From: Acidihalobacter yilgarnensis
GTDB lineage: Bacteria; Pseudomonadota; Gammaproteobacteria; DSM-5130; Acidihalobacteraceae
Direction: 5' to 3'
Length of the DNA: 64,000 nucleotides
Assembly: GCF_001753245.1 (NCBI RefSeq)
Contig: NZ_CP017415.1
Location: 1,578,501 to 1,642,500, forward strand
Both the position numbers and the translations under genes were made by a program. The number at the start of each line of letters is the position of its first letter. The stretch's first letter is position 1. Of the stretch, positions 1 through 64,000 are shown piece by piece. The notes below the pieces were generated by a model. That model worked only from the letters and a program-made list of their open reading frames with translations, did not search any database and was not told where the DNA came from.

Positions 1-1197
1 GAGAAGCGCGACCATCGGCGGATCGGCAAGCAGCTCGACCTGTTCCATCTGCAGGAAGAGGCGCCTGGCATGGTCTTCTGGCACGCCAAGGGCTGGAGTA
101 TTTGGAATACGGTTGAGCAGTACATGCGCCGCGTCTATGTCGCATGCGGTTACCAGGAAGTGCGTAGTCCTCAGGTTGTCGATGTGTCGTTGTGGAAGCG
201 CTCCGGGCATTGGGAGAATTACAAGGAACACATGTTCTTCACGGAGTCGGAGAAGCGCGAGTACGCGCTTAAGCCGATGAATTGTCCGTGCCATGTGCAG
301 ATATTCAATCATGCCTTGCGCAGTTACCGCGATTTGCCGATGCGTTACGGCGAGTTCGGCGCTTGCCATCGCAACGAGACCTCGGGCGCACTGCACGGCA
401 TCATGCGTGTACGCGGTTTCACTCAGGATGATGGTCACATTTTCTGCACCGAGGCGCAGATCGAGGAAGAGGTTGCTGCCTTCCACGAACAGGCGATGAA
501 GGTATACGCCGACTTCGGCTTCAGCGACGTTTCGGTTAAAATCGCCCTGCGGCCAGATTTGCGGCTTGGCTCGGACGAAGACTGGGACAAGGCCGAGGGT
601 ACGTTGCGCAATGCGTTGCGCCGCTGCGGCGTTGAATGGGTGGAGTTGCCTGGCGAAGGCGCTTTTTATAGTCCGAAGGTCGAATATCACCTCAAGGATG
701 CGATCGGGCGCGAGTGGCAGGTCGGCACTATCCAGGCCGACTATCACATGCCACTCAAGCTGGATGCGGAGTACATCGACGAGCATTCCCAGCGTAGAAC
801 GCCAGTGATGCTGCATCGAGCGATTCTCGGTTCTCTGGAGCGTTTCATTGGCATTCTGATTGAGCATCACGAAGGGCGTTTCCCGCTTTGGCTGGCGCCG
901 GTTCAGGCAGTGGTGATGAATATCACCGATCGACAGGCGGAATTTGCTCGAGAGGTGACCGAAACCTTGGCCGAGCAGGGATATCGGGTCATCGATGACT
1001 TGAGAAATGAAAAGATTGGCTTTAAGATTCGCGAGCACACGCTTAAGCGTGTCCCCTTTCTATTGGTTGTTGGGGACCGTGAGGCTGACGAACGTACCGT
1101 TTCAGTGCGCACGCGAGAAGGCGAAGACCTCGGTTCAATGACCTTGGATGCCTTCCTTCGGCGGCTCGCCGAAGAGCCTGCGCCAAACGGGCATTGA
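1..1197 (+). CDS. thrS: Threonyl-tRNA synthetase, 3' part (5' end outside window)
   Basis: Charges tRNA-Thr with threonine in the cytoplasm. The reading frame is open from base 1 and begins with [20 protein letters not shown], the usual start of the class II catalytic core, so the N-terminal TGS and editing domains lie upstream of the window. The zinc-site cysteine is in [10 protein letters not shown] and the zinc-site histidine in TQDDGHIFC. Motif 3 is [18 protein letters not shown], and the anticodon-binding domain begins near [13 protein letters not shown]. The next gene, infC, follows after 21 bases, which is the standard thrS-infC order. An ATG at base 70 is an internal methionine (GMVFWH), not the start. 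Confidence 0.97.
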
Positions 1198-1218
1198 GTG
1201 TAATTGGAGGAGCGACGT

Positions 1219-1740
1219 ATCAGCGCGCAGAAGAACGTACGACTGAATGGTGAAATAGCCGTTCGTCAGGTCCGACTGATTGATGCCGAGGGCGAAAATC
1301 GCGGGGTTGTATCGATAGAGGAAGCCCTGAGATTGGCGGAAGAGGCCGAACTGGACCTCGTCGAAATTGTGCCCAATGCCGATCCACCCGTTTGCCGGGT
1401 GATGGACTATGGCAAATTCAAGTTCGAGCAGAGCAAAAAGGCGGCTCAGGCGCGCAAGAAGCAGAAGCAGGTTCAGGTCAAGGAAGTTAAGTTCCGGCCT
1501 GGCACCGAGGATGGCGATTATCGGGTCAAGCTGCGTAACCTGATGCGTTTCCTCGAGGAAGGCGACAAGGCCAAGATCACCATACGGTTTCGTGGTCGCG
1601 AGATGGCTCACCAGGAACGCGGTATGCAGTTATTGAGTCGCGTGGAAGGCGATCTCGGGGAGTTGGCTAGCGTGGAACAGCGGCCGAAGATGGAGGGGCG
1701 GCAAATGGTGATGGTGCTCGCCCCCAAGAAAACGTCGTAG
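1219..1740 (+). CDS. infC: Translation initiation factor IF-3 with ATC start codon
   Basis: IF-3 binds the 30S subunit, prevents premature subunit joining and proofreads the start codon. The protein (173 residues) begins [19 protein letters not shown], the family's normal N-terminus, and ends with the [14 protein letters not shown] motif. I place the start at ATC 1219: a strong ribosome-binding site GGAGGAG (1206-1212) lies six bases upstream, and no ATG, GTG or TTG sits at that point. TTG 1204 is in frame but overlaps the ribosome-binding site. Rare AUU/AUC starts on infC are the known basis of IF-3 autoregulation, because IF-3 discriminates against non-canonical starts. rpmI and rplT follow in the conserved operon. 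Confidence 0.95.
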
Positions 1741-1779
1741 GCCGGTGGCCTGCGCAAGCAGACGCGGAGTAGAAAGGCA

Positions 1780-1977
1780 ATGCCCAAACTGAAGACCAAT
1801 CGTGGTGCGGCCAAGCGCTTCAAGCGCACGGCTTCCGGCCGTTTCAAGCGCGGCCAGTCGCACCTGAACCACATACTGACCAAGAAAAGCACCAAGCGGA
1901 AGCGTCACTTGCGTTCGATAAGCCTCGTCGCCAAATGCGATACGCCGGCCATCAAGCGCATGCTTCCGTATAGCTGA
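1780..1977 (+). CDS. rpmI: 50S ribosomal protein L35
   Basis: Small basic protein of the large ribosomal subunit, 65 residues, the usual length. It starts [20 protein letters not shown] and ends with KRMLPYS, both family signatures. It lies 39 bases after infC and 22 bases before rplT. In this operon type L20 represses rpmI-rplT translation through a leader structure; I did not model that fold here. Confidence 0.97.
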
Positions 1978-1999
1978 TCGGCGCGAGAGGATATAAATA

Positions 2000-2362
2000 A
2001 TGCCCCGAGTAAAACGTGGTGTCACCGCACATGCGAGACACAAGAAAGTTCTGAAGCAAGCCAAGGGTTATTACGGCGCACGCAAAAATGTGTACCGGGT
2101 AGCCACGCAGGCCGTTACCCGAGCCGGCCAGTATGCCTATCGCGATCGCCGCCAGCGGAAGCGTCAGTTCCGTGCTCTGTGGATTGTGCGCATTAACGCT
2201 GCGGCGCGTCAGTTCGATCTGTCCTACAGCCGTATGATGGATGGTCTGAACAAATGTGGTATCGAACTGGATCGCAAGGTGCTTGCTGATCTCGCCGTCC
2301 ATGATCTGGTGGCGTTCGGTCGTGTTGCCGAGCAAGCCAAGGCTGCCCTCGTTACCGCTTGA
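2000..2362 (+). CDS. rplT: 50S ribosomal protein L20
   Basis: Binds 23S rRNA early in 50S assembly and, in relatives, represses its own operon. It has 120 residues and starts [20 protein letters not shown], a clear L20 signature, with the conserved [19 protein letters not shown] stretch in the middle. It is the last ribosomal gene of the infC-rpmI-rplT group. A hairpin with a T-run follows about 50 bases after the stop and separates it from pheS. Confidence 0.97.
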
Positions 2363-2412
2363 ACCACGCGGTTCGCGATGTGGGGTAAAAGCACACATCG
2401 TGTTTCGGGCGT

Positions 2413-2445
2413 AAAGGGGAAAGGCCTGCCTTTCCCCTTTTTATT
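2413..2445 (+). terminator. Rho-independent terminator or attenuator between rplT and pheS
   Basis: A perfect 12-bp stem (AAAGGGGAAAGG at 2413-2424, CCTTTCCCCTTT at 2429-2440) with the loop CCTG is followed by more T residues. It ends about 28 bases before the pheS start. It could terminate the ribosomal operon, or act as a partial attenuator for pheST as in enterobacteria. I found no convincing Phe-rich leader peptide placed to control it. Confidence 0.85.
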
Positions 2446-2460
2446 TGGGTTTAAGCTTAA

Positions 2461-3489
<1,029 letters not shown>

Positions 3490-3561
3490 ACGCATCGGCT
3501 ACTACATTCTGTAGTCGCTTCATCGAAGTTATTCAATATCAGTTAATCAGGGCGAACAAGC

Positions 3562-5943
3562 ATGCGTTTGAGCGAGCATTGGCTAAAGGAATGGTTGCCG
3601 GATCTTGCGGAGGATGCTGAGACTCTGGGCAGACGACTGACCATGGCCGGCCTTGAACTCGATGGTATCGAGCCTGCGGCTCCGCCATTTAGTGGGATTG
3701 TCGTCGCGCAAGTGCGTTCGGTCGAACCGCATCCAGACGCCGATCGTTTGCGTATCTGTCAGGTTGACGCAGGGGATGGGCAGACGGTGCAGGTGGTTTG
3801 CGGTGCGCCGAATGTGCTTGCAGGCATGTATGTTCCATTTGCCAGGGTTGGTGCCGTGTTGCCCGGCGATCTGCGTATTAAGGCGGCCAAACTGCGTGGC
3901 GTCGAATCGCAGGGCATGCTGTGCTCTGCGGCAGAGCTGGGTTTGGCTGAAACCAGCGATGGTTTGATGTCACTCCCGAAAGACTTCGTATTGGGACAGG
4001 ATCTGCGTGAAGCCCTGAATCTAAACGACAGCGTGCTTGAGATCGACTTGACGCCCAACCGTGCAGACTGCCTCAGTGTGCTGGGCATCGCGCGTGAGCT
4101 GTCCGCGCTGGAGTCGACACCACTGCGGCCGATGGATTTCATCGAGGTGGCGGCACAGAACGATGCGGTACTGCACGTGCGCCTGGATGTGCCAGAGGCC
4201 TGTCCGCGTTACGTTGGACGCGTGATACGGGGCGTAGATGCCAGCGCCCAGGCTCCCTTATGGCTGCGCGAGCGGTTGCGCCGCAGCGGTGTGCGCAGCA
4301 TCAGTTCGGTGGTTGACGTTACCAATTACGTGATGCTCGAGCTGGGTCAGCCGATGCATGCCTTTGATTTATCTCGCTTGAGCGGTGACATTCGTGTGCG
4401 TATGGCGCGATCGGGGGAGCGGATCGATCTGCTCAACGATCAGGCCGTGGAATTGCGTGACGACACATTGGTGATCGCCGATGACGCCGGAGCCTTGGCT
4501 GTCGCGGGCATTATGGGTGGGTCGTCCAGCGCGGTGGTCGGTACCACCCAGGATGTTTTTCTCGAAAGTGCGTACTTCTCGCCAGATGCAGTGACGGGCC
4601 GGGCGCGTGCATTGGGTTTGCATACGGAATCGTCCCATCGGTTCGAGCGTGGCGTAGATCCCGCGCTTCAGCGTACGGCTATGGAGCGCGCGACGGCGCT
4701 GATTATTGAAATTGGCGGTGGTGCTCCTGGGCCGCTGACCGAGGTTTGTTCGGAGGCGCACCTGCCAGTGCGCGTACCGATCAATCTGCGGCGTGCGCGC
4801 ATCGAGCGATTGCTGGGTGTGCGTTATGAGGATGCGCAGATTGCCGGTATGTTGACCGCCTTGGGTTGCGTGCTTAACGAAACGGCTGAGGGTTGGTGTG
4901 TGGTGCCTCCTTCGCATCGTTTCGATCTTTCGATTGAGGTCGATCTGATCGAGGAATTGGTCCGTGTGCATGGATATGACCGGATTCCAGAGCGTCATAT
5001 GCCGGTTAGGCCTGGCATCGTAGTCGAACCGGAGGCTGCTGTTTCGGTGCACCGGCTGCGAGAGCTTCTGTGTGGGCGAGGATATCGCGAGGCGATTGCC
5101 TACAGTTTTATTGAGGCATCGCTTGCAAAGCGCTTTGCGCCGGATGCGACCCCTATCGTATTGAGCAATCCTTTATCTGCAGAATTGGCCGTAATGCGAC
5201 CGAGTCTATGGCCGGGGCTGGTGAAGGCGCTGGCATACAATGCCAATCGTCAGCAGAGTCGTGGTCGTTTATTTGAGACGGGTTTGAGGTTTTCCTCGGA
5301 ATCGCTTGATAACGAACAAGAATCCATGATTTCCGGGGCCGCTTATGGTCCGGTGGAACCCCTCCAGTGGGGGCAGGGATCGCGAGAGATCGATTTTTTC
5401 GATATCAAGGGTGATGTTGAAGCCTTGCTGGCACTGGCGGGGCGTGCGGAAGAAGTGGTCTTCGTGGCAGATCGGCATCCTGCGCTGCATCCCGGTCAGT
5501 CGGCTCGGATCGAGCGGGGAGGCGAAGTGATCGGTTGGATGGGGATGCTGAGTCCAGATCTGGAGAAGGCATTGGGCCTGGAGCGCCCGATCGGGCTGTT
5601 CGAACTGCGCCTCACGCCTTTGTGTCAGGGTAAGCTAGCCCGCTTCACGCCATTGTCGCGCTTCCCGGCTACACGCCGTGATCTTGCCGTGCTGGTTGAC
5701 GATTCGGTGCCTGCCGAAGCGCTGATGGCAACAATTCGCGGCTTGGCAATCGATGAGCTGCAGGAATTGCAGTTGTTCGACGTCTACACGGGTGAGGGCG
5801 TCCCATCTGGTCGAAAAAGCATCGCTTTCGGCTTGATTTTACAGGGATTAACGAGCAGTCTTACGGACCAGATGATCGAAGCGATAATCAGCCGGGTCGT
5901 CAAGGAACTTGAAGGCAGGCTTGGGGCGATACCAAGGGGGTAA
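3562..5943 (+). CDS. pheT: Phenylalanyl-tRNA synthetase beta subunit
   Basis: Structural, tRNA-binding and editing subunit of PheRS. It has 793 residues, the normal bacterial length. The N-terminal OB-fold tRNA-binding domain is visible at about 40-150 (PHPDADRLRICQVDAG, VVCGAPNV). The B3/B4 editing domain (AHRFERGVDPAL-like stretch) and the B5 domain are central. The C-terminal ferredoxin-like anticodon domain contains FPATRRDLAVLVDDSVP. It ends three bases before ihfA, which suggests co-transcription and probably translational coupling. Confidence 0.97.
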   Translation: MRLSEHWLKEWLPDLAEDAETLGRRLTMAGLELDGIEPAAPPFSGIVVAQVRSVEPHPDADRLRICQVDAGDGQTVQVVCGAPNVLAGMYVPFARVGAVLPGDLRIKAAKLRGVESQGMLCSAAELGLAETSDGLMSLPKDFVLGQDLREALNLNDSVLEIDLTPNRADCLSVLGIARELSALESTPLRPMDFIEVAAQNDAVLHVRLDVPEACPRYVGRVIRGVDASAQAPLWLRERLRRSGVRSISSVVDVTNYVMLELGQPMHAFDLSRLSGDIRVRMARSGERIDLLNDQAVELRDDTLVIADDAGALAVAGIMGGSSSAVVGTTQDVFLESAYFSPDAVTGRARALGLHTESSHRFERGVDPALQRTAMERATALIIEIGGGAPGPLTEVCSEAHLPVRVPINLRRARIERLLGVRYEDAQIAGMLTALGCVLNETAEGWCVVPPSHRFDLSIEVDLIEELVRVHGYDRIPERHMPVRPGIVVEPEAAVSVHRLRELLCGRGYREAIAYSFIEASLAKRFAPDATPIVLSNPLSAELAVMRPSLWPGLVKALAYNANRQQSRGRLFETGLRFSSESLDNEQESMISGAAYGPVEPLQWGQGSREIDFFDIKGDVEALLALAGRAEEVVFVADRHPALHPGQSARIERGGEVIGWMGMLSPDLEKALGLERPIGLFELRLTPLCQGKLARFTPLSRFPATRRDLAVLVDDSVPAEALMATIRGLAIDELQELQLFDVYTGEGVPSGRKSIAFGLILQGLTSSLTDQMIEAIISRVVKELEGRLGAIPRG

Positions 5944-5946
5944 TCC

Positions 5947-6243
5947 ATGGCTTTAACCAAGGCGGACATGGCCGAGCGCCTGTTCGAAGAGCTGGGATTG
6001 AACAAGCGCGAAGCCAAGGATTTCGTGGAAATGTTCTTCCAGGAATTGAGCGACGCGCTGGAGAAGGGGGAAGAGGTCAAGCTTTCCGGTTTTGGTAACT
6101 TTTCCCTGCGCGACAAGCGCCAACGGCCCGGGCGCAACCCAAAGACAGGCGAGGAGATCCCGATCACCGCGCGGCGTGTCGTAACCTTCCGCCCCGGACA
6201 GAAGCTCAAGGCAAGGGTAGAGGCCTATGCTGGAGGCGAGTAA
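5947..6243 (+). CDS. ihfA: Integration host factor alpha subunit
   Basis: Sequence-specific DNA-bending protein that pairs with IHF-beta and acts in recombination, replication and transcription. It has 98 residues and starts [20 protein letters not shown]. The DNA-intercalating arm [14 protein letters not shown] carries the key proline. The gene sits directly after pheT and overlaps the next gene by 17 bases, the conserved pheST-ihfA order of gammaproteobacteria. Confidence 0.97.
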
Positions 6244-6592
6244 CAATAACGAGTTGCCGCCGATTCCCACCAAGCGTTATTTCACGATTGGCGAGGTTAG
6301 CGAGCTGTGTGACGTGAAACCGCATGTGCTGCGCTATTGGGAGCAAGAATTTCCGGCACTCAAGCCAGTCAAGCGGCGCGGCAACCGCCGTTACTACCAG
6401 CGCCAAGACGTGATTTTAATCCGCCAGATACGTAGTCTGTTGTACGAACAGGGATATACGATCGGCGGCGCCAGACTCAAGCTGGAGAGCGCTGAGTCCA
6501 AGGCAGATAGCACCCAAAGCCAACAAATCGTGCGTCAATTGCGTTCAGAACTCGAAGCCTTGCTGCAGGAACTCAAGCATCTGGATGGCTGA
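6227..6592 (+). CDS. MerR-family transcriptional regulator downstream of ihfA
   Basis: A 121-residue DNA-binding protein. The N-terminal winged helix-turn-helix is clear: [20 protein letters not shown] then [21 protein letters not shown] short C-terminal helix (about 85-120) would serve as the dimerisation coiled coil. No cysteine-rich metal-binding tail is seen, so it is not a classical mercury or copper sensor. The start overlaps the end of ihfA, indicating translational coupling. Homologues at this position, for example in Pseudomonas, are conserved but of unclear function. The tRNA-Pro gene that often follows is absent here. Confidence 0.9.
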
Positions 6593-6644
6593 TTTGCCGT
6601 GGACGTAACCAGCATCGTTTCTATGTGATTATGATCTTGAGGCG

Positions 6645-6653
6645 TGCTAGAAT
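6645..6653 (+). promoter_or_regulatory. Extended -10 promoter for rpsO-pnp
   Basis: TGCTAGAAT matches an extended -10 element (TGnTATAAT-like) 49 bases before the rpsO start. I see no good -35 element at the standard spacing, which is tolerated by extended -10 promoters. It fits the break between the pheT-ihfA-merR unit and rpsO. Confidence 0.45.
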
Positions 6654-6701
6654 GCCCGCCCTCTACGTATAACCGTTTTTCTTGGTGGGAGTTGTTATTA
6701 G

Positions 6702-6971
6702 ATGTCGCTGACCATGGAAGATAAGTCCAACATCGTTGGCAAGTTTCAGCGGGCCGAGGCCGATACCGGGTCGCCCGAAGTGCAGGTGGCGCTGTTGTCT
6801 GCGCGGATCAGTTATTTGACCGAGCATTTCAACACGCACAAGCACGATCACCATTCGCGCCGTGGGCTTCTGAAGCTGGTTAACCAGCGCCGCAAGCTAC
6901 TCGACTATCTGCGCGGGAAGGACCAGCAGCGCTACCAGTCGCTGATCAGCGAACTCGGCTTGCGCCGATAA
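6702..6971 (+). CDS. rpsO: 30S ribosomal protein S15
   Basis: Primary 16S rRNA-binding protein of the small subunit. It has 89 residues, the usual size. Conserved landmarks are [20 protein letters not shown], the [20 protein letters not shown] core and the terminal [10 protein letters not shown]. It is followed after 31 bases by pnp, the universal rpsO-pnp pairing in which S15 represses its own translation and the transcript is processed between the genes. Confidence 0.97.
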
Positions 6972-7002
6972 TCCCGCCCGACCTCTCGCTTAGGAATGGA
7001 AC

Positions 7003-9090
7003 GTGCCAGCCATTAAAAAGTCCTTCCAGTACGGTGATCGCACCGTCGTAATTGAAACGGGTGAAATTGCCCGCCAGGCTGACGCAGCCGTCATCATCAA
7101 CGTGGACGATACTGTTGTCCTAGTCACGGCCGTCGCGCAGAAGCATGCGATCCCGGGGCGCGACTTCTTCCCACTGACCGTTAACTACCAAGAACGCACC
7201 TATGCTGCCGGGCGTATTCCGGGAGGGTTTTTCAAGCGCGAAGGTCGTCCAAGCGAAAAGGAAACCCTGACCTCGCGGCTGATTGATCGCCCGTTGCGTC
7301 CGCTGTTTCCGAAGGGCTTCTTCAATGAAGTCCAAGTTGTCGCCACGGTTATGTCGGTGAACCCTGAAGTCGACCCGGACGTCGTCGCCATGCTGGGTGC
7401 CTCAGCTGCGGTCGCCTTGTCCGGCATGCCGTTTAAGGGACCAATCGGCTGTGCCCGCGTCGGTTACAAGGACGGCACGTACCTGCTTAATCCGAGTAAT
7501 TCCGCGCTCAAGGAATCCGAGCTAGATCTCGTCGTTGCCGGCACCGAACATGCTGTGTTGATGGTCGAATCCGAGGCACATGAATTGTCCGAGGAGGTCA
7601 TGCTTGGCGCCGTGATGTATGGTCACGAGCAGATGCAGGCCGCGATTGCCGCGATTATGGAGCTGGTTGCCGAGGCGGGTAAGCCCGCTTGGGATTGGCA
7701 GGCGACTCAGACCAATGAGGCATTGCTGGATCAGGTGCGTGCTCGCTGTGAGAGCGATCTGTCGACGGCCTACCAGATTGCAGAAAAACTGTCGCGCCAG
7801 ACGCGTGTTGCTGAATTGCGCAATCAGGTGATCGGGGAGTTGGCGGTTGCAGAAGGTGAAGGTCCCAATGCTGACGACGTCGCCAATGCCTTCGCCAAGA
7901 TCGAAAAAATGCATGTGCGCGGTCGTATTTTGGCCGGTGAACGCCGTATCGATGGCCGCGATACCACCACGGTACGCCCGATCACCATCCGTACCGGCGT
8001 AATGCCCCGTACCCATGGCTCCGCCTTGTTTACACGTGGTGAGACTCAGGCCATCGTGACTTGTACCCTAGGGACGGAGCGCGACTCTCAGATTATCGAC
8101 GCGATCGAAGGTGAGCGCCGTGAGCGCTTCCTGCTGCATTACAACTTCCCGCCTTATTGCGTGGGGGAGACCGGTATGGTCGGCTCTCCGAAGCGCCGTG
8201 AGATCGGGCATGGTCGTCTGGCCAAGCGTGGGATCCAGGCCGTGATGCCGGACGAGAAATCGTTCCCCTATGTGGTTCGCGTGGTCTCCGAGATTACTGA
8301 ATCCAATGGCTCCAGCTCCATGGCTTCGGTTTGCGGTACTAGCCTCTCGTTGATGGATGCCGGTGTGCCGCTGAAGGCGCCTGTCGCGGGTATTGCAATG
8401 GGCCTGATCAAGGAAGGGGAACGCTTTGCGGTACTGAGCGATATCCTGGGCGACGAGGATCACCTTGGCGACATGGATTTCAAGGTAGCCGGTACCGAAT
8501 CCGGTGTTACCGCCCTGCAGATGGATATCAAGATCGACGGGATCACCCGCGAGATCATGGAGCGTGCACTGGGCCAGGCCCGTGATGGGCGTATCCATAT
8601 TCTCGGCAAGATGGCCGAAGTGATTTCTGCACCGCGTACCGAGATGTCGGCTTACGCACCCCGCTACGTCACCATGCGTATCAACCCCGAGAAGATCCGG
8701 GATGTGATCGGCAAGGGTGGTAGCGTGATTCGTTCGATCACTGAGGAAACAGGCGCGACAATCGACATCGATGATGATGGCAGCATTCGTATCGCTTCCG
8801 TCGACAAGGCGGCCGGCGAAGAGGCGCGTCGTCGTATCGAAGAGATCACCGCGGATGTCGAAGTAGGGCACATCTACGAGGGGCGAGTCGCCAAGATCAT
8901 GGACTTTGGTGCCTTCGTTACCATCCTGCCTGGTCGTGACGGTCTGGTGCATATCTCGCAGATTTCCGACGAGCGCGTGGAGAATGTCTCCGACAAGCTT
9001 TCCGAGGGCGACGTGGTTCGCGTCAAGGTGCTGGAGGTGGATAAGCAGGGACGTATTCGCCTGAGTATCAAGGCGATCGAGGCAGCCTGA
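7003..9090 (+). CDS. pnp: Polyribonucleotide nucleotidyltransferase (PNPase)
   Basis: 3'-5' phosphorolytic exoribonuclease and degradosome component. It has 695 residues with the expected order: two RNase PH domains (about 1-230 and 310-550, with [18 protein letters not shown] in the second), a KH domain (about 555-615, [15 protein letters not shown]) and a C-terminal S1 RNA-binding domain (about 620-690, [19 protein letters not shown]). The start is GTG at 7003 with GGAATGGAAC upstream. The rpsO-pnp transcript ends at the strong hairpin 30 bases downstream. Confidence 0.97.
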
Positions 9091-9119
9091 TTTAGCGATT
9101 GCTTGGCAGTAGATTAAGA

Positions 9120-9144
9120 GGGGGCCGCAAGGCCCCCTTTTTTT
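9120..9144 (+). terminator. Rho-independent terminator after pnp
   Basis: A perfect 7-bp GC stem (GGGGGCC, loop GCAA, GGCCCCC; 9120-9137) is followed by seven T residues. It closes the rpsO-pnp unit. The A residues on the 5' side are too few for a strong terminator of the opposing yheT-like gene. Confidence 0.93.
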
Positions 9145-9188
9145 ATATGCGCTTTTCAGCGTGGGTGAGACACGTTACAGGTCGTGCG

Positions 9189-10187
9189 CTACGCTTTGTC
9201 CACGCGTTTCGCTTCCTTCGGTCTAGTCATCATCGTCATTAACCATTCGGACAAATGTCGTTCGAGCCACGGGCGCCTCAAGCCGGGAATCGGGCCGCTG
9301 ATAAACCCGACGTGCCCGCCACTGCGCATCAATTCCAGACGAATGCTGGGCGAAAGCTCATCATGGCTCGGAATACCACTTGCGAGCAGGAAAGGATCGT
9401 TGCGCGCCTGCACGATCAGGGTTGGGGTGACGATATGGCGGAGCCAAGGCCGACAACTGGCGCGGGTATAGTAATCATCGACGTTCTCGAAGCCATGGAG
9501 CGGCGCGGTGATGCGATCATCGAAATCACGTAACGTTCGCAGGTGTAAAAGCGCATTGCACGTTATAGGTGGCGCGATACCGGTGAGGTGCAGCTTGCGC
9601 AATTGTCCTTTGCGCAAGGGACGCAGCAGATAGGACTGGTAGATTCGTGAGAAGCCACGCTCCAGGCGGTCGGCGGCCGCATGCAGGTCGAAAGGCACCG
9701 AAATCGCCGCAGCTGCTGCAAGTGGGTTGACCGCGCCGGTCTCACCCAGCCACTTCAGCAACACGTTGCCGCCGAGGGAGAAGCCGATCGCGCCGATCGC
9801 TCGCTCTGGAGCATGGGCCTGTAGGCGCGCGACAACTGCTGCGACATCCTGAGTATCGCCTGCATGGTACGCACGTGCCAGGCGGTTGGGCTCACCACTA
9901 CAACCTCTGAAATGCATGATAATTATCTCGAACCCGGAAGTTTGAAGCACAGGGACGAGGCGTCGGATATAAGCCGAGTCACTGGACCCTTCCAGCCCAT
10001 GCAGTATCAGAACGAGTGGCCCTGCGGATGAGGGGCTCCAATCCAGATCGATGAAATCCCCATCGGATAACTCGAAGCGCTCACGGCGGAGGTTGAGTCT
10101 GTGTGAGCGGGCGAAAACGAAGGGCCAAAGTGTCTGCAGATGGGCGCCGGGTAGCCACCAAGCGGGGTGGAAACGTTTATCCGGCAT
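9189..10187 (-). CDS. YheT-family alpha/beta hydrolase
   Basis: Predicted serine hydrolase of 332 residues, of the YheT/ABHD1-3 family; the substrate is unknown, with short-chain esters or lipids likely. The oxyanion-hole region is LILHGLEGSSDSAYIRRL. The nucleophile elbow is IGFSLGGNVLLKWLG, the acid lies in QARNDPFL and the histidine in SGGHVGFI. I choose the start at 10187 (MPDKRFHPAWWLPGAHLQTL) because YheT proteins begin with the FxPAWWLPGxHxQT motif. A longer frame reaching 10385 is only extension into the gene upstream. It overlaps the preceding small gene by 11 bases and converges on pnp. Confidence 0.9.
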   Translation of the reverse strand: MPDKRFHPAWWLPGAHLQTLWPFVFARSHRLNLRRERFELSDGDFIDLDWSPSSAGPLVLILHGLEGSSDSAYIRRLVPVLQTSGFEIIIMHFRGCSGEPNRLARAYHAGDTQDVAAVVARLQAHAPERAIGAIGFSLGGNVLLKWLGETGAVNPLAAAAAISVPFDLHAAADRLERGFSRIYQSYLLRPLRKGQLRKLHLTGIAPPITCNALLHLRTLRDFDDRITAPLHGFENVDDYYTRASCRPWLRHIVTPTLIVQARNDPFLLASGIPSHDELSPSIRLELMRSGGHVGFISGPIPGLRRPWLERHLSEWLMTMMTRPKEAKRVDKA

Positions 10188-10488
10188 CGCCGCTTGCGGG
10201 GTGTGGGCTAAACAGTGGCAGCTCGTGACGCCGTGCATTGGCGGCGAGAAAGGCGCCTCGCCCGGCGTGTGTCCGGTCGAGTTGTGCCCGGTATTCCGAG
10301 GGTTCACCGAGCAGGGTGGCGAAGTAGACTTCCAGCTCGCTGGGTGCCACGCGCGGATACCCATAGGGGGTATCCGGCGCGGCACGCCAGAAGAGCCGCG
10401 GGGCCCAATTATGCGCCATGATTTCGGGGCGTGTTGACCAATCGCGCAGCTTGCGCGCGAGGGCAGAGTCGTCGATTTCCATGGGCAT
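10177..10488 (-). CDS. Hypothetical protein, 103 residues, coupled to the YheT-like hydrolase
   Basis: I do not recognise this family. The protein (start MPMEIDDSALARKLRDWS; a second ATG lies two codons later) is soluble, rich in Arg, Ala and Pro, and without signal peptide, membrane segment or cysteine motif. Its 3' end overlaps the start of the hydrolase by 11 bases in another frame, which supports a real translated gene in an operon. The frame has the same high-GC third-position bias as its neighbours. It may be an accessory to the hydrolase, but nothing in the sequence shows a function. Confidence 0.6.
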   Translation of the reverse strand: MPMEIDDSALARKLRDWSTRPEIMAHNWAPRLFWRAAPDTPYGYPRVAPSELEVYFATLLGEPSEYRAQLDRTHAGRGAFLAANARRHELPLFSPHPASGDAG

Positions 10489-10575
10489 GTTGTATGGGAT
10501 GGTCGTGATGTTTCAAGCCTGCGTCGGCGCTGCCATCATACCCCGCCACGCCGAGTGTCGCTAACCACCCTTGCG

Positions 10576-11157
10576 CTAACGCACCTCTATCTTGCCCCAC
10601 ATGCCGAAGGAAGCGTGCACGGGAAACAGGCAGATGTAATAGTATTGCCCCGTTTTTTGGGCTGACCAGTCGACCTTGGCGTAACTATAGCGACCTGGAT
10701 TTGGCAGGATGGGCAGATTGCCGGTGTCGACGAGGGGATGGGTGACGCGATTATCCGCGGGTACGACGGCATACGGCGGTCCGGCGGTGGTGATGGCAAA
10801 GCTGTGCGGCGCTACTTGGCTCGTGTTGATGACGTAAAAGGTGATATTGGCGCCGGCCGTAAAGACCAAGGTAGGGTTTTTGATATTGTCGACTTCAAAG
10901 GTCGGATAGGGAAAACCGGGCAGAACCTGTTCGACCACGACTATCGGATGGTTTCCAGAATATACGATGGTATCGCCGCTCTGTGTGCTGCCGGTATCCG
11001 TTTTCATCAGGCTCTGGATCTGCGGCCACGTGAGCGAGAGGGCGGTAGGCGCGGCCAGGGCGACACTGCTCGTCATCAAGGCGGCCAAAACTAAGGCGAG
11101 CGAGTAAAAGGGCATGATTGCAGCGCGGATGTGCGCTCGATAAGCACGAATCGACAT
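10576..11157 (-). CDS. Rusticyanin-like periplasmic blue copper protein
   Basis: Type 1 copper electron carrier, 193 residues. The hydrophobic N-terminal segment ending SSVALA (about 15-35) is a secretion signal, so the protein should be periplasmic. The mature part aligns by eye with Acidithiobacillus rusticyanin: TWPQIQSLMKTDTG, SGDTIVYSGN, VLPGFPYPTFEV, GPPYAVVP and the terminal GMWGKIEV. Copper ligands are in place: His118 (APHSFAI), Cys176, His181 and Met186, with the rusticyanin spacing C-x4-H-x4-M. The start at 11157 has AAGGTG five bases upstream. The gene stands alone, without the cytochromes and oxidase subunits of a rus operon. A role in iron or copper electron transfer is inferred. 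Confidence 0.9.
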   Translation of the reverse strand: MSIRAYRAHIRAAIMPFYSLALVLAALMTSSVALAAPTALSLTWPQIQSLMKTDTGSTQSGDTIVYSGNHPIVVVEQVLPGFPYPTFEVDNIKNPTLVFTAGANITFYVINTSQVAPHSFAITTAGPPYAVVPADNRVTHPLVDTGNLPILPNPGRYSYAKVDWSAQKTGQYYYICLFPVHASFGMWGKIEVR

Positions 11158-11310
11158 GTGTCACCTTGTTTTTGAGTTGTCTTAATAGGGTGAATGCACT
11201 TCGTTGGTGCGAGTGCAGGGCAACTCTAGCCGATCATAAAAAATATTTCATGGATTAATTGAAGTGATCAGCTAGTTGTGCGGGCAGGGGCCGAGTGACG
11301 GTGGTGGCCA

Positions 11311-12159
11311 TTACGCCACGCTGGCGTAGAGCCTGATCTGGGCTTCTGCCAGTACCCGCCAGCGCGTATGCGTGGATTGCAGCACACCTAGATAGTCGTT
11401 GTGCTTAACACCTGCCTGGGCGCGAACCTCGTCCATTCCGGTCTGCAGCAGACCGGAGAAGAAATTGATTTTACGGATACCGCGGCGAACCGATTCGCGG
11501 ATCGCGTCGTCGCCGACTCCGGTGGCGCCATGCATGACCAGTGGCACATTAACCCCAGCGGCAACGGCCTCGATGGTGTTCAGGCTGATATGCGGTGCTT
11601 CGCGGTAAAGGCCGTGCGCAGTACCCACGGCAATGGCCAGTGCGTCGACCCCGGTTTGTTCGACGAAGCGTCGCGCTTCGGCGGCATCGGTATAGGGCAG
11701 TGCGGCCGGCGCGTCATGGCCGGTATCCGCCACGCCCTCTTCACCGGCCACCGCGCCAAGCTCGCCCTCGACGCCCGCGCCGTAGCGCTTCGCCAGTTCG
11801 ACGACAGTTGCGGTCAGGTCGACGTTTTCGCTGAAGGGCAGATGTGATCCATCGATCATGATGCTGGTGAAGCCCAGATCGAGTGCTTCCCGGATCATGT
11901 CGACCTGTTCGGGGGCGGCATGATCGAGGTGCAGGGTGGCAGGTATGCCGGCCGATTCAATGGCCTTAAGGTAGGCCGGTGCGCGTAATGCGGTACGCAT
12001 GCCTTCGAAGTGACGGCTGGCAATGCCCACGATGACCGGCTTGCCGAGATTTTCCGCAGCTTCAAGTACCGCCAGCGCCATGTCGAGATTGAGGGTGTTG
12101 AAGCAACCCGCGGCGCCAGGCGCGGCTTCGTGCAATAGCTCGGCGAGGTTGCGCTTCAT
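11311..12159 (-). CDS. Class II (zinc) ketose-bisphosphate aldolase family protein
   Basis: Zinc-dependent aldolase of the fructose/tagatose-bisphosphate family, 282 residues, cytoplasmic. Zinc and substrate motifs are visible: LHLDHAAPEQ (metal-binding His and catalytic-region Asp), IMIDGSHLPF, VEGELGAVAGEE, AVGTAHGLY and VMHGATGVGDD, the last two carrying the other zinc histidines; then INFFSGL near the C-terminus. Most similar by eye to KbaY/GatY and unassigned relatives, so the true substrate may be a sugar phosphate other than fructose-1,6-bisphosphate. It overlaps the upstream kinase gene by four bases and probably cleaves the kinase product. Confidence 0.88.
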   Translation of the reverse strand: MKRNLAELLHEAAPGAAGCFNTLNLDMALAVLEAAENLGKPVIVGIASRHFEGMRTALRAPAYLKAIESAGIPATLHLDHAAPEQVDMIREALDLGFTSIMIDGSHLPFSENVDLTATVVELAKRYGAGVEGELGAVAGEEGVADTGHDAPAALPYTDAAEARRFVEQTGVDALAIAVGTAHGLYREAPHISLNTIEAVAAGVNVPLVMHGATGVGDDAIRESVRRGIRKINFFSGLLQTGMDEVRAQAGVKHNDYLGVLQSTHTRWRVLAEAQIRLYASVA

Positions 12160-13490
12160 CGCGAGATAGCTTGGGTTGTGGCAAGGCGGGTGTAGGCGGT
12201 GGCCAGAGCGTGCTCATCCCCGACGTTGCCCGGAAAAATCACCACCGGCAGCCCTGGGTAGCGGGGATGTTCGTCCGGACAGCGGACGACCGAACAGCCG
12301 GGCAGGATTTGGCCGAGTACGCGCGAGATGCGTAGCGCGAGGCCGGAACTGAGCACGTCGTTGGAGGTGATGCCGCCCTTGCTGATCAGAAAACCCAAGG
12401 TAACAGGCAACCCGCGCACGATGTCCATCAGGAAGGCAGACACCTGTTCGCCGAAGGCAAGGCGCGCGGCCTGGTCCGCAAACGCGCGTTCGACGCGGCT
12501 GGTGAATATCACCGGCGTCAGCCCGTCGGCGTGTGCCTGGTGACAGCGTTCCAGGATGTCGGTGAGCAGTGCGTCGCGTTCGCCGGCGATGCGGTCGACA
12601 TCGACTTCCATTTCGGCCACGCCGGGTATCCGCAGCAGTTGACCGAGTTGTTGTGTGGTTTTTTTGACGTGAGAGCCGACGATGACCGCGCCAGGTCGCC
12701 CGTTGCGTACGTAGGTCGCCATCTCCTCGGGGCGAACGGGTTGTGGCGGCAATGCGGCCAGTGCGGTCAGCAGGCTGGCGGCACTGCGGAAAAGAAAGCG
12801 TTTGCCCTCGGTGGCAGCTTGCAGCAGCTGGGCCGCGAAGTGATCGAGGTCGGTCTGGGCTTCAGCATCGACCACGCAGCACACGTTGTCGTGCAACCCC
12901 AGTAGACGCGCACTGACGTCGCCGCGCACGTCGGCCAGGGTGAAGCGCTCCACTTGATCTGCACGAATGCGGCCGGCGGTTTTTTCTTCGACGTAGTCGG
13001 GCAGATAGCTGTGTTGGTAACCGAAAATGGAATCACGCGCGAATTCGGTTTCGTGCACGGGAATGGGCTGCCCGTCCGTAATGAGATAGTGCACGCTGTC
13101 ACGGGTGAAACGCCCGCCTTCGAAGAATGCGGGCACCATGAAGTGCGCATCGAAAGGGCCGAGGGTTTCCGCGATGACGTCGGTTTCGACCGGGTAATGA
13201 CCGCGCAGAGTGGAATCTGAGCGGCTGACCAGTAGCGGATTGATGCGCTGCCCGTGCTGTTCGAGCGCGTCGAGCGCCTGCCGGATGTTTACGCAGACCT
13301 CGCGGGTGACGGCTTTGGCACGTTCCGCGCTCATGCCGCGGGTATTGGTCAGCACGAAGAATAGCGGTGAGGCGTCAAGCAAGGCTTCGCGCAGGGTATC
13401 GACGTCCCAGGAGGTCAGCAGCAGGCAGCCATGCACCGTTTGCGAGCCAGTGGGGTCGTCGTCCAGTACGATGATCTTGGTGGTACTCAT
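12156..13490 (-). CDS. Four-carbon acid sugar kinase family protein (DUF1537)
   Basis: ATP-dependent kinase of the DUF1537 family, 444 residues, members of which phosphorylate tetronates and related sugar acids. The N-terminal substrate domain starts IIVLDDDPTGSQTVHG, the signature DDxTG motif, with SRSDSTLRGHYP following. The C-terminal nucleotide-binding domain contains FLISKGGITSNDVL and PVVIFPGNVGDEHALA. I choose ATG 13490 because AGGAG lies six bases upstream; an ATG one codon earlier is too close. It lies 61 bases after the ThDP enzyme and overlaps the aldolase by four bases, so the three form one operon. The exact substrate is unknown. Confidence 0.9.
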   Translation of the reverse strand: MSTTKIIVLDDDPTGSQTVHGCLLLTSWDVDTLREALLDASPLFFVLTNTRGMSAERAKAVTREVCVNIRQALDALEQHGQRINPLLVSRSDSTLRGHYPVETDVIAETLGPFDAHFMVPAFFEGGRFTRDSVHYLITDGQPIPVHETEFARDSIFGYQHSYLPDYVEEKTAGRIRADQVERFTLADVRGDVSARLLGLHDNVCCVVDAEAQTDLDHFAAQLLQAATEGKRFLFRSAASLLTALAALPPQPVRPEEMATYVRNGRPGAVIVGSHVKKTTQQLGQLLRIPGVAEMEVDVDRIAGERDALLTDILERCHQAHADGLTPVIFTSRVERAFADQAARLAFGEQVSAFLMDIVRGLPVTLGFLISKGGITSNDVLSSGLALRISRVLGQILPGCSVVRCPDEHPRYPGLPVVIFPGNVGDEHALATAYTRLATTQAISR

Positions 13491-13551
13491 CATGGGCTCC
13501 TGAAGACGAGCCGCAGGCCGCCGATGGATTGGCGGTCTGCGGTTTGCCATG

Positions 13552-15771
13552 TCACGACAGTGCGCGTGCGCGCTCGATCATGCGGGCGGCGGTGATGCCG
13601 TTGAAATCCATGATCTCCGCAGGCGAGGCGGTGGTTTCGCCGCGCTTCCAGCAGAGCGTGTCGCGACGCGGGGCACGGCTGCGCAGCAGCACCGGTTCTA
13701 GCGGTGCGCTGGGCCCGCCGCTGACGGCCAGCAGCACGTCGCCGTCGAACAGTGCGTTGAACGACTCATCGGACATGAAACGGTCGTCCGCCTCGGAAAC
13801 CGTGTCCCAGGCCACATCGCTTGGGCGATATAGGCGGCGCGGGTTGAGTACGGCGACGATGCGCACACGGTAGCCTTCAGCCTCGAGCGCGTCCTTGGCT
13901 TCGAAGACTGGCAGGAAGACCATGTCGCCGGTAACCGCGAAGACCACAGTGCCCTTGCTGCCGCTAGTGGATTCATAAAGCACGGCGGCGCCTTCCTCGA
14001 TGGCGAGGCGGGCTTCGTCCAGGCTCAGATACACGGGCAGGGGGCTCTTGGAGGCGATGATCACCATGCCCTTGTTGAAGCTGCCGGTGGCGTAGGCGTA
14101 GGCGGCCTGGATCGCGTTGGCGTCGCAGGGGAACAGTGGGTAGACGTTGCCGTTGCGCATCATGGCCGCGAAGTAATTTTCGATCTCCGGGCGCTGATGG
14201 GTCCAGCCGTTACGGCCCTGCTCCAGTGCGCCTGCGGTGAACATGGTGACGATAGACGGCGTCTTGCGACGCAACTCGGCCATCGCCTGAGTCACGGTCT
14301 GTACGATCGGCCAGCCGTTGATCGCGAAGGATTCGTAGGAGAGCCACAGCGCGCGCGAACCGAATAGCGAGAGTCCCGCAGCAAGGCCGGCGCAGGCGTC
14401 CTCATTCAGTGGTTCGTAGACCTGCCCATTCGGCATCTGGTTGTAGAGAGGGTCCTGCGTGGGGTGGCGGATCTTGAGCGCGTCGTTGATGTTTTTCATC
14501 GCCGAGGCTTCGTTGCCGTCTGCATTGGTGACCACGAAGCGCGGGTCGGCCTTGCCGAGCTGTGCGACCAGTGCGCCCATGGTGGTCGAGGGCACGGCCT
14601 TTTCGCCCTTGGCGAAGTCCTGCATGGCGAATTCGGGCAGCGGTGCGAGCGCCAGCTCCGACTCGGTCACCGCCGTCTTGCCGGCAGGGCCACCGCCAGC
14701 GCGACTGAGGTTCTCGCGCACGAGCTGCCAGGCGTGTGGTGGCAGCGCGCGGCGCTTGAGGCCGTCGATGATGTGCTGTGCGTCGAGGGTGTCGGCAGGA
14801 TAAAGGTTATGCGATTTGGCGCCGGTGGTATGCACGCCGGTGCCCTTGAGCTGCTTGAGCACGAAGGCAGTGAGCTTGCCGCCCATCGCAGATTTCGCGG
14901 CGCGATCCATCTCACTGAGCACTCGGCCGGCGAAGGCCAAACGCGCGTCGTGGCCGAAGCGGCTGCTATCCACGAAGGTGCCGTCCTGGGCGCCGTCGTC
15001 GAAGTCCTTGGCGTCTACCAGGATTACCTCGTCGAAGCCGTGTCCCTTCCAGTAGGCAATCATGGCGTCATTGTCGAGCAGCGACACCATCGAATGATGT
15101 TCCTGCGAGTAACCGTTCCACACCAACACGGGTAGGAAGTTGGTCACTTCGGGGTAGGCCGTGTGGAAGTGCATCATGGCGTTGAGCACATAGGGCTCGC
15201 CCATGCCGCCGTCGCCGATGGTCACGGGGAACAGCTTGTCGCGGTGCAGCAGCGCGCCGGCCATGGCGAAGTGCTGGCCCTGGCCGAGCGGGCCGGCGGG
15301 GGCCAGAAGACCGGGGATGGCGCCGGAGAGATGGCCGAGAAGGCCATGCTTCTCACGGAAGCGCGCCATCATGTCGGTCAGCGTGTTGATGCCCATGGCC
15401 TCAAGCGAGCTGTCGAGGAACATCGAGGCGTAGAAGCCAGGGGCGTGGTGTCCGACCTCAGTGACAATATTGGTGTGCCCCAGCATCATCAGTGAGGCAT
15501 GCGCCTCTGCGCTGGAGGCGAAGCCACCGGGGTGGCCTGAGCCCTTTGAGCCGCAAACCTGCAAGGTGACGTAGCGCAAGGCATCGGCGGCGAGCAGGGT
15601 TTGGTACACGGCGCGGGTGTCGCTTGGATCGGCGATGGCCGACTGGCCCTCGGCGATGACCGCTTTGTCCGCATAGCGCTCGAAATCCTGCCAAGGCTTG
15701 CCGAGGTGACGAATGCCCTCGCAATAGGCGGGCAGATCGGTGTTGTTGATCTCGACTGGATTGCTGCTCAT
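13552..15771 (-). CDS. Thiamine-diphosphate enzyme, phosphoketolase/transketolase-like
   Basis: A 739-residue ThDP-dependent enzyme. The N-terminal part holds GSKGSGHPGGFASSAEAHAS, recalling transketolase GHPG, and the ThDP/magnesium motif GDGGMGEPYVLNAMMHF. The central part resembles phosphoketolases, for example LSYESFAINGWPIVQTVTQ and ESTSGSKGTVVFAVTGD near the C-terminal domain. I recall such proteins being annotated as phosphoketolase family or xylulose 5-phosphate 3-epimerase. Which reaction it performs cannot be told from sequence. Start ATG 15771 has GGGAGAG just upstream; the frame is open for a further 55 codons but that stretch covers the promoter region. First gene of the operon with the sugar-acid kinase and aldolase. 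Confidence 0.85.
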   Translation of the reverse strand: MSSNPVEINNTDLPAYCEGIRHLGKPWQDFERYADKAVIAEGQSAIADPSDTRAVYQTLLAADALRYVTLQVCGSKGSGHPGGFASSAEAHASLMMLGHTNIVTEVGHHAPGFYASMFLDSSLEAMGINTLTDMMARFREKHGLLGHLSGAIPGLLAPAGPLGQGQHFAMAGALLHRDKLFPVTIGDGGMGEPYVLNAMMHFHTAYPEVTNFLPVLVWNGYSQEHHSMVSLLDNDAMIAYWKGHGFDEVILVDAKDFDDGAQDGTFVDSSRFGHDARLAFAGRVLSEMDRAAKSAMGGKLTAFVLKQLKGTGVHTTGAKSHNLYPADTLDAQHIIDGLKRRALPPHAWQLVRENLSRAGGGPAGKTAVTESELALAPLPEFAMQDFAKGEKAVPSTTMGALVAQLGKADPRFVVTNADGNEASAMKNINDALKIRHPTQDPLYNQMPNGQVYEPLNEDACAGLAAGLSLFGSRALWLSYESFAINGWPIVQTVTQAMAELRRKTPSIVTMFTAGALEQGRNGWTHQRPEIENYFAAMMRNGNVYPLFPCDANAIQAAYAYATGSFNKGMVIIASKSPLPVYLSLDEARLAIEEGAAVLYESTSGSKGTVVFAVTGDMVFLPVFEAKDALEAEGYRVRIVAVLNPRRLYRPSDVAWDTVSEADDRFMSDESFNALFDGDVLLAVSGGPSAPLEPVLLRSRAPRRDTLCWKRGETTASPAEIMDFNGITAARMIERARALS

Positions 15772-15813
15772 GGTCTCTCCCGTACCGCCGCTCTTTTCAT
15801 AAGGCGGGAATAA

Positions 15814-15828
15814 TTTCATAATGCGAAA
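15814..15828. promoter_or_regulatory. Candidate IclR operator, proximal to the ThDP enzyme gene
   Basis: TTTCATAATGCGAAA, a near-palindrome, lies 43 bases upstream of the ThDP enzyme start. It differs by one base from a site at the other end of the divergent region, which suggests that both bind the IclR-type regulator encoded next door. A degenerate third copy (TTTTCATAAGGCGGGAA) overlaps 15794-15810. Confidence 0.55.
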
Positions 15829-15930
15829 AATCGCGCCAGGCAAACAAACGCGCTCAAACTGCTGCGGACGCACTGTTCGCCGATGTGGGAACCATAGGAC
15901 GCTGCCTGGTATTTCGCAATACACAATCGT

Positions 15931-15945
15931 TTTCATAATGTGAAA
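15931..15945. promoter_or_regulatory. Candidate IclR operator overlapping the iclR-like start codon
   Basis: TTTCATAATGTGAAA is a 15-bp inverted repeat (TTTCA-N5-TGAAA) whose last base is the first base of the regulator's ATG. Its twin lies 117 bases away, next to the operon. A bound regulator here would block its own expression, the common autoregulatory arrangement for IclR proteins. A related half site, ATTTCGCAAT, is at 15911-15920. Confidence 0.55.
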
Positions 15946-16703
15946 TGAGCAAATCTGTTAATCCCATCCAGGTCATCGAACGCTCGGCTACGCTGCTCGA
16001 TACGATTGCAGCGCTGCCTGAGGCCGCCAGTCTGAAAATACTCTCCGCCGAGACCGGGCTGCATCCCTCCACGGCATTTCGCATCCTCGCGTCGCTGACG
16101 GAAACCGGTTTCGTCGAACGCGATGCTGCTGGGCGTTACGTGCTCGGACGCAAGTTGCTGCAGCTTGCAGGTCGGGTGCGGCGTGGTATCGACATCCGCG
16201 AAGAGGCGCGGGTGCACATGGAATGGTTGCGCGACCAGATCGGCGAAACGGTGAATCTCACCGTGCGCGAGGGCGACGAGGTGATCTACATCGAACGCGT
16301 TGCGCCCAAGCGCATGATGCGTGTCGAGCAGGTGATCGGCAGCCGCGCGCCACTGCACGTGACCGCCGTGGGCAAGCTGATGCTGGGCGAACTCGGCGAT
16401 GCCTTCCTACATGCCTACGTTCAGCGTACCGGGCTGCCGGCCTATACGCCCAAGACCATCACCTCCGCCGAGCGCCTGCTCGCGGTGGTTCATGCGGCTG
16501 GGTCACGTGGTATCGCGCTGGACGATGAGGAGGCGGAGGAGGGCGTCGGTTGCATCGGTACGTTGATCCACGACAGTACCAGTGCCGTCGTCGCCGGCTT
16601 GTCGATTTCCGCGCCGATGGAACGCCGGCAGGATGCCTGGGTGCCACTGGTTCGCGATGCGGGGCGGCGTATTGCCGAGCGCCTGGGCTATTTCGAAGAC
16701 TGA
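15945..16703 (+). CDS. IclR-family transcriptional regulator
   Basis: A 252-residue regulator. The N-terminal winged helix-turn-helix (about 5-70) includes LKILSAETGLHPSTAFRILASL. The C-terminal GAF-like effector domain (about 85-250) has the typical IclR stretches YIERVAPKRMMRV, PLHVTAVGKLMLG and RGIALDDEEAEEGVGCIG. It is divergent from the ThDP enzyme-kinase-aldolase operon, with matching candidate operators in the gap. It most likely controls that operon in response to a sugar-acid-type metabolite. Confidence 0.92.
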   Translation: MSKSVNPIQVIERSATLLDTIAALPEAASLKILSAETGLHPSTAFRILASLTETGFVERDAAGRYVLGRKLLQLAGRVRRGIDIREEARVHMEWLRDQIGETVNLTVREGDEVIYIERVAPKRMMRVEQVIGSRAPLHVTAVGKLMLGELGDAFLHAYVQRTGLPAYTPKTITSAERLLAVVHAAGSRGIALDDEEAEEGVGCIGTLIHDSTSAVVAGLSISAPMERRQDAWVPLVRDAGRRIAERLGYFED

Positions 16704-16882
16704 CGCTGCCGCCGGTATGCGTCGGCACGCAGACCGGGGCAGGATTTACGCGATGTGCCGTGTACGACTCGCCGAGGTCTATTACAATCCCGCCTTAATC
16801 GTCCCCGGTAACGCTTGTCCGGAGGATGCGAGCCGCCTTGTGCGGCACTTCGAGCGTTCGTGACCGCAGGACAGGGCAACAC

Positions 16883-18325
16883 TTGCTTTTCGACGAAACC
16901 AGACGGCATTTCTTCCGCCCGCTCAATGGCAAATACCGAGGGCAGGTGGTCGATTGCCTGAGCGTGCTGTACGAGCGTCTATATGGCGCCTATGCAGACT
17001 ACAGCCGCAACCTCACACGCGATCAGGTGGTCGAAACCCTGGAGGAAGCCATCGCGCGCAGTCCGCTGCTCGACGAGGATGAGGGCGAGGAATACACGCC
17101 AGGCGCAAGGAGCCAGCGCGAGCAGGCCAATTGGGTGCTGGGGCTGTTGCTGGAACATGGCTGGCTGGAGCGCCAGATGGACGAGGCCACACTGCAGGCC
17201 ACCTACGCCTTCACGCGCCACGGTCGCCTATTCACCCAGCCCATGGTCGATGCTTCTGGCGGGCGCTTCCGGACACGGCATCGCAACACGCGCAATACGC
17301 GCAACGCACTGCAGTCCTTTCTCGACAAGGGCGAGGTCTACGATCTGCTTGATGCCTACGAGTATTCCGAGCGTATCGTCGCGGATTTCTCGGACGTGAT
17401 CGCCGAGCTGGACGAGCGCAGGCGACAGCTGGTCCGGGAGGTCGAATCGCAGCAGATCGTGCAGCGCGCCTCGGACGAATTCTTTGATTTCATGGAAAAA
17501 CGCTTCATGCCCGACGTGGCGATCCGGCTCTCAGCCGACTCCGTCGAGAAGTACCGCGACGAAATCGCTGGGCTGATCGAGCGCATCAAGCGCAAACGTC
17601 GCGAGTTCAAGGAACAGGCGGAATGCGAGCTGCGGCGGGCGGCCCCGGAGCTGATCGGTGAGGTCAGCCGCTCGGTGCTGTACAGCATTCTCGACGGCAT
17701 CGAGGCGCGCATGCACAATGCCTCGGCCACCATGCTGCCGGCCCTGCGTCAGGCGCTCAACGGCTTCACCCGCCGAGCCGACATCATCATGCGCCAGCTC
17801 AGTTATTCCGGTGGCGGATTGCAGAACCGACTGTTGCGATTGACCGAGCGCTTCCGGCAGGCCGCGCCGGAGCGGCAGATACAAGCGCTCGAAGCGTCTG
17901 GCGAGACCCTGGCGACGCTGTCCGTTGGCCTTGCCGACAGCGATGCGCTTCGTCTGTTTGCCCCGCGTAAACCGCGCGTGGTCAACGCCTCCGTGGAAGA
18001 CAGCCCGGCGCACGACGAGGCCTCGCGCAGGGAAATGTTCCTGCAGTCCGCACTCGACCAAGCCTTCGCCTTCAACAGCCGTGCGCAGCGAGATTATGTG
18101 TTCGAAGCCCTGCGTGAGGGGCACCGTATCCACAGCCAGAACCTGCCCGTCCGCGATGCCCGCGAATTGCTGATGAGTGCCCATATCATCGAGATCGGCA
18201 CGCAATCGACCAGCGAATTCGCGTTCAGGGTCACGCCGACACGCCAACGGGTCAGGACCGATTACTTCGACGCGACCGACGAATTCACCCTGGAACTGAC
18301 GAAACGCCAAGACCATGCTGATTGA
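16883..18325 (+). CDS. jetA: Wadjet system protein JetA
   Basis: Kleisin-like subunit of the Wadjet SMC complex that recognises and removes plasmids. The protein, about 480 residues, begins (M)LFDETRRHFFRPLNGKYRGQ and resembles the JetA family with DUF5716 rather than the DUF3375 version, as far as I can recall. A charged helical stretch (IAGLIERIKRKRREFKEQ) lies mid-protein. I prefer the TTG start at 16883: AGGACAGGG lies six bases upstream and it gives the family-like N-terminus. An in-frame ATG at 16826 abuts its GGAGG with no spacing. The 3' end overlaps jetB by 11 bases. Possible -10 TACAAT lies near 16785. Confidence 0.85.
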   Translation: MLFDETRRHFFRPLNGKYRGQVVDCLSVLYERLYGAYADYSRNLTRDQVVETLEEAIARSPLLDEDEGEEYTPGARSQREQANWVLGLLLEHGWLERQMDEATLQATYAFTRHGRLFTQPMVDASGGRFRTRHRNTRNTRNALQSFLDKGEVYDLLDAYEYSERIVADFSDVIAELDERRRQLVREVESQQIVQRASDEFFDFMEKRFMPDVAIRLSADSVEKYRDEIAGLIERIKRKRREFKEQAECELRRAAPELIGEVSRSVLYSILDGIEARMHNASATMLPALRQALNGFTRRADIIMRQLSYSGGGLQNRLLRLTERFRQAAPERQIQALEASGETLATLSVGLADSDALRLFAPRKPRVVNASVEDSPAHDEASRREMFLQSALDQAFAFNSRAQRDYVFEALREGHRIHSQNLPVRDARELLMSAHIIEIGTQSTSEFAFRVTPTRQRVRTDYFDATDEFTLELTKRQDHAD

Positions 18326-18980
18326 TTATCTGAACGATGGGCTCGAAAAAACCGGCGTGACACTAGATGAATACCGCGAGCTGTGTCTGCGACTGCTCAA
18401 TTACGGCGTGCTGTGCCGCGATGAAAGCCAGATCGAACAGCAGCTTTACGACCGCTATCTGCGAGTGTCCGGATGGATCGACGAATATCTGTCGGTGGTC
18501 GGTGTGCGTGTGTTTCATGACCGTCGTTTCGCCTATCTGCGACTCTATCCGCCCGGCAGCAGGATGCCGGGGATGGCGGATGCGGCCGAGGAGGCGTTTG
18601 CCAACGGTTTGCGCGCGCGTCTGCGGCAGGACGAGGTCGCCCTGCTGTTGGTGCTGCGGCAGCAGTACGACAAGGCCCTGCGCGAGGGGCAGCTTGACGA
18701 CGGCGGTTACGTCACCGAATCGATCGAATCCCTCGGCATCGCCCTGCGCAACCAGCTGGGACGCTCACTGCCCGAGAAGCTGACCGACCGCAAGCGGGTA
18801 TTCGAGCGCCTGCGCAAGCTGCGCCTGATCCAGTATCGCCAGGACGACGACCTAGACACTGGCGAGGCGGGCCTACGCATCCATCCCATGATCGTGGCCT
18901 TCGTGACCGACGAGGCCTTACTAGCCCTGGAAGAGGCGCTGCCGGTTGAGCCACAGGCGGAGGAAGACGATGTTTCTTAA
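18315..18980 (+). CDS. jetB: Wadjet system protein JetB (DUF4194)
   Basis: KITE-like winged-helix subunit of the Wadjet complex, 221 residues. DUF4194 features include the N-terminal region with LLNYGVLCRDESQIEQQLYD, the central beta-strand stretch VFHDRRFAYLRLYPPG, RQDEVALLLVLRQQYDKALR, and the C-terminal winged-helix LTDRKRVFERLRKLRLIQY. The tail is acidic (QAEEDDVS). It overlaps jetA at its start and jetC at its end, so the four genes are tightly coupled. Confidence 0.9.
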   Translation: MLIDYLNDGLEKTGVTLDEYRELCLRLLNYGVLCRDESQIEQQLYDRYLRVSGWIDEYLSVVGVRVFHDRRFAYLRLYPPGSRMPGMADAAEEAFANGLRARLRQDEVALLLVLRQQYDKALREGQLDDGGYVTESIESLGIALRNQLGRSLPEKLTDRKRVFERLRKLRLIQYRQDDDLDTGEAGLRIHPMIVAFVTDEALLALEEALPVEPQAEEDDVS

Positions 18981-21900
18981 GCGTTTCGTCTTCGTCAACT
19001 GGGGCAATATACCGAGCATCGAATTCGAGTTCGGGCCGATCAATCTGTTCTCCGGCGGCAACGGTTCGGGCAAGACCACGGCGGCGGATGCGATCCAGAC
19101 CGTGATGACCGCGGCCCATGAAACCTTGTTCCAGTACAACCCCGGACAGGACGAGACCACGCAGCGTGGACGCGGCGGCAAGCGTGTGCGGACGATCTCC
19201 TCGTACGTGCTGGGTTGCGACGATGGCAGTTATGCACGCCTTGACCCCACCGACGGCTACCTCGCCGCGGTCTTTCACCCAAACGAGGGTGAATCGGCCG
19301 ATCCTTTCACCGCGATCATCGCCGTGCGTGCCTGGCTTGATGTTGCGGGCGGTAATTCGGTGGCCCGCCAGGACGACGCCCAGTATTTCGTCGTCGCCGG
19401 TGCCGAACTGGGCCACGGCCACTTCGTGCGCGAGGGCGAGGCGGGCAGGTACGTGGTGGCGCTCACCGAACTCCAGACCGAGCTGATACGTGAATTCGGT
19501 AAGCGTCGCGTCGAGCGCTACGATGCCAAGAAGGCCTATCTGCGTCGACTCTACGGCGCCCTGCGGGGCAAGTCCGATTCTGTTTCGGAGCCGGAGGCGA
19601 CCGCCGCCGCGCGCGCATTTTCGCGTTTCATGGCCTACAAGCCGGTCAAGAGTATTGATCGTTTCGTGGCTGAGGAAATCCTCGATCCGAAGGATCTCGG
19701 CGAGGCGGTCCGTTCCGTATCGAGCCAGCTCAAAACCATCCACGGTATGGAGCGCGACGCGGCCAGGCTGGCGGCCTCGATCACCACTCTCGCCCGCGCC
19801 AACGCGCACGCGCAGACGTACATCGATACCTGGATTGACCTCAACCTGCTCGACTACACCCTGGCCCAGGCCGAATACGGGCTGCGTCAGGAGGATTATC
19901 TTCGCGGCAAAGCGTTGCAGCGCGAGCAGCGTACGGCGCAGGGCGATCTGGAGGCGCGCATTGTTGCCGTTCAGACGCGGGCGGCGGGCGTACAGCGGCA
20001 GTTGATCGAGCATGAGGCCAAGCGCCAGGGCATCGATGCGCTACGCCAGAAAGACGAGTTGGCGCGGAAATCCGAGGCGCTCAATAGCACTCTGGTTGCC
20101 GGCGCGCATGAACTGGTACGGCAGGACAAGGCGATCACCGCGAACGTGCAGGCCACGCGTGAAATGCTTCGAGCGCTGGGCGATCCGCTCGTCGCCGAGG
20201 CCTTGCCAGGGCCGTCCGGTCTGGAGGGGCTGGCGCTCGGGCGAGCGGTGGTCGATACGGCCGCTGAGGTGCTGTCGGACGTTCACGCCCTAGTGCAGCG
20301 CGATATCGCCGGCGGCGCCGAAACCCTGGAAGGGCGCCTGGATACGATCCTGACGGTGCAGCGGACGCACAACCGCTGGCATGCGCTGTGGCACGAGCTG
20401 CGCGATTCAGGCAGCGAGCGTGATCGACTGATGACCTTTGTGCACGGCCGCCGCACGCGTTACAGCACGTTAACATCCCAGCGCGACGAAAAGCGGCGCG
20501 AGATCGAGCGGCTCGGTGCGAATCAGGTGAGCTATCCGCCAGCCGTCGAGCGGGCGCTCAAGGCCATCCGCCAGCACTGCCCCGAGGCCGATCCGCGCGT
20601 GCTCTGCGACCACGTCGAGGTCCGGGATGCGCGCTGGCAGGCGGCGATCGAGGGTTATCTGGGCGGGGCGCGCTTCTCGATCATCGTCGCCCCAGCTTAT
20701 GAGGCGCAGGCCGTTCGTATCGTCCGCGGATTGCCGGGTCGCGACAACCGGGCGCGGGTGATCCAGGGACGGAAGGCAGCCGAGGATGCCGCTCGAATCA
20801 CCCTCGACGAACAGTCCATCATCCACGTCCTCGAATTCACGCACGCGGTGGCCAGGGATTACCTGGTGGCGAGTTACGGCAGCGTCGCGCGTGTGGATTC
20901 GGCAGAAGTGCTGAGCAGGACACGCCGCGGTCTCACGGAGGACGGCATGGCCTCCGGCAACTACAGCATGTGGCGTTGCGACATACCTGATGCCGATCTC
21001 GTCTTCGGTGCCGCCGCGCGTGAGCGTGCCCTTGCCGCCAAACAGGTCGAGCTGGAGACTCTCGAACTCGAATGGCATGCCGCCAACGACCAGCTTCAGC
21101 AGGGGGCCGCGTTGTTGCGCGCCGTCGACACTCTCGCGGAATCCGTCTATGGCAGCGTGCTGCGCGAGGTGCTGGCCACGCAGCGCGCGCTCGATGAGAA
21201 CGAGGTCCTGCTCACCCAGCTCGACCTTTCCGAACACGAGGATCTGGAGCAGCGATTGCAGACGCTGCAGGCCGACTACGTCAAGCTGCACGCCGAAAAG
21301 GACCATCTGAACGAGGAGAAGGGCAAGCTCGCCAAGGAACTGGAGGACATCGAGCGTCAGCTCAAGTTGCTGAGCGGCCTACAGGGGCGTAACCGCGAGA
21401 TTGTGGAGACGCACGAAGCTGCACTCGCCGCCATCACGCCGATCTGGCCTGATTTCGACATCGACACCCGGCTCGAGGCAGCCGACCGCGAAGCGCGTGA
21501 ACTGAACGTCGAATTCGCGAAGAATCACCGGGTGGAGCTGGAAAGAAACTTGCACGCTGCCGAGCGCAGGATGGCCGAGGAAATCTTGCAGCACAACCAG
21601 GACTGTCGTCCCTCCGATGCCATCGTCTACGCTCCGTTCAGTGGCGAATACGGGCAGGCCCTGTTCCAGGCCATCTGCGATGTGCGGCGCGATCTCGACC
21701 GCGTTCACAACTTTCTCCAGAACAATATCCTGCTCGAAAAGCACGCGCAGCTTTCGGAGCTTAAGGGTGCCTTCAACAACGCCTTCGTTTCGCACCTGTG
21801 CCACGCCATCTATCAGGCGCTCAATGAGGGCCGCCGCCAGATCGACCTGCTGAACAAGGAGCTGCAGCATCACCGTTTCGGTGCGGATCGCGAGGTCTTC

Positions 21901-22602
21901 CGCTTTGCCAGCGAATGGGTGCCTGAGTACCGTGACTATTCGCGCTTCTTCGAGGAAGTGGTTCGCACGCCGGGCCTGGGCGACGAGGTTTCGTTGTTCG
22001 ACGCACAGCTCAGCGAGCGTTCGCGCAAGGTGCGCGACCATCTCATGGCCATGCTGCTCGACGACGACGAACACCGCGCCATGCGTGAACTGGAGCGCAT
22101 CGCCGACTATCGCAATTACCGTCGCTACGAAATCTACAAGGAAGTGGAGGGCAAGGCGCCGATTCCGCTCAGCGAATACGGCACTGGTTCCGGCGGCCAG
22201 TTGGAAACACCGGCCTACATCATCCGCTCGGCTGCGATCACTTCCGCCTTCCGTTTCGCTGAAGGCGGCGCACATCTGCGCATGGTGCTGGTCGACGAGG
22301 CGTTCTCGAAGATGGACGAGACCCGTTCGCGCGAGGTCATTCAATACCTCTCCGCATCGCTCGGCCTGCAACTGACCTTCATCATGCCGACCAGCAAGTG
22401 CGGGCCGTACATGGACCTCATCAGCAACGAGTTCGTGTTTGCCAAGGTGCCGAGCGAAGCACCCAGGGGGCAATTATCGACGCGTGTGCTGGTCGACCGG
22501 AAACAGTGCAATCAGGCCCGCATCGAGGCGCTTTGGAAGGCGCACCGACACAGCGTTTACCAGCAGGCCGAGCTGGATTTCATGGAGGCGTTTGCGGAGT
22601 GA
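18970..22602 (+). CDS. jetC: Wadjet system protein JetC, SMC-like ATPase
   Basis: Motor of the Wadjet complex, 1210 residues, an SMC/SbcC-like ATPase that extrudes DNA loops. The Walker A motif GGNGSGKTT is at about 29-37. The middle contains long coiled-coil stretches (LQADYVKLHAEKDHLNEEKG and the following charged helices) with a hinge-like part between. The C-terminal head has the signature-like YGTGSGGQLETPAYI and Walker B LRMVLVDEAFSKMD. I choose ATG 18970, with GGCGGAGGAAG just upstream and the typical start MFLKRFVFVNWGNI. It overlaps jetB by 11 bases and jetD follows after 33 bases. Confidence 0.95.
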   Translation: MFLKRFVFVNWGNIPSIEFEFGPINLFSGGNGSGKTTAADAIQTVMTAAHETLFQYNPGQDETTQRGRGGKRVRTISSYVLGCDDGSYARLDPTDGYLAAVFHPNEGESADPFTAIIAVRAWLDVAGGNSVARQDDAQYFVVAGAELGHGHFVREGEAGRYVVALTELQTELIREFGKRRVERYDAKKAYLRRLYGALRGKSDSVSEPEATAAARAFSRFMAYKPVKSIDRFVAEEILDPKDLGEAVRSVSSQLKTIHGMERDAARLAASITTLARANAHAQTYIDTWIDLNLLDYTLAQAEYGLRQEDYLRGKALQREQRTAQGDLEARIVAVQTRAAGVQRQLIEHEAKRQGIDALRQKDELARKSEALNSTLVAGAHELVRQDKAITANVQATREMLRALGDPLVAEALPGPSGLEGLALGRAVVDTAAEVLSDVHALVQRDIAGGAETLEGRLDTILTVQRTHNRWHALWHELRDSGSERDRLMTFVHGRRTRYSTLTSQRDEKRREIERLGANQVSYPPAVERALKAIRQHCPEADPRVLCDHVEVRDARWQAAIEGYLGGARFSIIVAPAYEAQAVRIVRGLPGRDNRARVIQGRKAAEDAARITLDEQSIIHVLEFTHAVARDYLVASYGSVARVDSAEVLSRTRRGLTEDGMASGNYSMWRCDIPDADLVFGAAARERALAAKQVELETLELEWHAANDQLQQGAALLRAVDTLAESVYGSVLREVLATQRALDENEVLLTQLDLSEHEDLEQRLQTLQADYVKLHAEKDHLNEEKGKLAKELEDIERQLKLLSGLQGRNREIVETHEAALAAITPIWPDFDIDTRLEAADREARELNVEFAKNHRVELERNLHAAERRMAEEILQHNQDCRPSDAIVYAPFSGEYGQALFQAICDVRRDLDRVHNFLQNNILLEKHAQLSELKGAFNNAFVSHLCHAIYQALNEGRRQIDLLNKELQHHRFGADREVFRFASEWVPEYRDYSRFFEEVVRTPGLGDEVSLFDAQLSERSRKVRDHLMAMLLDDDEHRAMRELERIADYRNYRRYEIYKEVEGKAPIPLSEYGTGSGGQLETPAYIIRSAAITSAFRFAEGGAHLRMVLVDEAFSKMDETRSREVIQYLSASLGLQLTFIMPTSKCGPYMDLISNEFVFAKVPSEAPRGQLSTRVLVDRKQCNQARIEALWKAHRHSVYQQAELDFMEAFAE

Positions 22603-22635
22603 CGGGGTGACTCGCAACGTGATGGCGCCAGTGGC

Positions 22636-23772
22636 ATGAGCGCGCCGCCGCGGCCGCCCTGGCTGGATGACGAGCCGGAGGTGCTGGGCTTTCTGGGCAC
22701 CTTGCTGGATTGGCTCGATCGGACCGATGCCGAAGTGCGGGTGCGCCCGCCGAGCCTGCGGCTTGACCGCAAGCGTGCTCCCCGATTGTACCGTCACGAC
22801 CAAGCCGCAGACCGCACCTGGGCACTGATGCGTCGCGACCTCGAAGGACGAGTCTGCGATATTTTGCCGAAGCGGCGGCGCGGACCCTACGAGGCCGAAT
22901 ATGTCGGCGCTTCGCTCAGGCTGATCGAGGGCGGCGAGGCGATGCTTCGCGCATGGTTGTCGCGTCCCGCGCAGCCGCGTTACCGGGAGGCTTGGGCCAT
23001 AGCCGTGGCTGCGCATGCCGATGCCTTCGCCGATCGAGGCGATGCATTGGCGTCACGTCCGGTCAAAGTGGCGGGTAAATCGCCCGCGGAGGTCGTCAGT
23101 GCCTTCGCGCGCATCGGAGAACCGTTGCACGATGGCCTCACGCTGCGCCAATTGAGCGCCCGATGCTTTTGGGGCCATTCCAAGTTGCTCGACGCGCGAG
23201 CAGGATTACTGAAACAGCTCTTTCCCACGCACTTGATCGCGCCGAGGCCGGTGCTTGCCCACGTCCACCTCGTTGGCGAACGCGCGGGCGTTCTGTTCAT
23301 CGAAAACCAGGATACCTATATCCAGGCGTTATCGGGCCAGTCAGAGGCGCTGGCCCGGCTGGATCGGGTCTATGGCGCCGGGTTTCGCGGCAGCGCGGAG
23401 CGCATACGCACGCGCGACGGCGTGAGCTTGCACTACCACGGTGCCGATGACGCCGGCCGGCGAGGGCGCTTCGAGGACTGGTGGTTTGGTGGGCAGCCGG
23501 ACGGCGATCCGCTTTGGTTCTGGGGCGATCTGGATTATGCCGGCATGGCCATCCTCAAGGCGCTGCGTCAGCGTTTCGGCGACGTGCGCGCCTGGCCGGC
23601 CGGCTACGACCGCTTGTTATCGGTGCTTGAGGTGGGCGGTGGGCATCTCCCTGAGGTTGCCGACAAGGCCGAACAGCTCGATCCGGGCACAACCGGCTGC
23701 GTCTACGCCGACGAAACCCTGCTCCCGGCCTTGCGCCGTCTCGGCCGCTTCGTCGATCAGGAAATCGTCTGA
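22636..23772 (+). CDS. jetD: Wadjet system protein JetD, Toprim nuclease
   Basis: Nuclease subunit of Wadjet, 378 residues, cutting small circular DNA once the SMC motor has enclosed it (established for characterised systems). The C-terminal DUF2220-type Toprim fold is visible: the conserved acid in VLFIENQDTYIQAL and the DxD in PLWFWGDLDYAGMAIL. The N-terminal half (about 1-180) would be the DNA-binding arm (DUF3322-like position, more diverged). It is last in the jetABCD operon. All key residues appear intact, so the system looks functional. Confidence 0.9.
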   Translation: MSAPPRPPWLDDEPEVLGFLGTLLDWLDRTDAEVRVRPPSLRLDRKRAPRLYRHDQAADRTWALMRRDLEGRVCDILPKRRRGPYEAEYVGASLRLIEGGEAMLRAWLSRPAQPRYREAWAIAVAAHADAFADRGDALASRPVKVAGKSPAEVVSAFARIGEPLHDGLTLRQLSARCFWGHSKLLDARAGLLKQLFPTHLIAPRPVLAHVHLVGERAGVLFIENQDTYIQALSGQSEALARLDRVYGAGFRGSAERIRTRDGVSLHYHGADDAGRRGRFEDWWFGGQPDGDPLWFWGDLDYAGMAILKALRQRFGDVRAWPAGYDRLLSVLEVGGGHLPEVADKAEQLDPGTTGCVYADETLLPALRRLGRFVDQEIV

Positions 23773-23821
23773 CCGGCGCCTGGGTCATGGATGATGCGCG
23801 CAGTGCGTCAGTTTGAGCCGT

Positions 23822-24028
23822 TTAGTCGGGTACGCGCCCGGTTACGGTCCGGGCGTGCTCCATCGGCACCAGACCCCATTCGTACCAGTCGTCGCCGAAC
23901 AGTTCAGCCGGATGCTGAGTACGATCAGTCCCATTGCCGCAGATCAGGGAATCAGCCGGGCAATACTGGTCGCACCCCCAGCAGATTCGCTCCGGATGCT
24001 TGGGGTTCAAGGGGAATCTCTTTGTCAT
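23822..24028 (-). CDS. DUF3079 family small cysteine-rich protein
   Basis: A 68-residue protein that I recognise as DUF3079: it starts MTKRFPLNPKHPERICWGCD and contains ERICWGCDQYCPADSLICGN, then RTQHPAELFGDDWYEWG. Four closely spaced cysteines (C-x2-C-x3-C-x7-C) suggest a zinc or iron-sulfur site. The function is unknown. It is transcribed towards jetD. An FNR-like sequence lies 74-87 bases upstream, which would fit oxygen-responsive expression. Confidence 0.85.
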   Translation of the reverse strand: MTKRFPLNPKHPERICWGCDQYCPADSLICGNGTDRTQHPAELFGDDWYEWGLVPMEHARTVTGRVPD

Positions 24029-24101
24029 AACGCGCTACCTTGTGAGTCTGTGGGTGCATGCCCACGTATCGCGATTTTCGAGGAATTTCGGCTCCAGCGT
24101 C

Positions 24102-24115
24102 TTGATTGAAGTCAA
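24102..24115. promoter_or_regulatory. FNR/ANR-like box upstream of the DUF3079 gene
   Basis: TTGATTGAAGTCAA matches the FNR consensus TTGAT-N4-ATCAA at nine of ten positions. It lies 74-87 bases before the DUF3079 start, a usable activation distance. Confidence 0.45.
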
Positions 24116-24171
24116 TCTGGGTAAGCGAGCGGTTTACGAGCAGGTGGTCGGCGATGGGTGCGTAAGCAATG

Positions 24172-24194
24172 AAAAAAGCCCGCTGGAGCGCGGG
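24172..24194 (-). terminator. Rho-independent terminator downstream of the yghU-like gene
   Basis: On the minus strand a CCCGC/GCGGG stem with a 6-base loop (24179-24194) is followed by CTTTTTT. It lies 160 bases after the glutathione transferase stop. The stem and the T-run read correctly for minus-strand transcription. Confidence 0.7.
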
Positions 24195-24354
24195 TTTACG
24201 TTTCCTGGCCGATCAAAGCGCGCGCAGGAGCGGATGCTCGATTCCGCGTGCGCGTAAAGGTATCGAGCGCGGTCAGCGTGGACGCGGCGTAGGCTTCAAA
24301 ATACGCCCCGCGCTCGGGGGGCTGGCTTCAAAGCGATTATCGTGACTGGCGGCG

Positions 24355-25227
24355 TTACTCGCTCCTCAGTTTGTCCTCGGTTCGGGTGTCGAAGTCGCTG
24401 GCGTCATGGCGTTCTCGGAGCTGCTCCGAGGGTTCGCCACGAGTGCGGTTGACCATGCGTCCGCGTCGCACGGGTTCGCGGGCCAACAGCGTGTCCGCCC
24501 AGCGGATAACGTGGGGGTATTCGTGCACCGAGAGGAATTCGCCGGCATCGTACTGCCGGCCTTTCACCAGTTCGCCGTACCACGGGAAGATGCCCATGTC
24601 GGCAATCGTGTACTCGTCGCCCGCGATGAACTCGCGTGACGACAGGTTGCGGTCGAGGACGTCGAGCTGGCGCTTGACCTCCATCGCATAGCGGTCGATC
24701 GGGTATTGCCACTTCTCCGGCGCGTAGGCGTAAAAATGGCCAAAACCGCCGCCGAGATCGGCCGTGGTGCCCATGTGCCAGAACAGCCAGCTCAGGGTCT
24801 CGGTGCGTTTGTGATGATCGGTCGGGAGAAAGGCCCCGAATTTCTCGGCGAGATAAAGCAGAATCGCACCCGACTCGAATACGCGCGTCGGCGGTTCGGT
24901 GCTCCGGTCGAGCATCACCGGGATCTTCGAGTTCGGGTTGACCTCGACGAAACCGCTGGAGAACTGCTCGCCCTTCATGATGTCGATCAGCCAGGCGTCG
25001 TATTCCGCGCCCGCATGACCGAGTGCGAGCAGCTCCTCCAGCATGAGGGTCACCTTGACGCCGTTGGGCGTGCCCAGGGAGTAGAGCTGCAGCGGGTGCT
25101 TGCCGATCGGCAACGTTTTTTCGTGCGTCGCGCCGGCCACCGGCCGGTTGATGCTGGCAAACTGCCCACCATTTTCGCGATCCCAGGTCCAGACCTTCGG
25201 CGGGGTATAGGGGTTTGCATCGGCCAT
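24355..25227 (-). CDS. yghU: YghU-type glutathione S-transferase
   Basis: Glutathione-dependent disulfide-bond oxidoreductase of the Nu-class GST group, 290 residues. It matches E. coli YghU closely by eye: YTPPKVWTWDRENGGQFASI, KHPLQLYSLGTPNGVKVTLM, the thioredoxin-fold motif NPNSKIPVML then RVFESGAILLYLAEKFG, and the C-terminal helical domain with FIAGDEYTIADMGIFPWYG. The start is placed at 25227 (MADANPYTPPK) from the family N-terminus. Frames open to 25263 without homology. It is a likely stress or redox enzyme, apparently monocistronic. Confidence 0.92.
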   Translation of the reverse strand: MADANPYTPPKVWTWDRENGGQFASINRPVAGATHEKTLPIGKHPLQLYSLGTPNGVKVTLMLEELLALGHAGAEYDAWLIDIMKGEQFSSGFVEVNPNSKIPVMLDRSTEPPTRVFESGAILLYLAEKFGAFLPTDHHKRTETLSWLFWHMGTTADLGGGFGHFYAYAPEKWQYPIDRYAMEVKRQLDVLDRNLSSREFIAGDEYTIADMGIFPWYGELVKGRQYDAGEFLSVHEYPHVIRWADTLLAREPVRRGRMVNRTRGEPSEQLRERHDASDFDTRTEDKLRSE

Positions 25228-25626
25228 GATTGGGGAAACCTCGTTAGGGAATGACATGCGCAACCGCAGGCGTGTTGGCGCGTCCGTATATCGCCTTCAG
25301 ACCAGGACCGTTGCCACGGGTTCCGTGTGTGGCTCGCCGGCACGCCGCCGGCGCACTTCCCCATCATCGTACATGAACCGAGATCGCACGCATTTGCCCC
25401 ATCATTTAGGGTGGCCTTTTGTTGTTTGGTGGTGGGGCAGCACCCCGCACCAAACGACTATTGAAAGTACGCAATCGAAGCGCTGTGGGCCGCTGCGAAC
25501 CATTGCGAACTCAATCGAAAAATCTGCCGAATTGTAGACCTGCAAGCAGATTTTCCGGCCAGTGTGGTCGCCGGGGACGGGCATCAAACTCGTCTGCCTT
25601 CCGGGGCTAGTTCAATTCCCAAACAC
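25228..25626. other. Intergenic region before the ssrA-derived repeat
   Basis: No gene is supported in these 399 bases. An imperfect hairpin lies at 25425-25454 (TTTGGT and ACCAAA around an inner GGGG/CCCC stem, loop CAGCA). Short frames on both strands lack ribosome-binding sites and recognisable content. The region ends at the left copy of the tmRNA-derived repeat and may be degraded flank of a mobile element. Confidence 0.5.
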
Positions 25627-25647
25627 GGAATCGAACCCGCGTCCGCA
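25627..25647 (-). repeat. Left attachment-site repeat (tmRNA T-arm copy)
   Basis: These 21 bases are identical to 30776-30796, inside the 3' tRNA-like part of ssrA. The remaining acceptor-stem sequence is not present here, so the copy is partial. It lies eight bases beyond the hipA stop codon. Confidence 0.65.
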
Positions 25648-25654
25648 TGGTGCT

Positions 25655-26950
25655 TCAGACAGAGGGTTCAGCGGCTATGTCATTTTCGGCGGCGGGATCG
25701 GTGAGCCTCCGAATCGTCAGGGCGCAGCGTTGTTCAATCAAGGTATTGAGTTGCTCAACCACGGCATTGCCAGCAAAACAGTGTCCGGGGTCAGATTGGA
25801 GCTTGCGCGCCGTCGCTGGCAGTAACTTTGCCAATTCCAGAATGCGCCGTTTGGCTTGCGCCTTGGTAAAGCCTACGCCTACGGCGAACTGCTCCCAGTG
25901 CCGCGCCTGGACTTCGCTGAATTTGTACTTGCTGCCGATTTTCATCGCCATCTTCGGCGTCAATGTTGGATACACCGCCGTCGACAGCGTGTCGTAAAAC
26001 GGCGCCAGAACGGGGGCCTTGCCTGAGTACAGCAGAGAGAAATTCTTGGCGTGCGCATCGTGATTGCCGATCAGGGCATTAAAGATCACGCAGTCGAACA
26101 GCCGCAGAACCTGCGGTGCGCTGGGGCGCGTCGCACTGCGTACCAGGTCAAAGCACTGGGCCAGATCCGGCCCTCCTTCATTTTGGTGTTTCATTTCTGG
26201 CACCACACATAGCGCTTGGCAGAAATCCTCTTGATGAAGGCGTTGTCGGTGCCCCTGCGCATCGATCAGTCGGTCGTAACGCTCAACCAGTAGAAAGGAC
26301 CGGCTCAATACCTGGTGAACTTTTGATTTCGCTGGCTTGAACTGCATGGCCTCAGCCAGCGCCATGCAAAATCCCTCGTTGATCACGCTGTCTTCAACGG
26401 CGTGAATGGGGGATTTCAAGATGTGTGAGCTCGGCGTGCCATTGAGGGGCAGACCAATGCGGGCACCATCAAACACCACCGGTAGTTTGTCTTGAGCACC
26501 AGCCAATGAAAGCCGCAAGCCGTCTTTGCCCGCCAACATGGGGCGACGCGGCAACTCATCCAGGATGGCAACGACTTCCTCGTCGCTCAGCCATTGAACG
26601 TCATCGCTGCGGGTCGGTACAGGCAAAGTCTGTCCGGGCTCCAAGAAGGTGACGGCCCCGGCGCATTCGCCACCGATGTGATCCAGCAGCGCAAAGTCGT
26701 TCTGGCCAGAAACCTGGAACTGCTGCGCAATCAGGCGGCGCATCTGCCCTTCGGGTAAAAGACCGGCAAAGAAGGGACGCGTTTTACGATCGTCGAACGG
26801 CTCCGCTTGCAGGGGCAGCGAGGCGGACAAGGCAACAGCTTCTTTGTGTGACAGACAGCCGGGTGCGTACCGAAAGTTCAGTCGGCCATCGATCAGCGCC
26901 AACGTGCCGACACGCTCGGCAAAAAGCCAGACTTCCAGCTCATGCATCAT
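25655..26950 (-). CDS. hipA: HipA-family serine/threonine kinase toxin
   Basis: Toxin kinase of a type II HipBA module, 431 residues; the model E. coli HipA phosphorylates GltX. The N-terminal HipA domain (about 1-110) includes RPFFAGLLPEGQMRRLIAQQ. The kinase core shows LSLAGAQDKLPVVFDG (glycine-rich loop), the catalytic loop IGNHDAHAKNFSLL and the metal-binding APFYDTLS. The start ATG at 26950 overlaps the hipB stop region; another ATG is one codon later. Downstream the gene stops just inside the island boundary. All kinase motifs are intact. Confidence 0.92.
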   Translation of the reverse strand: MMHELEVWLFAERVGTLALIDGRLNFRYAPGCLSHKEAVALSASLPLQAEPFDDRKTRPFFAGLLPEGQMRRLIAQQFQVSGQNDFALLDHIGGECAGAVTFLEPGQTLPVPTRSDDVQWLSDEEVVAILDELPRRPMLAGKDGLRLSLAGAQDKLPVVFDGARIGLPLNGTPSSHILKSPIHAVEDSVINEGFCMALAEAMQFKPAKSKVHQVLSRSFLLVERYDRLIDAQGHRQRLHQEDFCQALCVVPEMKHQNEGGPDLAQCFDLVRSATRPSAPQVLRLFDCVIFNALIGNHDAHAKNFSLLYSGKAPVLAPFYDTLSTAVYPTLTPKMAMKIGSKYKFSEVQARHWEQFAVGVGFTKAQAKRRILELAKLLPATARKLQSDPGHCFAGNAVVEQLNTLIEQRCALTIRRLTDPAAENDIAAEPSV

Positions 26951-27200
26951 GGTCGGAGCCCTCACTTCGATCTTCGGTTGCAACGGCGGGCAATCCGCTC
27001 AACTGGATCTCACCACCCAAGGCATCAATGACCCGGAGTACGTTTTCCAGTCGCAAGGTAGGCTTGCCTGCTTCAAGGTCGACAATGAAGCGCACACCAA
27101 CCCCTGCCGCCAATGCCAACTGAGGCTGTGTCAGCCCGAGCTGCTTGCGAGCGGCACGCAGTGCATCGCCGAGTTGTTGAGGTGATCGAATGGATGTCAT
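26940..27200 (-). CDS. hipB: HipB-family antitoxin, XRE-type repressor
   Basis: An 86-residue antitoxin that neutralises HipA and represses the operon. The helix-turn-helix is LGLTQPQLALAAGVGVRFIV followed by DLEAGKPTLRLENVLRVIDA, close to E. coli HipB. It overlaps hipA by 11 bases, with the antitoxin first. Three near-identical palindromes upstream of its start are its probable operators. Confidence 0.93.
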   Translation of the reverse strand: MTSIRSPQQLGDALRAARKQLGLTQPQLALAAGVGVRFIVDLEAGKPTLRLENVLRVIDALGGEIQLSGLPAVATEDRSEGSDHDA

Positions 27201-27211
27201 GGCTTGTTCAG

Positions 27212-27227
27212 TTTCCCGTTCGGGAAA
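27212..27227. promoter_or_regulatory. HipB operator 1
   Basis: TTTCCCGTTCGGGAAA, a perfect palindrome except for its centre, lies 12 bases before the hipB start. It is the first of three palindromes with the same TTCCCG/CGGGAA arms at exact 50-bp intervals. Confidence 0.75.
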
Positions 27228-27261
27228 TTATCAGGCACAAATGGCCTATGGGCAAGCGATG

Positions 27262-27276
27262 TTTCCCGATCGGGAA
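27262..27276. promoter_or_regulatory. HipB operator 2
   Basis: TTTCCCGATCGGGAA, with a perfectly palindromic core (TTCCCGATCGGGAA, 27263-27276). Its centre is exactly 50 bp from that of operator 1. Confidence 0.75.
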
Positions 27277-27312
27277 TGTTTTTAAGGGATGGGCCGTAAA
27301 TTGTCTGATAAC

Positions 27313-27326
27313 TTCCCGTTCGGGAA
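27313..27326. promoter_or_regulatory. HipB operator 3
   Basis: TTCCCGTTCGGGAA, the same core as operator 1, centred 50 bp from operator 2 and 100 bp from operator 1. It lies beside the remnant transposase region, so it may predate that insertion. Confidence 0.72.
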
Positions 27327-27517
27327 ATATTTGTCCGTCTCGCTTCCAAGTTTACGCCCATTTTTACCCAATGTGGCGCAGCTTTCAGAACCGCGCCAAG
27401 GCCTTTTCTTTAAGGAGAATAGCGGTATCAATCTCCGCAAAAAGTGCGGCGAATAGATCGGTGCAACATATCGCTTGGCTTGCGCGCGGAACAGCGCTTT
27501 CATGGACTCCTGCCAAC

Positions 27518-27814
27518 TCATTCGGAAGGAGCCCAAAATGGAAGGGATGCCTGATCGACTTGAATATTGATCACATCCTTTTTCTGCAACGCCAAAAATA
27601 CCCGATCCAGAACGCCTTGTTTCGCCCAGCGATTCGCGCGCATATAAATGCTGTGCCAGCGTCCAAACCGCTGGGGTAGGCCGCGCCACTTGCAGCTCTG
27701 CTCGGCCACGTGCAGGATGGCGTTAAGCGACTGTAAATTCGATATTTTTACGTTGCCGCGCGGAATGGGCAACAGTGGCTCGATGGTTTTGTATTGCGGC
27801 GCGGTAATTTCCAT
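27518..27814 (-). pseudogene. Truncated IS5-family transposase (N-terminal part)
   Basis: A 98-residue frame starting MEITAPQYKTIEPLLPIPRG and continuing with NVKISNLQSLNAILHVAEQS and KWRGLPQRFGRWHSIYMRAN. This is the insertion-element helix-turn-helix N-terminus (DUF4096) of IS5/IS427-type transposases. It ends after about 98 residues, before the DDE catalytic core, and no continuation is seen in the other frames. A probable terminal repeat (GAGCCTGTTCACACTAATA on the minus strand, near 27832-27850) lies upstream; no second end was found. Dead insertion-sequence remnant. Confidence 0.8.
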
Positions 27815-27850
27815 GCAGCCATTATATCAATATTAGTGTGAACAGGCTCT

Positions 27851-28430
27851 AGCAAAAAGACGGGCCAGAGGCTATCGAAATACGGGAAACTTTATCAGCA
27901 TGATTTTCTTTTTGTGTGGAAAACTGAAATTCAGATATCCACTCTATTTCACATAGAGTCCAAAATTCTTAGTTTCATAAATATCCCAGACTTATACGGA
28001 TGAAGACGTGCAAATTTAAAAGCAAGAGATGCGTGATATTGTTATTGGTTTCTGTAAACGTATTGGCTCCTAACAAGGTGCTACCTTTCAGCCGCTCTTC
28101 AGCGGAGTCTGGCAGCCGAGCTTGGTGTGCGGTGTCCTGATTTTACCGCATTCACAGTAGACGTTCCTGGCGCAGACGTGTTTTACGATTCTGGATTAGT
28201 CATCCATCGATATATGATGGCCGCTCAAGTTTCCCAGTGACCCTATGCGGCAGTGCCCTCGTTTATGTATTACAGTCATGCGCGGTGAACACATGGGTCG
28301 GTTTTGTCCACAAGGTAGTGAGTAGTTCGACAGCAGCGAGCGAATAGGTCACTACTCTTGGTTTTCTGGCGATGTCGATCAACAACCAATTTTAGCGTCT
28401 TAATAACAGGTAATAACTTCTGGAGGTGGA
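27851..28430. other. AT-rich non-coding region inside the island
   Basis: No supported gene in 580 bases. The composition is clearly more AT-rich than the chromosome. One 46-codon frame (28000-28140) starts with a signal-like stretch but has no ribosome-binding site and a non-protein-like end. A small hairpin CCGCT-CTTC-AGCGG is near 28091-28104. The promoter of the following Sel1 gene is presumably at the right end. Confidence 0.5.
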
Positions 28431-29327
28431 ATGTCATTTCCACGTAACAAAAATAAGCCTCTAATTGTTTTGATGGGCCTTTTCTGGCTTGCGATTACAA
28501 ATGTAGCCATCGCGGGCGCCAATGATTTCGCAGGGCTTAAAGCAAAAGCTGAGCATGGAAACGCGGCTGCGCAGGAAAAACTTGCGACGGAATACGTTAA
28601 TAGAGCAGAGGAGATTAGAAGATCAGGTGTGCTGAAAAATGACGTGCAACCTGTCTATCTTTTCCGAAAAGCCATGTATTGGTTTAGAAAATCTGCCAAT
28701 CAGGGCAATCACGATGCGCAGTTCTATCTAGGAGCGAGTTACGCAGGCGGTTTTGGTGTGTCGAAGGATGAAGCCAAGTCTGCCTATTGGTATAAGAAGG
28801 CAATTCATGGGCTCAAGAAAGCTGCTCAGCAGGGTGATGATGATGCGCAGTACCAGCTTGGACGTGCCTACCGGTGGGGCAAAGGCGTGCCGGAGGACAA
28901 GGCCAAGACCGCCTATTGGAATGGGAAGGCTGCTGAGCAGGGCTATGCGAAAGCTCAGTACGGTCTCGGCGAAGATTATCTTCACGGCTGGGGTGTGCCG
29001 AAAAACAACGCCAAGGCCTACTACTGGTACAAGAAAGCTGCGGAGCAAGGGTATGACAAAGCGCTGAATAGGCTAGTGACCGCCTACCAGTACGGCGGCT
29101 GGGGGGTGCCGATAAATTACGCCAAAGCCGACTACTGGCTCAAGAAGGCCGCTGAGCATGGCGAAGTTGGTGCGCAGCAGCAACTCGGAGAGGCTTACTA
29201 TTACGGTAGCTTAGGTATGTCGAAGGACAAAACCAAGGGCATCTTTTGGTACAAGAAAGCCGCCAAACAGGGCGATAAAATCGCGCAGATGGCTCTTGAT
29301 TCTTACCATGACAATTTAGGTCCGTGA
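28431..29327 (+). CDS. Secreted Sel1-repeat (SLR) protein
   Basis: A 298-residue protein with an N-terminal signal peptide (LIVLMGLFWLAITNVAIA, cleavage near residue 29), so probably periplasmic or exported. From about residue 75 onwards it is built of Sel1-like repeats of roughly 36-45 residues, for example AQYQLGRAYRWGKGVPEDKA and AQYGLGEDYLHGWGVPKNNA followed by YYWYKKAAEQGY units; I count about six. Such repeats form helical solenoids for protein binding. The start has GGAGGTGG upstream. It is the only plus-strand gene in the left part of the island and has lower GC than the core genes. Function unknown. Confidence 0.88.
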   Translation: MSFPRNKNKPLIVLMGLFWLAITNVAIAGANDFAGLKAKAEHGNAAAQEKLATEYVNRAEEIRRSGVLKNDVQPVYLFRKAMYWFRKSANQGNHDAQFYLGASYAGGFGVSKDEAKSAYWYKKAIHGLKKAAQQGDDDAQYQLGRAYRWGKGVPEDKAKTAYWNGKAAEQGYAKAQYGLGEDYLHGWGVPKNNAKAYYWYKKAAEQGYDKALNRLVTAYQYGGWGVPINYAKADYWLKKAAEHGEVGAQQQLGEAYYYGSLGMSKDKTKGIFWYKKAAKQGDKIAQMALDSYHDNLGP

Positions 29328-29665
29328 ATAGCCGCCAGTTCTTGACACCCCATGACTCTTTTGTCGCTCTGAGCGTCCGCATTAACGGGGTAGAATCCGT
29401 CCGGGTTTTGCGTTGCGAATATGGGTGGCCGATAGGGGTATGGGGCCAACTCACCATTACATAGTGTGACATGGCCCAGATGTTGCTCCCAGATGTCAAA
29501 GGATGACATGGGATGTGATCGGACTAACAGCCAATAAAAAATCCCGCTGGAATGCGGGCTTGAGGATTATATCGGACAATGTTGGATCTAAAATTGGTGG
29601 CGGACGGTTGACCATGTGCCGACTGGCCTCCCGAGCTGATGAGTGCTGGCGCGGGTTGCTGTGAG
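29328..29665. other. Intergenic region with minus-strand terminator
   Basis: No supported gene in 338 bases. A minus-strand frame of 68 codons (29303-29509, overlapping the Sel1 3' end) has a protein-like composition but no recognisable family. The hairpin at 29537-29558 is listed separately. Confidence 0.45.
29537..29558 (-). terminator. Terminator after the ParE-like toxin gene
   Basis: On the minus strand a CCCGC/GCGGG stem with a 6-base loop (29543-29558) is followed by ATTTTTTATT. It lies about 110 bases after the toxin stop. It closely resembles the terminator at 24172-24194. Confidence 0.65.
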
Positions 29666-30007
29666 TCACGCACCGAGCAGGCGGCGAGCCAGCCCCGATT
29701 GCATATCACGCCGTCCATCAGCAATCAGGTAGATGATGACTTGGCTGCCTGTGACACGGTAAATCGCGCGGTAAGGCTTGAAGGAGGTCTGGCGGTATTC
29801 TTTGATTCCAAGGCCAACCAGTTCTTTCGGGAAGCTGCCGCGTTCCGGGAATTTCGACAGGCTCTCCACAACGTCCATCAACTCATCCAACACATGGTTG
29901 GCGTTGGCCACGCAGTCGAATTCTGAGATGTAGTCGTGGATGGCTTCCAAGTCCTGCTCCGCACCTTCGGTGAGCAGAACTTCGAACTTGGCAGGTGCGC
30001 CTTTCAT
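29666..30007 (-). CDS. RelE/ParE-family toxin
   Basis: A 113-residue type II toxin. The fold signature is visible: FEVLLTEGAEQDLEAIHDYI at the N-terminus, SLSKFPERGSFPKELVGLGI in the centre and KPYRAIYRVTGSQVIIYLIA at the C-terminus, where the PYR-Y and D-R residues are typical of ParE/RelE. Whether it cleaves mRNA or poisons gyrase cannot be told. It follows the antitoxin with a one-base overlap (TGATG), so translation is coupled. Confidence 0.88.
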   Translation of the reverse strand: MKGAPAKFEVLLTEGAEQDLEAIHDYISEFDCVANANHVLDELMDVVESLSKFPERGSFPKELVGLGIKEYRQTSFKPYRAIYRVTGSQVIIYLIADGRRDMQSGLARRLLGA

Positions 30008-30282
30008 CAGATTGAGGCTCGCTTGGCGCGGAGGCGGGCAACGACGTCAGCCACAGGCTTGACCTTGCCAGCGGCCACATCTTGATTGCCCAGCGCAAGG
30101 ATTTTTAGCAAGGCCAGCGTTTCTTGCGTCTCTTCGAACGAGGCGACGTCCTGCAGGACAGCCTTGGCCTCACCGTTTTGGGTGATGACCATGGGCTCAC
30201 GCTGCTCAGCGAGGTGCGCCAGAACCTCGGCGGCGTTGGCTTTGAGATAGCTGATGGGCTTGACTTGTGATGAGTAGCGCAT
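30007..30282 (-). CDS. Phd/YefM-family antitoxin
   Basis: A 91-residue antitoxin. The N-terminal Phd/YefM DNA-binding fold is VKPISYLKANAAEVLAHLAE followed by QREPMVITQNGEAKAVLQDV, and the C-terminal helix (LLKILALGNQDVAAGKVKP) would wrap the toxin. It is first in the operon and presumably represses it. It lies in the ssrA island, and such modules often stabilise islands. Confidence 0.88.
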   Translation of the reverse strand: MRYSSQVKPISYLKANAAEVLAHLAEQREPMVITQNGEAKAVLQDVASFEETQETLALLKILALGNQDVAAGKVKPVADVVARLRAKRASI

Positions 30283-30486
30283 GGTCGTGCTCCAAACTTG
30301 ATAAGAACTTAATATGGTCTTTTTATAGTCTCATGGCAAGACATCTGGATCGGATGCTAAGGAGCGTGAGTGCGCGAAGTACCACCATTGGGCGTTCGCC
30401 CTGACAGGGCAGCCAAGGGGTTTAAAGGGGATGTCCTACTAGGCTCGGCGGGTCTGCCGTTCCGCCGGGCTGGCGCCAACAAGCCG

Positions 30487-30645
30487 ATGATGGCCTGCAC
30501 TTACTGTGGCTACAGCTTCCAGGTTGGGTCAGAAAGAAACCCCTTGAAGATGCGCATGGATGCGGAGGTGAGCCAGGGTGCCGTATGGGTGCTGGTAGTC
30601 TTTCTCAGCATCATTGCTCTGCTTGTTGCAGGAGGCAACGGGTAG
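30487..30645 (+). CDS. Possible small zinc-ribbon membrane protein
   Basis: A 52-residue frame starting MMACTYCGYSFQVGSERNPL, with one CxxC pair, and ending in a single hydrophobic segment (VWVLVVFLSIIALLVAGG). An in-frame GTG at 30370 would add 39 residues of less protein-like sequence. The combination of a half zinc ribbon and a C-terminal anchor looks real, but it could be a fragment. I see no good ribosome-binding site. Function unknown. Confidence 0.35.
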   Translation: MMACTYCGYSFQVGSERNPLKMRMDAEVSQGAVWVLVVFLSIIALLVAGGNG

Positions 30646-30731
30646 CTCTGAAGGTTGCAATTTTAGGCCGGTGGAGCGCCCCGGAATCTGGTCGAAACCG
30701 GGGCTGTTTCCGTAAAAACTGTGCCGCGAGA

Positions 30732-30753
30732 TTGAAAACTTCCATGTTTTCAA
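30732..30753 (-). terminator. Hairpin just 3' of ssrA
   Basis: A perfect 8-bp stem (TTGAAAAC and GTTTTCAA, 6-base loop) lies nine bases beyond the encoded CCA end of tmRNA. It lacks a long T-run after the stem on the minus strand, so it may serve 3' processing or weak termination. Confidence 0.45.
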
Positions 30754-30761
30754 TGTGTTAT

Positions 30762-31124
30762 TGGTGGAGGCGGCGGGAATCGAACCCGCGTCCGCAAGTC
30801 CTCTGCCTTTGGCTCTACATGCTTATCCCAGTCTTTGAGTTTAACCGCCTGCTACCCGACGGGCAGGGAAAACAGTCGGCGATCCCAGTAGGTTTTAACG
30901 AGTCGGCCCCGGGAGAGCGTCGTCGCGATCTTGTGAGAGTCGACGCCTGGGTCTGAGCGCACAAGCACGGCCCCAGTCAGACGGCACCCCTACCGGGTTT
31001 TAAGCGGCGAGTGCGTAGTTGTCGTCGTTGGCAACTATAAATTTGCAGCGAGATTTACGAGGGCAGCTACATCCTCGGCATGCACCTCCGGTTTCGCGAC
31101 CCACGTCGAATCCAAGTCGCCCCC
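30762..31124 (-). ncRNA. ssrA: Transfer-messenger RNA
   Basis: tmRNA rescues stalled ribosomes by adding a degradation tag. The tRNA-like ends pair: the 5' GGGGGCG and the 3' CGCCTCC plus ACCA (encoded) form a 7-bp acceptor stem, and the T-arm sequence GGGTTCGATTCCC is next to it. The tag reading frame at 31000-31032 encodes ANDDNYALAA followed by TAA, a typical gammaproteobacterial tag. Length 363 bases. The mature 5' end is 15 bases from the -10 element. The 3' end is the probable integration site of the neighbouring island. Confidence 0.97.
30776..30796 (-). repeat. Right attachment-site repeat within ssrA
   Basis: These 21 bases in the T-arm region of tmRNA are identical to 25627-25647. 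This is the copy inside the functional gene. Confidence 0.65.
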
Positions 31125-31138
31125 GATGGAACGACTTT

Positions 31139-31147
31139 AGTATACCA
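31139..31147 (-). promoter_or_regulatory. Extended -10 promoter of ssrA
   Basis: On the minus strand TGGTATACT is an extended -10 element (TATACT) placed 15 bases before the mature tmRNA 5' end, so transcription would begin a few bases upstream and be trimmed by RNase P. I see no strong -35 element. Confidence 0.6.
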
Positions 31148-31247
31148 GAATGGCCCGTGAATAGGCAGAAAGGGCAGGTCTCGTACATGCGTGGGCGGGG
31201 CGATTCCTTTATGATTGCGCCCTCTTTGGCAGTCCGGGTTGATCGTT

Positions 31248-34200
31248 ATGTTGTTGGTTCAGGGCCATGGTGCGTTGTCCGAGTTTCGTCGTTCACGCTT
31301 GTTGGCGCGGCTGCGTGCCGTCGCTCCGGCGGTTGACGATATCTCCGCTCACTTCGTCTATTTCGTGTTTCCTGTGCGCGCGCTGGACGAGCCGCAGCAC
31401 GAGCGGTTGATGGACGTGCTGGAGGCGCCTCGCGTGGCGCCGGCGACTTCGCAGGCGGGTGAAGTGGTGGAGTGGCTGGTGACGCCGCGGCCGGGCACGA
31501 TTTCTCCCTGGGCGAGTAAGGCCACCGACATCTTGCATCACAGTGGTTTGGAGATCGTGGAGCGGGTGGAGCGAGGCGTGGCCTATCGACTGACGTTGTC
31601 GAAACAGCTAGACGAGCCGGCGCTTAAAGCCTTGCGTGAGGCGCTCCATGACCGCATGACCGAGACGGTGCTTGAGTCTTCCGATGAGGCTCTGGCTTTG
31701 TTCAGCGCGTCACGACCGGCGCCGCTGGGGCATGTCGAGCTGGGCGAACAGCCGCTGGCGGCGTTGCGCACGGCCAATGCCGCGCTGGGGCTGGCCCTAT
31801 CCGACGACGAAATCGAATATCTGGCGGAAAACTACGTCGCACTTGAGCGCAATCCGACGGATGCGGAGCTGATGATGTTCGCGCAGGCGAATTCGGAGCA
31901 TTGTCGTCACAAGATATTCAATGCCAGTTGGATCATCGACGGACAGCCTCAGAACAAGAGTCTGTTCGAGATGATCCGAAACACTTACCGCCATGCCCCG
32001 GAGGGCATTCTCTCGGCCTACCATGACAACTCCGCGGTATTTGCCGGTCCGGACGATGTGGTGCGCTTTGCGCCGGAGGCGGGCGGTACGCGCTACGTCT
32101 CCTGCCGCGAGCCGATGCACGTGTGCATCAAGGTGGAGACGCATAATCATCCCACGGCAATTTCACCGTTTCCGGGCGCGGCCACCGGCGCGGGCGGAGA
32201 AATTCGCGATGAGGGTGCGACCGGGCGCGGTGCGCGTCCCAAGGCGGGATTGACGGGTTTTACGGTCTCGAATCTACGGATTCCTGGCTTCGAGCAACCC
32301 TGGGAATTTGATTACGGCAAGCCTGCGCGGATCGTGTCGGCGCTCGACATCATGCTTGAGGGGCCGATCGGCGGCGCCTCGTTCAACAATGAATTCGGAC
32401 GCCCCGGCATCGTGGGCTACTTCCGCACCTATGAGCAGAGCGTCGTCGGCCCGCAGGGCCGCGAGGTGCGCGGCTATCACAAGCCGATCATGCTGGCCGG
32501 GGGCGTCGGTGCGATACGTGCCGACCAGGTGGACAAGCAACCGATTCCCCCTGGTGCGCAGGTGGTGGTGCTGGGTGGGCCGGCAATGCAGATCGGCCTG
32601 GGCGGCGGTGCGGCTTCGAGCATGACCACCGGTTCCAGTGACGAGCTACTGGACTTCGCCTCGGTACAGCGCAGCAACCCGGAGATGGAGCGCCGCTGTC
32701 AGGAGGTGATCGACCGTTGTGCGGCGATGGGTGCCGACAGCCCGGTGTTGTCGATTCACGATGTCGGCGCCGGTGGCCTGTCCAATGCGGTGCCGGAGCT
32801 GATGAACGATGCCGGCCGGGGCGGGCGCTTCGAGCTGCGCGCGATTCCCAACGATGAGCCGGGCATGTCGCCGCTGGCGATCTGGTGCAACGAGGCGCAG
32901 GAGCGCTACGTGCTCGCCATCGACAGCGAACGCCTGGATGTCTTTACCGCGTTGTGCGACCGCGAGCGTTGCCCCTATGCGGTGATCGGCGAGGCGACGG
33001 CTGAGCAGCGCCTGGTGGTCGGCGATGCGCTGCTGGAGGAGACCGCGGTCGACATGCCGATGGAGGTGCTGCTGGGCAAGCCGCCGAAGATGCTGCGCGA
33101 GGTACGTCGCGCGCCGGTCGCACATGCGGTGCCTGAACTGGACGGGATCGAGGTTGCGGAAGCGGTGCGCCGCGTGCTGCGCCTGCCCACGGTGGCTGGC
33201 AAGGGCTTTTTGATCACCATCGGCGACCGCACGGTTGGCGGACTGGTGGCGCGCGATCAGATGGTCGGTCCCTGGCAGGTGCCGGTGGCCGACGTCGGTG
33301 TCACCCTGAGTGATTTCTACGGTTATACCGGCGAGGCAATGGCGATCGGCGAGCGCCCACCGCTGGCGCTGTTGAGCCCGGCGGCCTCCGGCCGCATGGC
33401 GATCGGCGAGGCGTTGACGAATTTGGCGGCATCGGCCGTGGCACGTCTGGGCGATGTGCGCTTGTCGGCGAACTGGATGGCGGCGGCCGGACACCCCGGC
33501 GAGGATGTTGCGCTGTATGAGACGGTGCGCGCGGTGGGTGAGGTGTTGTGCCCAGCGCTGGGGATCGCGATTCCGGTGGGCAAGGATTCCATGTCGATGA
33601 AGACGGTTTGGCAGGCAGATGGAGAGACCCGCGCGGTCACTGCACCGCTGTCGTTGGTCGTATCCGCCTTCGCGCCGGTCGAGGACGTGCGCCGCACCCT
33701 GACGCCGCAATTGCGGCGTGATGCGGGCGATACCGACCTCGTGCTCGTGGATCTCGGCAAGGGGCATGACCGTCTGGGAGGGTCGGCGCTGCTGCAGGTC
33801 TACGGCCAGCTTGGTCATCAGGCGCCCGATCTCGACGCGCCGGAGACCCTACGTGGCTTCTTCGAGGCCATCCAAGGGCTCAACCGCGACGGCCGCCTGT
33901 TGGCTTATCACGATCGCTCCGACGGTGGCTTGCTGGCGACGCTGTGCGAGATGGCCTTCGCTGGTCGCTGTGGGCTGGACATCGACTTCGGCGACGTGCG
34001 CGAGCCACTGGCGAGCCTGTTCAGCGAGGAATTGGGAGCGGTGATCCAGGTGCGTCATACCGACGTGGACGAAGTGCTGATGACCTTGGAGCAGCATGGT
34101 CTTGGGCATCACGCGCGGGTAATCGGCGCGCCCGGCGCAGACGATATGGTCCGCATTCGTGCAGGGGGCCGCGAACTCTATTGCGAGACGCGTGTCGCGC

Positions 34201-35144
34201 TGCATCGCCTGTGGGGCGAGACGAGTTACCGCATGCAAGCCCTGCGCGACAATCCGGATTGCGCGGAGCAGGAATTCGCGAGTCTGGGGGCACCCGATGA
34301 TCCGGGTTTGTTTGCGCGCTTGGGCTTCGACCCGGCCGATGACGTGGCTGCGCCGTTTATTGCACGGGGTGCCCGTCCGCGCGTGGCCATCCTGCGTGAG
34401 CAGGGGGTGAATGGCCAGATCGAGCTGGCCGCGAGCTTCCACCGTGCGGGCTTCGAAGCGGTAGATGTCCATATGAGCGACATCCTCGAGGGTCGCGTCG
34501 ATCTGTCCGATTTCCGCGGACTTGCGGCTGGCGGCGGCTTTTCCTATGGCGACGTGCTCGGTGCCGGTGGCGGCTGGGCCAAGTCGATCCTGTTCAACCC
34601 GAGCGCGCGGGATGCCTTCGAGGCCTTCTTCAACCGCGAGGATACCTTTGGGATCGGTCTGTGCAATGGCTGCCAGATGATGTCGCAGCTCAAATCGCTG
34701 ATTCCCGGCGCCGATCACTGGCCGCGCTTCGAGCGCAATGTCTCCGAGCAGTTCGAGGGGCGCCTGAGTCTGGTTGAGGTCATGCCTTCGCCTTCGATCC
34801 TGTTTGCGGACATGCAGGGCGCTATGATGCCCGTTGTGGTCTCGCATGCTGAAGGACGTGCGCATTTTGTCGATAACACCGAGGCCGCGGTGGCGCGCGC
34901 CGGTCTGGTGACGCTGCGCTTCGTGGATCATCACGGCCATCCGACCGAACGGTATCCCGAGAACCCCAACGGCTCGTCCCTGGGCGTGACCGGCCTGTGC
35001 TCGGTGGACGGGCGTTTCAGCATCATGATGCCGCACCCGGAGCGTACCTTCCGTAGCGTGCAATACTCTTGGTGTCCGTCGGAATGGGGCGAGGATTCGC
35101 CTTGGATGCGACTGTTTCGCAATGCACGGGTATGGGTCGGCTAA
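31248..35144 (+). CDS. purL: Phosphoribosylformylglycinamidine synthase (large, single-chain)
   Basis: Fourth step of purine synthesis: converts FGAR to FGAM using ATP and glutamine. It has 1298 residues, the fused single-chain form of gammaproteobacteria. Landmarks are [65 protein letters not shown] and, in the C-terminal glutaminase domain, [20 protein letters not shown] with the nucleophile in [13 protein letters not shown] choose ATG 31248 ([18 protein letters not shown]) by comparison with E. coli PurL, which begins the same way; the frame opens at 31215. Confidence 0.96.
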
Positions 35145-35203
35145 GAGCCGCCCGTGCTCGGGTGGTAGAATGCTCTGTTTGAGATGCGCACCGGAGGTGC
35201 CCG

Positions 35204-35800
35204 ATGCTTGAGATCAGTGTGCGTTTCGCGCCCGGTTTTCCCGATGACACCCGCGCCGGCCTGCGTGCCGAGGGCGACGTACTGCCGGAATACGGTCAGG
35301 TCTGGATATGGGATATGGCCTATGCCCAGACCTTGCATGCGCTGGCCGGCAGCGAAGCCGGACATTCGTTGCGCGAGGATCTGGAATTGTGGGGCATTAA
35401 TATGTCCAGCAAGGTCTTTCAGCCGATCGATCACATTCGCGCCAAGGGTCATCTGAGCCTGCGGCCAGGCTTCGCGCTGGACGAGTCGCTATCCAGTGAA
35501 TCGGTGTTGACCTATCGCGTCACCGGCGCCGCAGGCGAAATGCCGAAGGTGGAGATCGCAGCATCGGCCGAGCTGACGCCGGAGCAGCGTGCGGCCGGGG
35601 TGGTCGCACTCGGACAATTCTTCGTTGATCAAAACGAGCTGTTCGTCAAGGAACTGCCGTTGCACGTGTTGGCCTTCCGCAAATTCTATGGCGACATCGC
35701 GCCGGAGAGCGACCCGAGCAGCGTGGATGATGCACCGATGTTCGCGATTCAGAAGGCGCTGGAGTACTTCAACAGCGTGGCCAACGGTGCCCGCCATTAG
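35204..35800 (+). CDS. Hypothetical protein, 198 residues
   Basis: I do not recognise the family. The gene has a good ribosome-binding site (GGAGG) before ATG 35204, and a -10-like TAGAAT near 35167 suggests its own promoter. The protein is soluble and acidic, without a signal peptide. Notable stretches are WIWDMAYAQTLHALAGSEAG, SLSSESVLTYRVTGAAGEMP and FFVDQNELFVKELPLHVLAF. It lies between purL and a HAD phosphatase, 59 and 15 bases away. No function can be assigned. Confidence 0.75.
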   Translation: MLEISVRFAPGFPDDTRAGLRAEGDVLPEYGQVWIWDMAYAQTLHALAGSEAGHSLREDLELWGINMSSKVFQPIDHIRAKGHLSLRPGFALDESLSSESVLTYRVTGAAGEMPKVEIAASAELTPEQRAAGVVALGQFFVDQNELFVKELPLHVLAFRKFYGDIAPESDPSSVDDAPMFAIQKALEYFNSVANGARH

Positions 35801-35815
35801 CATGGCCGTGGGACG

Positions 35816-36505
35816 ATGACGATCCGTTGCATCACCTTCGATCTCGACGACACGCTTTGGGATTGCGAGTCGGTGATCGTAGCCGCCGAGGCGCGGTTTC
35901 ACGATTGGCTGGTCCGTTGCTGTCCGGCGCTGGCCGAGCATTACGACCTCGACGCGTTGGTGCGTCACCGGGTCGCTTACTTCCAACGCTTCCCGGAACT
36001 GCAGTACGACCTCACGCGGCTACGCAGGCAATGGCTGACGGCGCTATCGACCGAGTACGGGCACCCGACCGATTGGGTGGACGAGGGATTTCGCGTGTTC
36101 TGGCTGGCGCGCAACGAGGTCGAACTCTACCAGGAGGCGGTCGGATTGCTAGAGGGGCTGCGTACGCATTATCGCGTCGGTGCGATCACTAACGGCAATG
36201 CCGACGTGCATCATATCGGTGTCGGACACTACTTCGATTTCGTGATCACGGCGGCCGAGGCGGGTAGCGCCAAACCTTCGCCCGGCATCTTCAGGCAGGC
36301 GCTGCAGGCCGCTGGTGTTCCCGCGTCGGCATGTCTGCACGTTGGCGATAATCCCTATGCAGATGTACAGGGCGCGCGGGCGCAGGGCATGCGCACAGTA
36401 TGGGTCAATCCCACCGGGGCGCCCTGGCCGGCTGGCGATCCGCGTCCCGACGCGGCAGTTCGCCACGTCGGCGAGATCGCCGGATTGCTCACGCACTGGG
36501 CTTAA
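35816..36505 (+). CDS. HAD-superfamily hydrolase, YigB-like
   Basis: A 229-residue phosphatase with all four HAD motifs: ITFDLDDTLWD (nucleophile Asp), AITNGNAD, KPSPGIFRQAL and LHVGDNPYADVQGA. The cap between motifs I and II is helical. Order and length match YigB, which dephosphorylates the riboflavin intermediate ARPP and FMN; that assignment is by resemblance only. It follows the unknown 198-residue gene by 15 bases and converges on the MFS gene. Confidence 0.88.
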   Translation: MTIRCITFDLDDTLWDCESVIVAAEARFHDWLVRCCPALAEHYDLDALVRHRVAYFQRFPELQYDLTRLRRQWLTALSTEYGHPTDWVDEGFRVFWLARNEVELYQEAVGLLEGLRTHYRVGAITNGNADVHHIGVGHYFDFVITAAEAGSAKPSPGIFRQALQAAGVPASACLHVGDNPYADVQGARAQGMRTVWVNPTGAPWPAGDPRPDAAVRHVGEIAGLLTHWA

Positions 36506-36524
36506 AGCCCAGCGCGCGCTTGGC

Positions 36525-37709
36525 TCAATGGCGGACCGGACCGCCGGTATTGGGCAGCATTAGGCTGAAGACACAAGCTATCACCCCCACACCGACGAGC
36601 ACCCACAGCACCTCGATCAGGCCGGCGTGACTGGCGACCAGGCCCAGCAGCATCAACGCTGCAGCGCCGAGTCCGTTGGACACGCCCAGCGCGATGCCCG
36701 AGCCCATGGAGCGGTTCTCGGGGAAGATGTCCTGGCCGATCACGATGCTGATCGGCAGGGTGGCGAACAGGGCGATGCCGAGCAGGCCCAGCAACAGCCA
36801 CTGCGCCAGTCCGGTTACGTACATGAACAGAGCCAGCAGCAGCGTCGAGGCGAGGATGGCGGTAAACACCACGCGCTTGCGACCGAACAGGTCGGAGAGT
36901 TGCCCGCCGCCGACATTGCCGATGATGCCGACTACCAGCAGCACGCTGATCAACGCGGAGGAGTCGACCAGCGAGTGGCCGCGGTCGTGCCACAGGATTG
37001 GCAGATAGGTGACGATGCCGAAGATCATCAGCGCGCGCAGGCTAGAGAAGCCGACTAGGGCGGAGAGCGGTCCCAGGTGGCGGCGCCAAGCGATGGGGGT
37101 GGCGTTGGGGTGGCGCGGCGGCTGTACGGGCAGCGTGTTCCATAGCAACGGCACGCTGAATAGTGCCGGGAGTGCTAGCAGCCAGAGGTAATGCAGGCCC
37201 CAGCCGGCGACCACCAGGCTGGCGAATAGCGGCCATAGACCGCGACCGACTTCACCGCCGACCAGAAACAGCGCGAGGCCGAAGCCCTGTCGGCCGCGAC
37301 TCAGCGCGCGCGCGCCGGCGAGCGCTTGCGGGTGGAACAGTGAATTGGAAATGCCGATGACGATGAGCACCGGAATCAGCACCCACAGATTGGGCGCGAA
37401 ACCGATCATCGCGCCGGCGAGATTCGAGCCGAGAACGCCCATGACGATGAACATACGTCCGCCGAAGCGATCCGCGATCCAGCCGGTGAAGGCCTGGAGC
37501 GCCTGGCCGATGAGCAGGGCGGCCATGACCGTGCCGGCCAGGCCGACGTGGAGATGTAGATTGAGCAGGACGGCAGGGAGCACGCCGGGCAGATAATTGG
37601 CGGCGCCGTCGTTGAGAAAGTGGAGCCAGCCCAGTCCGCCCAAACGATTATACAGCGGGCGGTCGGCGTCGACTTGGACGCGGTCGCTGGCCAGTTCGGA
37701 TGCGCTCAT
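36525..37709 (-). CDS. MFS transporter, fosmidomycin-resistance (Fsr)-like
   Basis: A 394-residue inner-membrane transporter with about 12 hydrophobic segments. The MFS motif between helices 2 and 3 is GWIADRFGGRMFIVMGVLG, and a matching one in the second half is GGQLSDLFGRKRVVFTAILA. The start region LGGLGWLHFLNDGAANYLPG resembles Fsr proteins, which export small toxic compounds. The substrate is unknown. The gene is monocistronic, converging on the YigB-like gene. Confidence 0.82.
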   Translation of the reverse strand: MSASELASDRVQVDADRPLYNRLGGLGWLHFLNDGAANYLPGVLPAVLLNLHLHVGLAGTVMAALLIGQALQAFTGWIADRFGGRMFIVMGVLGSNLAGAMIGFAPNLWVLIPVLIVIGISNSLFHPQALAGARALSRGRQGFGLALFLVGGEVGRGLWPLFASLVVAGWGLHYLWLLALPALFSVPLLWNTLPVQPPRHPNATPIAWRRHLGPLSALVGFSSLRALMIFGIVTYLPILWHDRGHSLVDSSALISVLLVVGIIGNVGGGQLSDLFGRKRVVFTAILASTLLLALFMYVTGLAQWLLLGLLGIALFATLPISIVIGQDIFPENRSMGSGIALGVSNGLGAAALMLLGLVASHAGLIEVLWVLVGVGVIACVFSLMLPNTGGPVRH

Positions 37710-37793
37710 CGAAATTCCTTGCAGGTTGAAAATTAGGGAGCTATCTATTTTCGCAGATTGCCGGGAGGCTGTCAGCCACGGTGGCTGTGCGGT

Positions 37794-38417
37794 TTATCGT
37801 CGGAGCAGGGGCCGCAGTGACGGCCAGACGTTATCGAGCAGTTGCGGCTGGGCAGCGGCGGTCGGGTGGATGCCGTCGGCCTGCATCAGCGCCGGGTCGG
37901 TAGCCACGCCTTTGAGCAGGAACGGTACCAACGGTGTGTGTGTTTGTCGGGCCACGGCCTCATAGACTCGATGGAACATCTGGGTATAGGCCGGGCCATA
38001 ATTGGGTGGCATGCGCACACCGAGCAGGAGCACGCGCGCACCGCCGCGCTGTGCAGTCGCAACCAGTTGTTCGAGTTGCGCGCGGAAGGTCGCGATGGGT
38101 GTGCCGCGAAGACCGTCGTTGCCGCCGAGTTCGATGACGACCAATGATGGGTGGTAGCGTGCCAGCTCGGCGGGTAATCGGGCCAGGCCGCCCGCCGTGG
38201 TATCGCCGCCGATGCTGGCGTTGACGACGCGATCGGGATAGCCTTCCTGGAACAACCGCGCCGCCAGCAGGTGGACCCAACCGGCATCGACCGGTATGCC
38301 GTGAGCGGCGCTCAGGCTGTCGCCGAGGATCAGGATGATGGGTGCCTTGGCCGCTGCAGCGGCGGGGCCGGTGGCGAGCAAGACGATTAACAGGCAGCGG
38401 ATGAGGGTGGCACGCAT
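37794..38417 (-). CDS. tesA: SGNH-family esterase/thioesterase, TesA-like
   Basis: Periplasmic multifunctional lysophospholipase/thioesterase of 207 residues. The signal peptide is IRCLLIVLLATGPAAAAA. The catalytic block I is ILILGDSLSAAHGIPVDAGW, block II has NASIGGDTTAGG, block III is VIELGGNDGLRG, and block V DGIHPTAAAQP carries the Asp and His. I choose ATG 38417 because it gives the complete signal peptide; its start codon overlaps that of the divergent ABC ATPase gene, the same arrangement as tesA-ybbA in E. coli. Confidence 0.92.
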   Translation of the reverse strand: MRATLIRCLLIVLLATGPAAAAAKAPIILILGDSLSAAHGIPVDAGWVHLLAARLFQEGYPDRVVNASIGGDTTAGGLARLPAELARYHPSLVVIELGGNDGLRGTPIATFRAQLEQLVATAQRGGARVLLLGVRMPPNYGPAYTQMFHRVYEAVARQTHTPLVPFLLKGVATDPALMQADGIHPTAAAQPQLLDNVWPSLRPLLRR

Positions 38418-39099
38418 GGTGGAGGATTCTAGCGCGTCGGCCGTGACCGCGGTCGGTCTGTCCAAATCGATTCACGGACCGGACGGGGTGTTGAGCATAC
38501 TCGATGGCGTGGATCTGCGTGTCGAGGCGGGTGAGTCGGTGGCGATCATCGGCGCCTCCGGTTCCGGCAAGTCGACCTTGTTGGGGTTGCTCGCCGGATT
38601 GGATGCGCCGAGTGCGGGTGATGTCTTTCTCGCCGGAGAAGCTCTGGGGCCGCTGGATGAGGACGGGCGTGCCCGTGCCCGCGCGGGCCGGGTTGGCTTT
38701 GTATTCCAGTCTTTCCAGTTGTTGCCGGGGCTCACGGCACTGGAGAATGTGATGTTGCCGCTGGAGCTGCTTGACCGTCCGGCGCGCGGGCCGGCCTTGC
38801 TGGTGCTTGAGCGCGTCGGCTTGGCCGCGCGGGCAGCACATTATCCGCATCAGTTGTCGGGCGGCGAACAACAGCGCGTGGCCATTGCGCGGGCCTTCGT
38901 GACCCGTCCGGCCGTACTGTTCGCCGACGAACCGACCGGTAATCTAGACGAGGCTAGCGGCACGCAGGTGATCGACCTGCTGTTTACCCTCAATGCCGAA
39001 CAGGCAACGGCGCTGGTCTTGGTCACTCACGACGCGGTCCTTGCCGCACGCTGCGCGCGGCGCTACCGGCTGCAGGCCGGACGTCTGGCGCCGTGCTGA
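38416..39099 (+). CDS. ybbA: ABC transporter ATP-binding protein, YbbA-like
   Basis: ATPase of a MacB/LolD-type exporter, 227 residues from ATG 38416. Walker A is [20 protein letters not shown], the signature is [17 protein letters not shown], Walker B is [14 protein letters not shown] and the H-loop is VLVTHD. An alternative in-frame ATG is at 38401. Divergent from tesA with overlapping start codons. The permease gene starts before its stop (overlap of seven bases), so the two subunits are coupled. Confidence 0.92.
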
Positions 39100-41593
39100 G
39101 CGGGTTGCTGCCGCCGCGTCTGGTCTGGCGCGCGCTGCGCCGGGACCTGCGTGCGGGGGCGCTGCGCGTGATTGTGTTCGCGCTGATCGTGGCGGTCGGC
39201 GCGATCACCGCGGTCGGCGTATTCACCGACCGCGTTTCGCGCGCGATGAGCGACCAGGCCAGCGGCCTGTTGGGAGCGGATTTGGTGCTCGATTCAGCGG
39301 ATGCGATACCCGGTGCGGTACGCGCGCGGGCGCGTAGCCTCAATTTGCAGGGCGTCGATGCGCTGGGTTTTCCCAGCGTGGTACTCAGCGGGGAACACAC
39401 CGTTCTGGTCATGGTTCGGGCGCTTGGCAAGGGTTATCCACTGCTGGGCGAAGCCAAGCTGTCGGATACGCCGTTCGGCACGGAGCGCACGGTCCATGGC
39501 CCGCCGCATACGGGCACCGTCTGGTTGAGTCGAGAGGCGCTTGAACGTCTGGGACTCGCGGTGGGTGAGCGCCTCCAGCTCGGCAATGCGCATTTACGTA
39601 TCGCTGCGGTCGTGCGCGAGGCACCGGGTACGGGTGCAGGATTGTTCGATTTCGCCCCGCGCCTGATCATGTCGCTGTCCGATGTGGCCGCCACTGGCCT
39701 GGTGACCCCGCAAAGTCGCGTGCGTCACGACCTGATGCTGGCAGGTCCCTCGGGGGGATTGATGCCATGCGCCGTTGGCTGGTTACACACGCGCCGGTCG
39801 GTATGCAGGTCGAAGACGTGCGGAGTGGTCGGCCCACGCTGCGCGTGGCGCTGGATCGTGCGCAGCGCTTTCTGTCTCTGGCGGCGCTGGCTGCGGCACT
39901 GCTTGGCGGTGGTGCAATCGCCGTTGCCGCGGCGAGCTTTGCACGTCGGGAGTCGGACCAGAGCGCGTTGATGCGCTGTCTGGGGGCGAGCGGTTCGATG
40001 GTGTTGCGTCTGGCGATCTGGCGGTTACTGGTTGTCGGATTGTTCGGGAGTTTGCTTGGGCTTGCGCTCGGCGCACTGGCGCAATGGGGATTGTCGGCAT
40101 TGCTCGCTGGCTGGTTCGCCACGCGCCTGCCATTACCTGGCTGGGGGCCCTTCGGTGTCGGACTGATCAGTGGATTGGTGTTGTTGCTGGGCTTCGGCCT
40201 GGTGCCGGTGCTGCAGGTTGGGCGTGTGCCGCCGCTACGCGTGTTGCGGCGCGAGTTGAGTTCGATGCCGGCCTCCGCGTGGCTGACCGCAACCGCGGCC
40301 TTGGCGGCGATGGGCGGGTTGCTGCGCTGGCAGACGGGTGATTCGCAATTGTCGCTGTGGGTGATCGGCGGTGGATTGGTGACCGTGGTGGTGCTGTGGA
40401 CCGTCGCGCGTGGATTGATGCTGGGACTTGCGCGCTGGCATCCTGGCGGCACACGTTTCGGCTGGCGTTTTGGGCTGCGTAACCTCGGGCGGCGCGGTCC
40501 CTTGGGCGCGGTGCAGCTCGCGGCGGTGGGTCTGGGTCTGTCGACGCTGCTGCTGCTTGCCTTCGTGCGCGGTGATTTGCTCGATGCCTGGCGGCGAAGC
40601 CTGCCGGCGGATACGCCGAACCAGTTTGCGATCAATATCCAGACCGCACAGCGTGACGGCGTACGCGCACTCTTTGCGGCGCATGGGTTGCCCGCGCCGG
40701 ACTTCTACCCCATGGTTCGGGGGCGGCTCGTTTCGATCAACGGGAAGCCGGTGCGCGCGCGTGATTACGCCGATGGTCAGGCGCGTCGTTTGGTGCGCCG
40801 CGAGTTCAATCTATCGTGGGCCAGTCACTTGCAGAAGGGTAACCAGCTGGTGGCAGGGCACTGGTGGGCGAGCGAAACACCGCGCGGATTTTCGGTGGAT
40901 CAGGGGATCGCGCGGACCCTTGGTATTCATCTGGGAGATCGATTGGGTTTCGAAACGGCGGGTCAGGCATTTTCCGGCAAGGTGGAGAGCCTGCGCAACG
41001 TGCGCTGGGACAGTTTCAGGCCGAATTTCTTCGTGGTGGCCGTGCCCGGCATGCTCGATGGTCTCCCTGTGAATTGGATCACGAGTTTCTATCTGCCGCC
41101 GGGTCATGCGGCCTTCCTGCCTGCGCTGGTGCGGGCTTATCCGGGGGTTACCCTGTTCGATGTCGACCGCCTGCTGGCGCAGGTGCGTTCTATCATCGAA
41201 CGTGGCGTCCGTGCGGTTGAGTATGTGTTTGCCTTTTCGTTGGTGGCCGGGCTGATCGTGCTTTACGCCGCTATCGATGCGGCACAGGCGGCACGACGGC
41301 GCGAACTGGCCGTATTGCGCACACTGGGTGCTTCGCGTCGCCAGCTGCGCCTTGCGCTGGCCGCCGAGTTCGCTGCACTGGGTATACTGGCGGGCGTGAT
41401 TGCCAGCGCCTCGGCCAGCCTGTTGGGATACGTACTGGCCGTCCATATCTTTAATCTCGACTACTCGCCAGATCCACGGTTATGGTTGGTCGGAGTCGCC
41501 AGCGGTACGTTGCTGGTGTTGGCGGTGGGTCTGTGGGGGACGCGCGCCGCCGTGCGCGTGCCGCCACTGGTGGTGCTGCAGTCGCCAGATTGA
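39093..41593 (+). pseudogene. FtsX-family ABC permease, YbbP-like, with one frameshift
   Basis: Permease partner of YbbA, about 833 residues if restored. The first part (from GTG 39093) has an N-terminal membrane helix (LRVIVFALIVAVGAITAVGV) and a periplasmic MacB-like domain. The frame then runs off near 39757 and continues in another frame from about 39758 (MRRWLVTHAPVGMQVEDVRS, then membrane segments such as LAALAAALLGGGAIAVAAA) to 41593. The total length is two more than a multiple of three, consistent with one base missing from the G run at 39752-39757. Adding a G gives a continuous GPSGGIDAMRRWL. Either a sequencing error or a real knock-out. Confidence 0.88.
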
Positions 41594-41626
41594 ATATCAG
41601 TGCAGAGTGCCGGAGTTCACCCTTAG

Positions 41627-43774
41627 ATGAAACAGACCCCAATACCGCAGTCTGATCAGGCGTCGTTGAATGAACAATTGCTCGCTGCCGTGGAGGATGC
41701 GCGTCGCGAGGAAATGACGCGTGCGCTGGCACATCTGGCCGATGCCGGGGAGCGTGAGCGCAAGCGCCCGGATGGGCGTGCCGCGGCCCTGCGCTTGCTG
41801 GAAATGGGTGCCGATATGGATTCGGTGCTGGCTGCAGTGCTGGCTGATCCCAGGTTGCGTGAGCGCCTGTCGCCCGAATTCCTGACGGAAACGTATGGCG
41901 CGCCGATGGCGGCGCTGGTGCGCAATATCCATTGGCTGAATACCTTCAAGGAATGCCGCGAGGAATTCGTGCAACCGCCCGAACAGGCCGAGCATCTGCG
42001 TCGTATGCTTCTGGCGATGGTCGATGACGTGCGTGCGGTGCTGGTCAAACTGGCCTATCGCGTAGAGCGCCTCCAGCTGCTGGCCGAGGAATCCTACGAG
42101 ACGCGGCGCTGCATTGCGCGCGAGACGCTTGATATCTATGCCCCGCTGGCCAACCGCCTGGGTCTGGGTCAGCTCAAGTGGTCGCTGGAGGACTTGGCCT
42201 TCCGCTACCTCGAACCGCAGACCTACAAGCGACTGGCCAAGTCGCTTGAGGAAACCCGTGATTCGCGTGAAGGCTACGTCAGTGGTTTTGTGAACGAGTT
42301 GCAGGGGGCGTTGAAGGCGGAGGACATCGAGGCGGAGGTCTACGGACGGCCTAAGCATATCTATAGTATTTACAATAAAATAAGTCGAAAAAATATTGAT
42401 TTAAATGATCTTTATGATATCCGTGCCGTACGTGTGCTGGTCGACCGCGTGTCCACTTGCTATGCCGTTCTCGGCGTGGTCCATGGCCGTTGGACGCACA
42501 TTCCGAAGGAGTTCGACGACTACATCGCCAATCGTAAGGAAAACGGTTATCAATCGCTGCATACGGCCGTGATCGGGCCGCAAGGCAAGGTTGTCGAGGT
42601 GCAGATTCGTACGCACGAGATGCACGCGCTGGCGGAGCAGGGCGTGGCTGCACATTGGCGCTACAAGGAAGGCGGGCGCCACGACCAGGCACTGGACCGC
42701 GCGGTCAGCTCCCTGCGCAATCTGCTGGATCATCGAGACAATGACGAGGAGTTGCTGGAGAGCTTCCACGCAGAGCTGTTCGGCGACCGCGTCTTCGTGC
42801 TCACGCCACGGGGCGACGTACTCGATTTGCCCAAGGGCTCGACACCGCTCGATTTCGCTTACACCGTACACTCGGAAGTCGGGCATCGCTGCCGAGGTGC
42901 CAAGGTTGACGGACACATCGTGCCCCTGACCTATATCCTTAAATCCGGCGAGCAGGTCGAAATCCTTACCGCGCGCGAGCCGAATCCCAGCCGTGACTGG
43001 TACAACCCGAATACCAACTACCTGTTCAGCGCCCGCTCACGTGCCAAGGTGCGTCACTGGTTCGCGCAGCTTGACCGCGATCAGCATCTGGCCGATGGCC
43101 GGACGCTCCTGGAGCGGGAATCCCATCGTCTGGGTGTCGCCGTGCCCGATCTGGATGTGCTGGTGCGCCGTTTTCACCTGCAGACATCTGACGAGCTGTT
43201 GTTGGCTATAGGACGCGGCGATGTCCGTCCCGGGCAACTCGCCTCAGCGTTGCAGGGGCCAGCCGCACCCGCACAGTTGCCTACCGCTGGTATGCGTAAG
43301 GCGCCTAGCCGGAATGGACAGGCGGACCGCGATGCCATTCGGGTGCAGGGCGTCGGTAACTTGTTGACCCAGTTTGCCCAGTGCTGCAAGCCGGCCCCCG
43401 GCGATCCCGTGGTGGGCTACATCACGAAGGGTGAAGGCGTGGCCATTCATCGCATCGACTGCCCGAATATCCTCAACATGCCGGATGCGCAGCGCAAGCG
43501 CCTGATCGAGGCGGATTGGGGCGATCAGCCGCACAGTTACCCGGTGGATATCCACATCGAGGCCTACGACCGTCAAGGTTTATTGCGTGACATAACCCAC
43601 GCGCTGTCGAACGAAAAGATCAACGTGCTCGCGGCCAATACCCGTACGAATCGAGACGATCAATCGGTCATTATGGATCTTGAGGTGGAGATCGTGGACA
43701 TCACGCAGCTTAGTCGGATACTGGATAAGCTGGCACAGCTGCCGAATGTAATAACCTCAGAGAGAAAGCACTAA
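41627..43774 (+). CDS. relA: (p)ppGpp synthetase RelA
   Basis: Ribosome-associated alarmone synthetase of the stringent response, 715 residues. The N-terminal hydrolase domain is degenerate: the HD and ED metal motifs of SpoT are absent (around VLAAVLADPRLRERLSPEFL). The synthetase domain has RPKHIYSIYNKISRKNIDLN and the RelA-type acidic motif EFDDYIANRKENGYQSLHTA. TGS (VFVLTPRGDVLDLPKGSTPL), a CC/zinc-finger region (FAQCCKPAPGDPVVGYIT) and a C-terminal ACT domain follow. The acidic EFDD and the missing HD argue for RelA rather than SpoT. A 66-bp stretch within the synthetase domain is strikingly AT-rich. Confidence 0.92.
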   Translation: MKQTPIPQSDQASLNEQLLAAVEDARREEMTRALAHLADAGERERKRPDGRAAALRLLEMGADMDSVLAAVLADPRLRERLSPEFLTETYGAPMAALVRNIHWLNTFKECREEFVQPPEQAEHLRRMLLAMVDDVRAVLVKLAYRVERLQLLAEESYETRRCIARETLDIYAPLANRLGLGQLKWSLEDLAFRYLEPQTYKRLAKSLEETRDSREGYVSGFVNELQGALKAEDIEAEVYGRPKHIYSIYNKISRKNIDLNDLYDIRAVRVLVDRVSTCYAVLGVVHGRWTHIPKEFDDYIANRKENGYQSLHTAVIGPQGKVVEVQIRTHEMHALAEQGVAAHWRYKEGGRHDQALDRAVSSLRNLLDHRDNDEELLESFHAELFGDRVFVLTPRGDVLDLPKGSTPLDFAYTVHSEVGHRCRGAKVDGHIVPLTYILKSGEQVEILTAREPNPSRDWYNPNTNYLFSARSRAKVRHWFAQLDRDQHLADGRTLLERESHRLGVAVPDLDVLVRRFHLQTSDELLLAIGRGDVRPGQLASALQGPAAPAQLPTAGMRKAPSRNGQADRDAIRVQGVGNLLTQFAQCCKPAPGDPVVGYITKGEGVAIHRIDCPNILNMPDAQRKRLIEADWGDQPHSYPVDIHIEAYDRQGLLRDITHALSNEKINVLAANTRTNRDDQSVIMDLEVEIVDITQLSRILDKLAQLPNVITSERKH

Positions 43775-43930
43775 TAAATTAATGTCTTATATATTAATCT
43801 TAATGTTGATTGATGATTGTTTTTCTTGGGTGACTCGCCTACCCGGCGCTGATGTGGCGACCGTGTAGATACCGCTCGTTTCACCCGTTCCGAGCGCCTT
43901 CCCGACATTGCGATCCAGCGAGGTAATCCC

Positions 43931-44722
43931 ATGCCTGTAGCCGAACTCGATGATTTGCGTATGCATTACCGCCTGGAGGGGCCAGAAGGCGCGCCCGTGC
44001 TGATACTGTCCAATTCGCTGGGCGCCGCGCTTGAAATGTGGAATCCGCAAATGCCGATCCTTGGCGAGCGCTTCCGTGTGCTGCGTTACGACACCCGTGG
44101 GCATGGACGTAGTGGCATCACACCGGGGGCCTATACGATTGAGCGCCTCGGGCGCGACGTGGTCGAATTGCTTGATGCGCTGGGCATAGCGCGCGCGCAT
44201 TTTTGCGGACTTTCCATGGGCGGCATGACCGGCCTCTGGCTCGGCATTCATGCCGCCGATCGCTTGGGACGCCTGGTGTTGTGCAATACGGCGGCTCGTC
44301 TCGGAACGCCTGCCGATTGGGATGAACGCATCGGCTTGGTGACCGGGGGTGGGATGAACGCCGTGGTCGGTGGGGTGATGGAGCGCTGGTTCACCGCGGA
44401 CTTCAGGGCGCGTGAGCCGGCTGAGTGTACGGCGATTCAAGCCATGCTCAACACGACTTCTCCGGTTGGTTATGTGGCATGCAGCGCAGCCATTCGCGAC
44501 ATGGATTTGAGCGCGGATCTGGGACGGATTCGTGCGCCGACGCTGGTGGTGGCCGGTACGCAGGATGCCGTAACGCCGCCAGAGGGAATGTGTGCGCTGG
44601 CGGCCGCTATTTCAGGTGCGACACTGATACAGCTTGAGGCTGCGCACCTGTCCAATGTCGAGGCCGCGAGCACATTCACGCCGGCCGTCGCGGGTTTTCT
44701 TGAAGCAGGAACGCTCGGATAG
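43931..44722 (+). CDS. Alpha/beta hydrolase, 3-oxoadipate enol-lactonase (PcaD)-like
   Basis: A 263-residue hydrolase. The oxyanion region is LILSNSLGAALEMWNPQMP, the nucleophile elbow HFCGLSMGGMTGLWLG, the acid lies in AGTQDAVTPPEGM and the histidine in LEAAHLSNVEAA. The sequence is typical of PcaD, which opens the enol-lactone in the beta-ketoadipate pathway. No other gene of that pathway is nearby, so the substrate may differ. It is preceded by a 156-base AT-rich gap after relA. Confidence 0.82.
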   Translation: MPVAELDDLRMHYRLEGPEGAPVLILSNSLGAALEMWNPQMPILGERFRVLRYDTRGHGRSGITPGAYTIERLGRDVVELLDALGIARAHFCGLSMGGMTGLWLGIHAADRLGRLVLCNTAARLGTPADWDERIGLVTGGGMNAVVGGVMERWFTADFRAREPAECTAIQAMLNTTSPVGYVACSAAIRDMDLSADLGRIRAPTLVVAGTQDAVTPPEGMCALAAAISGATLIQLEAAHLSNVEAASTFTPAVAGFLEAGTLG

Positions 44723-44785
44723 GCGGCACCTCAGCATGCCTGGTACGCGCTTGTACCCGTTTACGCCATTGGCACCGGCAATCAT

Positions 44786-44813
44786 GGATTCAACCGATAT
44801 ACTCATTGAATCC
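44786..44813. promoter_or_regulatory. Inverted-repeat operator around a -10 element, upstream of cytochrome b561
   Basis: A perfect 8-bp inverted repeat, GGATTCAA (44786-44793) and TTGAATCC (44806-44813), flanks a 12-base spacer that contains TATACT (44798-44803), a good -10 hexamer. A dimeric repressor bound here would cover the promoter. It lies 38 bases before the cytochrome b561 start. Confidence 0.5.
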
Positions 44814-44851
44814 GTAAATCGCGGATCGAGTCACGGACGGGAGGAATGTGA

Positions 44852-45402
44852 ATGTCGATGAAGGATACGAGACGCAGGTTTGGTTGGTTGACTATCACTA
44901 ACCATTGGCTGACGGCCACGTTGGTCGTATTGATGCTGTTCGTTGGCTTTTATATGGCGAATCTGCCGCGCGGGCCGGAAAAACTACAGATGATCGGTGT
45001 GCACAAATCCATCGGCGTCACGGTGTTGGTGCTGGCAATCCTGCGGGTCTTCTGGCGGTCGCGCAATCCGATGCCAGACATGCTCGGCAACCCGCCGGCT
45101 TGGCGCCACCTGCTCGCGCGGAGTGTTCAGTTCACCCTGATCGGTCTCATTGTGTTGATGCCGATCACTGGCTGGATCATGTCCTCGGCGGGCACCCAGT
45201 CTCATTCTTCGGCCTATTCACGTTGCCGGATCTGGTGGGCAAGAGCAAGCCGCTCGGCGGGGCCTTCCATGAAATCCACGAAATCCTGGCCTTCATCATC
45301 ATCGCTCTGCTCGTCGTTCACGTGCTGGCCGCGCTCAAGCACGCCTTTCTGGATCGCGACTCAACTCTGTTGCGCATACTGGGGCGCCCCGGGCGCGACT
45401 GA
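44852..45402 (+). pseudogene. Cytochrome b561 with one frameshift
   Basis: Di-heme inner-membrane cytochrome of the b561 family, about 183 residues if restored. The first frame gives WLTITNHWLTATLVVLMLFV, VHKSIGVTVLVLAILRVFWR and LIVLMPITGWIMSSAG, with heme-ligand histidines in the first two. It is then lost, while the next frame continues with GHPVSFFGLFTLPDLVGKSK, FHEIHEILAFIIIALLVVHV and the end at 45402. The 551-base length and a GGG at 45190-45192 fit one missing G. It may be a sequencing error. It probably passes electrons between quinone and a periplasmic partner. Confidence 0.85.
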
Positions 45403-45464
45403 GTGATACGCCTGTTGCGAATGGGCCGCCCGTGCCGTGCGCCGGCGGCCCATTCGCGGCGGGT

Positions 45465-46049
45465 CTATTCCACGACAATCCGTCCCTTCATGCCGGCCTC
45501 GCGATGGCCGGGCAGCAGGCAGGCGTATTCGAACGAGCCGGGTTTGTCGAAGCGCCAGACCAGGCCGCCGCGCTGGCCGGCGTTCAGGCGGATCATGTTC
45601 GGCGCGGCATGCGACATCTCGGGCATTTTACGCATCATTTCGGCGTGTTGCGCCAATCGGTCTGCGGTGCCGATCACCATTTCGTGCACCATGCGGCCTT
45701 CGTTGCGAGCGAAGAAACGAATCGTCTCGCCCGCCTTGACGCGCAGGTCGGCGGGGGCAAAGCGCATGTCGTCGCTCATGTGGATGTCGATGGTGCGGTC
45801 GACCTTGGCTGGATCGCCCGGCTGCCCAGCCATGCCGCCGTGCATCGCCTGCCCGTCGCCGGTCATACCTTCGTGCATGCTCATGTCTCCGTGCATGTTG
45901 TTCATGTGATCCATGCCGGGCATGCTGTGTCCCGGCATCTGTGCGTCGCCGGACATGGTGCCGGGCATCATCGGCGTCTGCTGCTCGCCGCTCGCCATCG
46001 CGAGGGCCGGCAGTAGGCTGATGAGCGCGATCAGTATGGATTTTTTCAT
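45465..46049 (-). CDS. Periplasmic Met-rich cupredoxin (copper-resistance protein, CopI-like)
   Basis: A 194-residue exported copper protein. The signal peptide is KSILIALISLLPALAMA. A linker rich in Met, His and Gly (about 25-75, for example GHSMPGMDHMNNMHGDMSMH) is a likely copper buffer. The C-terminal cupredoxin domain has ligands His in GRMVHEMVIG, Cys in FEYACLLPGH with the following His, and Met in EAGMKGRIVVE. It is the third gene of the copper cluster, after copA and copB, 48 bases from copB. Its role is probably copper binding or oxidation in the periplasm. Confidence 0.88.
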   Translation of the reverse strand: MKKSILIALISLLPALAMASGEQQTPMMPGTMSGDAQMPGHSMPGMDHMNNMHGDMSMHEGMTGDGQAMHGGMAGQPGDPAKVDRTIDIHMSDDMRFAPADLRVKAGETIRFFARNEGRMVHEMVIGTADRLAQHAEMMRKMPEMSHAAPNMIRLNAGQRGGLVWRFDKPGSFEYACLLPGHREAGMKGRIVVE

Positions 46050-46097
46050 CTCGTGTCTCCTTGACCGGGTTTCGGGGCGAAATCTTTGGTGGACGGT

Positions 46098-47144
46098 TCA
46101 GAACCAAAAATGGAGGCCGGCAACCCAGCGCGTCGTGCGCGCAGGTTCTCCGGCGGCTCGGGCGAGGTCGGCTGTTTCGCCGAATTTTCCGGCCCACTCG
46201 ACGCCGACGTAGGGCGCGAACTGGCGGCCGAACTCATGCCGCAGGCGCAGGCCGGCACTGACATCTGACAGACCGCTGCCGATGTTTCTGGCCGCGTCGC
46301 GCTTGCCGTACAGATTGGCTTCGATACGTGGTTGCAGGATCAGCCGTTGGGTGATCCGCAGGTCGTATTCGGTCGCGGCGTGCAGCGCGGTGCGACTCTG
46401 GCTGCCGACGTAGGCGGTGACATCGGTCTCGAACCAGTAGGGCGCGAGCCCCTCGAAGCCGAAGGCCAGCCAGGTGCGCGAGGGATCGACGCCGTTGTCA
46501 TGGCGCACACCAAGCTGACCGTTCCAGAAAGTGGATAGCGCGTGGCTCCAGAAGGCCTGGGTGGTGGCCTCCTGCAGCTTGCCCTGCGCGACATGGCCCT
46601 CGGCCTTGATCACCAGGCGGTCGAAGTCGCGGCCGATCCAGGCCTGGGCATCGTAGGCGGTGGCGTTGCCGTGAGACGTAAAGACGCGTTCCAGCCGGTC
46701 GACGCGTACGGCGTGAAACAGCTTTTCGTCCGCAAGGTGCAGGCGCTGGCCGTCGGGCAGTGAGTAGGCACCGGAGGTGAGGGTGTAGCCATCGGCGTAG
46801 GCGTGTGGGTCGCGCGCGTCGGCTGGGGCGCTGCCGCCCTGCATGGACATGCCCTCGTGGTTCATCGCACCACTGCCCTGGGCCGCACCGACCGGGGTTC
46901 CGTGATTCATGTTCGCGTGATTCATGGTCGAAGGGTCTATGCTCGCAGAGCCCATATTTCCGTGATGCGGAGCGTCGCCGCTTCCCGTGTCCGGAACGGA
47001 CGTTGCGCTGCCGTGCATCATGGCGTCGTGCTGCATCGGCGGTGCGGCGATGTTTGCTGCAGGCGAGGTATCGGCTTGCGCCGTGGCGCTGGCGAGCAGC
47101 GCGGTGATCGCGAGTCTCAGGATCGGCGTGCGGGGCAATTTCAT
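46098..47144 (-). CDS. copB: Copper resistance protein B, outer membrane
   Basis: Outer-membrane copper-binding protein of 348 residues. After a signal peptide (LRLAITALLASATAQA) comes a Met/His-rich segment (about 35-110, with repeats such as NHANMNHG) and then the CopB beta-barrel domain from LADEKLFHAVRVDRLERVF to the terminal aromatic WVAGLHFWF, typical of outer-membrane insertion. I choose ATG 47144 because GAGAGGAG sits at the proper distance; an ATG two codons earlier abuts it. It is 29 bases after copA. Confidence 0.9.
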   Translation of the reverse strand: MKLPRTPILRLAITALLASATAQADTSPAANIAAPPMQHDAMMHGSATSVPDTGSGDAPHHGNMGSASIDPSTMNHANMNHGTPVGAAQGSGAMNHEGMSMQGGSAPADARDPHAYADGYTLTSGAYSLPDGQRLHLADEKLFHAVRVDRLERVFTSHGNATAYDAQAWIGRDFDRLVIKAEGHVAQGKLQEATTQAFWSHALSTFWNGQLGVRHDNGVDPSRTWLAFGFEGLAPYWFETDVTAYVGSQSRTALHAATEYDLRITQRLILQPRIEANLYGKRDAARNIGSGLSDVSAGLRLRHEFGRQFAPYVGVEWAGKFGETADLARAAGEPARTTRWVAGLHFWF

Positions 47145-47173
47145 CGTCATTCTCCTCTCGGCGGCGCCCGCGT

Positions 47174-48958
47174 TCAGGCGACCACGACCTCGCGGAACAT
47201 GCCCGCATCCATGTGGAACATCAGGTGGCAATGCCAGGCCCAGCGGCCGCGGGCGTCGGCGGTGATCAGGAAACTGACGCGCTGCGCGGGCTGCACCGCG
47301 ATGGTGTGCAGGCGCGCCTGGAATTCACCCGTGGGCGATTCGAGCTCGCTCCACATGCCGTGCAGATGCATGGGGTGCGTCATCATGGTGTCGTTGTGCA
47401 GGATCACGCGCAGGCGTTCGCCGTAGCGGAAATGCACCGGCGTGGAGTCGCCGAAGGGCAGGCCGTCGAAGGCCCAGGTATAGCGCTCCATGTTGCCGGT
47501 CAGGTGCAACTCGATTTCGCGTTCGGGGCCGCGCGGATCGATTGGCCCGCCGAGGGTGTGTAGGTCGGCGAGGGTCAGGCTGCGGCGACCGTTGCCGCGT
47601 AAGCCGACGCCGGGGTCGTCGAGATTGGTGCGTGGCATGTCGACGCGCATATCGGTGCTGGGGCCGTATTCGGTCCGAGCGTGGCGCACGGGGCGTGCGC
47701 CCTGGGCAGCGGTCGGCATGGCCATGCCGTGGGCGCCATGGTCCATCCCTTGGCTGGCCTGATTCATGTCCGCTTGCCTCATTGAGCCGTGGGCCATGCC
47801 GCCCATTGCGCCCATCATGTCCGCCATGGTGAGTTGTTCGATTTTGTCGAGCGCGGGCACCGGCGCGGTCAAACCGCCGCGCACGGCGAGTGTGCCGCGT
47901 GCGTAACCGCTGCGATCCATGGGCTGCGCGAAGATCGTGTAGGCATCGTCACGCGGGGTCACGATCACGTCGTAGGTTTCGCCGGGGCCGAAGCGGAACT
48001 CATCCACTGTGACCGGCTCGACGTTGACTCCGTCGGCCTGCACCACGGTGAGCTTGAGCCCGGGGATACGCACGTCGTAGAAGCTGTTGGCGGCACCGTT
48101 GACGAAGCGTAGGCGCACACGCTCGCCGGGACGGAACAGGCCAGTCCAGTTGCCGGCCGGCGTGGTGCCGTTCATCAGGTAGGTGAGCGTGGCGCCTGAT
48201 ACGTCTGCGAGATCGGTCGGACTCATGCGCATCTGGTTCCACATGCGACGCTGGTCGATCGCGGCGGTCACGCCCTCGTGCGCGGCGTCGCGGAAGAAAT
48301 CCACCGCCGTGGGCTGATGGTAGTTGTAATAGGCGCTCTGTGACTTGAGCTTGGCGTAGACCCGCATGGGATCCTCGTCTGTCCAGTCGGACAGTGCGAT
48401 CACGTGCTCGCGGTCGGCGCGGATGGTCTCGCCGCCGGCCGGCTCGACGACGATGGCACCGTACATCCCGGTCTGCTCCTGCATGCCGCTGTGCGAGTGA
48501 TACCAATAGGTGCCGCTCTGGCCGACCTTGAAGCGGTAGGTGAAGGTCTCGCCGGGCGGGATGCCAGGGAAGCTGATGCCGGGCACACCGTCCATCTGGT
48601 AGGGCAGAATGATGCCGTGCCAGTGGATCGAGGTGGTTTCGCGCAGACGATTGGTCACGCGCAAGGTCACGGTATCGCCCTCGCGCCAACGCAGGGTCGG
48701 CGCCGGGATCGAGCCGTTGATGGTGGTGGCAATGCGCGGGCTGCCGGTGAAATTGACCGGCGATTCGGCGATCACGAGATCGAATTCGGTCCCTCTGAGC
48801 ACTGATTTGCCGGTCGAAGGCGCGCGTCCGGCGCCGGTTGCGGCGGCCGCAATCGCGGGTGCAAGGCTGAGCATGACACCGCCAGCCGCGAGGCCTTGGA
48901 CGAAGCGCCGGCGGCGAAGATTGGGGGTGGCGTCAGGGCTGGTGGGGTGACGGGACAT
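47174..48958 (-). CDS. copA: Copper resistance protein A, multicopper oxidase
   Basis: Periplasmic multicopper oxidase of 594 residues that oxidises or sequesters copper. The N-terminus carries a twin-arginine signal (NLRRRRFVQGLAAGGVM). All copper motifs are present: TSIHWHGIILP, YWYHSHSGMQEQTGMYG, MTHPMHLHGMWSE and WHCHLMFHMDAGMF. A Met/His-rich insert (MMGAMGGMAHGSMRQADMN) is typical of CopA/PcoA. Start ATG 48958 has GGGAGGAG seven bases upstream. It is the first gene of copA-copB-cupredoxin, divergent from the sensor system. Confidence 0.95.
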   Translation of the reverse strand: MSRHPTSPDATPNLRRRRFVQGLAAGGVMLSLAPAIAAAATGAGRAPSTGKSVLRGTEFDLVIAESPVNFTGSPRIATTINGSIPAPTLRWREGDTVTLRVTNRLRETTSIHWHGIILPYQMDGVPGISFPGIPPGETFTYRFKVGQSGTYWYHSHSGMQEQTGMYGAIVVEPAGGETIRADREHVIALSDWTDEDPMRVYAKLKSQSAYYNYHQPTAVDFFRDAAHEGVTAAIDQRRMWNQMRMSPTDLADVSGATLTYLMNGTTPAGNWTGLFRPGERVRLRFVNGAANSFYDVRIPGLKLTVVQADGVNVEPVTVDEFRFGPGETYDVIVTPRDDAYTIFAQPMDRSGYARGTLAVRGGLTAPVPALDKIEQLTMADMMGAMGGMAHGSMRQADMNQASQGMDHGAHGMAMPTAAQGARPVRHARTEYGPSTDMRVDMPRTNLDDPGVGLRGNGRRSLTLADLHTLGGPIDPRGPEREIELHLTGNMERYTWAFDGLPFGDSTPVHFRYGERLRVILHNDTMMTHPMHLHGMWSELESPTGEFQARLHTIAVQPAQRVSFLITADARGRWAWHCHLMFHMDAGMFREVVVA

Positions 48959-49066
48959 TCGGCTACTCCTCCCTGCGGATGTCTGTTGGTTGCGCCCCAA
49001 GCGGCGACAGCCGGGGACTTGTCAGTCAGCCTATGGCGTACGCGCTGTCCACCGCATGACCGCTTC

Positions 49067-49082
49067 ATTACATTGATGTCAT
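49067..49082. promoter_or_regulatory. CusR/CopR-like copper box
   Basis: ATTACATTGATGTCAT matches the ATGACA-N4-TGTCAT operator of CusR/CopR/PcoR at all but one arm position. It lies in the divergent gap, 109 bases from the copA start and 71 bases before the response-regulator start, and could serve both. Confidence 0.65.
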
Positions 49083-49152
49083 GCTGGGCACTCCGGCGAC
49101 GCGCGGTTAAGCTCAGGGCGTACGGCACATGCAGGTGGATAACGGAGGGGGT

Positions 49153-49836
49153 ATGAAGTTGCTGGTGGTCGAAGACGAGGAAAAGACGGGTGAATACCTA
49201 CGCCAGGGCCTTGCCGAAGCCGGGTTTCTCGTCGATCTGGCGCGCAACGGCCTTGATGGCCATCACCTCGCGATGACCGGCGACTACGACCTTGTGATGC
49301 TCGATGTAATGCTGCCCGATGTTGACGGTTGGCGCATCGTGCGTGCGCTGCGCGAGGCGGGCAAGCCGGTGCCGGTGTTGTTTCTCACCGCGCGCGACAG
49401 CGTCGAGGACCGGGTCAAGGGACTGGAGCTGGGGGCCGACGATTATCTGGTGAAGCCCTTCGCCTTTTCCGAGCTGCTGGCGCGGGTGCGCTCGCTGCTG
49501 CGTCGCGGCGCGGCGCCGGTGACGTCCGACCGCCTGACGGTGGCCGATCTTGTCCTCGACCTCCCGCGGCGGCGCGCCAGCCGTGGCAGCGCGCGCATTA
49601 ACCTGACCAACAAGGAATTTGCGCTGCTGGAGCTGCTGGTGCGAAGGCAGGGCGAGGTGCTGCCACGCTCGCTGATCGCTTCGCAGGTCTGGGACATGAA
49701 TTTCGATAGCGACACCAATGTGATTGACGTGGCGATACGCCGTCTACGCGCCAAGGTCGACGAGGGCTTCGAGCCGAAGCTGATCCACACCGTGCGCGGC
49801 ATGGGCTACGTACTCGACCTGCCGGACGCCGAATGA
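49153..49836 (+). CDS. Heavy-metal response regulator, CusR/CopR type
   Basis: A 227-residue OmpR/PhoB-family regulator. The receiver domain has [18 protein letters not shown], the phospho-acceptor Asp in [16 protein letters not shown], and the conserved Lys in [14 protein letters not shown]. The C-terminal winged helix includes [20 protein letters not shown] and [17 protein letters not shown]. Start ATG 49153 with GGAGGGGG just upstream. It overlaps the kinase gene by four bases and very probably activates copA through the box in the gap. Confidence 0.92.
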
Positions 49837-51233
49837 GTCGCCGTCCCATCTCTCTCGCACTGCGGGTGACGGCCCGCGTAGGGCTGGCCACCTGCCTGCT
49901 GTTTCTCGGTTTCGGCTGGGTCATCGAGCGTTCGATCGAACATCATTTCGCGGAGCAGGATGCCGGTGTACTCGCCGGCGTGGCGAAGGCGGTCGTGTCC
50001 GCACTGGACACCCGCGCCCCGCAGATTCCGTTGCACGAAGTGCTGGCCCGGGCGGTGTCCGCCGAGAAACGTGTGTACGTGGTGGTGACAGCTGCCGATG
50101 GCAGCCATCTGTACGCATCGCCGGGTCCGGGGTTCGCGCCCTTGCTCAGCTCGGCGCTGCCCGTCGAGCGGATCACGCCCGGCAGCTTGTACGTCTGGCG
50201 TGAGGACGGTAGCCGTTATCGGGGTGCGATGTTGCGCGCGGAGGCTGGACCGACCGGACACTCGATGCCCATCACCATCGCGGTGGCGATGCCAACGGAC
50301 TTCCACCAGCACTTCCTCGACTGGTTCCAGCGCACGCTGTGGATGACCACCGCCTTCGCCTGTCTCCTGGCCATTGCCGCCGCCTGGTTCGCGGTGCAGC
50401 GTGGGCATGCACCGCTGCGCGACATTAGCGCGCGCATCCGCGGCATCACCTCGGCGCGCCTGGACACGCGTCTATCGCCCGAGGCGGTGCCGGTCGAGCT
50501 GGCCGAACTCGCGACCTCGTTCAACGATATGCTCGAACGCATCGAAGACAGCTTTCGCCGTCTGTCGTCCGTGTCCGCCGACATCGCGCATGAGCTGCGC
50601 ACGCCGGTGACCAATCTCGCGACGCAGACCCAGGTGGCGCTTGGACGCGCACGCAATGCCGAGGCTTATCGCGAGATTCTGTATTCCAACCTTGAGGAAT
50701 ACGAGCGTATGGGCAAGATGATCGGCGACATGCTGTTCCTTGCCCAGGCCGACAACCGCCGTCTCCGGCTCGAACGCGACGCCGTCGATCTCGTGGACGA
50801 GGTGCGGGCGTTGTTCGACTTCTTTGAGGCCTGGGCGGAAGACCGCCACGTCTCGCTACGACTGGAGGGAGAAGCGCGAAAAGTGCCGGGAGATCGTCTG
50901 ATGCTGCGCCGTGCCGCGAGCAACCTGCTCGGTAACGCCATCCGCCACACGGCCGAGGGCGGCACGGTGACTGTGCGTCTAGCTGAGAGCGATGAGTCGG
51001 TGACACTCACCGTGGAGAACTCCGGGCCTGCGATAGAACGCGTGCATCTTGACCACCTGTTCGAGCGCTTTTACCGTGCCGATCCTTCGCGCCAGCGCAA
51101 AGGGGAGGGCGCCGGTCTCGGGCTCGCCATCGTCAAGTCCATCGCCGAGGCCCACGGTGGATCGGCGTCTGTCGATTCGGTCGAGGGGCAAACGCACTTC
51201 CATATCCGACTGCCGCGCCGTGTCGCTGGCTAG
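49833..51233 (+). CDS. Heavy-metal sensor histidine kinase, CusS/CopS type
   Basis: A 466-residue membrane kinase. Transmembrane segment 1 is near residues 15-30, a periplasmic sensor region follows, and transmembrane segment 2 is [22 protein letters not shown] domain comes next. The H-box is [20 protein letters not shown]1 and G2 boxes are [27 protein letters not shown] and [20 protein letters not shown]. This is a classical CusS architecture and should sense periplasmic copper or silver. Start overlaps the regulator stop (ATGA). Confidence 0.93.
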
Positions 51234-51712
51234 TACGCGAAAAATAGGGGTTAGTTCTGCATTTTGAACCGCCCCGTTTTTCGCGGAGGGTGTAGGGTTG
51301 AAGTTAAGCGGGGCAACGGGCTTTGGTTCCCTAGAGATCTGTGCCAAATGTCGCACACAGGCGTGCATCGGTAGAGCCTCCAACTGCAAATGGGCTGAGT
51401 AATCACAGTGCGGCCGTGTCCTATCGTAGGTCTTAGGAACTTCGATTACGCACCTGTGTTCACTGGGTTGTACCGATGCGTCAACATGCGTTACCTATCA
51501 CCAGAACATCCGCAATGACGACGGCAGTACGACCGAGGCGGTGAGCATCGGTGACTGAACCTCAGTGCGTTGCTTAGATTCAGTTGAGGGATGATTTCCT
51601 CAGCGACAACTCAAATCCCGCTTACACAAAATCTCTCTTCCCAGGCCAGGCCACTTTTTGAATGATGGCCGGCCGGGGGCATTTGCTGTAGCCGGTGACT
51701 ATCGGATCGAGT
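51234..51712. other. Non-coding region after the copper sensor
   Basis: In 479 bases I see no gene, RNA gene or terminator I can support. Stop codons are frequent in all frames and the sequence is less GC-biased than its neighbours. It may be decayed coding sequence. Confidence 0.5.
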
Positions 51713-52258
51713 CTATTTGCCGCCGGTTCCGTAACCCCCGCCGCCCATCATAGCTTTGGTCGGTCGCGTGGCCTCGTAGGTGCTGAATTTAGATTTCGTG
51801 TATATCGGGCCGCTCTTGAGTGAACTCCTGGTAATGTTTGCCGGGAGGACGAGATTGCCACCCTGAAGCTGAAGTTGCTTTATTGGAATTGCCACTTGCT
51901 TCTTGCCCATGCCCAAAAAGCCGCTCGCACCCAGTACAGCATAAACGCCATGATCGCTGTTGCTTGTCACTAGCTTGGTGACATCCCCAACCTTTATACC
52001 CGCGGCGGTAACGACTTCCTTGTCTACGTAGTCATGCCGATTGATGACACCCGTAGTCGACGTTTGCTCGGTTTGCGCCTTAGATTCATCGGGTTCGGAG
52101 ATGTTCTTGTTGCCGTTTTGGGCATTCATCCCAAGCCGTGAGCCGGACTGTGCGCCCAGCGGTTTTGCATCGCTCGAAGTAGATTGTGCCCATAAGGGGG
52201 CACTCAGGCCGATAGAAAGAATGGCCGCAACAGCGACTACAACAGTGGGTTTTTTCAT
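51713..52258 (-). CDS. Exported PRC-barrel domain protein
   Basis: A 181-residue protein with a signal peptide (VVVAVAAILSIGLSAPLWA) and a PRC-barrel-like domain at about 70-150: VINRHDYVDKEVVTAAGIKV, GVYAVLGASGFLGMGKKQVA and IPIKQLQLQGGNLVLPANIT. The end is glycine-rich (MMGGGGYGTGGK). PRC-barrel modules occur in envelope and RNA-processing proteins; the function here is unknown. It stands alone between two long gene-free stretches. Confidence 0.82.
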   Translation of the reverse strand: MKKPTVVVAVAAILSIGLSAPLWAQSTSSDAKPLGAQSGSRLGMNAQNGNKNISEPDESKAQTEQTSTTGVINRHDYVDKEVVTAAGIKVGDVTKLVTSNSDHGVYAVLGASGFLGMGKKQVAIPIKQLQLQGGNLVLPANITRSSLKSGPIYTKSKFSTYEATRPTKAMMGGGGYGTGGK

Positions 52259-52946
52259 GGTCCATTCCTCTTGATATTTGTGATTTTCCGTTTGCGGTAT
52301 GAACGTTACCGCGCAAAAAATCTCATCGTAGAGACTCGTATTTTGGTATTCGACTTATGGGGAGCCTATCGCTCGATCATTTCTTTGTCGGTACGCTGGC
52401 GCACTAAGTAACGCCAATGCTGATGTCTGGCCGGATTCTTTCTGCCTAACGGCGAGGCAGGAACCCGAACTGAATGACAGGGGTTGCTGTAGCCACGCTC
52501 AGACCAGTGCCATAGCCAAGCGGAAATCGTTCGAGTGAGCCACGGAGGTAACTACCGCCGGGCCAATATCGAGGGTGCGGTAAACACGTATTCAATGACC
52601 AGAAAGTAGATTGGCAAGCCTCTAATACAAATGGTATCAGACCGAAATGATGGGGTGGTTCGGTGTGGCTAACCGTTACCCGGCGGAGGTGTATTTTGAT
52701 CTGGTTGAATGTTTCTTTGAGCTTGGAAGTTCGCGCTCAAACGGGAGAATGCAGTTGTTCAGAAACACGATTCCGGAAAGAGGCGGTGGATTGATTGCGC
52801 CTATCGAACGAGGGCAGGGGAGGTGGGCGAGCAGGGTGGTGAGGTGGCGTCAAGAGCTGATGCGCGCGGTCATTTTTTGTGACCGCGCGCTAACGACGGC
52901 AGTGCGATAACCGCGGCTTATACGTAATCGGAGCCGGGGTTTAGAT
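52259..52946. other. Long intergenic region
   Basis: No convincing gene in 688 bases. One plus-strand frame (52647-52910, 87 codons) has no ribosome-binding site, no recognisable family and ends inside a strong hairpin, so I do not call it. The perfect hairpin at 52862-52890 is listed separately. The left end holds the promoter region of the PRC-barrel gene. Confidence 0.5.
52862..52890 (-). terminator. Perfect 11-bp hairpin downstream of the PepSY gene
   Basis: GCGCGCGGTCA and TGACCGCGCGC pair perfectly around a 7-base loop rich in T (A on the minus strand). It lies 56 bases after the PepSY stop. No T-run follows, so it may act with Rho or protect the 3' end. Confidence 0.5.
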
Positions 52947-53255
52947 TCAATTGCCGTCGGTATCACGGGTATTTTTGAGAATCTTGCCGGTCTTCGCATC
53001 GACTGCGACATCGTGGGTCATGTGATGGCCGACGATATCGAAGCTGTAACGAAGGCCGCTTCCACCGAGCTTGTACTTGAGCTTCTCTTCCACGATTGTG
53101 CCTGGGTATGCCTTCAGCGCGAGTAGCTGCGCCTGGTGCATCGTGATCTTGGCGTCGTGCTCATACTGCATGCCCGGGTAATCGAATGCGAAGGCACTCT
53201 GCGAGGCAAGGATGATCGCAGTGGTGGAAAGGGCTAACAGAATACGCTTTGACAT
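52947..53255 (-). CDS. Exported PepSY-domain protein
   Basis: A 102-residue periplasmic protein. The signal peptide is RILLALSTTAIILASQSAFA. The PepSY domain follows: ITMHQAQLLALKAYPGTIVE, EEKLKYKLGGSGLRYSFDI and VAVDAKTGKILKNTRD. Start ATG 53255 (MSKRILLAL) gives the complete signal; the frame opens at 53309. It follows the cytochrome b561 gene by 64 bases. PepSY proteins are often paired with membrane reductases, so it may assist the cytochrome. Confidence 0.88.
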   Translation of the reverse strand: MSKRILLALSTTAIILASQSAFAFDYPGMQYEHDAKITMHQAQLLALKAYPGTIVEEKLKYKLGGSGLRYSFDIVGHHMTHDVAVDAKTGKILKNTRDTDGN

Positions 53256-53319
53256 GGAATACCTCTTGGGTTGTGAAAATGATTGGATAATGAATGGCTT
53301 GGCGGGCAAAACACCCGGC

Positions 53320-53898
53320 TTAGGAATTTTCCATGCGTGACGACAGAAGGCGTGAAGGCGCGAATCTGGCGGACATCGGCAACATCCTTGTCAAAGTGTT
53401 GTCCTGCCAGATGAAATGGTGGATCAACGAAAATGCCAAGTGCGCAAGAATGCTGTAAATCATGATATTGCCCAGTTCCTGGTGATAACTGATCAGGGCC
53501 AGTGAATATTGCAGGCCTTCTGATTCACTGATGATGGTGGGCAAGGCGAAGCCGAGAAAATTGACGTTGATACCGCGTGTCTGCAGCGCGACGATACCGA
53601 GGAACGGAATGACGATTAGCATGGCATAGAGCGCGATATGCACCAGCAGTACGCCGAGTTTATGCAACGTGTGCAGCGCGGGTTGAATCGGCGGGATGCT
53701 GTGCGTGAGACGCCAGCCGATGCGGAACCAGACGAGCGCGAATAATATCAAGCCCGATTGTATGTGAAACGTCAGGATGCCGTCGTTGAGCGCTTCATCA
53801 TTGAATACGCCCTTAGTTTCGATGAGCGCGATCGAAATGATAAACAGTATTGCCATGCTCCAATGCAGGTATCGGTAGGTTTTTCCGTAATTCAACAT
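53320..53898 (-). CDS. Cytochrome b561 family protein
   Basis: A 192-residue inner-membrane cytochrome b. Membrane segments and heme-type histidines are visible: YRYLHWSMAILFIISIALIE, LTFHIQSGLILFALVWFRIG, LVHIALYAMLIVIPFLGIV and YSILAHLAFSLIHHFIW. It lies 44 bases after tonB and before the PepSY gene, on the same strand as the TonB-dependent receptor group. It could reduce the metal or siderophore brought in by the receptor (inference). It is distinct in sequence from the b561 at 44852. Confidence 0.88.
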   Translation of the reverse strand: MLNYGKTYRYLHWSMAILFIISIALIETKGVFNDEALNDGILTFHIQSGLILFALVWFRIGWRLTHSIPPIQPALHTLHKLGVLLVHIALYAMLIVIPFLGIVALQTRGINVNFLGFALPTIISESEGLQYSLALISYHQELGNIMIYSILAHLAFSLIHHFIWQDNTLTRMLPMSARFAPSRLLSSRMENS

Positions 53899-53942
53899 GA
53901 AAACTCATCCATTCAACTTTTTTGCGTGATGTTATGTGTGCT

Positions 53943-54689
53943 TCAGGTGCGACCAAGATAAAACCTGACCCAGACCTTGAAGTTCAGTTCGTCACCGATC
54001 AGGTTATTGGGCGGTGAAGGAATGGTGGCATCCTTGACCGCGGACAATGCCGCTTGATCGAGCATCGCTACGCCGCTGCTGACGATGATGTGCGCATCCA
54101 AAACGTGGCCTGCCTTGTACATGAATGACACCCGCGCCTTACCCGTGATTTGTGAAATTTTCGCGGCATAAGGATAGGTGGCCGCACTTTGGATGGCATG
54201 CCTGACCTCGCTACGGTAAGCATTGCTGACCGTGGGTTTGGCCGGTGGCGTCGGTTTTGCCGGGGCGACCTGCTTGACCGGGATGGGCGCCATCCGGTGT
54301 ACCGGTAGCGGGTGCGCCACGGCGACCTTGCGTGGATGGTGCACCGGCTTGTGCACCACGACATGTCGTACGACGTGCCGGGGTACAGGTTTCGCCGGCT
54401 TCACCGCCGGGCGGTGGTGCACGACCTTTGGCGGCGGTGCGTGATGCACCGGTTTCGGCACGACCGGCGGTGGTTTGACCGGCGTTGGGACCACTGGCGT
54501 TTTGGGTTGTACGGTGGGCGGCACCGGTTTATGGACTGCAACCGGCGGCGTCGGCAACAGCATCATCTGTACCGCAGGAACGTCGGGTGCCTGACGGACT
54601 TGATGTGCCAGTGTTATCGCGAGCACAAAGAGCAGGAGCAGTTCGAAACCCAGCGCACCGATGGCGGCTTTCGGCAAGGATAGTGTCAC
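53943..54689 (-). CDS. tonB: TonB energy-transducing protein
   Basis: Periplasm-spanning protein of 248 residues that couples the ExbBD motor to the outer-membrane receptor. The N-terminal anchor is AAIGALGFELLLLFVLAITL. A long Pro/Lys/Val/His-rich linker (about 55-165) contains repeated KPVHH-like units. The C-terminal TonB domain includes VRHAIQSAATYPYAAKISQI, GKARVSFMYKAGHVLDAHII and VWVRFYLGR. I place the start at GTG 54689 (MTLSLPKAAIG), 16 bases after the exbD stop and with AAGAG upstream; a longer frame overlaps exbD without homology. The histidine content of the linker is unusual. Confidence 0.88.
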   Translation of the reverse strand: MTLSLPKAAIGALGFELLLLFVLAITLAHQVRQAPDVPAVQMMLLPTPPVAVHKPVPPTVQPKTPVVPTPVKPPPVVPKPVHHAPPPKVVHHRPAVKPAKPVPRHVVRHVVVHKPVHHPRKVAVAHPLPVHRMAPIPVKQVAPAKPTPPAKPTVSNAYRSEVRHAIQSAATYPYAAKISQITGKARVSFMYKAGHVLDAHIIVSSGVAMLDQAALSAVKDATIPSPPNNLIGDELNFKVWVRFYLGRT

Positions 54690-54705
54690 TGAATATTCTC
54701 TTGAA

Positions 54706-55110
54706 TCATGAATGGGCGCGCGTCGCGGCGATGCCGATGTGAACCACGCCAGCGGTGCGGCAAGCATCCATGACAGCCATGATGTTTTGCAGATCAGTGG
54801 TTCCCGCGCCTGCAATCGTGACCACCGTGTGGCTCGGGTCGCCCTTTGCCATGAGTAGGTCGGATAATTGCTTCGGCGAAAGCAGCTTGCCGGCCACGTG
54901 GATCGTGCCCTGCGGATCGACGTCTATGACGACATTGGGATGCTTGAGCGTCGAGGCCGTAGAACTCTTGGGCAGATCGGATGAGACACCCTGCGACGGA
55001 ATCATGTGCAGGGTGATCATCATGAAAAACACCAGAAGAAAGAACATGATGTCGATCATCGGAATGATCTCGATTCGTCCCTTTTTGGGTTCGAAATATT
55101 TCATACCCAT
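54706..55110 (-). CDS. exbD: Biopolymer transport protein ExbD
   Basis: A 134-residue single-pass inner-membrane protein of the TonB motor. The membrane segment is IDIMFFLLVFFMMITLHMIP, preceded by RIEIIPM; the conserved Asp that carries protons lies in PMIDIMFF. The periplasmic domain has VVIDVDPQGTIHVAGKLLSP and VVTIAGAG. It shares one base with exbB. Confidence 0.93.
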   Translation of the reverse strand: MGMKYFEPKKGRIEIIPMIDIMFFLLVFFMMITLHMIPSQGVSSDLPKSSTASTLKHPNVVIDVDPQGTIHVAGKLLSPKQLSDLLMAKGDPSHTVVTIAGAGTTDLQNIMAVMDACRTAGVVHIGIAATRAHS

Positions 55111-55784
55111 TATCTGGCTGCCCCGGCCTGGTTTTTGATCGGACGCACGACATCTTTCTGTTGCTGATATCGCGTGTGCATCCGGTTGGCCAGCATCAGC
55201 TTGAGTGTCTCAAGCTGATGCATGACCACGCGTGCACGATTGTTCAAGTTGTTGAAAAAGAACAATCCGATGATCGCAATACACAGACCGGATGCCGTGG
55301 CGATCAATGCCTCGGCGACGCCGCCAGTGATTTTGTTGGGGGCGCTGCCGGGATTACCGAGCACATGAAACGCATTGAACATCCCGATGATCGTGCCCAA
55401 AAGTCCGAGCAAGGGCGCCATGGTGACGATCGTGTCCAGTATCCAGAGAAACCGATCGATTCTTGGGGCCGACTTCATGATCGATTCGTCCAGCTTGTCC
55501 GGAAAGCGATCGAAATCGTGACCGGTATCGTGTCTTAGCGCGACCTTGATGACGGCGGCATGTGGCAGGTTCGGATATTTGAGCGCGATTGCGTTGAGCA
55601 CAGCTGTGTCAATGTGATCCGAGGTCTCGATTTCATCGATAACCGATTTCCCTTGCGACAGTGCGGTCCGCAGATACCACTCGCGTTCGATGATGACGGT
55701 CAGCGCGATGAACAGGAAAACCATCATCACGTAGAGAACGCCGCCTGAGGCTTGCGTTGCGTGGATTATGGATTGGAAATTCAT
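55110..55784 (-). CDS. exbB: MotA/TolQ/ExbB proton-channel protein ExbB
   Basis: A 224-residue inner-membrane protein of the TonB motor with three hydrophobic segments: GGVLYVMMVFLFIALTVIIE, APLLGLLGTIIGMFNAFHVL (the conserved GLLGT motif) and GGVAEALIATASGLCIAIIG. It lies between the receptor gene (nine bases) and exbD (overlapping by one base), so the whole set is one operon. Confidence 0.93.
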   Translation of the reverse strand: MNFQSIIHATQASGGVLYVMMVFLFIALTVIIEREWYLRTALSQGKSVIDEIETSDHIDTAVLNAIALKYPNLPHAAVIKVALRHDTGHDFDRFPDKLDESIMKSAPRIDRFLWILDTIVTMAPLLGLLGTIIGMFNAFHVLGNPGSAPNKITGGVAEALIATASGLCIAIIGLFFFNNLNNRARVVMHQLETLKLMLANRMHTRYQQQKDVVRPIKNQAGAAR

Positions 55785-55793
55785 CCGGATATC

Positions 55794-57956
55794 CTAGAGT
55801 TGCGTTGACAGGCTGAGCATGACGCTACGGCCAGGCAAGGTGTAGTAGAGGGCATAACCATTCAAACCGGTATTGCCGGGGCTCATGACGGCGCCTGAGC
55901 GATTGAACAAGTTGTCGATCTGAAGACGTACGGTCGTATGCTTCATACCGTAGTTGCCAAAGTGATAGCTGAATGAGGCATTGGTGATCGAATAAGCGCC
56001 GAAGCTGATGTTGTTGCCGTTTACATCGGTGCCGCTGTAGCGCGGGCCGATTTCCTTGACCATCAGCGATGCGTAAACAGGCCAGAGGTTATAGATGACG
56101 CTGGCGGCGGCCGTGTTCGTCGGTGCATTGTCGATGACCGGCTGCTGTGGATTGGTGACCGTGCCATTGATCGAGAAATTGCCGTAAACGCTCAGACCGT
56201 TGCCTACGTAATACGTACCTTCTGTCTCGATACCTTTGAAATCCACACCGCCGGCATTTTGCCAGTAGGTAACCGTGCCTGAGGCATTTTGAACCGGCTG
56301 CGAAAAATTGCTCTCGTTGATGTAGTAAACATCGCCGCCCAAGGTCAAGCGACGTGTTTTCCAAGCCGTGCCAACCTGATAATTCAGGGTTGAATCAGGC
56401 TTGGGCTGGCCCGTGACCTGCGCCGTGCCCTGTGATTGAATCGCGCTGATTTGAGGCGGCAAAAAGCCCTTGGCGACCTGCCCATAGACCGACCAGTGGC
56501 GGCTCAGATAATAATTAGCGGTCAGCGTGGGGAGAATGCTGGTCCAGGTCTGGTTCGTGGGCGAAGTACCGATGTCGGAGGTGACCGGATTGTTGTTACG
56601 GGTGAAAGAGTTGTACTTGACGCCCGGCGTAATCGTCAGATTATGGGTGGGCCGCCAGACATATTCCGCGTACGGTTGCACGGAAGTGTCACTGCTGCGG
56701 TAAGCGCCAGAGTTGCCCAGGCTCCAGTTTCCGGTAGTGAGGTCAGCATTCTGGTTCCACACATTGTGATTCTGGTGGTCGACCCAGATGCCGAATTTGA
56801 GGTCGCTCAGGCCGATCGAGTCGACCACGCGCAACACATCACCGAACGAACGATACCAGGTCAGACCATAGACGCCAGGCACACCGTTGGCAGAAATGCC
56901 GGCAATACCGCTCGCCGTGCCGTTGGGCGTCTGTCCGTTCGGGTCGACGCCGGCCAACGCGTAGTGCGTGTAGGAATTCGTGTAGGCCTTGTTGTCGAGC
57001 TTCCAATGGTCTTTCTGTATCTGGTAGTCGATATATTCAAAATCGGTCTTGAAATGATCCCAGTTATAGCCGTAGTAAGCCTGGCTGTTGGGATTGGTGT
57101 TCAAGCCATAATTATTGCCGTATTGCGCAATCTGCTGGGCGGTGGCGCCCGGCGATGCATGCTGTCTCGTCTGGTTGACCATGAGAACGAACGTCAGCGC
57201 ACTGTCTTCGTTGATTGGCTGGATATATTTGACGAAAAGATTGTTGCGTGAGGTATGTTCGTTTGTAAGGTAACCGTTTGATGTATAGCGCTTTAAATCG
57301 ACGATCACGCTCGCGTCGTTGTGCTTCTGCATGACACCGGAATCATATTCGATGCCATAAAGTTGGGAATTGAAGCTGCCGTAGGCGACATAGGGCGTGA
57401 TCGCGGCGATGTCGGCGGTCGGATCCTTGGAGTTCATCGCGATGGTGCCGCCGAATGTCGCATCACCTATCGTGCCGGCGCTGCCCGGGCCGCGCGTTAT
57501 CTTCATGCTGCCGGTGTCGCGCGCCATGAAGTAATCGTTGACGTGATGGGTGAAATCATCGCCATCACAGAAGGGTATGCCATCGAACGTGACGTTGTAC
57601 TGGCCGTCCTGAAATCCGCGTAACGACAGGCCGCCCTGATCGCTGCCGCCGGCGCCATTCGGGCTCAAATTCCACACGCTCGGGGATACCTGGGCGATAT
57701 CGTTATAGTTTCCGGCGGAAGGGATATTGTTCTGGATGAAGTGTTGGCTGATCGTTGACTGAGGTTCGCTGGCGTTTAATGAACCCTGAGACGGTGCCTG
57801 GTAGGGCGCTGATAATGCGTTGCTCGGCATACCGCCATTATTTGATCCAGCCGACACGCTGCCGAGGTCTATCGCGTTGGCAGTCGAGATGCCATCAATT
57901 GCGATTGAGCTGAGTAGGATTTGCACAATTAATTTTTTCTTGAATTCCATTTTCAT
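55794..57956 (-). CDS. TonB-dependent outer-membrane receptor
   Basis: A 720-residue receptor. A signal peptide (LIVQILLSSIAIDGISTANA) is followed by an N-terminal region and plug domain (about 70-200): SPSVWNLSPNGAGGSDQGGL, SLRGFQDGQYNVTFDGIPF and MKITRGPGSAGTIGDATFGG. The rest is the beta-barrel, with LQIDNLFNRSGAVMSPGN and the terminal YTLPGRSVMLSLSTQL ending in a hydrophobic beta-strand. The ligand is unknown; the closest feel is to iron/siderophore receptors. First gene of an operon with exbB-exbD-tonB and probably the cytochrome b561 and PepSY genes. It is less GC-rich than the surroundings and rich in Asn. Confidence 0.92.
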   Translation of the reverse strand: MKMEFKKKLIVQILLSSIAIDGISTANAIDLGSVSAGSNNGGMPSNALSAPYQAPSQGSLNASEPQSTISQHFIQNNIPSAGNYNDIAQVSPSVWNLSPNGAGGSDQGGLSLRGFQDGQYNVTFDGIPFCDGDDFTHHVNDYFMARDTGSMKITRGPGSAGTIGDATFGGTIAMNSKDPTADIAAITPYVAYGSFNSQLYGIEYDSGVMQKHNDASVIVDLKRYTSNGYLTNEHTSRNNLFVKYIQPINEDSALTFVLMVNQTRQHASPGATAQQIAQYGNNYGLNTNPNSQAYYGYNWDHFKTDFEYIDYQIQKDHWKLDNKAYTNSYTHYALAGVDPNGQTPNGTASGIAGISANGVPGVYGLTWYRSFGDVLRVVDSIGLSDLKFGIWVDHQNHNVWNQNADLTTGNWSLGNSGAYRSSDTSVQPYAEYVWRPTHNLTITPGVKYNSFTRNNNPVTSDIGTSPTNQTWTSILPTLTANYYLSRHWSVYGQVAKGFLPPQISAIQSQGTAQVTGQPKPDSTLNYQVGTAWKTRRLTLGGDVYYINESNFSQPVQNASGTVTYWQNAGGVDFKGIETEGTYYVGNGLSVYGNFSINGTVTNPQQPVIDNAPTNTAAASVIYNLWPVYASLMVKEIGPRYSGTDVNGNNISFGAYSITNASFSYHFGNYGMKHTTVRLQIDNLFNRSGAVMSPGNTGLNGYALYYTLPGRSVMLSLSTQL

Positions 57957-58539
57957 CGCATCGCTCCCTAGTTGATGGCGGCATAAGTTAAAGGAGTTAT
58001 GTGTATCTGTTGTTACAGAAAAATGACCTCATTCAATAAGAAAAAAGAATTTAAAAACAATGAACTATATGAAATATTAGAGAATGACATATCGATTATT
58101 CTTATTGCCATTACTCTGTATGTGGGTAATGTTTTTTTTTGGTGATTTTTGGATTTTCGATTCAAGAATAGAGGGGCTGGGGCGAATGAACGTATGGGAA
58201 TAATCCGTGGTCGATTGCGCTATCGATGATGGGGCGAGTTTTACGGGGTGTTTTAATAGTGCTTTTGAGTTTTACGGAAAATAATGAGTTGGGATGGCTC
58301 AGGATCATGATGAATCGCGAGAATTACAGCGCACGCAATCGTTAATGCGATCGTGGGTGCTGGAGAGCGCGTCGAATAACCAGTGTGGCAAGTGCATTCG
58401 ATGCGGTTTTGCGGTCTAAGAGAGATAGCTCCGCTGGTCGTGTATGACGCGACGGTTGTTGGCTAGGCAGGGTGGTATCGAGATTGCTTCAGGTGCGGAG
58501 GCGTCACTGTCGCGCGCTATGTTGCGTATGGCGCAGCGA
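57957..58539. other. AT-rich upstream region of the receptor operon
   Basis: No gene is supported in 583 bases. The right-hand promoter region (57960-58140) is markedly AT-rich. I looked for a Fur box and found only a weak 19-bp resemblance near 58094-58112, which I do not call. The rest, up to the FAD enzyme stop, has no recognisable element. Confidence 0.5.
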
Positions 58540-60156
58540 TTATCGCGCCGGCGGCGCGGATTGCGCGATATCGAGCGCGATGGCTTCGGCCACTTCGATG
58601 CCGTCGATCGCGGCGGAGAGAATGCCGCCGGCATAACCCGCGCCTTCGCCGGCCGGGTAGAGTCCCGGTGTGTTGATGCTTTGATAGTCGTCGCCGCGCC
58701 GGATACGGATGGGCGATGAGGTGCGTGTTTCCACGCCGGTGAGCACGGCATCGTGCAGCGCGAAGCCATCGATCTGTCGAGTGAAGGCTGGGATTGCCTC
58801 GCGTATCGCCTCGATGGCGTAGTCGGGCAGGGCGCTGGACAGGTCGCACGGCTGCACCCCCGGCTGATACGAGGGGATGACTGTACCGAGTCCGGTCGAC
58901 GCGACGCCGGCCAGAAAATCGCCGACCAATTGGGCCGGTGCATGGTAGTTACGCCCGCCGAGTTCGAACGCGCGGCTCTCCCACTGGCGTTGAAATGCGA
59001 TGCCGGCCAGCGCGTCTTCGGGGTAGTCCGCCGGGCTGATGCCCACCACGATGCCGCTGTTGGCATTGCGTTCGTTGCGCGAATACTGGCTCATGCCGTT
59101 GGTGACGACGCGTTCCGGTTCCGAGGCCGCCGCGACCACCGTCCCGCCGGGACACATGCAGAAGCTGTATACCGAACGTCCGTTGCTCGCGTGGTAGGCC
59201 AACTTGTAATCGGCCGCGCCCAGCGCCGGATGGCCCGCATTCGGGCCGAGCCGACACGCGTCGATCAACGATTGTGGATGTTCGATGCGGAAGCCGACGG
59301 AAAACGGCTTCGCCTCCAGGTATATGCCGCGCGTGTGGAGCATGTCGAAGGTGTCGCGCGCGCTGTGGCCCACCGCGAGAACGACATGATCACTGCGCAG
59401 GTGATCACCATTCGCCAGGCGTACGCCGCGCAAACGACCGTTCTCGATCAGCAGGTCGTCGACCTTGCTGCCAAAGCGAATCTCACCGCCCAGCGACTCG
59501 ATGGTGGCGCGCATCTTCTCGATCATGCCGACCAGACGGAAGGTGCCAATGTGCGGCTTGCTCACATAAAGGATTTCCGGCGGGGCGCCGGCCTTGACGA
59601 ACTCCGTCAGCACCTTGCGTCCGTAATGCTTCGGGTCCTTGATCTGGCTATGCAGCTTGCCGTCGGAGAACGTGCCCGCGCCGCCCTCGCCGAACTGCAC
59701 GTTGGATTCCGGGTCGAGCACGCCCTGGCGCCAGAGCCCGAAGGTGTCGCGCGTGCGCTCGCGCACGGGCTTGCCGCGCTCCAGAATGATCGGACAAAAG
59801 CCCATCTGTGTCAGGATCAGCCCGGCGAACAAACCGCAGGGCCCGAGGCCGATCACCACCGGCCGCGCCGGGAGATCCGTGGGTGCATGTGCGACGAAGC
59901 GATAGGCCGTATCCGGCGCCGGCCTGACATGCGGATCGCCCGCAAGGCGCGTGAGCACCGCCGCCTCGTCGCGCAGCACGACATCCACGGTGTAGACGAA
60001 CAGAATGCGCGCACGCTTGCGGGCATCGACGCCGCGCCGGAAGATCGTGAAGTCCGCCACCGTGTCCTCAGTGACCCCGAGCCGCGCGGCGATGGCCTGC
60101 GCGAGCGCCTGTTCGGCGTGGTCAAGGGGGAGTCTGATTTCAGTCAGTCGCAGCAT
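58540..60156 (-). CDS. FAD-dependent dehydrogenase, YtfP/HI0933-like large flavoprotein
   Basis: A 538-residue predicted FAD oxidoreductase. The dinucleotide-binding motif is VVIGLGPCGLFAGLILTQMG, followed by ILERGKPVRERTRDTFGLWR and the family signature ESNVQFGEGGAGTFSDGKLH. A second FAD contact is LYPAGEGAGYAGGILSAAID. The N-terminal about 90 residues (LTEIRLPLDHAEQALAQAIA) form a separate small domain. Proteins of this family (COG2509) are annotated as uncharacterised FAD-dependent dehydrogenases. The start ATG 60156 lies in the first copy of a three-fold repeat that duplicates its first codons and upstream DNA. Confidence 0.88.
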   Translation of the reverse strand: MLRLTEIRLPLDHAEQALAQAIAARLGVTEDTVADFTIFRRGVDARKRARILFVYTVDVVLRDEAAVLTRLAGDPHVRPAPDTAYRFVAHAPTDLPARPVVIGLGPCGLFAGLILTQMGFCPIILERGKPVRERTRDTFGLWRQGVLDPESNVQFGEGGAGTFSDGKLHSQIKDPKHYGRKVLTEFVKAGAPPEILYVSKPHIGTFRLVGMIEKMRATIESLGGEIRFGSKVDDLLIENGRLRGVRLANGDHLRSDHVVLAVGHSARDTFDMLHTRGIYLEAKPFSVGFRIEHPQSLIDACRLGPNAGHPALGAADYKLAYHASNGRSVYSFCMCPGGTVVAAASEPERVVTNGMSQYSRNERNANSGIVVGISPADYPEDALAGIAFQRQWESRAFELGGRNYHAPAQLVGDFLAGVASTGLGTVIPSYQPGVQPCDLSSALPDYAIEAIREAIPAFTRQIDGFALHDAVLTGVETRTSSPIRIRRGDDYQSINTPGLYPAGEGAGYAGGILSAAIDGIEVAEAIALDIAQSAPPAR

Positions 60157-60298
60157 GGCATCGAGTGGCGCGGAGAAAGTGCGCGAAGTTTACCGGTATG
60201 TCTCGGCTGGGGGTACTGGGAGGCGTATCAACACTCCTGTGAGTCGCCACAGCGAATGATGATGGATGTTACAATACGAGACCTGACCCCAATATCCC
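60063..60298. repeat. Repeat copy 1 (contains the FAD enzyme start)
   Basis: The sequence from GTCCTCAGTGACCCCGAGCC to GACCTGACCCCAATATCCC recurs at 60303-60538 with only a few base changes. This copy carries the real start of the FAD enzyme (60156) and the first 31 codons. Confidence 0.9.
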
Positions 60299-60302
60299 CG
60301 TG

Positions 60303-60538
60303 CGTCCTCAGTGACCCCGAGCCGCGCGGCGATGGCCTGCGGGAGCGCCTGTTCGGCGTGGTCAAGGGGGAGTCTGATTTCAGTCAGTCGCAGCATGGCA
60401 TCGAGTGGCGCGGAGAAAGTGCGCGAAGTTTACCGGTATGTCTCGGCTGGGGGTACTGGGAGGTGTATCAACAGTCCTGTGAGTCGCCACAGCGAATGAT
60501 GATGGGTGTTGCAATACGAGACCTGACCCCAATATCCC
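60303..60538. repeat. Repeat copy 2
   Basis: Offset by exactly 240 bases from copy 1. It holds a second ATG (60396) followed by the same first codons (MLRLTEIRLPLDHAEQAL), which soon run into unrelated frames. The duplicated gene start is therefore not functional as a full enzyme. Confidence 0.9.
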
Positions 60539-60560
60539 TCGTGACCCGAATATCCCTGCG

Positions 60561-60753
60561 TGCGGGAGCGCCTGTTCGGCGTGGTCAAGGGGGAGTCTGA
60601 TTTCAGTCAGTCGCAGCATGGCATCGAGTGGCGCGGAGAAAGTGCGCGAAGTTTACCGGTATGTCTCGGCTGGGGGTACTGGGAGGTGTATCAACAGTCC
60701 TGTGAGTCGCCACAGCGAATGATGATGGATGTTACAATACGAGACCTGACCCC
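60561..60753. repeat. Repeat copy 3, shortened
   Basis: It starts at TGCGGGAGCG and lacks about 36 bases of the left end of copies 1 and 2. It includes a third ATG (60619) and ends at GACCTGACCCC, where unrelated cassette-like sequence begins. A 22-base spacer with a partial echo of the repeat end (CGTGACCCGAATATCCC) separates it from copy 2. Confidence 0.88.
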
Positions 60754-60941
60754 TGTTTTCGCTCTAGTAAATGCTTATAAGAAATATCTAACCAATACCC
60801 GGACATGTCGATACCCAGATGAGGAACTGCTGGGCTACTTTCAATTTCTCCTAGTTCATTCACGCTAATTGAAAAAGGCATAATACTAACAGTGTCACCT
60901 TTAACAAGAAATATTCTAGGGTCTGGTTTTGAATCTGGCAC
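60754..60941 (-). pseudogene. Truncated cassette ORF, 3' end lost
   Basis: On the minus strand a GTG (60941) with TAAGGA seven bases upstream opens a frame of about 62 native residues (MPDSKPDPRIFLVKGDTVSI, then MPFSISVNELGEIESSPAVP and GYWLDISYKHLLERKQ). It runs into the repeat at 60753 and stops at 60732. It begins 16 bases after the attC-like site, as the next cassette of an array would. I do not recognise the protein. Confidence 0.5.
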
Positions 60942-60956
60942 TATCTATCCTTAGGC

Positions 60957-61043
60957 ATGTAACGACAGCCATAACCGGCCCCGAAAAGCAGGGCGACGAA
61001 GGAGCGGCGCTTTTCGGGGCCCGAGTTTATGGCCTTGTTAGCT
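60957..61043 (-). repeat. attC-like integron recombination site
   Basis: On the minus strand, in order: R'' AGCTAAC, L'' GCCATAA, a perfect 13-bp arm GGCCCCGAAAAGC, a 19-base loop, the matching arm GCTTTTCGGGGCC, L' TTATGGC and R' GTTACAT. Length 87 bases, with unequal unpaired bases in the two arms, as in attC. The R'' box is the exact complement of GTTAGCT found at the far end of the TIR cassette (62115-62121), as expected because a cassette carries the last six bases of its own R' box at its start. No T-run follows, so it is not an ordinary terminator. Confidence 0.62.
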
Positions 61044-61066
61044 TTCGATTCCCCTGACCGAAATCA

Positions 61067-62041
61067 CTAATCATCGTTTTCATTGGTTGGTGGTTTTTCA
61101 GGTACCATTCTATGTATTGCCATATCCAATATCATTGGCAACTCATCCACCATCATCATGAGATGCTTTGAGCCCCCCGAAAACTCAAAGAACATCTTGG
61201 AGTGCATCATGTGCTTCATCAATCGGCGAAGCCTATGAACTGTCTTTTCTGCATTTTCGGCGTTTCCGTCTCTTATTTCCCGGTATGCTTCAGTCAAGAC
61301 CTCCGACAGCCACGGTAAATCCTCTCTATATATGCCGGCGAGCATAAGTAGTTGCAATGGCCCACCGCCATCTTCCATGGCAATCATGCTCATCTCTTCT
61401 AACATCCTTGGATGTATCCGACTCAAGCGACGACGTTTGTAAACTGACTCGCGATCCATCAGTTCCGGCTCTAACTCCCGCATTCTTGTATTTATCCCCC
61501 GGACACCAGTGACGAGTTCCTCAAGAATCTCGTGGTGAGGACGCATGTGTTTCTCAGAAGGTTCAGAGTCAGGTATATTCTCCACGGCTTCTTGGAGACG
61601 CGACCAGAGAGCGGGAACGAGTTGGTTTGCAATCTGCTCAGAGGTCTTTGTCTCCGAAAGCGTATTGATCGCTTTCACAATTTCCATCACGCCGGATTGT
61701 TCCATCTTCTGCGCTTGGAACTGGGAAAGTGGCCCGCTCAGATCGCTAAGCTCCAGACCAAATAGAAGCGGTATTACTTTTGCGTCCAGCATGGACTTTG
61801 AAAGAGCGCCTGACTCAAACAATATCCATTCGGAATGAAGGTTTTCAGGGGTGATACAAATGATTCCAAAATTCGAGGCTTCTAGCTCACCGGCTATTGC
61901 TTGAGCCCACCGGTCACCAGCGGAAATATCTTTATCTGATACCCAAGGTTCAACGTATTGCAGCACCATCGGGAGCCACTCACGCAGGGCATTCGCAAGC
62001 GCCTTGCTTCTTTTTCCACTCCAACTAATAAAGACTTTCAT
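61067..62041 (-). CDS. TIR-domain protein, probable NADase effector
   Basis: A 324-residue cytoplasmic protein. The N-terminal TIR domain (about 1-140) starts MKVFISWSGKRSKALANALR and includes VEPWVSDKDISAGDRWAQAI. The putative catalytic Glu76 lies in EWILFESGALSKSM, the usual position in NAD-cleaving TIR proteins. The C-terminal part (about 160-320) is helical and Met-rich (HRLRRLMKHMMHSKMFFEFS), of unknown fold. No partner such as ThsA or a CBASS cyclase is nearby. A role in phage defence is inferred from TIR enzymes in general. The start overlaps the stop of an 18-codon leader frame. Confidence 0.88.
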   Translation of the reverse strand: MKVFISWSGKRSKALANALREWLPMVLQYVEPWVSDKDISAGDRWAQAIAGELEASNFGIICITPENLHSEWILFESGALSKSMLDAKVIPLLFGLELSDLSGPLSQFQAQKMEQSGVMEIVKAINTLSETKTSEQIANQLVPALWSRLQEAVENIPDSEPSEKHMRPHHEILEELVTGVRGINTRMRELEPELMDRESVYKRRRLSRIHPRMLEEMSMIAMEDGGGPLQLLMLAGIYREDLPWLSEVLTEAYREIRDGNAENAEKTVHRLRRLMKHMMHSKMFFEFSGGSKHLMMMVDELPMILDMAIHRMVPEKPPTNENDD

Positions 62042-62094
62042 GATCGTTTTGTCTCCAACAATGTTCTTGCGCTGTCCAATCTCGCTTGCTCCAT
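62038..62094 (-). CDS. Possible 18-codon leader peptide coupled to the TIR gene
   Basis: ATG 62094 with a strong ribosome-binding site (GGGGGGAG, about five bases upstream) opens MEQARLDSARTLLETKRS. Its TGA overlaps the TIR start as ATGA. The TIR gene's own GGAG lies about 11 bases from its ATG, rather far, so its translation may depend on the leader. Peptide function is not expected. Confidence 0.4.
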   Translation of the reverse strand: MEQARLDSARTLLETKRS

Positions 62095-62126
62095 GCCGAC
62101 TCCCCCCTCTTCAGAGCTAACAGTAA

Positions 62127-62230
62127 ATATAGAGACCGACGGGTCCGGACATTTTTTAATATAGAGATCCACGAAAAAAGTCATTAACTAACTGTTTTTT
62201 CATCACTTTATCATTCGCCTGTCTCTATAT
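62127..62230. repeat. Inverted repeat next to the TIR cassette boundary
   Basis: ATATAGAGAC at 62127-62136 and GTCTCTATAT at 62221-62230 are a perfect 10-bp inverted pair, with a third, direct copy ATATAGAGAT at 62159-62168. The left arm lies six bases from the cassette boundary, the L'-to-R' distance of an attC, but the outer R'' box on the other side is not recognisable. It may be a degenerate attC of a preceding cassette, or a small MITE-like element. Confidence 0.4.
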
Positions 62231-62581
62231 GCGGGCATGAAAATGGGACGCGACAGCCGTCGCCACTCATGAGTAAGGTTAGCGACAGGTTCCCGCTGCA
62301 ATTCTGCCGACCATCGGGTTGATACGGAAGGAGCATGAACGGCCGAATGTGGCCGATAGTGTCAGTTCGGTCATGGCCACGCAAAACTGTCATTCGCATC
62401 GCGCAGGCGAAAAGACTCCGCTGAACGGTGTTCACAGTTTTCCAGGCCGAACTCAAGATCGAGGTTCGACCGTGGCCTGGGTCTGGGAGTTCCCCTGATG
62501 TGATGATGGAAATGAGGGCGTTCCTTCCGGCTGGCGCCGATGGGCTAGAATGGCGGCTGGTTTATCGGTGACGGGTGTGTG
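62231..62581. other. Intergenic region before the YaiL-like gene
   Basis: No gene is supported in 351 bases. A -10-like TAGAAT near 62547-62552 precedes the YaiL start by about 30 bases. The composition returns to chromosome-like GC, so the accessory region ends around 62230. Confidence 0.5.
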
Positions 62582-63124
62582 ATGGCGGGTTCGTTGTTTG
62601 ATCAGCTCAAGAAGGCCGGTCTGGTCGACGAGAAAAAGGGCAAGCAGCTCAAGAAGCAGCAGCATCAGCAGCTCAAGCAGGGGAAGAAGCACAGCGATGC
62701 GGCGAGCGAGGCGGCGCGGCTTGCGGCCGAGGCGGCGCGGGAGAAGCAGGCGCGCGACCGGGAGCTGAATCAGGCGCGTCAGGCGCAGTTGGCGGCGAAG
62801 GCAGAGCAGGCGGCGCTGCGTCAGATGATCGAGGCCAATGCGCTGGCTGACTGGGAAGGCGATGTCGAATATCATTTCGTGGACGGCGGGAAGATCAAAA
62901 AGCTGTTGGTGACCCGGCCGATACATGCGCAACTGGCCGCCGGTACGTTGCGCATCGCGCGTCACGCGGGGGGGTATACGCTGATCACCGCGGCGACCGC
63001 CGAGAAGATTGCGCAGCGCGATGAAGGTGTGCTGATTCAGCTCGCCGACGCGGGCGAATCAATCAGCAGCGAGGATCAGGCGCATTACGCGCGCTTCGAG
63101 GTGCCTGACGACCTGATGTGGTAG
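62582..63124 (+). CDS. yaiL: DUF2058 (YaiL-like) protein
   Basis: A 180-residue basic protein. It matches the E. coli YaiL pattern: SLFDQLKKAGLVDEKKGKQL, a long charged coiled coil (about 20-85), then NALADWEGDVEYHFVDGGKI, KKLLVTRPIHAQLAAGTLRI and the diagnostic end FEVPDDLMW. I choose ATG 62582; a GTG at 62579 is adjacent. The function is unknown; it has been described as nucleoprotein or polysaccharide-related. Convergent with glpK, 71 bases between stops. Confidence 0.92.
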   Translation: MAGSLFDQLKKAGLVDEKKGKQLKKQQHQQLKQGKKHSDAASEAARLAAEAAREKQARDRELNQARQAQLAAKAEQAALRQMIEANALADWEGDVEYHFVDGGKIKKLLVTRPIHAQLAAGTLRIARHAGGYTLITAATAEKIAQRDEGVLIQLADAGESISSEDQAHYARFEVPDDLMW

Positions 63125-63195
63125 CGCGCCTGCCGCGCTTGCCACAACCGTTTGGCCCGACGCCGCTTGGCGCCGGTTGAGTTTTCCGTCCGTTC

Positions 63196-64000
<805 letters not shown>

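Follow-up and report, generated by a model that had tools for sequence, protein, structure and literature searches.

Acidihalobacter prosperus possesses two forms of rusticyanin. Form I is encoded in a rus-like cluster, and Form II is a singleton with conserved copper ligands and loop length and a predicted signal peptide, whose function and partners are stated to be unknown in a 2017 paper (PMC5216662). In the salt response described there, Form II abundance was unchanged and Form I was increased 9.7-fold. In Acidithiobacillus, stand-alone rus genes are listed in a 2023 paper (PMC10654088), and a connection of RusA and RusB with copper was described in 2020 (PMC7463520); RusB and the stand-alone copies are second rusticyanin genes outside the rus operon, as is the gene analyzed here.

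The present analysis concerns a window of 64,000 nucleotides (the whole stretch of DNA that was analyzed) from Acidihalobacter yilgarnensis, the genome of which consists of one contig of 3,566,941 bp. The window carries a rusticyanin gene that is most likely orthologous to Form II of A. prosperus, which has been described though not explained, and it is named accordingly in the following. It agrees with Form II of A. prosperus DSM 5130 (Thpro_020703), as portrayed in the 2017 paper, in genus, singleton state, ligands, loop length, and the lack of iron-oxidation genes nearby. Thpro_020703 stems from another species; genus, number of copies, and context were the grounds for equating it with the window gene. 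That description calls the redox partners unknown, and the residue changes reported below bear on the question of the partner.

The Form II gene and its family assignment

Table 1. Features of the Form II gene and of the adjoining upstream cluster (window positions).
Feature	Position	Strand	Basis and remarks
Rusticyanin Form II gene, whole ORF including stop	10576..11157	-	193 aa, ATG start; ORF, profile, PDB, and genome matches
Probable Sec signal peptide, residues 1-35 (...SVALA|APTAL)	11053..11157	-	by-eye reading; assumed cut site
Mature cupredoxin domain, 158 aa, ~17.2 kDa, computed pI 6.45	10579..11052	-	from assumed cut site
Codon of copper ligand His118 (His85 of A. ferrooxidans Rus)	10804..10806	-	alignment
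Codon of copper ligand Cys176 (Cys138 of A. ferrooxidans Rus)	10630..10632	-	alignment
Codon of copper ligand His181 (His143 of A. ferrooxidans Rus)	10615..10617	-	alignment
Codon of copper ligand Met186 (Met148 of A. ferrooxidans Rus)	10600..10602	-	alignment
Probable ribosome-binding site AAGGTG, 4 nt before ATG	11162..11167	-	read from sequence; identical in G001
25-nt AT-rich upstream element	11238..11262	-	identical in G001; not conserved in G002
Class II aldolase	11311-12159	-	Pfam/NCBIfam; upstream co-oriented cluster 11311..15936
SBD_N/NBD_C sugar-acid kinase family	12156-13550	-	Pfam/NCBIfam; same cluster
Phosphoketolase-like protein	13552-15936	-	Pfam/NCBIfam; same cluster

The four ligands that an earlier note on this DNA had read from the sequence are present in rusticyanin spacing and align with His85, Cys138, His143, and Met148 (Table 1). 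The C-X4-H-X4-M ligand loop is kept (CLFPVHASFGM), and so is the serine beside the first histidine ligand (H118-S119, corresponding to Ser86 in A. ferrooxidans numbering). The AF2 model of the window protein (30 aligned sequences, mean pLDDT 79.3, pTM 0.72) shows a helix at residues 16–28 of the signal region, and pLDDT falls below 50 at residues 1–11 and 30–35. By eye, no membrane anchor beyond the signal peptide was seen in the window protein, and the protein contains no metal-rich extra segment. Form II would be a type-1 (blue) copper protein from the rusticyanin family, exported to the periplasm and soluble there, and would carry electrons one at a time as its copper alternates between Cu(I) and Cu(II).

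The gene product is a rusticyanin by sequence, fold, and tree. Nine rusticyanin sequences headed the PDB sequence search (E 5e-36 for 1CUR to 9.4e-34), followed by designed 'Pizza' proteins as chance matches (E 0.0006); no further natural cupredoxin scored better than E 0.076. When the AF2 model was compared to PDB folds, ranks 1–9 were all occupied by rusticyanins (E 3.1e-19 to 8.7e-16), with a nitrite reductase in tenth place (E 2.5e-7). The NCBIfam rusticyanin model TIGR03095 gave 124.9 bits (E 2.9e-36), which is under the curated cut-off of 146.7; Form I from the rus operon of the same genome also stays under it with 142.4 bits, so that the cut-off does not divide the two proteins here, and two scanned Acidithiobacillus rusticyanins reached 224.4 and 226.8 bits. 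Sulfocyanin, AcoP, CopI, and auracyanin share the cupredoxin fold with rusticyanin. The sulfocyanin model TIGR03094 yielded 18.7 bits at a cut-off of 168.4, the AcoP and auracyanin structures ranked far under rusticyanin by fold, and an assignment to sulfocyanin, auracyanin, or AcoP is ruled out by sequence, fold, and tree. The CopI-like protein of the window is a separate gene (45465-46049) and itself scores under the CopI cut-offs; together with the adjoining multicopper oxidase, it belongs to the weaker matches of the window protein in the genome. Rusticyanin being by far the nearest family among PDB chains in both sequence and fold, the grouping with unrelated cupredoxins that the earlier note had named as contrary evidence did not emerge.

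The Pfam and NCBIfam scans of the window protein detected a cupredoxin domain only. The earlier note had left the choice between a second copy with a different partner and a sensor-like paralogue. The latter, i.e., a redox or metal sensor, has the lack of operon partners as its sole point, and we consider it highly improbable given that neither database revealed a signalling domain and that no regulator lies within 4 kb among the neighbours inspected; the nearest are an IclR gene 4.8 kb away and a MerR-like gene 4 kb away (the latter by eye). Of the two readings, that of an additional copy whose partner has changed explains the findings best.

Three rusticyanins in one genome

The absence of rus-operon partners from the neighbourhood, which the earlier note had pointed out, was borne out by tblastn with seven operon proteins (coxA, coxB, cyc2, acoP, ctaA, ctaB, and rus; E 1e-8), as only rus matched the window. 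Furthermore, no CXXCH haem motif occurs among the called window genes, and no c-type cytochrome gene was called near the Form II gene. A genome search, as suggested in that note, located the rus operon 1.57 Mb away (C1:3.155-3.164 Mb, locus L006), together with Form I and a second singleton rusticyanin. The extra rusticyanin is thus confirmed, with a count of three rather than two for the A. yilgarnensis genome, which fits the iron-oxidizing acidophile that the note had supposed.

The genes of the rus operon follow each other on one strand in the order Cyc2-like, AcoP-like, coxB, coxA, CoxC-like, ctaA, ctaB, and Form I (L006 9714-10295, 44% identical to the window protein), and a SCO1 gene is found further down past Form I, along with pet genes (by eye). 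The names Cyc2-, AcoP-, and CoxC-like are our presumption from position and from similarity to the correspondingly placed genes of Acidithiobacillus loci; the Cyc2-like and AcoP-like proteins matched nothing in Pfam or NCBIfam, and the CoxC-like protein nothing in Pfam. The Cyc2-like and AcoP-like genes are separated by a gap of only 92 bp, and no further CXXCH protein was called in this part (L006 16412-18429); for Acidihalobacter, the 2023 paper places cyc1 between the Cyc2 and AcoP genes (PMC10654088). The window gene lies outside any operon with cyc2, acoP, cox genes, or ctaA/B. Form I and A. ferrooxidans Rus (1RCY/1CUR) have fold, copper ligands, spacing, and Ser86 in common with the window protein, which is ~39–44% identical to them and, unlike both, is encoded outside a cyc2/cox operon.

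The second singleton (L005 9450-10037) is 65% identical to the window protein and adjoins an ArsR-type regulator; an integrase gene lies at a distance of 7 kb. Some 5–8 kb from this singleton (L005 14651-17776) lie genes for a sigma-70 family factor, a DUF2282 protein, and an MbnB/TglH/ChrH-type enzyme, a set that we take to be reminiscent of a copper-binding peptide (bufferin-like) operon.

A maximum-likelihood tree of 49 rows unites the window protein with its orthologue in the related genome G001 and with the second singleton (100/99), and the sister group of this clade is Form I from three species (96/89). Both forms belong to a rusticyanin clade of 34 rows (100/100); the other 15 rows are more distant and served as an outgroup of our choice, on which the tree was rooted. 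For these trees, one sequence was taken per distinct last 120 residues (55), proteins of >300 aa were trimmed to the last 230 residues, short fragments were left out, and the N-terminal piece L015 was dropped throughout. Matches without a locus (1 from the 12-genome set and 7 from the search of the order of G210) were also left out, and the G002 C-terminal ORF (start partly insertion-derived), AcoP, L066, and L045 were kept out of the 49-row and constraint trees. Two rusticyanin-like proteins without copper ligands (described below) were omitted from the 49-row tree and included in the later constraint tree. With this pair added, the best tree no longer unites Form I with Form II, a grouping that is nevertheless not rejected (p-AU 0.423). 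In that tree, Form II is placed with the ligand-less proteins at unsupported values (52/18), and a clade of all three groups has 72/90.

The distinction of types A and B proposed in the earlier note did not carry over, as the window gene groups with neither Acidithiobacillus type and looks like a paralogue from within Acidihalobacter. Forcing Form II together with ten Acidithiobacillus-type rows, a constraint group named after inspection of the first tree, was disfavoured (p-AU 0.032, 22.8 lnL), and so is a place among RusA/RusB or a recent transfer from that genus. Form II likely originated by duplication of Form I, the iron-oxidation rusticyanin of the operon, within the Acidihalobacter lineage, as judged from the sequences; the operon-encoded gene would have given rise to a copy at a separate site with an upstream region of its own.

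The window protein found matches in 5/56 relatives at E 1e-10, in all five genomes of the order at 1e-8, in 5 of 369 genomes of the class at E 1e-10, in 18/57 genomes of the order of G210 at E 1e-8, and in 12/12 genomes of a set picked for carrying one; TIGR03095 at 1e-12 met a single genome of 398 from the phylum, i.e., that of A. yilgarnensis itself. The class and phylum draws were sparse, and a scan of named genome contigs, which yielded 17 loci, used two peptide patterns and possibly left out records near this genome, so that Form II outside Acidihalobacter may have been missed. Among the 17 loci, coxA lies within the examined stretch in 11, two (L033 and L037) are too near a contig end to judge, and in four, all from Acidithiobacillus (L030, L034, L038, and L040), coxA is missing from an upstream stretch of 5.9 kb or more. 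These four copies group with their own genus and carry the residues I,G,T,F at the rim of the copper site, unlike Form II. The stand-alone state therefore arose more than once.

Neighbourhood and conservation of the locus

The cluster upstream of Form II (Table 1) does not consist of iron genes, and it is kept beside the Form II gene in G001. A phosphoketolase-like protein, a kinase-family protein, and a class II aldolase make up an odd sugar-acid route for a chemolithotroph genus; the phosphoketolase-like protein is over the Pfam cut-offs and far under every NCBIfam phosphoketolase cut-off matched (best score 114 bits against 777). Another group of genes in the window (45465-51233) encodes the CopI-like cupredoxin (under the CopI cut-offs), CopB, and a CopA-type multicopper oxidase, and continues with a likely response regulator and a kinase (both by eye). 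Genes were called by a simple codon scorer, which missed some (e.g., the aldolase of G001, recovered by tblastn) and may have made false calls.

G001 and G002 carry Form II in the same place; in G001 it is flanked by the phosphoketolase/kinase/aldolase cluster on one side and hydrolase/pnp on the other. The G002 orthologue is split by an IS21-type insert of ~2.6 kb (L017 8443-10870) that encodes an IstB protein and an integrase-core transposase, and tblastn found no aldolase in the 20 kb examined at this locus. The split implies that Form II is dispensable in G002. The mature window protein is 83.5% identical to that of G001 (87.7% for the Form I counterpart pair). The corresponding genes differ by a dN of 0.101 and a dS of 1.436 (ratio ~0.07), which indicates purifying selection on Form II and is close to the Form I comparison (dN 0.070, dS 0.947). 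All these figures were obtained by NG86 only, and dS was not computable between the window gene and either G002 or the second singleton.

In the ~150 bp upstream of the gene, a stretch of 25 nt is identical between the window and G001, and G002 is without it. From its sequence conservation, it is probably a promoter or regulatory site of Form II's own. The element occurs once in the genome, even with up to 3 mismatches allowed, and a regulatory element common to all three rusticyanin genes was rejected on this ground. A consensus promoter scan of 10380-11450 returned a single promoter-like site, against 0.6 expected, which lies downstream of the gene; none was detected at the 25-nt element, and a terminator scan of the same region was negative.

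These data also bear on the notion that Form II is a redundant backup copy heading to loss and without a special role. The IS21-type split in G002, the singleton state, and the lower mature identity to G001 than that of Form I would fit, and we nevertheless hold it to be quite improbable: the dN/dS ratio is low, the ligands are kept, the ribosome-binding site and the upstream element are retained in G001, and a second member of the Form II clade is present in the same genome.

Residues beside the copper ligands and the question of the partner

The four copper ligands are kept in 52 of 54 aligned rusticyanin-type rows, an alignment that takes in the ligand-less pair and the G002 C-terminal piece. 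What is new here is that Form II keeps these ligands while residues 82, 84, 140, 142, 146, and 149 beside them differ from those of both Form I and Acidithiobacillus. All four rows of the Form II clade read V, P, F, V or T, F, and W at these positions, compared to G, E, T, G, T, and F/Y/H in the three Form I rows and G, G, I, G, T, and F in 18 rows, which stem from Acidithiobacillus and the genus of G210 and take in stand-alone copies. Position 80 adds to the positions distinguishing the two forms (Ser in Form II, Asn in Form I). Outside the Form II clade, the rim residues 140/142/146/149 are I,G,T,F in 18/50 rows, and Gly142 is absent in only 2/50. Positions 84, 140, and partly 149 also vary between Form I and Acidithiobacillus; because Form I itself departs from the latter at 140 and partly at 149, the rim change is peculiar to Form II only in part. 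Relative to 1CUR, the window protein carries N80S, K81Q, G82V, G84P, K92A, Q139L, I140F, G142V, T146F, and F149W, where G82, G142, T146, and N80 are common to Form I and 1CUR. A literature search for a rusticyanin with Asn80 returned nothing. Going by rusticyanin structures, we take the changed positions to lie beside the copper ligands in sequence and in the loop of the solvent-exposed histidine.

The changes, which probably took place within one genus after duplication, are now named residue by residue and make a clean test of cytochrome preference between Form I and Form II possible. The copper ligands were retained while residues round them, including those beside the exposed histidine as the presumed electron exit point, became larger and more hydrophobic. 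Side chains of this kind argue for a changed docking partner: the altered face most likely docks a periplasmic partner different from that of Form I. We therefore favour, with slightly better than even confidence, Form II as a periplasmic one-electron carrier whose partner differs from that of Form I and which would add an accessory branch to the iron/sulfur electron-transfer network of the periplasm.

The main rival is a periplasmic copper buffer or tolerance protein that holds copper in a harmless state or passes it on, with electron transfer being secondary. In A. ferrivorans ACH at 400 mM copper, rusB increased ~22-fold and rusA ~7.6-fold, and the same source, citing another paper, attributes copper resistance of E. 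coli to A. ferrooxidans Rus (PMC7463520). Moreover, a ligand-bearing rusticyanin relative in the sister genus adjoins a heavy-metal P-type ATPase and a multicopper oxidase (L020 6025-12056, by position and similarity; L022 6019-13000, by Pfam). The window gene, however, is not beside copper genes, the copper cluster of the window being 34 kb off, Form II is devoid of a metal-rich extra segment, and a buffer would not predict changes beside the ligands. A copper-buffering Form II appears doubtful to us, if still a serious possibility.

A second, stand-alone Cyc2-like gene was found in three of the five genomes of the order (G000, L118 8644-10125; G001, L119 9123-10433; G002, L120 9016-10530). 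It occupies a conserved place, encodes one CXXCH motif in each case, and shares 42–43% identity with the Cyc2 from the G000 operon; among the proteins called in the surrounding 20 kb, it is the only one with CXXCH. Form II and this paralogue could constitute a second entry for iron oxidation, i.e., a chain parallel to the rus operon under other conditions, which would accord with the presence of the paralogue in all three genomes and with the lack of other CXXCH proteins near it. The authors of the 2017 paper had speculated that Form II also serves iron oxidation, perhaps under other conditions (PMC5216662). As the two genes are unlinked, and as G002 retains the second Cyc2-like gene yet has a split Form II, we regard such a chain as unlikely. 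Its more specific version, a dispersed second iron-oxidation chain in which an unlinked outer-membrane Cyc2 paralogue and Form II with a rebuilt docking face operate under other salt, potential, or mineral conditions, seems to us a shade less probable still. The accessory carrier with a partner of its own remains our preferred reading.

Regarding other noteworthy relatives, two genomes (G003 and G004) encode rusticyanin-like proteins that have lost all four copper ligands (L021 9517-10302 and L023 9317-10090; His to Gly, Cys to Ser, His to Asn, and Met to Glu or Gln). In both genomes, a search with the operon Cyc2 gave no match at E 1e-5. The two proteins have Ser80, Pro84, and Trp149 in common with Form II, their place in the tree being unsure, and they sit at the rus place of an acoP-coxBAC-ctaB-like cluster. 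A ligand-less operon 'rusticyanin' in two relatives without a Cyc2 match is more striking than the window gene itself.
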